From positions 1-22,064 of the IMG/VR virus record IMGVR_UViG_3300010391_000210: a DNA stretch of 22,064 nucleotides; one strand, written 5' to 3'. The position numbers and the translations under genes are program-made. Below are positions 1 to 22,064 of this stretch, piece after piece. The stretch's first letter is position 1; every line of letters starts with the position of its first letter. The notes under the pieces are model-generated. The model saw only the letters and a program-made list of their open reading frames with translations. It ran no database searches and was not told where the DNA came from. The DNA comes from a virus.

Positions 1-39
1 GTTCGACTGGTCGACGCCGGCGGCCAAGGCGCACAGTGG

Positions 40-243
40 ATGATGGACTTCATGTCCTGCTCATCTTGCCAGCGCGTCTTTTACGGCTTCACTGGCGACA
101 AGCCGATCCGCTGCTATTTCTGCCGCGCCCGCATCCACGGACCGTCACCACAGGGTTTTAAGCCAGTGGCAGCCGGGCCCATTGATACCATCCACAGGTG
201 GGACAAAAAGCCCGGACGGACGCCTAGTTTCGGTAGCTGGTAG
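40..243 (+). CDS. small zinc-ribbon protein (5' end uncertain)
   Basis: Encodes about 67 residues with two CxxC pairs (C7/C10 and C25/C28) 14 residues apart, the pattern of a small zinc ribbon. Such proteins bind nucleic acid or other proteins, but nothing here identifies a partner. The start is the first of several nearby ATGs and has no strong ribosome binding site. The frame is open back to base 1, so the real gene may begin outside the window. It ends in TAG; a TGA lies three codons further on, so readthrough would add only a few residues. The following gene begins about 40 bases downstream in the same direction. Confidence 0.55.
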   Translation: MMDFMSCSSCQRVFYGFTGDKPIRCYFCRARIHGPSPQGFKPVAAGPIDTIHRWDKKPGRTPSFGSW

Positions 244-284
244 AACGTCTGAGAAGCATGGGGCTGAGGCCCCGGGAGGGTAGG

Positions 285-518
285 ATGCTGCGCGATTACT
301 TGAAGCTGCTGGCGGTGTTGGGGATCATGACGGGGCTGGTGGTGGGGGTATTCTACCTCGCGCTGCCGACGCCGACGCTGGCGGGGGAGTGCCCGACCGG
401 GGCCTGCTGCATGACCATCCGGATCAACGCTGACGGGACGTACACGCAGACGACCTACGACTGCGTGACGAAGCAGATCATCCGCGTGCGGGTGGGGCTG
501 CTGGCGCCGAAGAGTTGA
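285..518 (+). CDS. small secreted or membrane-anchored Cys-rich protein
   Basis: I chose ATG 285 over the in-frame ATG at 258 because a GGGAGGG ribosome binding site (274-280) sits four bases upstream; the product is then 77 residues. Residues 2-4 carry a basic charge, residues about 6-26 are a hydrophobic segment, and TPTLAG near residue 30 looks like a signal peptidase I site. The mature part has a CPTGACC cluster and one more Cys about 19 residues later, suggesting disulfides outside the cytoplasm. It could be an exported accessory (morph) protein. I do not recognise the family, and a lysis role has no direct support. Confidence 0.6.
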   Translation: MLRDYLKLLAVLGIMTGLVVGVFYLALPTPTLAGECPTGACCMTIRINADGTYTQTTYDCVTKQIIRVRVGLLAPKS

Positions 519-523
519 GGTTC

Positions 524-617
524 GCCGCCGCGGCGCGTCCGTTCTTGGGGTGGAGGGGCCAGCCGGGCAGGGCTGTGGGGTCCCGCCCGGTCCAAAACCC
601 GGTGGCGCCGCGGCGGC
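524..617 (+). repeat. 13-bp inverted repeat enclosing a structured gap
   Basis: GCCGCCGCGGCGC (524-536) is exactly reverse-complemented at 605-617. The 68 bases between them contain a second, shorter pair (CCGGGC and GCCCGG) that could form an inner stem. The repeat sits in the longest gene-free gap of the window, 519-667, where I see no ORF with a ribosome binding site. It could be an RNA secondary structure, an operator or a processing site. In such GC-rich DNA chance pairing is more common than usual. Confidence 0.45.
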
Positions 618-667
618 GTTGTTGGTGGTAGACTGGCGCAAGCGCGTGCGCGCGGGAGGGAGCAGCG

Positions 668-871
668 ATGGCGATCGGGAACATTGACCTGACCTAGGAG
701 GACGCCTCCATCGGCGACAACATGACCGGCACGATCACGCTGGGCGGCTACAAGAGCCTGATGCTGAAGAACGAGCGCATCGCGGTCGCCGACCGGCTCG
801 CCAGCGTCGTGCGGGAGAAGATCCTCGATTCGTTCGTGGCCGGCGCCACGGTCGAGCCGGGCCTGCGGTAA
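668..871 (+). CDS. short protein of unknown function interrupted by an in-frame TAG
   Basis: ATG 668 follows a good GGGAGGGAG ribosome binding site (about 653-661). Nine codons are followed by TAG at 695-697, after which the same frame stays open for 57 codons to TAA at 869-871. The part after the stop reads as plausible protein (TGTITLGGYKSLMLKNERIA and on), rich in the GC-ending codons of neighbouring genes. The only later ATG, at 721, has no well-spaced ribosome binding site; an AGGAGG lies about 20 bases upstream. Either the amber codon is read through (a Gln codon CAG differs by one base), or this is a fresh nonsense mutant, or a base is wrong. No family recognised. Confidence 0.45.
695..697 (+). 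other. in-frame amber codon
   Basis: TAG at codon 10 of the 668-871 reading frame, in the context ACC TAG GAG. It is one C-to-T change away from CAG (Gln). The frame on both sides looks coding and only the upstream part has a good ribosome binding site. Confidence 0.6.
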
Positions 872-902
872 ACAGGCCAGGGCCAGCCACGCCGTTCAAT
901 AC

Positions 903-919
903 GCCGGCGCCCTGCCGGC
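903..919 (+). terminator. short hairpin before the 935 gene
   Basis: GCCGGC, a five-base loop GCCCT, then GCCGGC forms a six-base-pair stem directly in front of the AAAGGAGG ribosome binding site of the next gene. There is no T-run, so it is more likely an mRNA structure affecting initiation or processing than a classic terminator. Confidence 0.3.
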
Positions 920-934
920 AAAGGAGGCCCATCC

Positions 935-1450
935 ATGCGACAGATCAGCATCGCCTACCACAGCCCCCGCCTGACGCTCGGCCTGACCGGGGTATTCACT
1001 GGCGGCGTCTGCGACCGCAACGTCGCGCAGGGCATCGCCGAGAACGCCTGCCAAGCCCTCGCCGGTGAGCTTGCCGCTGCCCTCAACACCTGCGACCCCG
1101 AGGACGCCCTCCCAGAGGGCACGCCCAAAGACGACGATTCCGCCGGCCTGACCGGCTCCGTCGACCCGGCCACCATCGCCGAGAACGACGCGCTCAAGGC
1201 CGCCCTCGCCCAGATCGACGCTGGCGAACCCCTGCTGCCGACCGAGCCAGACGCGCCCACCGCCGACACCGTACCCACGCCGCAACCGACCCCACCACCA
1301 CCCGACACCGATCATGTCACCCTACCAGAGGACGTAACACCATCACCACCACAACCGAGCCCGGACAACCTACCGGGCAACCGGATGGACACGAATAACC
1401 AACCACCACAGCGTAACCGCCCGCAAACGCACGACTTCGCGAGGACATGA
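935..1450 (+). CDS. Pro-rich phage protein of unknown function
   Basis: A 171-residue protein with a strong AAAGGAGG ribosome binding site (919-926) eight bases before ATG. The first ~75 residues look folded, with Ala-rich helical stretches and two or three Cys. From about residue 95 the chain becomes Pro/Thr/Asp-rich (runs such as PTPPPPDTD) and ends in a polar Asn/Gln/Arg tail, so the C-terminal half is probably disordered. Codon choice changes in this tail: CCA and ACA replace the usual CCG and ACC, which suggests a different history or simple-repeat expansion. Its TGA overlaps the ATG of the methyltransferase fusion (ATGA), implying translational coupling. Function unknown. Confidence 0.65.
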   Translation: MRQISIAYHSPRLTLGLTGVFTGGVCDRNVAQGIAENACQALAGELAAALNTCDPEDALPEGTPKDDDSAGLTGSVDPATIAENDALKAALAQIDAGEPLLPTEPDAPTADTVPTPQPTPPPPDTDHVTLPEDVTPSPPQPSPDNLPGNRMDTNNQPPQRNRPQTHDFART

Positions 1451-3801
1451 GCGAGGATATGGACGCGGAGAGAAAAACGCGGACCCGCCCGAAGGCTCGC
1501 GCGGCCGCGGCGCCCGGGCCCCATGAGAGCCGCCTAACTGCTGACCCGCCGAGACTTACGGCCCGCCCAGACACTCTCCCAGTGGCCCAGCTTGCCGGCA
1601 TGATGGCCGCCTACAACCCCCGGCGGATCGAGGGGGAGCAGCTTGCGGCGCTGCGGGCCAGCCTGCGGGAGTTCGGGCCTGTGCAGCCGGTGATCGTCAA
1701 CGCCGCCACGGGGCGCATCGTGGGGGGCCACCAGCGGGTCAGGGCGGCGCAGGCCGAGGGCTTCCCTGCCCTGCCGGTGGTGTGGGTGGACTTGCCGGAG
1801 GCCGACGAAAAGCGCCTGAATCTGGCCCTGAACCGCATCGGTGGCCGCTGGGACGAGGGGTTGTTGGGGCGGCTGCTGGCCGAGCTACGGGACGGGGGCG
1901 TGGCCATGGGGGCTACTGGCTTCGCCTCTGCTGAGGTGGAGGCCCTGATCGAGCGGTTCCGAGGCGACCCCGACCGTCGGCGCCGGGAGCAGGCGGCCCG
2001 GACACTCTCGCACCGCTTCATCGTGCCCCCGTTCAGCGTCCTTGACGCCCGTCAAGGCTACTGGCAGGACCGCAAGCGGGCGTGGCAAGACCTCGGGCTG
2101 GTGGACGAGGCTGGCAGGGGCGACAACCTGCTGAACATGAGCCCGACGGCCATGATGCAGCGCGGCAAGGGCAGACGCCAGCCCGCAGGGCCCACGAACG
2201 GGCCCACGAAGAGCCAAGCTGGCATTGAGTCAGCGCAGGAACAGGGCCCACCAACGGGCCCACGGGGGCAGGCGCACGCGAATGCACCCCAAGGCGAGCT
2301 AACTGCTGACCCGCCCAGACTTGCGGCCCGCAAGCATGGCTCCATCCCCGAGCATCTGGACGTCAAGCGGCCCGACCCCTATCAGGAGCGCTTCGGCAGG
2401 CCCGGCCCAGCCCCGCCCACCAGCGCGACCGACCTCGAGGGGGAGGGGGGCGGCCTCCTTACGGGCACCTCTGCGTTCGACCCTGTGCTGGCCGAGATCC
2501 TAATATCGTGGTTCTGTCCTGAGGCGGGTTTGGTCCTTGACCCCTGTGCCGGTGGTCCGACGCGGGGTTTGGTGGCGGCGGCTCTTGGGAGGCGGTACAC
2601 GGGGGTTGACATTCGGGTGGGTCAGGTTGAGGCGGATCGGCTCGTAGCGGGGCCGGTGTTGGGGGTGCTGCGGCAGGAGAGGACGGTGGTCCATGAGCCG
2701 GTCTGGCTCGTAGGGGATGGGCGGGAGGTTGGTGGTCTGGGGTTGGAGGCGGACTTTGTGTTGACGTGTCCGCCGTACTACGATCTTGAGCGGTATTCTG
2801 GGGAGCCTGCGGACCTGAGTAATGCGGCGAGCTACACGGAGTTTCTTGCGGGGCTGCTGGCGATGCTGCGGGGGGCGGCTAACCTGTTGAAAGTAAATAG
2901 GTTCTTCGCGATTGTCGTGGGCGAGATTCGGGAGCAGGGGGGGGCGCGGTTTTACCGGCGGTTCGTGCCTGACGTGATTGATATTCTGCTGGGGGCGGGG
3001 CTGAGCTACTACAACGAGGCGATCCTTGTGACGGCGGTGGGGAGCTTGCCGATCAGGACGGCGCGGGCGTTCGAGGCGTCGCGCAAGCTGGGGAAGACGC
3101 ACCAGAATGTCCTCGTGTTCGTGAAGGGGGATCCGCGGCTGGCGACGAAGGCATGCGGCGAGGTGCAGGCGATCCGGCCCACGGCCCACAAAGAGGCGCC
3201 GGCGGCAGCGGCTCTTGTGGCCCCGGCTGACGACGGGCGGGTGGCCGTCAAGGTTTCAGGGCGGTGGCTGCGGACGCTCTGGCACGGCTGCGACCCCGAC
3301 TACATCCGCACCACCTGCCACGCGGCCTGCTGCGACAGCAGCACCGGCCCGGCGCGCGTGGCTGTCCTGCCGGACGAGGCCGTCCGCCTCGCCGACAAGT
3401 ACGGCTATGCATCGTCCGGCGGGATGCTGCTGCCGGCCGGGAAGCTCTGCCCGTTCAAGACCGCCGATCACCTCTGCGGGCTGCATACGACCGGGCTGAA
3501 CTGGAGCCCCAAGGAGGCGCCGACAGACAAACCGTTCGGTTGCCGCGTCTCACCGTTCACCATCAACAAGGGCAACACCCTCGTGATCAGGCACCGCTAT
3601 GTCTCGCTGCGTTGCCACAAGGACGAGGCGACGATGCCTGCTTACCGCGCCTTCGGCAATAGCCTCGACATTCTGTTCGGAGCCGATGCGGCTGCCCGCA
3701 TCGTGACCGCAGTCGAGGCCGGGGCAGAGGCGATCGCTGCGCGCATGCTACCGGCCGCCTATGAGGCCCTGCGCGTGAACGATCAGACCCGGCACGCATG
3801 A
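1447..3801 (+). CDS. ParB-like / DNA methyltransferase / YkgJ-like Cys-cluster fusion protein
   Basis: 784 residues with three recognisable parts. Residues about 45-185 form a ParB/sulfiredoxin-type domain with NPRRI and GGHQR (G93-R97). A linker rich in Gly, Pro and Gln follows. Residues about 345-580 are an S-adenosylmethionine-dependent DNA methyltransferase with motif I DPCAGG (from D365) and catalytic motif IV TCPPYY (T440-Y445); N6-adenine or N4-cytosine is expected from that motif. Residues about 610-730 resemble the YkgJ zinc- or iron-chelating domain: C615, C624, C628/C629, C668, C677 and C699 in CRVSPF. ParB-methyltransferase fusions are common in phages, where they probably modify phage DNA against host restriction. 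The added Cys-cluster domain is unusual. Codon usage of about 2510-3180 (many GGG, TTG, GGT) differs from both flanks, suggesting a swapped-in methyltransferase cassette. Overlaps both neighbours by ATGA. Confidence 0.85.
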   Translation: MSEDMDAERKTRTRPKARAAAAPGPHESRLTADPPRLTARPDTLPVAQLAGMMAAYNPRRIEGEQLAALRASLREFGPVQPVIVNAATGRIVGGHQRVRAAQAEGFPALPVVWVDLPEADEKRLNLALNRIGGRWDEGLLGRLLAELRDGGVAMGATGFASAEVEALIERFRGDPDRRRREQAARTLSHRFIVPPFSVLDARQGYWQDRKRAWQDLGLVDEAGRGDNLLNMSPTAMMQRGKGRRQPAGPTNGPTKSQAGIESAQEQGPPTGPRGQAHANAPQGELTADPPRLAARKHGSIPEHLDVKRPDPYQERFGRPGPAPPTSATDLEGEGGGLLTGTSAFDPVLAEILISWFCPEAGLVLDPCAGGPTRGLVAAALGRRYTGVDIRVGQVEADRLVAGPVLGVLRQERTVVHEPVWLVGDGREVGGLGLEADFVLTCPPYYDLERYSGEPADLSNAASYTEFLAGLLAMLRGAANLLKVNRFFAIVVGEIREQGGARFYRRFVPDVIDILLGAGLSYYNEAILVTAVGSLPIRTARAFEASRKLGKTHQNVLVFVKGDPRLATKACGEVQAIRPTAHKEAPAAAALVAPADDGRVAVKVSGRWLRTLWHGCDPDYIRTTCHAACCDSSTGPARVAVLPDEAVRLADKYGYASSGGMLLPAGKLCPFKTADHLCGLHTTGLNWSPKEAPTDKPFGCRVSPFTINKGNTLVIRHRYVSLRCHKDEATMPAYRAFGNSLDILFGADAAARIVTAVEAGAEAIAARMLPAAYEALRVNDQTRHA
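1534..1566 (+). repeat. 33-bp direct repeat, copy 1
   Basis: Matches 2299-2331 at 31 of 33 positions and is in the same reading frame, so both copies encode the peptide core LTADPPRL followed by Thr or Ala, then Ala-Arg. This copy lies just before the ParB-like domain. Confidence 0.8.
2299..2331 (+). repeat. 33-bp direct repeat, copy 2
   Basis: Second copy of the 1534-1566 repeat, placed in the linker just before the methyltransferase domain. The linker upstream (2185-2270) also contains four copies of GGGCCCAC. Together these make the linker look like a recombination or duplication product. Confidence 0.8.
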
Positions 3802-4175
3802 ACTACCGGCAGGCGCGCGAGCGGATGGGGCCCGGCGGCGAGGCCACCGGGCTGTGGGACTGGACCACTATGCGCGACAAGAAGGTCTGGCCCGATGGCG
3901 CCTGCCGGGAGCAAGCCTGCGTCCACCAGACGGCCGAGGCCGCCGAGCATCACGAGTGGTCGCGGCGGACGGCGATCGTGGTGCGGACGACCGACCGCGA
4001 CAGCCTGCTCCGCTGCCGCGTGTGCAAGGACTGGACGCATGGGCGCCTGAGCCTGCCGCTGGGCGAACACCCGCCGGAGCGGGCCCCCTGCTGCGCGGTG
4101 CATGAGGACGGCGTGAGCGTCTGGCGCAAGCTGTACCCCTTCGCGCCCGGCATGCAGGAGATCGCCTCGTGGTAG
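3798..4175 (+). CDS. Cys/His-containing hypothetical phage protein
   Basis: 125 residues, starting at an ATGA overlap with the methyltransferase fusion, so probably co-translated. It contains CREQAC, a CRVC pair and a CC pair with nearby His residues, consistent with metal binding but not matching a family I can name. It ends in TAG at 4173-4175, one base before the next ATG. Reading on past this TAG gives an Arg/His/Pro-rich shadow sequence inside the next gene, so here TAG looks like a true stop. Function unknown. Confidence 0.65.
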   Translation: MNYRQARERMGPGGEATGLWDWTTMRDKKVWPDGACREQACVHQTAEAAEHHEWSRRTAIVVRTTDRDSLLRCRVCKDWTHGRLSLPLGEHPPERAPCCAVHEDGVSVWRKLYPFAPGMQEIASW

Positions 4176-4176
4176 G

Positions 4177-4590
4177 ATGGGCGGCATGCTGAACGGCCGC
4201 ATACCCAACCTGATCGACACCACGGCCCGACCCGGCGTGCCGCCGCGACCGCTGGCGGTCGGCATGGTCGTCGACTACACCAACCCCGTTGGGGAGACGC
4301 GCCCGGCGCTGGTGACCAAGATCATCGGCGCATGGCCGCAGCAGGAGATCCCGGGCAACCTGCCGGGGGCCAACCTGACCCCGATGCCGCTCCTGAACAT
4401 CGCCTACGTCGCCCCTGATAAAATCTCCGTCGACGGCTACGGCCGGCAGGTCGTGCGCGAGACGGATGTGCCCCACGCCTCGACGCGCCGCTATGTCGGG
4501 CCCTGCTGGGAGTTCGGGTGGGAAAGAGCAAGCGATACCGCAGCGAGCGCATCAGTCGGATCGACACCATCGCCCTCGTCGGCGCCCTGA
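4177..4590 (+). CDS. conserved-type phage hypothetical protein upstream of terminase
   Basis: 137 residues from ATG 4177; an in-frame ATG at 4186 is equally possible, and neither has a clear ribosome binding site. The body (VGMVVDYTNP, RPALVTKI, then a beta-rich segment ending VGPCWEFG) resembles small proteins often found near packaging genes in phages of high-GC hosts, with alternating beta strands and a Trp near the end. The last ~24 codons overlap the terminase small subunit start in another frame and encode a Ser/Ala/Pro-rich tail, so the conserved part probably stops near residue 113. Function not known. Confidence 0.65.
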   Translation: MGGMLNGRIPNLIDTTARPGVPPRPLAVGMVVDYTNPVGETRPALVTKIIGAWPQQEIPGNLPGANLTPMPLLNIAYVAPDKISVDGYGRQVVRETDVPHASTRRYVGPCWEFGWERASDTAASASVGSTPSPSSAP

Positions 4591-4955
4591 GCGCCGGCGC
4601 CGATGTTGCCCTCGCCTGCCGCGCCCTGAACCTGCCGCTGGCGGTCGTCTACCGGAAGATGCAGCGGGACGAGCCGTTCCGCCGCAAGATGAACGAGGCG
4701 CGCGCCGTCGCCGATGGCGCCGTCGTCGCCCGCCTCTACGACAAGGCGTGCAGCGGCGATGTGGCGTCGATGATCTTCTGGCTCAAGAACAGGCGCCCGA
4801 AGGAATGGCGCGAGCGCCCGGATGAGTCGCGCCAGCCCGGCACCCGTAACTACAACTTCAACCTGACGCTGGTCGCCAACGGCCCGCGCGGCAAGCTGGG
4901 CTCCGGCAGGACCATCACCCTGCCCCCGATCACCGCGGCGCTGCCGGGCGCATGA
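4518..4955 (+). CDS. terminase small subunit (TerS)
   Basis: 145 residues starting at GTG 4518, with GGGAG (4508-4512) five bases upstream. Residues about 15-55 form a helix-turn-helix-like region (GADVALACRALNLPLAVVYRKM in outline), followed by helical segments and the motif DVASMIFWLKNRRPKEWRER, which is typical of phage small terminases. TerS recognises the packaging site on phage DNA and loads the large subunit. It overlaps the preceding gene by 73 bases and meets TerL at an ATGA junction, as expected for the pair. Confidence 0.85.
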   Translation: MGKSKRYRSERISRIDTIALVGALSAGADVALACRALNLPLAVVYRKMQRDEPFRRKMNEARAVADGAVVARLYDKACSGDVASMIFWLKNRRPKEWRERPDESRQPGTRNYNFNLTLVANGPRGKLGSGRTITLPPITAALPGA

Positions 4956-6462
4956 CCCGCATCCCCAACAAGAGCGCCCGCACACACCTCGCCCGCCCGC
5001 TGGAGGAAGACGGCCCCGAGAGCAAGGTCGATGTCCAGATCGGGCTCCTGACCCACCAGTACGATTTCATGCACGCTGACGACTTCGCCGTGGCGCTGGT
5101 CAGCGGCCTCGGGGCCGGCAAGACGTGGGTGGGGACGCTGTGGTCCGAAATGAAGGCCCTCGCCAACCCGGGCGTCAAGGGGCTGGTCTTCGCCAACACC
5201 TACCGGCAGTTGAAGGGCGCCACACTGGACCGGCTCGTCAAGCACCTCGGCGACCACGGCGTCCCCTACGACCTCAACCGCACCGATATGATCCTGAACC
5301 TTGAGGGTGGCACCGAGGTCTACCTGCGCTCGACGGAAAACTTCGACGACCTGCGCGGCGTCGAGTTCGGCTGGGCCTACGGCGACGAGGTGCGGGACAT
5401 GGAGAAGGGCGCCATCGACGTCATCCGCGGCCGCCTGCGCGATGCCGCCTGCGATGCGATCGAGCTGCGCCTGACCACCACGCCTGCCGGCATGAACTGG
5501 ATCTATATGGACTTCAAGCTCCGGCCGATGGAAGCGCGCGCCGCGCTCGAAGCCGCCGGGGCGACATTGCCGCCGTGCCGGTGGGCCTGCGGACCTACCT
5601 CGGCTATCGCCTGATCACAGCCACCAGCGACGACAACCCCTACCTGCCCGAGCAGTACATGCTCATCCTCGAAGGCTACGACCCCCTCATGGCCGAGCAG
5701 GAGCGGCGCGGCAAGTTCGTCAACATCTACAGCGGCCGCTGCTACCCCATGTTCGACTTCGACGCCTCGGTCAGCAGCCGCGCCAGCTACCAGCCCGGCT
5801 TGCCGATCGCTGCCTGCTTCGACTTCAACAGCAGCTACCCGGCGCCCATGGCCTGCGTGCTGGGGCATGACGTCAAGGGCGATGCATGGGCCTTCGACGA
5901 GATCGCCATCGCCGGCGGCAATACCCCGGAAGTCTGTGCCGAGATCATCAACCGCTACCCGCACCACCGCGCCGGCATCTGGATCTACGGCGACGCCACC
6001 GGGCAGACCAAGGGCGCCACCACCGGCAAGTCCGACTATGCGGTCATCGCCGAACACCTGCGCGGCTACCGCGGCTTCCGCATGGTCACCGAGCGGCGCG
6101 ACAACCCGCTCGTCGTCGACCGCATCGCGGCGGTCAATGGCAAGCTCTGCCGCGCCGACCAGACCCGACACCTGATCGTCCACCCGCGCTGCAAGGAACT
6201 GATCCTCGACCTCGATCAAGTGTGCTGGAAGCCGGGGACGCGCGTCATCGACAAGAGCAACCCCCTGCGGACGCACCTGAGCGATGCCGCCGGCTACTGG
6301 GTCCACGAGGAATGGCCCCTCCAGATCGGCCCGGCGGTGGCCGCCAGCAGCCGCGGCGCCGACAGCACGGCGCAGCGGTACGCCAGCGCCGCGCGCCGTG
6401 GTAGCATCGCTGCAACGGGCGGCGTCCGGCAGTCGATCAGCACGGGCCGGCGCCCCTACTGA
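4952..6462 (+). CDS. terminase large subunit (TerL), coding frame changes by -1 near 5558
   Basis: The two halves together give about 503 residues, the normal size for TerL, the ATP-driven motor and nuclease that cuts and packages DNA. The first frame (4952-5614) holds Walker A SGLGAGKT (residues 51-58), Walker B WAYGDE (D145, E146) and the coupling motif LTTTP. The second frame (open from about 5521 to TGA 6462) holds the RNase H-like nuclease with Asp residues at base 5821 (FDFN), 5992 (GDATG) and 6283 (SDAAG). The frames join best at GGGG 5558-5561: either one G is missing from the sequence, or ribosomes slip -1, or two polypeptides are made, the second from GTG 5575. No good ribosome binding site precedes that GTG, which weakens the last option. 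Confidence 0.85.
5558..5561 (+). other. -1 frame change within terL
   Basis: At GGGG the frame with the ATPase ends sensibly (EALEAAG in outline) and the frame with the nuclease begins (GDIAAVPVGL). One added G would restore a single ORF. No classic X-XXY-YYZ heptamer is visible, so a homopolymer error or a real deletion is as likely as programmed slippage. Confidence 0.6.
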
Positions 6463-6471
6463 GGGAGGCGC

Positions 6472-8082
6472 ATGCGATTCCTCGATCGAGTCCAGACCGT
6501 CGCCGCGGCGGCGCTCGGGCTGCGCGCCCGGCACCGGCAGGAGCTTGAGGACGTCGCCGCCGAGGCCAGCGCCCGCGCCTACCGCAAGGCCCTCGATGAC
6601 CCCTTCACGCTGGACCCGGATGGGCGCCTGCCCGGGAACCAGAATCAGGCCATGTTCAGGGGCATCAATTCGAACGCGGACGGCTACAAGGATTTCACCG
6701 ACCTGCACCGGAAGAAGCTGCGCCAGCTTGCCCTCCGCGCCTACCACACCAAGGGCATCCCCGAGAACCTGATCAACATCGCGCTCGATTTCATCATCGG
6801 CGACGGCCTGCACCTCGCGCCCGACCAGCAGGACGAGACGTTCGGCGACTGGCTCAACGGCTTCTGGACCGAGCGCGAGAATGATTTCGCCTGCAAGCAC
6901 GGCGGGCAGATTGCCGCGGCGCTGATCGAGGGCGAACTGGCGCTGACCGTGCAGCGCGTTGACCTCGACGGGCACGTCGCCTTCGGCCTGCTCGACGGCG
7001 CCCGCATCATCGAAGTCCAGCAGGACGCCGGCGGGCGCGACGCCTACCTGATCGTCGAGAATCCGCTCCCGAACGACCCGCCGCTGATCTATGTCGTCCT
7101 CAATTACCTGCCCCCGGACATTGTCGTCGAAACGGGGACGGGCAGCGCCGACGCCCCGATCCCGCCCGGCAAGGTGCGGATCACCTACCCGGGCAGCGGC
7201 GCGGGGGTAGGGCTGTCCTCCCTGTTCGATGGCGCCTGCTTCTCCCTCGCCCTGAACAGGATCAGCGGCGCGCGGCGCGGCAAGCCGGACCTCCTGTCGG
7301 TCCTCGACTACTCCGACCTGCACGACGAGATCATGTTCCGCGTCGGCGACCGCGCCCGGGTCCTGACCGCCGCGCTCTATGACGTGACGGTCACCAACCC
7401 GCGCGACCAGAAGGAAATCAAGAAGATCGTCAAGCAACTGGGGCTCGACAAGGCGCCCTCGACCCTCCAGACCATCGCCCACAGCGACCGCGTCGAGATC
7501 GACGTCAAGGTGCCGGTGGTCGGGGTGGATCAGATCGAGCGGCTGGAGCGCATCCTGCGCCTGATCACCTACGGGGCCAAGGGCTATCCGGAGGCTTTCA
7601 GCGGCGCCGGCGACGATACCAACCGCGCCACGCTGGCCGAGCAGAACAGCGTCCCCGCCCGGCGCCTGCTGCGGCGGCAAGGCGAGATCAAGAACTTCTA
7701 CAAGGCGCTCGTCATGTTCGGCCTCACCCGCGCCATCCTCGCCTCGGCCCTCGACGCGAAATATGCTGCGGTGCCGTTCAGCGTCATCGCGCCCGAGATC
7801 GGCAGCCGCGAGGCGGGGCAGCAGACGGCGGCGCTCGCCAGCCTCGCCAACGGCCTGTCGACCCTGACCTCGGACGGGACCATCCGGCAGGAGCTTGCCT
7901 CGTCGGTCTTCGTGCAGGCCATCCGCAACGCCGGGTTCACCATCGACGAGAAGCTGACCGGCGTGGACCAGAAGAAGATCGCGGCCAAGGCCGCCGTCGA
8001 GACCAGCCCCTTCGGCACCGCTGCTGGGGATCAGGTGCAGCAGACGCGGGCCGAAAAGAACTACGCCTCACTCGCGCAGTAA
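6472..8082 (+). CDS. portal protein
   Basis: 536 residues with a good GGGAGG ribosome binding site four to six bases before ATG 6472. Features typical of phage portals include a polar N-terminal region with a helix-rich start, the stretch IPENLINIALDFIIGDGLHL around residue 95, an acidic and Pro-rich wing, and a C-terminal helical part containing IERLERILRLITYGAKGYPEAFSG. The portal forms a dodecamer at one capsid vertex through which TerL pumps DNA. Its place directly between TerL and the MuF head protein is the usual one. It ends in TAA, six bases before the next ATG. Identification rests on context and general pattern rather than a specific catalytic motif. Confidence 0.85.
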   Translation: MRFLDRVQTVAAAALGLRARHRQELEDVAAEASARAYRKALDDPFTLDPDGRLPGNQNQAMFRGINSNADGYKDFTDLHRKKLRQLALRAYHTKGIPENLINIALDFIIGDGLHLAPDQQDETFGDWLNGFWTERENDFACKHGGQIAAALIEGELALTVQRVDLDGHVAFGLLDGARIIEVQQDAGGRDAYLIVENPLPNDPPLIYVVLNYLPPDIVVETGTGSADAPIPPGKVRITYPGSGAGVGLSSLFDGACFSLALNRISGARRGKPDLLSVLDYSDLHDEIMFRVGDRARVLTAALYDVTVTNPRDQKEIKKIVKQLGLDKAPSTLQTIAHSDRVEIDVKVPVVGVDQIERLERILRLITYGAKGYPEAFSGAGDDTNRATLAEQNSVPARRLLRRQGEIKNFYKALVMFGLTRAILASALDAKYAAVPFSVIAPEIGSREAGQQTAALASLANGLSTLTSDGTIRQELASSVFVQAIRNAGFTIDEKLTGVDQKKIAAKAAVETSPFGTAAGDQVQQTRAEKNYASLAQ

Positions 8083-8088
8083 GACATC

Positions 8089-11000
8089 ATGCCGGCCACG
8101 GCGAAGCAGCTTCAAAAGGCGGTTGACGACACCAACCGGATCCTCCGGGAGGCGCGCACCGCCCTGCGCCAGCAGAGCGAGTTCCTCAAAAAGCGGTTCG
8201 AGGCGCTGTCGGTGCAGCTTGGGGGGCTGACGGCGCCCAGCGCCTTCACCGTCGAGCATCTGGCCGCGCTGCGCGCCAGCGTCGATTAGGCGGTCCAAAG
8301 TCTGAACCTCGACCTCCAGTCCGGGCTAATGGACGGCATGAAGGGCATGGCCGCCCTCGGCACCAAGGCGGCCATCATGCCGCTCAAGGGACTGCCGGCG
8401 GGCTTCGGCAGCCTGACCGCGCTGACCGGCATCAGCGGCCCCGTGGCGCTGGTGCAGGCGCGGTTCAGCGCCGACCTCATCCTCGAAATCACCGCCGGGC
8501 TGCGGAAGGAGATCAACGGCGCCATCCAGCGGGCCGTGATCGGCGCGGACTTCAGCCGCGGCATCCCGACGCTGGAGAAGATCCTGAGCGACGCCGGGGC
8601 GCTGACCTACCGCAACCGCGCCGAGGCGATCTTCCGCACCGAAACCCAGCGCGTCGCCAGCATGGCGACCGATGCGGTCGGGCAGCAGATGGCCGACCTC
8701 AACCTCGACGTGGTGAAAATCTGGCGCTGGAGCGGCATCAGCCGCGAGAACCACGCCGCTATCGACGGGCAGTTGCGCGAGCTTGACGGATTCTTCGACG
8801 TGCCGCCCCCGGCCACCATGAAGGCCCCTCCCAACCCGACCGATTACGCCGGCGGCGAGCGCGCCCGCTGGCCCCGCTGGCCCAGCCTGAGCGCCGCGAA
8901 CTCGATCAACTGCGGCTGCATGATGCTCTTCATCGACCGCGAGACGGCGGCCAGAATGGCTCGACGGCAGGGGAGCGCGCAGTTCGCCATGACCAAGCCC
9001 GCGGGCCCGAAGCCGGCCGGGCAAGCCCCCGAGCAGGCTGTCAGCAACGTCGTCCCCTTCCCGGCAGCGAAAGCGGTGCCGGTGCTGGCAGAGATCGTCG
9101 CTGGCCCGGCGCAGGAGATTGCCGCGGCCTCACAGGAGGTGATCAGTAGCGCCCTCGCCGATGCGGCGGCGGCGGCGCAGGCGGCCAAGGCGGCTCTCAA
9201 GGCCGCCGAGGACGCGGCCAAGGAGGTCGAGCGGGCGGCGAAAGCGGCGGCGGCGGCGCAGGCGGCGGCCAAGGCGGCCGCGGTGAAGGCGGCCGCGCAA
9301 GCGCATGCGCCGATGACCGGCGGCATCTACATCACCGCCCCGGCGCAATCGCAGGCGGCGAAGCTGGCCGGCGGCATTCCGAAGTCGCTGCGCCTGCCGG
9401 ACGGCTCGACGGCGACCCTGCTGCGCTCCAGCGGCGGCAGCACCCCGGGCGGCTTTTACAGCACCGATGCTGGCAAGACGGTCCTCATCAAGTGGCCCAA
9501 CGCGGTCGGGCAGGCCGGCGCCGAGGTCGTCAGCACCGCCCTCGCCGATGCGATGGGCCTGCCGAGCGCCTCGGCGCAGATATTCGCGCTGGGCGATCCG
9601 GCGGCGACCGGGCTGGTGGGCGTGATCAAGCCGTCCGTAAAGTTCGAGCCGCTCAAGATGCCCGCCGGCGGCTTCAAGAGCCCGGGCGATCTCAAGGGGA
9701 TCAATGCGGCCGACCTGACCGACCAGTTCGTCCACGCCGCGCTGACCGGCAACTGGGACGCTGTCGGCCTCGAGTTCGACAACCTCGTCCTCAAGGACGG
9801 GAAGCCGATGGTGCTGGACTTCGGCGGCTCGCTGCTCTGGCGTGCGCAGGGCGCCCTCAAGCCGTCGTTCTTCGCAGAGGTCGGTGAACTGACGACCTTG
9901 CGGAACCACGTTACGGCCCCGCAGGCGAGCACGGTGTTCGGGTGGCTGTCGCCGGGCGAGATCGCCGATCGCATCAAGGTCAAGCTCGCCACACTGACCG
10001 ATGAGGCGATCCGGGCAGCGGTGGGGCGCGGCGGCTTCGGGGCGGACATTGCCGGGAGCATCGCCAAGGCCCTCATTGCGCGCCGCGACTACATGCTGGC
10101 GTGGGCGAAGGAGACGCTAGAGGCGTTGTGGAAACAGGCTGCCGCGGCCTCGACAGCCACCGCCACCAAGGTCAAGGTCAAGCGGCCAGCCGGCATCAAG
10201 GTGCCGGGCGTCCCGACCAAGGTGACCTTCAAGACCGCCACCGAGCGGTTCGAGACGGCTGCCGGCTATCTGGGGATCGCCGACGCCGAGGCGCTCCAAA
10301 AGATCAAGGGTTACGTCGCCGAGTACGAAGCCAACCAGGCGGCCGGATCGGACGTGGGCTCGCGCCTGCTGGCCTACCTGCGCTCGTTCAGGGGGGACCG
10401 CTACGGGCCGCTGGCCGACGTGGTGTTCAAGGATTTCGAGACGAGCGTCTTCTCACAATGGTCCGGTAGTTCGACCTCTGGTCTGGGGGCAGCGTTGCAG
10501 CACATCGTTGGCCGGGCACTCGGCCCGGGCTTCAAGACCTACATGGACATCCCGGACGCAGCGACATTCCCGCAGAAGGCATTAGAACGGTACATGCTGC
10601 CGCTGCTGCAAAGTCTGTTCGATCGGGCCAAGGCCGGCGTCCGCGTGACCGAGGACGACCTCATCGACTGGGCCCGGCGCCGCATCGCCTACATGGTCGC
10701 TTCCGATCACCGACGGGCGGTATCGAAGGCCATTTTCCGCGGGATCTCATTGAGCGAAGAGTCTGCCACGATGCTCATGCGCCAGATGCTCGGCGATGTG
10801 GCTGGCGAGAGCGAGGACGCGCTGATCTTCCACAGCACCGCCTCGTCGTGGTCCTACAAGGCCAGCGAGGCGCACCGGCGTGGGCAGTCAGCGTGGGGCG
10901 TCGTCTTCGAGGCGCGCACCAACTATGCAGCGGCCTTCGCCGAGTATTTCGAGGGCAGCGATTATCTCGCCCATGGGGCCAGGGAGGCCGAGCGGATCGT

Positions 11001-11256
11001 GCTGGGCGGGCGGCCTATGGCGATCAAGAAAGTGGTCCTGACGGTGGGCCTCAACGACAGGGTGAATCTCGTGCGCGCCGAGGCTGCCTCGCGCGGCACG
11101 GCTTCGGTCGTCTACGGTGGCAAGCCGAAAAATCCTTCCAAGGCGCAGGTGTTGGCGGTGCGGCTCTGGAAGCTGGGGCGGCTGGAGGTGCGCGACGTGC
11201 CCGACGCGATCATGCAAGGGGCCTACGACTACTTCAAGAAGCTGGGGGCGTTCTGA
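8089..11256 (+). CDS. MuF/SPP1 gp7-like minor head protein with kinase-like and ADP-ribosyltransferase-like domains (in-frame TAG at codon 67)
   Basis: Read through TAG 8287-8289, the product is about 1,055 residues; without readthrough it splits into a 66-residue ORF and a 975-residue ORF from ATG 8329, which lacks a ribosome binding site. Residue numbers below count from ATG 8329. Residues ~35-200: MuF/SPP1 gp7 head-morphogenesis domain (ENHAAIDGQ, NCGCMM). Residues ~265-328: Ala/Lys-rich helical linker. Residues ~350-520: HipA/phosphoinositide-kinase-like fold with VLIK (K388), E399, NWD (D477) plus FDN (N485) and LDFGG (D497). Residues ~790-905: ADP-ribosyltransferase-like, with FRG (R804), HSTAS (S836) and EAE (E886/E888), the R-S-E pattern. 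MuF proteins with C-terminal toxins are a known class of phage polymorphic toxins; this kinase plus ART layout is unusual. Toxicity and virion delivery are inferred. Confidence 0.75.
8287..8289 (+). other. in-frame amber codon in the MuF-toxin gene
   Basis: Context GAT TAG GCG. The frame stays open before it (66 codons) and after it (988 codons), and both sides look like one helical N-terminal region. CAG to TAG is a single transition. The nearest downstream ATG (8329) has no ribosome binding site. Confidence 0.75.
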
Positions 11257-11606
11257 TGGGCGACGACGCATTCATCACGATCGACGGGATCACGGCGCTG
11301 AACCTTGACGCGACGCCGGAATCGCAGGACTGGCTCCACCGCGATCGCCCAGCGCGCGCCGTGGTGCAGGAGTCGGCCGGGCGCCGGCTGGTCATCCGCG
11401 GCGAGGGGCATGAGGGCGGGCTGGCGATCCTGTCGCTGCTGCCTGCCGGGATCGCGGTGCTGGATGGCGCCGGACTGGCGGGCGACTGGGCGCGTGTCTG
11501 GGCCGATAACGAATCGCTGATCGGGCTGCCTGAGCAGGAGATTATCGACCGGCTGGACGGCTGGACCAGAATGCTCGGCCTGCACCTTGACACCAACCCG
11601 GCCTGA
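11256..11606 (+). CDS. small protein following the MuF-toxin gene; candidate immunity protein
   Basis: 116 residues starting at ATG 11256, which overlaps the TGA of the MuF gene by one base, so the two are translationally coupled. The sequence is acidic (many Asp/Glu, few Lys), with beta-like segments such as AFITIDGITAL and GLAILSLLPAGIAVLDG, no signal peptide and no membrane segment. Small acidic proteins encoded directly after a toxin are often its immunity protein, which fits the position here. It could equally be an ordinary phage structural or assembly protein. No family recognised. Confidence 0.6.
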   Translation: MGDDAFITIDGITALNLDATPESQDWLHRDRPARAVVQESAGRRLVIRGEGHEGGLAILSLLPAGIAVLDGAGLAGDWARVWADNESLIGLPEQEIIDRLDGWTRMLGLHLDTNPA

Positions 11607-11637
11607 ACCGTACCCTGACTGGCAGGAGGTGAGAGGG

Positions 11638-12240
11638 GTGGAACAAGTCACCGAAAGGCTCGCAGAGGTACCGTTCAACAAGCATGGCGACCCGGCGTGG
11701 CAGAAGATCGTCTCGCACGAGGGTCAGACCAGTCAGGGCATGCCGCGGCGCGTCGGGGTCGTGCGCCCGCTGACCGAGGGCGACGCCATGGTCGCGGCCA
11801 AGGCGATCGACTTCTTCATCCGCGTCGCCCGGCCGCGCTTCTACTACTCGGAGGTTCGCTTCGAGGACGACCCGGTCAAGGGGCGCGTCAAGCGGCCGAT
11901 CCGGCTCCAGCGGCTCGCGGGGTCCGGGGACGTGATGGGCCTGACCATGCACTTCTCGAATCTGCTGGGCGGCGACCTCGGGCCGCAGGCCAACATCACG
12001 ATCACCCTCAACGACGGCCTCAACTACGAGGTCGGCATGGACGGGGTGCCGCGGCAGACCTGCGTCTTCTGCCGGGAATGCTACGGCCCCGTCGAGACGG
12101 ACCCGCGCGGCATCTACCACCAGAAGTGCCGCAAGGCCGCCGAGTCCGCCTATCAGGGCGAGCAGGCGGCGAGCAAGCTGGTGGACGACGTGATCTTCGA
12201 CCGCGCCGCGCGCGATGGCGGCCGCGGCGCAAGGCTGTAA
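11638..12240 (+). CDS. phage protein with C-terminal zinc-finger-like motif
   Basis: GTG 11638 is preferred because AGGAGGT (11624-11630) lies seven bases upstream; a further upstream TTG in the same frame lacks this. The product is 200 residues. Residues ~35-140 are mixed alpha/beta with many basic residues (DPVKGRVKRPIRLQRL). Near residues 140-165 CVFCRECYG is followed by IYHQKCRK, giving a C-x2-C-x2-C arrangement plus His and Cys, a probable zinc site. A polar Ala/Gln-rich helix ends the protein. It lies between the toxin/immunity pair and the capsid gene. Function unknown; it may be a head accessory protein. Confidence 0.65.
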   Translation: MEQVTERLAEVPFNKHGDPAWQKIVSHEGQTSQGMPRRVGVVRPLTEGDAMVAAKAIDFFIRVARPRFYYSEVRFEDDPVKGRVKRPIRLQRLAGSGDVMGLTMHFSNLLGGDLGPQANITITLNDGLNYEVGMDGVPRQTCVFCRECYGPVETDPRGIYHQKCRKAAESAYQGEQAASKLVDDVIFDRAARDGGRGARL

Positions 12241-12249
12241 GGGGCGACG

Positions 12250-14568
12250 GTGGAACGTTGGCGGATCGAGTGCGAGTTCCTTGAGGCGGTCGCCGGCGGC
12301 CGCATCCGGGCCCGCCTGCTGGCGCAAGGCCGCAGCCTGAACGGCTGGAACTGGACCGAGGCGGCCTGCCGGCGCGTGGCCGAACTGGCGGTCGGGGCGC
12401 CCATCCGCTGCTTCGAGTTCAAGAGCGACAGGTTCGGCACCCTCAAGGATCATTTCAAGAAACACTGGAACGACTTCCCAGAGTCGATCCGGGCCATGAT
12501 CCCGACCTCTTTCCCGCGGCAGATTGTCGCGGCGGTGGAGAAGGCGTGGTATGAGCCGGGGCAGGGCGTCCTCGGAGAGATCGTCCTGACCGAGGGCGCA
12601 GGCTGGGTCCGGGATCTGGTGGCGCTGGGCGGCAAGGTTGGGAAGCAGATGCTCGGCCTGTCGATCGACGCGACCGGAGAGGTGACCGGCGACCGTGAGC
12701 CGAACCCCGCAAAGGTTGAAGCGTTCGACGTGGTAGACTTCCCCAGCGCGGGCGGCGGCATGCAAGCCGTCCTCGAATCGTGGGGATCGTTTTTCGAGAG
12801 GGGTGGTGGAGGAAACGTGAAGTCGCTCTACGACAGGATCGTCAAGCGGCTGCCGAAACTCAAGGACAAGCTCGACGCTGCCATCCCGGAAGCCGAGCGG
12901 GCGACGTTGACCTTCGCCATCCTCGAGTCGAAGGCGCCGGAGATTGCGGAGGCGCTGCTCGAAGCGATGCCCGAGGTCGTTCCGGCCCCGGCCGTCGTTC
13001 CGGCGCCCGCCGCAGTCGTCACCCCCACCCCGGCGCCCGTGCAAGCGGTTGCGCCCGCGGCCGCCCCGGCTGCCGCGCCCGCCGGTGACCCGCCGGCAGA
13101 CCCCCGCGTCGATGCGATGCTGCTGGAGTCGGCTCTCGCCGCTTCCGGCCTGCCCGCGGACTTCGCCACCGACCTGCGCGAGCGGTTCAGCGGCAGGAAG
13201 TTCGACGCCGCTGCCGTCACGGCGGCCATCGGTTCGACCAAGACCCGTCTCGCCGGAGCGATCCGTGCCGCCACCCCGATCAGCGTGCAGGCCCCGCTCT
13301 TGGAGGGGGTCGCCGGGCAGTCGGCAGGCGACAAGGCCATTCAGGCGATCGACGACATGCTCGCCGAGAAGCCGGGCCACCTCGGGCCGCGAGCGATCTA
13401 CGGCTTGATCACCGGGGACATCTACTGCCGCGGCCGGGCGCACGCCAGCGAGGCGCTGCGCGGCCGGGCCAGCATGGGCGTCCTCGAATCGATCGACTTC
13501 GAGAAGCACGGGATCACCAGCGTTCTCACGCTGGCGGCCGCCCGCGGCGGCAACTTCCGTGAGTCGATCGCCACCGCCGGCTACCCGCTGACCCTGAGCG
13601 ACCGTCAGTACAAGCGGCTGCTCAAGCTCTACCGGGAATCGGCGCTGACGGATCATCTGCTGATCTCGAAGTCCACCGAAGTGCCGGACTTCAAGACGCA
13701 GCGTAGGCAGCGGCTCGGCGAGTACCCGGACCTGCCGACCGTGGCGCAGGGCGGGGCCTATGCGGCCGCGTCGGCGAGCCCGACCGAGCAGGCGCAGGAA
13801 GTGACCCTCAGCCTGACGAAGTACGGCTACACCGACACGATCACGTGGGAAGCGATCTTGAACGACGACCTCAAGGCGTTCACGCGGCTGCCGGAGCAGG
13901 CGGCCAAGGCCGCCCGCCGGACGGAGCACAAGGCGGTCCTCGATTTCCTCGGCGGCAACCCGACGCTGTACGACACGCTGGCGCTGTTCCACGCGACGCA
14001 CACCAACCTGCAAGTGGCGGTGATGTCGGAAAAGACGCTGTGGACGGCCCGGAAGAACATGCGGCTCCAGAAGGATATCGACAGCCGGTTCCAACTGGAC
14101 CTGCGGCCGCGCTACCTGTTCCACGGCATCGACCTGACCGAGATCGCCATCATCCACACGCAGTCCTCGATGCGGCCCGGCGCCTTCCAGCCGGCCGCGG
14201 GCTTCGACGGGACGGCGGCGGGCGGCGGCGGCCTGATCACGACCAGCACCGCGGGCGTGACCGGCAGCGGCGTGGTGCAGGGCATCCCCAGCAACGGCGA
14301 GCCCAACATCAACGCCATGCGCGGCATCATCCCGATCGAGGTGCCGTACTGGACGGACACCGACCGAGCGGTCCTCGTGTCGGATCCGGCCGACGTGGAC
14401 CTGATCGAGATCATCCGCCTCCAAGGCCACGCGGAGCCGGAGTTGTTCATTCAGGATCTTCCCAACGTGGGGTCGTTCTTCGACACCGAAAAGATCACGC
14501 AGAAGGTGCGCCACATCTTCTCGGCGGCGGTGGAGGACTTCCGCGGGTTCCAAGGGCTGATCCCGTAA
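12250..14568 (+). CDS. fused prohead protease, scaffold-like region and major capsid protein
   Basis: 772 residues from GTG 12250. Residues 1-~180 resemble phage prohead proteases: GRSLNGWNW, a His region (H68, H72), and LGLSID with candidate Ser S138, then VDFPSAGGG. Residues ~190-290 are charged helix followed by a Pro/Ala-rich linker (repeated VPAPA), like a scaffold. From ~360 to the end lies an HK97-fold capsid resembling Mu gpT-type major head proteins (YPLTLSDRQYKRLLKLYRES, LFHATHTNL, FRGFQGLIP). Protease, scaffold and capsid are often separate genes; here they are one frame. A GTG at 12817 offers an internal start. The protease would trim scaffold and itself during maturation; cleavage sites are not visible to me. 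Confidence 0.8.
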   Translation: MERWRIECEFLEAVAGGRIRARLLAQGRSLNGWNWTEAACRRVAELAVGAPIRCFEFKSDRFGTLKDHFKKHWNDFPESIRAMIPTSFPRQIVAAVEKAWYEPGQGVLGEIVLTEGAGWVRDLVALGGKVGKQMLGLSIDATGEVTGDREPNPAKVEAFDVVDFPSAGGGMQAVLESWGSFFERGGGGNVKSLYDRIVKRLPKLKDKLDAAIPEAERATLTFAILESKAPEIAEALLEAMPEVVPAPAVVPAPAAVVTPTPAPVQAVAPAAAPAAAPAGDPPADPRVDAMLLESALAASGLPADFATDLRERFSGRKFDAAAVTAAIGSTKTRLAGAIRAATPISVQAPLLEGVAGQSAGDKAIQAIDDMLAEKPGHLGPRAIYGLITGDIYCRGRAHASEALRGRASMGVLESIDFEKHGITSVLTLAAARGGNFRESIATAGYPLTLSDRQYKRLLKLYRESALTDHLLISKSTEVPDFKTQRRQRLGEYPDLPTVAQGGAYAAASASPTEQAQEVTLSLTKYGYTDTITWEAILNDDLKAFTRLPEQAAKAARRTEHKAVLDFLGGNPTLYDTLALFHATHTNLQVAVMSEKTLWTARKNMRLQKDIDSRFQLDLRPRYLFHGIDLTEIAIIHTQSSMRPGAFQPAAGFDGTAAGGGGLITTSTAGVTGSGVVQGIPSNGEPNINAMRGIIPIEVPYWTDTDRAVLVSDPADVDLIEIIRLQGHAEPELFIQDLPNVGSFFDTEKITQKVRHIFSAAVEDFRGFQGLIP
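12808..12819 (+). promoter_or_regulatory. probable internal translation start within the capsid fusion
   Basis: GGAGGA (12808-12813) precedes an in-frame GTG (12817-12819) by about four bases, at the point where the protease-like domain ends. The Gly codons used here are GGT and GGA, rare in these genes where GGC dominates, as if selected to form the ribosome binding site. Initiation would yield a 583-residue scaffold-capsid protein without the protease, as in the lambda C/Nu3 nested arrangement. Confidence 0.55.
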
Positions 14569-14582
14569 CGCAGCGATTCGAA

Positions 14583-14616
14583 CCGGCGGGCCGGGCCTCG
14601 CGGCCTAGCCCGCCGG
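14583..14616 (+). terminator. hairpin between capsid gene and next gene
   Basis: CCGGCGGGC (14583-14591) pairs exactly with GCCCGCCGG (14608-14616), and the loop contains a further GGCC/GGCC pair. No T-run follows, so termination would be partial or factor-dependent. Placement after the capsid gene fits attenuation or mRNA stabilisation that sets capsid dosage. Confidence 0.5.
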
Positions 14617-14632
14617 CACCTTGGAGGGTCCG

Positions 14633-14911
14633 ATGTCGGGTCCAGCGGCTCCGGTTTACCTGACGGCCACCGGGCTGGTCACCAGCGCCGACCGGCAGGC
14701 GATCATCGACTCGGTCACCCTGCGCGCTGTTGGCGCGGCCGCCACCGTGACGCTCCGCGAGGGCGGCGCTGGCGGGACCGTGTTTATGGCGCTGTCCTGC
14801 ACGGCGAACGACAGCAAGCACGCGATGTTCCCGAACGGCCTCACCTGTAAAGGCGACCTGCACGCCACGCTGACCGGGGCGGGCGTCGAGGTGATGGTCG
14901 CGCTGCGGTAA
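14633..14911 (+). CDS. small beta-rich phage structural protein
   Basis: 92 residues from ATG 14633, with GGAGGG (14623-14628) four bases upstream; a TTG four codons earlier overlaps that site and is less likely. The sequence alternates short beta strands with Gly/Ala/Thr turns (VTLRAVGAAATVTLREG, TCKGDLHATLTGAGVEVMVALR in outline). Small proteins of this kind between capsid and connector genes are often head decoration proteins. That role is inferred from position and composition, not from a recognised motif. Confidence 0.6.
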   Translation: MSGPAAPVYLTATGLVTSADRQAIIDSVTLRAVGAAATVTLREGGAGGTVFMALSCTANDSKHAMFPNGLTCKGDLHATLTGAGVEVMVALR

Positions 14912-14923
14912 GCTGGGGGCACC

Positions 14924-15670
14924 GTGGCGACCTTCAACAAGCTCTCCGAATACCGCACGCAGGTCAAGGCGGCGCTCGAAATCACCAAGCTGCCGGTCAA
15001 CCTTCAGCTTGTCGACGCCGACGTGGACGAGGCGATCGCGCAGGCGGTCGATGAATACCAGAGCGACCGGCCGCGGACGCGCGTCTACGCGATGGTCGGC
15101 GACGGGGTCGCGCGGCGGCTCGACCTGAGCGCCACCGTGACCGGCTGGTCGGCCGGCTTCTCTGACCTGCGTTACATGCGGGTCCGCGCCACCGCCAACA
15201 CCAGCGACGAGGGCTCAGAACTCATGCCCGAGGACTGGGTCGTCGTCGAGGAAGAAACGGCCGGCGTCGTCAAGGAGATCCTGATCCTGACGTCCGCCCC
15301 GGGCGCGCAGGAGACGCTCCTGCTGACCTACAGCCTGCCGCACACGGTGGACGATGTGGGCGCCGGAACGAACACTATTCAGGCGCGCGACCAGCGGGCG
15401 GTGTTCGCGCTGGCCTGTCACTACGGCTGCATCTGGATCGCGCAGCGGGCGGTGGACGTGCGCGAGCCGTCGCTGTCGGCTGACGCCATCGACTACACCG
15501 CCATCGTCGACCGCTACGCCGACTCCGGGCAGCGGTGGCGGGCCGCCTACGAGCGGCAGGTCCTCGGCGAGGGCAAGGAACCGCCCGCCGAAGCCGTCTG
15601 CTTCCCGATCGAGGATCGAGCCTTCCATCAGGAGCGCGCGACGCACGGGGTGTGGCCCCGGGGGGTCTGA
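14924..15670 (+). CDS. head-tail connector / adaptor-like protein
   Basis: 248 residues from GTG 14924, with a G-rich ribosome binding site just upstream. The N-terminal helical part (KLPVNLQLVDADVDEAIAQAVDEYQSDRP in outline) is typical of adaptor proteins that bind the portal. A middle beta region contains DWVVVEEE and ETLLLTYSLPH. The C-terminal helical part includes ACHYGCIWIA and DAIDYTAIVDRYADSGQRWRAAYERQ. Position after the capsid and before the gp10-like gene fits a head-completion protein. TGA overlaps the next ATG. Confidence 0.65.
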   Translation: MATFNKLSEYRTQVKAALEITKLPVNLQLVDADVDEAIAQAVDEYQSDRPRTRVYAMVGDGVARRLDLSATVTGWSAGFSDLRYMRVRATANTSDEGSELMPEDWVVVEEETAGVVKEILILTSAPGAQETLLLTYSLPHTVDDVGAGTNTIQARDQRAVFALACHYGCIWIAQRAVDVREPSLSADAIDYTAIVDRYADSGQRWRAAYERQVLGEGKEPPAEAVCFPIEDRAFHQERATHGVWPRGV

Positions 15671-16278
15671 TGCCCGGGCTGGAGTTCTCGGTTGACGCCG
15701 GGCCGCTGCTGGCGATGGCGCAGAAAAGCCCGGCTGCCCTGCTGGTGCTGAACCGCGAGATCCACGGCTTCGGCCTGCTGGCGCTGTCGGTCATCCACCG
15801 GCGCGTGGCGCAGAATACGCCGCGCTTCACCGGGCTGGCCGCGAACAGCATGCAGATCGACCCGCCGCGCCCGGGGGGCATTCAGGCGGGGGCGATTCTC
15901 TGGGAGGGGCGCGTCGTCAACCCCCTGCCCTACATCGCAACGCTCGAGTTCGGCCGGCGCCCGGGCCAGCCGGGCCCGCCGCTGGCGCCGATCCGGCGCT
16001 GGGTCGAACTGAAAGTCCGCCGGGGCGCCATGACCGTCAAGGGGGTGGCGCCGCGGTCGAAGGGCAAGCCGCACAGCCTGAATGCCCGGGAGCGAGCATC
16101 CATCGGGCGGGTGGCGTGGCTGGTGCGGCGCAAGAGCCACCTCCGCGGGACGAAAGGGCGTTTCATGTTCCGCAAGGGCCTCAAGGCCTCTGAGCGCCGG
16201 ATCGGGCAACTGGTCAAGACGCTGGGCGCCAACGCGGCCAAGATTGTCGCGCAGGCGGCCGCCGGGCAGGGGGTCTAG
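15670..16278 (+). CDS. HK97 gp10-like head-tail joining / tail-completion protein
   Basis: 202 residues starting at a TGATG overlap. The sequence follows the HK97 gp10 family layout: an N-terminal helix, RVAQNTPRFTGLAANSM (the family's TGxL segment), then PLPYIATLEFGRRPGQPGPP, matching the usual Y-x-x-x-x-E-F-G-x-x-P pattern. A basic insertion (residues ~120-175) extends the C-terminal half beyond the usual ~110-150 residues. It ends in TAG 16276-16278, followed at once by the in-frame GTG of the next gene, so readthrough would fuse the two. Confidence 0.8.
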   Translation: MPGLEFSVDAGPLLAMAQKSPAALLVLNREIHGFGLLALSVIHRRVAQNTPRFTGLAANSMQIDPPRPGGIQAGAILWEGRVVNPLPYIATLEFGRRPGQPGPPLAPIRRWVELKVRRGAMTVKGVAPRSKGKPHSLNARERASIGRVAWLVRRKSHLRGTKGRFMFRKGLKASERRIGQLVKTLGANAAKIVAQAAAGQGV

Positions 16279-17361
16279 GTGTCCTACGCCGGCAAGGAAT
16301 ACGCGCGCTTCAACCTCGCGCCCCCGACCGCCGAAGCCTTCGCGGGCTACGATCAGGTCGACAAGGACGACAACAGCCCGGTCGACAATACGCGCTTCGG
16401 AGTCGAGAAGAACCTGCTGCTGACGTGGACGGGCACCCCCACCGGCCAGAACGATCATGACAGCGGCGTCAGCCCGGACGAGCGGTACGATTCGAACGTC
16501 ACCGTGTCGAATCAGTCGACGTCGCGGCTCAACATCTTCGGCCTCCCGGGGGGGAAATACCAAGTCCGGATCGTGATGGGGAGCCCGGTGGCGGCCAGCG
16601 TCAACAGCGCGAAAGTCACGGCGGACACCACCGTCGTCACCTACTGGACCGGGCAGGCTGCCGGTGCCGGGGCGTGGATCGACCAGACGCAGATCATCAC
16701 CTTGCCGGCCGGGTTCCAGATGCAGATCACGATCGGCGCTGGTGGTGGGGGGGCGGCTGGCACCTGCTACCTCGCGTGGGCCCTCCTGACCTATCTGGGG
16801 CAGGCTGACACGGCGACGCTGCCGCTGGGGCAGGTGGCGGCGCTGGTCAGCGCAGCGGCCGCGGAGGTCGCCAAGGTGCCCTATATCGGGCCGGTCTACG
16901 ATCACGTCCCGTCCTTTCTCGATATGGGGGCGCTGGAGGCGGCGGTCACGACGATCAGCGGCATCGGCCTACAGGATGTCGATACTGGCGTCTGGGGCTT
17001 CCCGCAGCGCGGCCGGCTGGTGATGATCGAGCATGCGTCGGAGCGGCGGCCGCTGTCCAACGGCACCTATGAACTGATCCACCGCCTGACCATCCGGATT
17101 CAGCAGATGGAGGCGGGGGGCAGCAACGACGCGACGGTCGCTCAGAACGAGGTCCGCGCCCTCGCCGATCAGGTCTGCGCCCTGCTGGGCGACGACGCCA
17201 TCGGGCAGCCGCTCCAAGTGGCGGTCGGCAGCGGGTGGCTCGGCTTCGTGCAGGAAGGCGGGCCTAGAATCGCGTCGGTCGGTGCGATATCTTGGGGGGG
17301 CGTGACGTGGCATGAAGCCGTTGTCGCGCTGGCGGCGTCTGAGGAAGTGACGCGGGATTGA
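16279..17361 (+). CDS. fusion of a carbohydrate-binding-like beta domain and a tail-terminator-like domain
   Basis: 360 residues from GTG 16279, with AGGGGG (about 16267-16272) six bases upstream. Residues ~40-175 form a beta-sandwich-like domain (LLLTWTGTP, DERYDSNVTVSN, GLPGGKYQVRIVMGSP) resembling galactose-binding or malectin-like domains of secreted esterases. After an Ala/Val-rich helical linker, residues ~225-360 (ELIHRLTIRIQQM, ALADQVCALLGDD, WGGVTWHEAVVAL) resemble minor tail/terminator proteins that cap the tail tube at the head side. The gene sits between the gp10-like protein and the tail tube, exactly where the terminator is expected. The sugar-binding-like domain is the odd part. 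The gene ends in TGA. Confidence 0.6.
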   Translation: MSYAGKEYARFNLAPPTAEAFAGYDQVDKDDNSPVDNTRFGVEKNLLLTWTGTPTGQNDHDSGVSPDERYDSNVTVSNQSTSRLNIFGLPGGKYQVRIVMGSPVAASVNSAKVTADTTVVTYWTGQAAGAGAWIDQTQIITLPAGFQMQITIGAGGGGAAGTCYLAWALLTYLGQADTATLPLGQVAALVSAAAAEVAKVPYIGPVYDHVPSFLDMGALEAAVTTISGIGLQDVDTGVWGFPQRGRLVMIEHASERRPLSNGTYELIHRLTIRIQQMEAGGSNDATVAQNEVRALADQVCALLGDDAIGQPLQVAVGSGWLGFVQEGGPRIASVGAISWGGVTWHEAVVALAASEEVTRD

Positions 17362-17376
17362 GGGGCAGGAGGGCAG

Positions 17377-18447
17377 ATGGGTAACACCGGCTCGTGGGTT
17401 CTCTCGCTGCCGAAAAAGACTTCGGGCGCGACGGTCTGGACGGACGCTGCCCCGGCCACCGCCGCCGGCGATCTGTTCTACGCCCGGACGATCACCGTTC
17501 CGGACGGCATCCCCGAGGACGTGAAGGACTTCAACATCGGGCAGCAGGCGATCGGCGCCGAGTACTGGACCAACTTCAACATCAGCGGCCAGATCGGCGA
17601 GCTTGCCGTCCGCTACGCCGGGGCCGAGCGCATCATCGGGCAGGCCGCCGGCAACGACACCGTGACCCTCATCGAGGCCGCGATCGCGTGGCAGCACGAA
17701 TCCCTGCCGCAGGCCAGCAACGTCGGCAAGGCGCTGGGGTGCATCGTCGACAAGAAGGTCGGCAACCCCTACGTTTACCCGTCCTGCCGGGTGACCGGCT
17801 TCGAAGTGAAGACGGCCGACCGCATGATGGTGATCACCCCCAACGCCATCTTCAATCAGGTCACGCGGCCCAGCTACTCGCTCGCCAGCGGCACCCCGGC
17901 CTCGGCGAAGCTGGCGGCGCTGTTCAACAGCATGAAGTTCAGGCTCAAGGCGGCCAGCGGCGGCAGCATCTCGGACTCCAACAAGTTCGACATTTCGGAC
18001 ATTTCGGTGTCGTGGGATCGGCGGCAGGAGGCCAGCGCCGTCAACCGCGCTGACGGCACGCCCGACGAGCCGGAGTCGAACGGCGGGGCGGCCGAGGGCA
18101 AGCTGCGCGTGGTGTTCCCGAACTACGCCACGGCTTCGGACTTCCTGCACACCGAAAACATCGTCGTCGGCACGGCCGAGAAGGCCTCCTACATCGCCGA
18201 CCTGACGTTCACCGGGCCGACGCTGGGGGCGCAAACCTACAAGTGGCTGTGGGAATTCTCCAAACTCGTCCTCGCGAGCTTCGAGGCCCCGGGATCCGGC
18301 CCCCTGAGCAAGGTGCCGGTCACGGTCGAGTTCGACATTCTGGTGCCGGACGCTGACCCGCCCGGCATGACGTGGGCCTTCACGGCCCCGGACGGATTCC
18401 CGTGGCGCAGCACCATCGTCAACGCCAACTCCGTCTCGTCGGTCTAA
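17377..18447 (+). CDS. major tail tube protein
   Basis: 356 residues with AGGAGGG (17367-17373) just before ATG 17377. The chain is rich in beta segments typical of tube proteins (YWTNFNISGQIGELAVRYAG, SYIADLTFTGPTLGAQTYKWLWEFSKLVL in outline) and sits in front of the chaperone and tape measure genes. Tube proteins polymerise around the tape measure to make the tail. At 356 residues it is longer than many simple tube proteins, so an extra surface domain is possible. No sheath gene precedes it, which argues for a siphovirus. Confidence 0.75.
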   Translation: MGNTGSWVLSLPKKTSGATVWTDAAPATAAGDLFYARTITVPDGIPEDVKDFNIGQQAIGAEYWTNFNISGQIGELAVRYAGAERIIGQAAGNDTVTLIEAAIAWQHESLPQASNVGKALGCIVDKKVGNPYVYPSCRVTGFEVKTADRMMVITPNAIFNQVTRPSYSLASGTPASAKLAALFNSMKFRLKAASGGSISDSNKFDISDISVSWDRRQEASAVNRADGTPDEPESNGGAAEGKLRVVFPNYATASDFLHTENIVVGTAEKASYIADLTFTGPTLGAQTYKWLWEFSKLVLASFEAPGSGPLSKVPVTVEFDILVPDADPPGMTWAFTAPDGFPWRSTIVNANSVSSV

Positions 18448-18462
18448 ACGAACAACCCAAAA

Positions 18463-18493
18463 GGGGCGCCGGCTGCGCGCTGGCCGGCGCCCC
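18463..18493 (+). terminator. strong hairpin after tail tube gene
   Basis: GGGGCGCCGGC (18463-18473) pairs perfectly over 11 bases with GCCGGCGCCCC (18483-18493) around a nine-base loop. AAAA precedes it on the + strand, but no T-run follows. It separates the highly expressed tube gene from the low-level chaperone and tape measure, a usual place for an attenuator. Confidence 0.65.
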
Positions 18494-18519
18494 GCGTGAT
18501 GTTGTGAAGGAGGGGTAGC

Positions 18520-18909
18520 ATGCGGTCGATCACGATCATCCGTCCGGACGAGCGGCTCCGCTGGCAGATCCCCAGCACCGACTCGGTCATCTTCTACCGC
18601 CGGCTGGACAGCCGGACGAGCGCGGCCATGCGCCGGGCCAACACCACCACCAAGGTGGTCAAGCGGCAGGTGCGCGAGGTGGTTGACGACGACGCACTGA
18701 GCGCCGCCGTCCTCGATCACGTCATCCTCGATTGGGAGAACGTACGGGACGCCACCGGCGCCTCGGTGCCCTGCACGCCGGCGAGCAAGTCCATGTTGCC
18801 GGCGGACGTGATTGCCGACCTCATGGACCTCGCGACCGCCACCACGGCGGATCAGGAGGTGCAGGACGCCGTAAAACCGCTGCCCGCAGCTTCGTCGGTC
18901 GCCTCCTAG
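18520..18909 (+). CDS. tail assembly chaperone, short form (G-like)
   Basis: 129 residues with a strong AAGGAGGGG ribosome binding site (18507-18515) before ATG 18520. Mostly helical with charged surfaces and a long segment VVKRQVREVVDDDALSAAV. Its place between the tail tube and the tape measure, together with the overlapping -1 frame, is the lambda G/T arrangement: the protein coats and folds the tape measure before tube assembly. It ends in TAG; reading past this TAG gives a short basic shadow peptide, so TAG works as a stop here. Confidence 0.75.
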   Translation: MRSITIIRPDERLRWQIPSTDSVIFYRRLDSRTSAAMRRANTTTKVVKRQVREVVDDDALSAAVLDHVILDWENVRDATGASVPCTPASKSMLPADVIADLMDLATATTADQEVQDAVKPLPAASSVAS

Positions 18910-19250
18910 AACTCGACGCCTACCAAGGCGAGCGTTGCGGGCCATGCATCGAAACCCAAGAGGCCGAGGGGTTCGAGATAGAATGCACCTCGTGCAACCT
19001 CTGGCAGCGGTTCTTCGCCGACGCCACCGAGCCGCCGGCGGCCGTGACGGACGCATGGCGTCTCTATGAGCGGCTCGCTGCGCCGTCAACCGAGCGGTTC
19101 GGGTTGCAGCGCGCCGTCTTGGAGGCCGAGGGCATTGACCCGGGGACGCCAGAGGGCGGGGCGGTGATGGAACTGCTCGACGTGTTCGAGGTCGAGCGCG
19201 CGAAGTGGGAGCGCGAGCGGCAGTCGGTGGAGCGGAAGGATAATGGCTGA
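18520..19250 (+). CDS. tail assembly chaperone, frameshifted long form (GT-like)
   Basis: Predicted product of -1 slippage at GTAAAAC (18871-18877): 119 residues of the G-like protein, then about 124 residues in the -1 frame, giving about 243. After slipping on Lys AAA the frame continues TAARSFVGRLLELDAYQG. The T part contains CGPC and CTSC 14 residues apart, a probable zinc knuckle, followed by WRLYERLAAPSTERFGLQRAV. In tailed phages G and GT are needed in a fixed ratio for tape measure assembly. The T frame has no ATG with a ribosome binding site of its own near its start, supporting frameshift expression. Confidence 0.7.
18871..18877 (+). promoter_or_regulatory. -1 programmed frameshift site for G/GT
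   Basis: Zero-frame codons GTA AAA C. The Lys tRNA on AAA (18874-18876) can re-pair perfectly on AAA one base back (18873-18875); the Val tRNA pairs poorly after the slip. It is therefore a one-tRNA slippery site rather than a full heptamer. The shift lands in the only open -1 frame, which carries the T-like sequence. Confidence 0.55.
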
Positions 19251-22064
19251 GGAAACCACCAACGTTGCGTCGGTCGTCCTGCGGATCACCGACAAGGCCA
19301 GCCCGGCGGTCAAGGCGTTCGCCGGCAACGTCCACCGTGCCTTCCAGCAGGTGACCACAGCGACGGCAACCGTCGCGCATGCGATGGGGAGGGTGGTCGG
19401 TGCCTTCCGCAGCGTTATCGGCGGGATCTTCGGGATTGGCAACAGCATCAAGGCGCTGGTGCTGGGCGCCACCATCTTCGGCATCGTTCGCGCGCTCGAC
19501 CGCCTGATCGAGCGCGGCGCCGACGTGAAGCGCGTCACCGAAGGGTTCACCGCCCTGACCGGCGGCGTCCACGGTTTCGGGGCGGCGCTGGTGGGCGCGA
19601 CGCGGACGGCGACCAAGGGGCTGATCACCGACCTCCAGTTGATGCGGCAGGCGAATCAGGCGGTGCTTCTGGGGCTGCCGGTCACCGCTGCGTCGTTCGC
19701 TGAACTGGCCCGGGGCGCCACCATTCTCGGGCGGGCCGTTGGGCGTGACGCGGCGACCGCGCTGGAGGATCTGACCACCGGCATCGGGCGCCAGAGCCGC
19801 TTGATCCTCGACAACCTCGGGCTCCTCGTGGATGCCGAAGCAGCGAACCAGAAGTATGCCCGGGCGCACGGGAAGACGGCCGACGCTCTGTCCGAGGTCG
19901 AGAAAAAGATGGCATTCTACGATGCGGCTCTCGAAAAGGTCCGCGCGAAGACCGCGACGCTGGGCGACATTCAACTGGACGCCGGCGACCGCGTGACCAT
20001 CATGAAGAATCGGATCAGCAACGCGATCGACACGCTGGCCCGCGGCGTGGTCCAGTCCGGCGTGCTGGGCCGGGCGATCGAGCTTTTGGGGGGCAAGTTT
20101 AACCTCTCCAGCCTGAGCGCGGACAAGGTGGCGCTCGCGGTCAACAGCGGCATCCTCGGCAGCATCCCGGTCCTCAGCTACGCGGCCAAGGTGGTCGGTC
20201 TCATCCGGGCCGGCTTCCATGGCGTCGGCGTCGTCGTCTGGTCGGTGGCAGGGGTGATCGACAAGGTTCTCGGCAAGGCGATCGCCATCGCCTCGGTCGG
20301 GCTGGGCGTGTTCGTGAGTCTACTGGGAAAGCTGATCTCGAAGGTGCCCGGCTTACAGAGCATCGGTGAAGGGATCGCCGGCGCCGGCGATTCCATCGTC
20401 GGCTTCGGGCAGAACGCCAAGGTCATTTTCGGCAACAGCGCGGCGCAGGCGTTCGACACCGCGGCCGAACACTTCCTCGACATGAAGGACGCATGGGCCC
20501 AGACCGGCGAGGTGGACCAGCAGTTCGAGACGCTGCGCGCCGACCTCGAAAAGTTCAGGGACACCGTCCTCGCCGGCAGCGGCGCGGCTAACGACCTCAC
20601 TGGCGGCCTCAACAACGCCGGCGACGCGACCAAGGTGGACGTGTGGGCCGAATTCTCGAAGCGGCTGGCGGACGCGCAAGCGTTTGCGCGGCAGGCGACC
20701 GAGCAGATCGGGGCGCTGGCGAGCGCCGGCGACAGCGAAACGCTGACCCTGTTCCTCCGGAGCATCGGCGACAAGATCGACGACCTCCGCAAGTCGATGA
20801 AGCCGGCTGATTTCGAGCGGTTCTTCAACGCTTTCCGGGCGGCTGGCGGCGGCAACGACGCGGTGAAGACGCTGTCCGACTTCGGCATCGAAGCCGGCAA
20901 GGCGGCGCGGTTCGCCGGCGACCTGTCGGCGCGGGTCAAGGAGGGCAACCTGTCGGCTGGCGACGCCAAGGTCCTCTACGACGCCGGCACGCAGGTCTTG
21001 GAAAAGTTCCGCGACGCCCTGCCGATCACCGACCTGATCCGGCTGGAGGAAGCCCTCCGCAAGATCCGGCCCGACAGCGTCGTCGAAGGGGTGCGGAAGT
21101 TCGGTCTGTCTGCCACCGAAGCCGGGCAGCAGATCAACGACTTCGAGCGGGTGATCGAGCGCGGCAACATGACCGCCTCCGAGGCGACGGTCATCTTCAA
21201 GGCGGCGTCCGGCATCATGGACGAGGTCGGAAACACGCTGCCGATCGAGGCCTTCGAGCGGCTGCGCGAGGTGATCAACGCCACCCGCCCGGACGCTGCG
21301 GTCGAAGCCTTGCGGACCTATGCGACCGCCACCGACGCGGCGGTTGAGAAGGCGCGCGATCTGGGGGCCGCGCTGCGGGAGGGCGGGCTGTCGGCCGGCG
21401 AGCAGTCCAGCATCTACCACCAACTGGCCGACGATCTGGGAACGCTGCGCGAAGTCCTCGACCCCAGCGAATACCTCGCGCTGGTCGACGCGCTGGAGAA
21501 GGTCAGGCAGGCCCACGAGGAAACCTTCGGGGCGACCTTCGGGCAGCGGGTCGCCGAATCGATCGGGCTGGTCAAGACCGAGATCGGCACCTTCGCGCAG
21601 GACGTGAAAGACGCCTTTGCCGATGTGGTCGCCGGGGCGGTCGATCAGGTCGGCAACGCGGTCGCCGACGTGCTGACCAAGACCCGGACGGCCGGCGAGG
21701 CGCTGCGGGCGGTCGGCAAGGCGGTGGTTTCGTCCCTGATCAGCACGCTCGTCCGGCTGGGGATTCAGCGGATCGTGCTGGGCGCGATCAACAAGACGAC
21801 CCTCGTGGCCGAGGCGACGGCCGAGGGGGCCAAGGGCGTCGCCATTGCCGCCATCAACAGTTTCGCGTGGGCCAGCGCCTTCGGTGGCCCGCTCGCAGGG
21901 GCAGCCGCGGCAGCGACCGCTATCAAGCTCGCCACCGCGGCCGGGCTGGCCGGAGGGGCGATCGGGGGCGCCTTGGGTGCCACCATCGCCGGAACGCCTG
22001 CGGCGGCCGCTGGTGGCGTGGCGGGCGGCCCGACGCGGATCCTTGCCGGCGAGGCGGGGCGGGA
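19243..22064 (+). CDS. tape measure protein (truncated by window end)
   Basis: Open for about 940 codons from ATG 19243 to the end of the window without a stop; the gene continues outside. It overlaps the T-frame TGA by eight bases. The N-terminus (TNVASVVLRITDKASPAVKAF in outline) is the usual tape measure opening. Hydrophobic segments lie near residues 55-85, 325-365 and 880-930, as in proteins that cross the cell membrane during DNA entry. Between about residues 497 and 757 there are degenerate repeats of 73 residues. The protein sets tail length and helps DNA ejection. Its Ala/Gly-rich C-terminal end in the window precedes the usual final domain, which is not seen here. Confidence 0.85.
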   Translation, partial: MAEETTNVASVVLRITDKASPAVKAFAGNVHRAFQQVTTATATVAHAMGRVVGAFRSVIGGIFGIGNSIKALVLGATIFGIVRALDRLIERGADVKRVTEGFTALTGGVHGFGAALVGATRTATKGLITDLQLMRQANQAVLLGLPVTAASFAELARGATILGRAVGRDAATALEDLTTGIGRQSRLILDNLGLLVDAEAANQKYARAHGKTADALSEVEKKMAFYDAALEKVRAKTATLGDIQLDAGDRVTIMKNRISNAIDTLARGVVQSGVLGRAIELLGGKFNLSSLSADKVALAVNSGILGSIPVLSYAAKVVGLIRAGFHGVGVVVWSVAGVIDKVLGKAIAIASVGLGVFVSLLGKLISKVPGLQSIGEGIAGAGDSIVGFGQNAKVIFGNSAAQAFDTAAEHFLDMKDAWAQTGEVDQQFETLRADLEKFRDTVLAGSGAANDLTGGLNNAGDATKVDVWAEFSKRLADAQAFARQATEQIGALASAGDSETLTLFLRSIGDKIDDLRKSMKPADFERFFNAFRAAGGGNDAVKTLSDFGIEAGKAARFAGDLSARVKEGNLSAGDAKVLYDAGTQVLEKFRDALPITDLIRLEEALRKIRPDSVVEGVRKFGLSATEAGQQINDFERVIERGNMTASEATVIFKAASGIMDEVGNTLPIEAFERLREVINATRPDAAVEALRTYATATDAAVEKARDLGAALREGGLSAGEQSSIYHQLADDLGTLREVLDPSEYLALVDALEKVRQAHEETFGATFGQRVAESIGLVKTEIGTFAQDVKDAFADVVAGAVDQVGNAVADVLTKTRTAGEALRAVGKAVVSSLISTLVRLGIQRIVLGAINKTTLVAEATAEGAKGVAIAAINSFAWASAFGGPLAGAAAAATAIKLATAAGLAGGAIGGALGATIAGTPAAAAGGVAGGPTRILAGEAGR
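20731..21510 (+). repeat. 73-residue (219-bp) tandem repeats within tape measure gene
   Basis: Two units, 20950-21168 and 21169-21387, are both exactly 73 codons and share L/M-[ST]-A-x-[DE]-A at the start, LP at positions 24-25, RL..... then RPD at 40-42, and a final [RE]-G-[NG]. A more divergent unit precedes them (its last 49 residues, from base 20803, align without gaps) and a partial unit follows from 21388. The repeats are conserved as protein, not as DNA, so they are old. Confidence 0.7.

Follow-up and report, generated by a model that had tools for sequence, protein, structure and literature searches.

What is a cysteine-rich domain doing at the end of a phage DNA methyltransferase? 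The question is raised by a single gene in a viral genome known from one complete IMG/VR record of 22,064 bases, the whole of which was analyzed here and is called the window. A reading made from the sequence alone had proposed that this gene joins a ParB domain, a methyltransferase, and a YkgJ-like cysteine cluster in one polypeptide, a combination unfamiliar to it, and that the cluster might hold a metal and act in a step beyond methylation. The triple fusion is borne out, as the gene is a single intact frame running from ATG to stop over 784 codons, in which Pfam recognizes both ParB_N and N6_N4_Mtase (Table 1). It is recurrent rather than unique, however, as ParB, methyltransferase, and Cys domain also occur in this order in one protein in viral loci L101 and L111. 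Because the order recurs there, and because other layouts with the same partner are found in many contigs, the fusion is not an assembly accident. The recurrent joining of Cys domain and methyltransferase suggests a joint, undescribed chemical change to viral DNA.

The first two parts of the protein are of a familiar kind. Between them lie a segment in which F191, P195, W206, R209, and W213 are invariant among 36 aligned sequences and a linker whose pLDDT in the structure model is below 50 over residues 228-267 and 273-342. In the case of the methyltransferase, the Pfam N6_N4_Mtase match (E 4.5e-8) falls around residues 348-393, the match to PHROG_498, a phage DNA methyltransferase family, extends to residue 576 (E 2e-99), and the fold resembles, among many others, TrmN and Trm11, which are tRNA guanine-N2 methyltransferases. 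Motif IV reads CPPY, with Cys in 67 of 68 family members where amino-methyltransferases usually have D, N, or S, and is an unusual form of the amino-methyltransferase motif. It does not have the arrangement of the C5-cytosine methyltransferases, whose catalytic Cys lies in the PC of motif IV. The motif is followed by Tyr in 37 of 68 members lacking the Cys domain versus 2 of 30 readable members with it; a specific link between the residue at this position and the domain was considered and not accepted, as small residues also occur without the domain and clades confound the comparison.

With a ParB domain and a class I methyltransferase carrying motifs I and IV, the protein groups with the ParB-methyltransferases of ParB-TerL loci (PHROG_498), sharing their ParB, middle region, CPPY methyltransferase, and position before terminase. 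In the window, the fusion lies just upstream of the terminase genes, which are followed by portal and head genes. The split of the large terminase reflects a frameshift, whether programmed or present in the sequence itself. Two open reading frames between fusion and terminase (3798-4175 and 4177-4590) match no Pfam or PHROG family. According to the part of the literature available to us, the region between ParB and terminase is a recognized home of phage DNA-modification genes, where ParB-methyltransferase fusions are common (PMC6536676, citing Iyer et al. 2013).

Table 1. Features of the fusion protein and neighboring genes in the window
Feature	Position	Strand	Basis
ParB–methyltransferase–eight-Cys (PF03692-like) fusion protein, 784 aa	1447..3801	+	ORF check, Pfam, PHROG
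ParB-type domain, residues 41-180 (Pfam ParB_N 55-121)	1567..1986	+	Pfam E 4.6e-7; PHROG_620 E 4.6e-34
Conserved region common to the ParB-methyltransferase family, residues 187-225 (LSHRFIVPPFSVLDARQGYWQDRKRAW...)	2005..2121	+	alignment
Linker, low confidence, probably disordered, residues 228-340	2128..2466	+	pLDDT
Class I SAM-dependent methyltransferase domain, residues 340-576	2464..3174	+	Pfam, PHROG, family alignment, fold comparison
Methyltransferase motif I, DPCAGGPTRG, residues 365-374 (family consensus DPFAGGSVRG)	2539..2568	+	family alignment
Loop joining helix B to strand 3 (residues 411-418); no insert in the window	2677..2700	+	profile break, structure model
Methyltransferase motif IV, CPPY, residues 441-444	2767..2778	+	family alignment
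Eight-Cys PF03692-like domain, residues 598-778	3238..3780	+	relatives' Pfam scores, hhalign, AlphaFold2 model
C615, invariant	3289..3291	+	alignment
C624-x3-C628-C629 cluster (CHAACC)	3316..3333	+	sequence, alignment
C668 (CPF) and C677 (CGLH)	3448..3477	+	alignment
C699 in KPFGC	3541..3543	+	alignment
C723, invariant	3613..3615	+	alignment
Terminase small subunit	4518..4955	+	PHROG_309 E 2.8e-11
Terminase large subunit, two overlapping frames (4952-5614, 5575-6462)	4952..6462	+	PHROG_2 on both halves

At the other end of the protein, the six cysteines originally named as a cluster (C624, C628, C629, C668, C677, and C699) are all in place, and two that had been overlooked, C615 and C723, bring the set to eight. 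Across 37 aligned Cys-domain sequences, C615, C624, C628, C668, C677, C699, and C723 never vary, and C629 is all but constant, the exception being a Glu in L084 (CE for CC). A K/R-P pair, the stretch RNRY, and further non-Cys positions are also strongly conserved in this alignment; RNRY, basic and aromatic in character and RHRY at window residues 715-718, adjoins C723. The AlphaFold2 model of the domain (pLDDT 89.7, pTM 0.85) has one clear match among viral predicted structures (E 2.8e-16, TM 0.82), a stand-alone phage protein previously annotated as 'Zinc- or iron-chelating domain containing protein.'

Residues 598-778 of the window protein match no Pfam or PHROG family directly, and this copy is too diverged for Pfam to detect. 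Its relatives are more informative: against a curated Pfam cut-off of 23 bits for PF03692, the stand-alone domain of L086 scores 24.6 bits and a Cys-methyltransferase fusion from a Smithella MAG 28.1 bits. PF03692 proteins gathered from 40 bacterial genomes carry the same eight cysteines as the phage domain, in the order C..C..CC..C..C..(R/K)PxxC..C. When the phage branch was compared with these bacterial proteins by hhalign, E-values (each for one comparison) were 6.4e-5 and 6.7e-6, with probabilities of 64 and 85%, and the cysteine motifs, including CxF, Cx(I/V/L)(H/Y), and (R/K)PxxC, were in register where aligned. The family alignment was needed, as a comparison with the single E. coli YkgJ sequence was uninformative. 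Bacterial YkgJ proteins (PF03692, COG0727) are mostly small and free-standing with CxxCxxCC, whereas the phage branch has C-x8-C-x3-CC and the conserved RNRY segment. The relationship shown through these relatives makes the Cys domain a probable distant branch of PF03692 (YkgJ/FliB), and the YkgJ-like label given by the sequence-only reading holds at the superfamily level. The possibility that the C-terminal region is a methyltransferase extension unrelated to YkgJ was also examined; because the domain is encoded elsewhere as a free-standing gene, it is not a mere extension. Neither should it be called a radical SAM enzyme, since the classical motif CxxxCxxC is absent: the window has C624-x3-C628-C629-D-S631, and no such motif stands in the conserved columns of the alignment. 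The confident model does not show a radical SAM fold, with no PDB match at E < 1 by Foldseek and no VIA match with a Z of 2 or more, and neither the Cys-domain profile nor YkgJ retrieved a relative from the PDB.

When relatives of the full-length protein were collected from viral contigs, 80 in all, a separately encoded C-terminal domain turned up in one of them (L051), at 34% identity (E 2e-25) and with the eight cysteines kept. Iterated scans with the Cys domain alone found 6, 16, 40, and then 42 viral loci (overlapping sets), while a first scan of genome contigs gave no matches and a second gave two MAG contigs only. With near-copies removed, 41 distinct loci remained, or about 42 with the window, and their layouts were assigned by HMM searches over all reading frames. 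The same methyltransferase family is encoded in the same protein or within 8 kb in 37 of these approximately 42 loci (window included), against a background rate of 25 in 50,697 named phage records. Fifteen loci place both in one reading unit: the Cys domain is inserted within the methyltransferase in ten (L084, L089, L092, L095, L096, L102, L106, L108, L119, and L120, the L095 form being split by a frame change), C-terminal to it in three (the window, L101, and L111), and N-terminal in two (L083 and L100). In 22 loci the Cys domain has a gene of its own near that of the methyltransferase, within 3 kb in most and farther in L051 and L114; the order is ParB, methyltransferase, Cys in L183 and L197, and the methyltransferase of L175 is a weak partial match at a contig end. 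No methyltransferase was seen at five loci, of which L105, L117, and L121 lie at contig ends and L109 and L112, lacking such a methyltransferase in 40 kb and 74 kb of record, respectively, are real exceptions.

The Cys domain is thus a real, mobile domain. On a maximum-likelihood tree of Cys domains, in which many deep branches are weak, the three C-terminal fusions need at least three separate changes and, as the tree is reconstructed, cannot share one origin; by this evidence the domain has been joined repeatedly and independently to one methyltransferase family. In most members of that family the protein stops just beyond the methyltransferase domain, with no Cys domain and all motifs kept. 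The published descriptions of ParB-TerL loci available to us make no mention of a PF03692 domain.

The inserted forms reveal where a second domain is accommodated. There, the match to the methyltransferase profile is interrupted near position 69/70, between the helix that comes after motif II and the strand leading to motif III; in the window model the loop at this site runs between helix 391-410 and strand 419-422. The ParB-methyltransferases of Pseudanabaena phage Pam4 and Erythrobacter phage ZS04, which have the same methyltransferase, break at the same point and carry PALP (PLP-type) enzymes there (E 1.7e-9 and 4.4e-11), where other phages have the Cys domain. These inserts are located at L081 7027-7833 and L082 3472-4227, and Erythrobacter phage R6L gives the same two-piece methyltransferase match. 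In L051, a stand-alone PALP enzyme and an LPG_synthase_C-like protein are encoded beside the stand-alone Cys gene. Because PALP and Cys inserts share a site, and L051 carries these two genes beside Cys, one methyltransferase type is used with different extra enzymes, and the common insertion site suggests a modular platform. On the class I fold, this loop presumably faces away from the SAM and base pocket, which favors tethering of a second activity over reshaping of the active site; the inserted domains would therefore be tethered rather than part of it. Replacement of a target-recognition domain by the insert was rejected, as the insertion, flanked by helix B and strand 3, is remote from the base pocket. 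The LPG_synthase_C-like protein (L051 1-651; PF09924, E 1.3e-10) is possibly another base-decorating transferase.

Taken as a whole, we give about an even chance to a reading in which the ParB-methyltransferase and a probable [4Fe-4S] Cys domain jointly hypermodify a base of phage DNA. The ParB domain and conserved middle region would place the enzyme on phage DNA, the class I methyltransferase domain with its CPPY motif would transfer a group from SAM to an exocyclic amino group of the base, and the eight cysteines of the PF03692-type domain would most likely hold a [4Fe-4S] cluster. On that base the Cys domain would then perform or enable a second step, dependent on SAM or on redox chemistry, and the resulting hypermodified base could shield phage DNA from host nucleases. 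We infer strongly that Cys domain and methyltransferase belong to one DNA-modification pathway, and less firmly that the Cys domain binds iron-sulfur rather than zinc, by analogy with FliB, and that its role is catalytic. Several points count against this reading: the window copy falls short of Pfam significance, the insertion loop presumably lies opposite the SAM and base pocket, L109 and L112 show no such methyltransferase, L084 has CE for CC, and CxxxCxxC is absent. The metal and the step beyond methylation suggested by the sequence-only reading fit the evidence, and the chance of new DNA chemistry is sizeable.

The Cys domain could instead be a structural module that probably binds zinc and assists the methyltransferase in binding or selecting DNA, with ordinary m6A or m4C as the product. 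We consider this less likely, as eight invariant cysteines are more than would be expected of a zinc module, the domain is also a separate gene kilobases away, the insertion site also hosts a PALP-type enzyme domain, and most methyltransferases of the family retain all motifs without it. An accessory module could, like the Cys domain, be joined to its partner in every possible order, and both the annotation of PF03692 as zinc- or iron-chelating and the conserved basic and aromatic residues next to C723 are in keeping with such a role.

The argument for iron-sulfur draws on FliB, a flagellin lysine N-methylase likened here to the phage branch by description. In FliB, a CX4CX3CC motif of the PF03692 type binds a [4Fe-4S] cluster that SAM-dependent methylation requires; eight cysteines of the enzyme are conserved, and a radical mechanism has been suggested for it (PMC8598068). 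The CxxxCC core, eight conserved cysteines, and SAM-linked chemistry are common to FliB and the phage branch, but neither a Rossmann methyltransferase nor a ParB part is present in FliB. It is also the only biochemically characterized relative that we found, and its targets are protein lysines (PMC8598068), which raises the alternative that the substrate methylated by the Cys domain is a protein (of the virion or the host, or even the methyltransferase) and not DNA; the ParB-TerL location, and the fact that the domain has repeatedly been fused to or inserted into a DNA methyltransferase, point to DNA and make this improbable. Iron-sulfur domains can also act as sensors, and a redox or iron sensor switching the methyltransferase on or off might lie anywhere relative to it. 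Such a role is highly improbable for a domain that is also found unfused, sometimes more than 3 kb away (L051 and L114), that occurs at least once with no such methyltransferase in 74 kb (L112), and that takes the place of another enzyme domain in sister phages. A chance or decayed fusion without function is barely credible, for although the branch of the window copy is long and extra residues are inserted locally near position 685, this copy retains all eight cysteines and the other family-invariant residues, and L101 and L111 acquired the same order of domains independently.

Joint hypermodification by a methyltransferase and a second enzyme has a parallel in the CmoX/CmoY cytosine system (PMC12783734). 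CmoX systems, which make carboxymethylcytosine and build on it, are accompanied by ParBc genes, and, as proposed for the window, a phage methyltransferase-like enzyme is followed by a second modifying enzyme with ParBc often nearby. They differ in having the motif SPPC, a carboxy-SAM donor, and an AMP-forming ligase, and no Fe-S domain is mentioned for them (PMC12783734).

At the Cys-domain loci, the ParB-methyltransferase platform was already known; what is new is that it is systematically paired with a PF03692 domain and that the insertion site is shared with a PLP enzyme. We found no published description of YkgJ or PF03692 paired with phage methyltransferases in the open-access literature, although a mention in Iyer et al. 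2013 is possible. Although PF03692 is a large family in bacteria and archaea, we know of almost no biochemistry for it, and its link to a methyltransferase across dozens of phages, in several layouts and at least three separate C-terminal fusions, offers a testable substrate class, DNA bases. More tentatively, the PF03692 branch may be a new iron-sulfur DNA-base-modifying class, SAM-using and outside classical radical SAM, with the CPPY methyltransferase as a shared platform that takes either this domain or a PLP enzyme to yield different hypermodified bases. If this is true, iron-sulfur chemistry would join phage DNA hypermodification, and modified bases able to evade restriction systems are predicted.

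Other genes were noted at these loci and their relatives. PAPS reductase was rejected as a general partner, PF01507 being absent from 16 Cys-bearing records; ZS04 has an annotated similarity to it, and a match next to L086 is weak and below the cut-off. In L011 (5432-6703) and L014 (5474-6730), an Asp/Asn beta-hydroxylase-like domain (PF05118) is joined to the ParB-methyltransferase at its C-terminus, and the stretch before this domain resembles GNAT on visual inspection; in L086 (5161-6363), L121, and L122 the domain is encoded by a separate gene adjoining the ParB-methyltransferase. Directly before the Cys gene of L117 lies a GP88 family protein with a cysteine-rich N-terminus (215-1000; PF17338, E 4.8e-41). 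In the window, a Mu F-like head protein of 975 aa (8329-11256) has a long extension with the conserved pattern NWDxxG...N...D(F/N)GGSL(L/R)xRAQG, which also occurs in L083 (12768-15311) and looks kinase-like by eye. The archaeal virus HCTV-2 carries a YkgJ-type gene (L161 2052-2564; PF03692 19.9 bits, below the cut-off) about 1 kb upstream of a ParB-methyltransferase gene, and the association may therefore extend to archaeal viruses.
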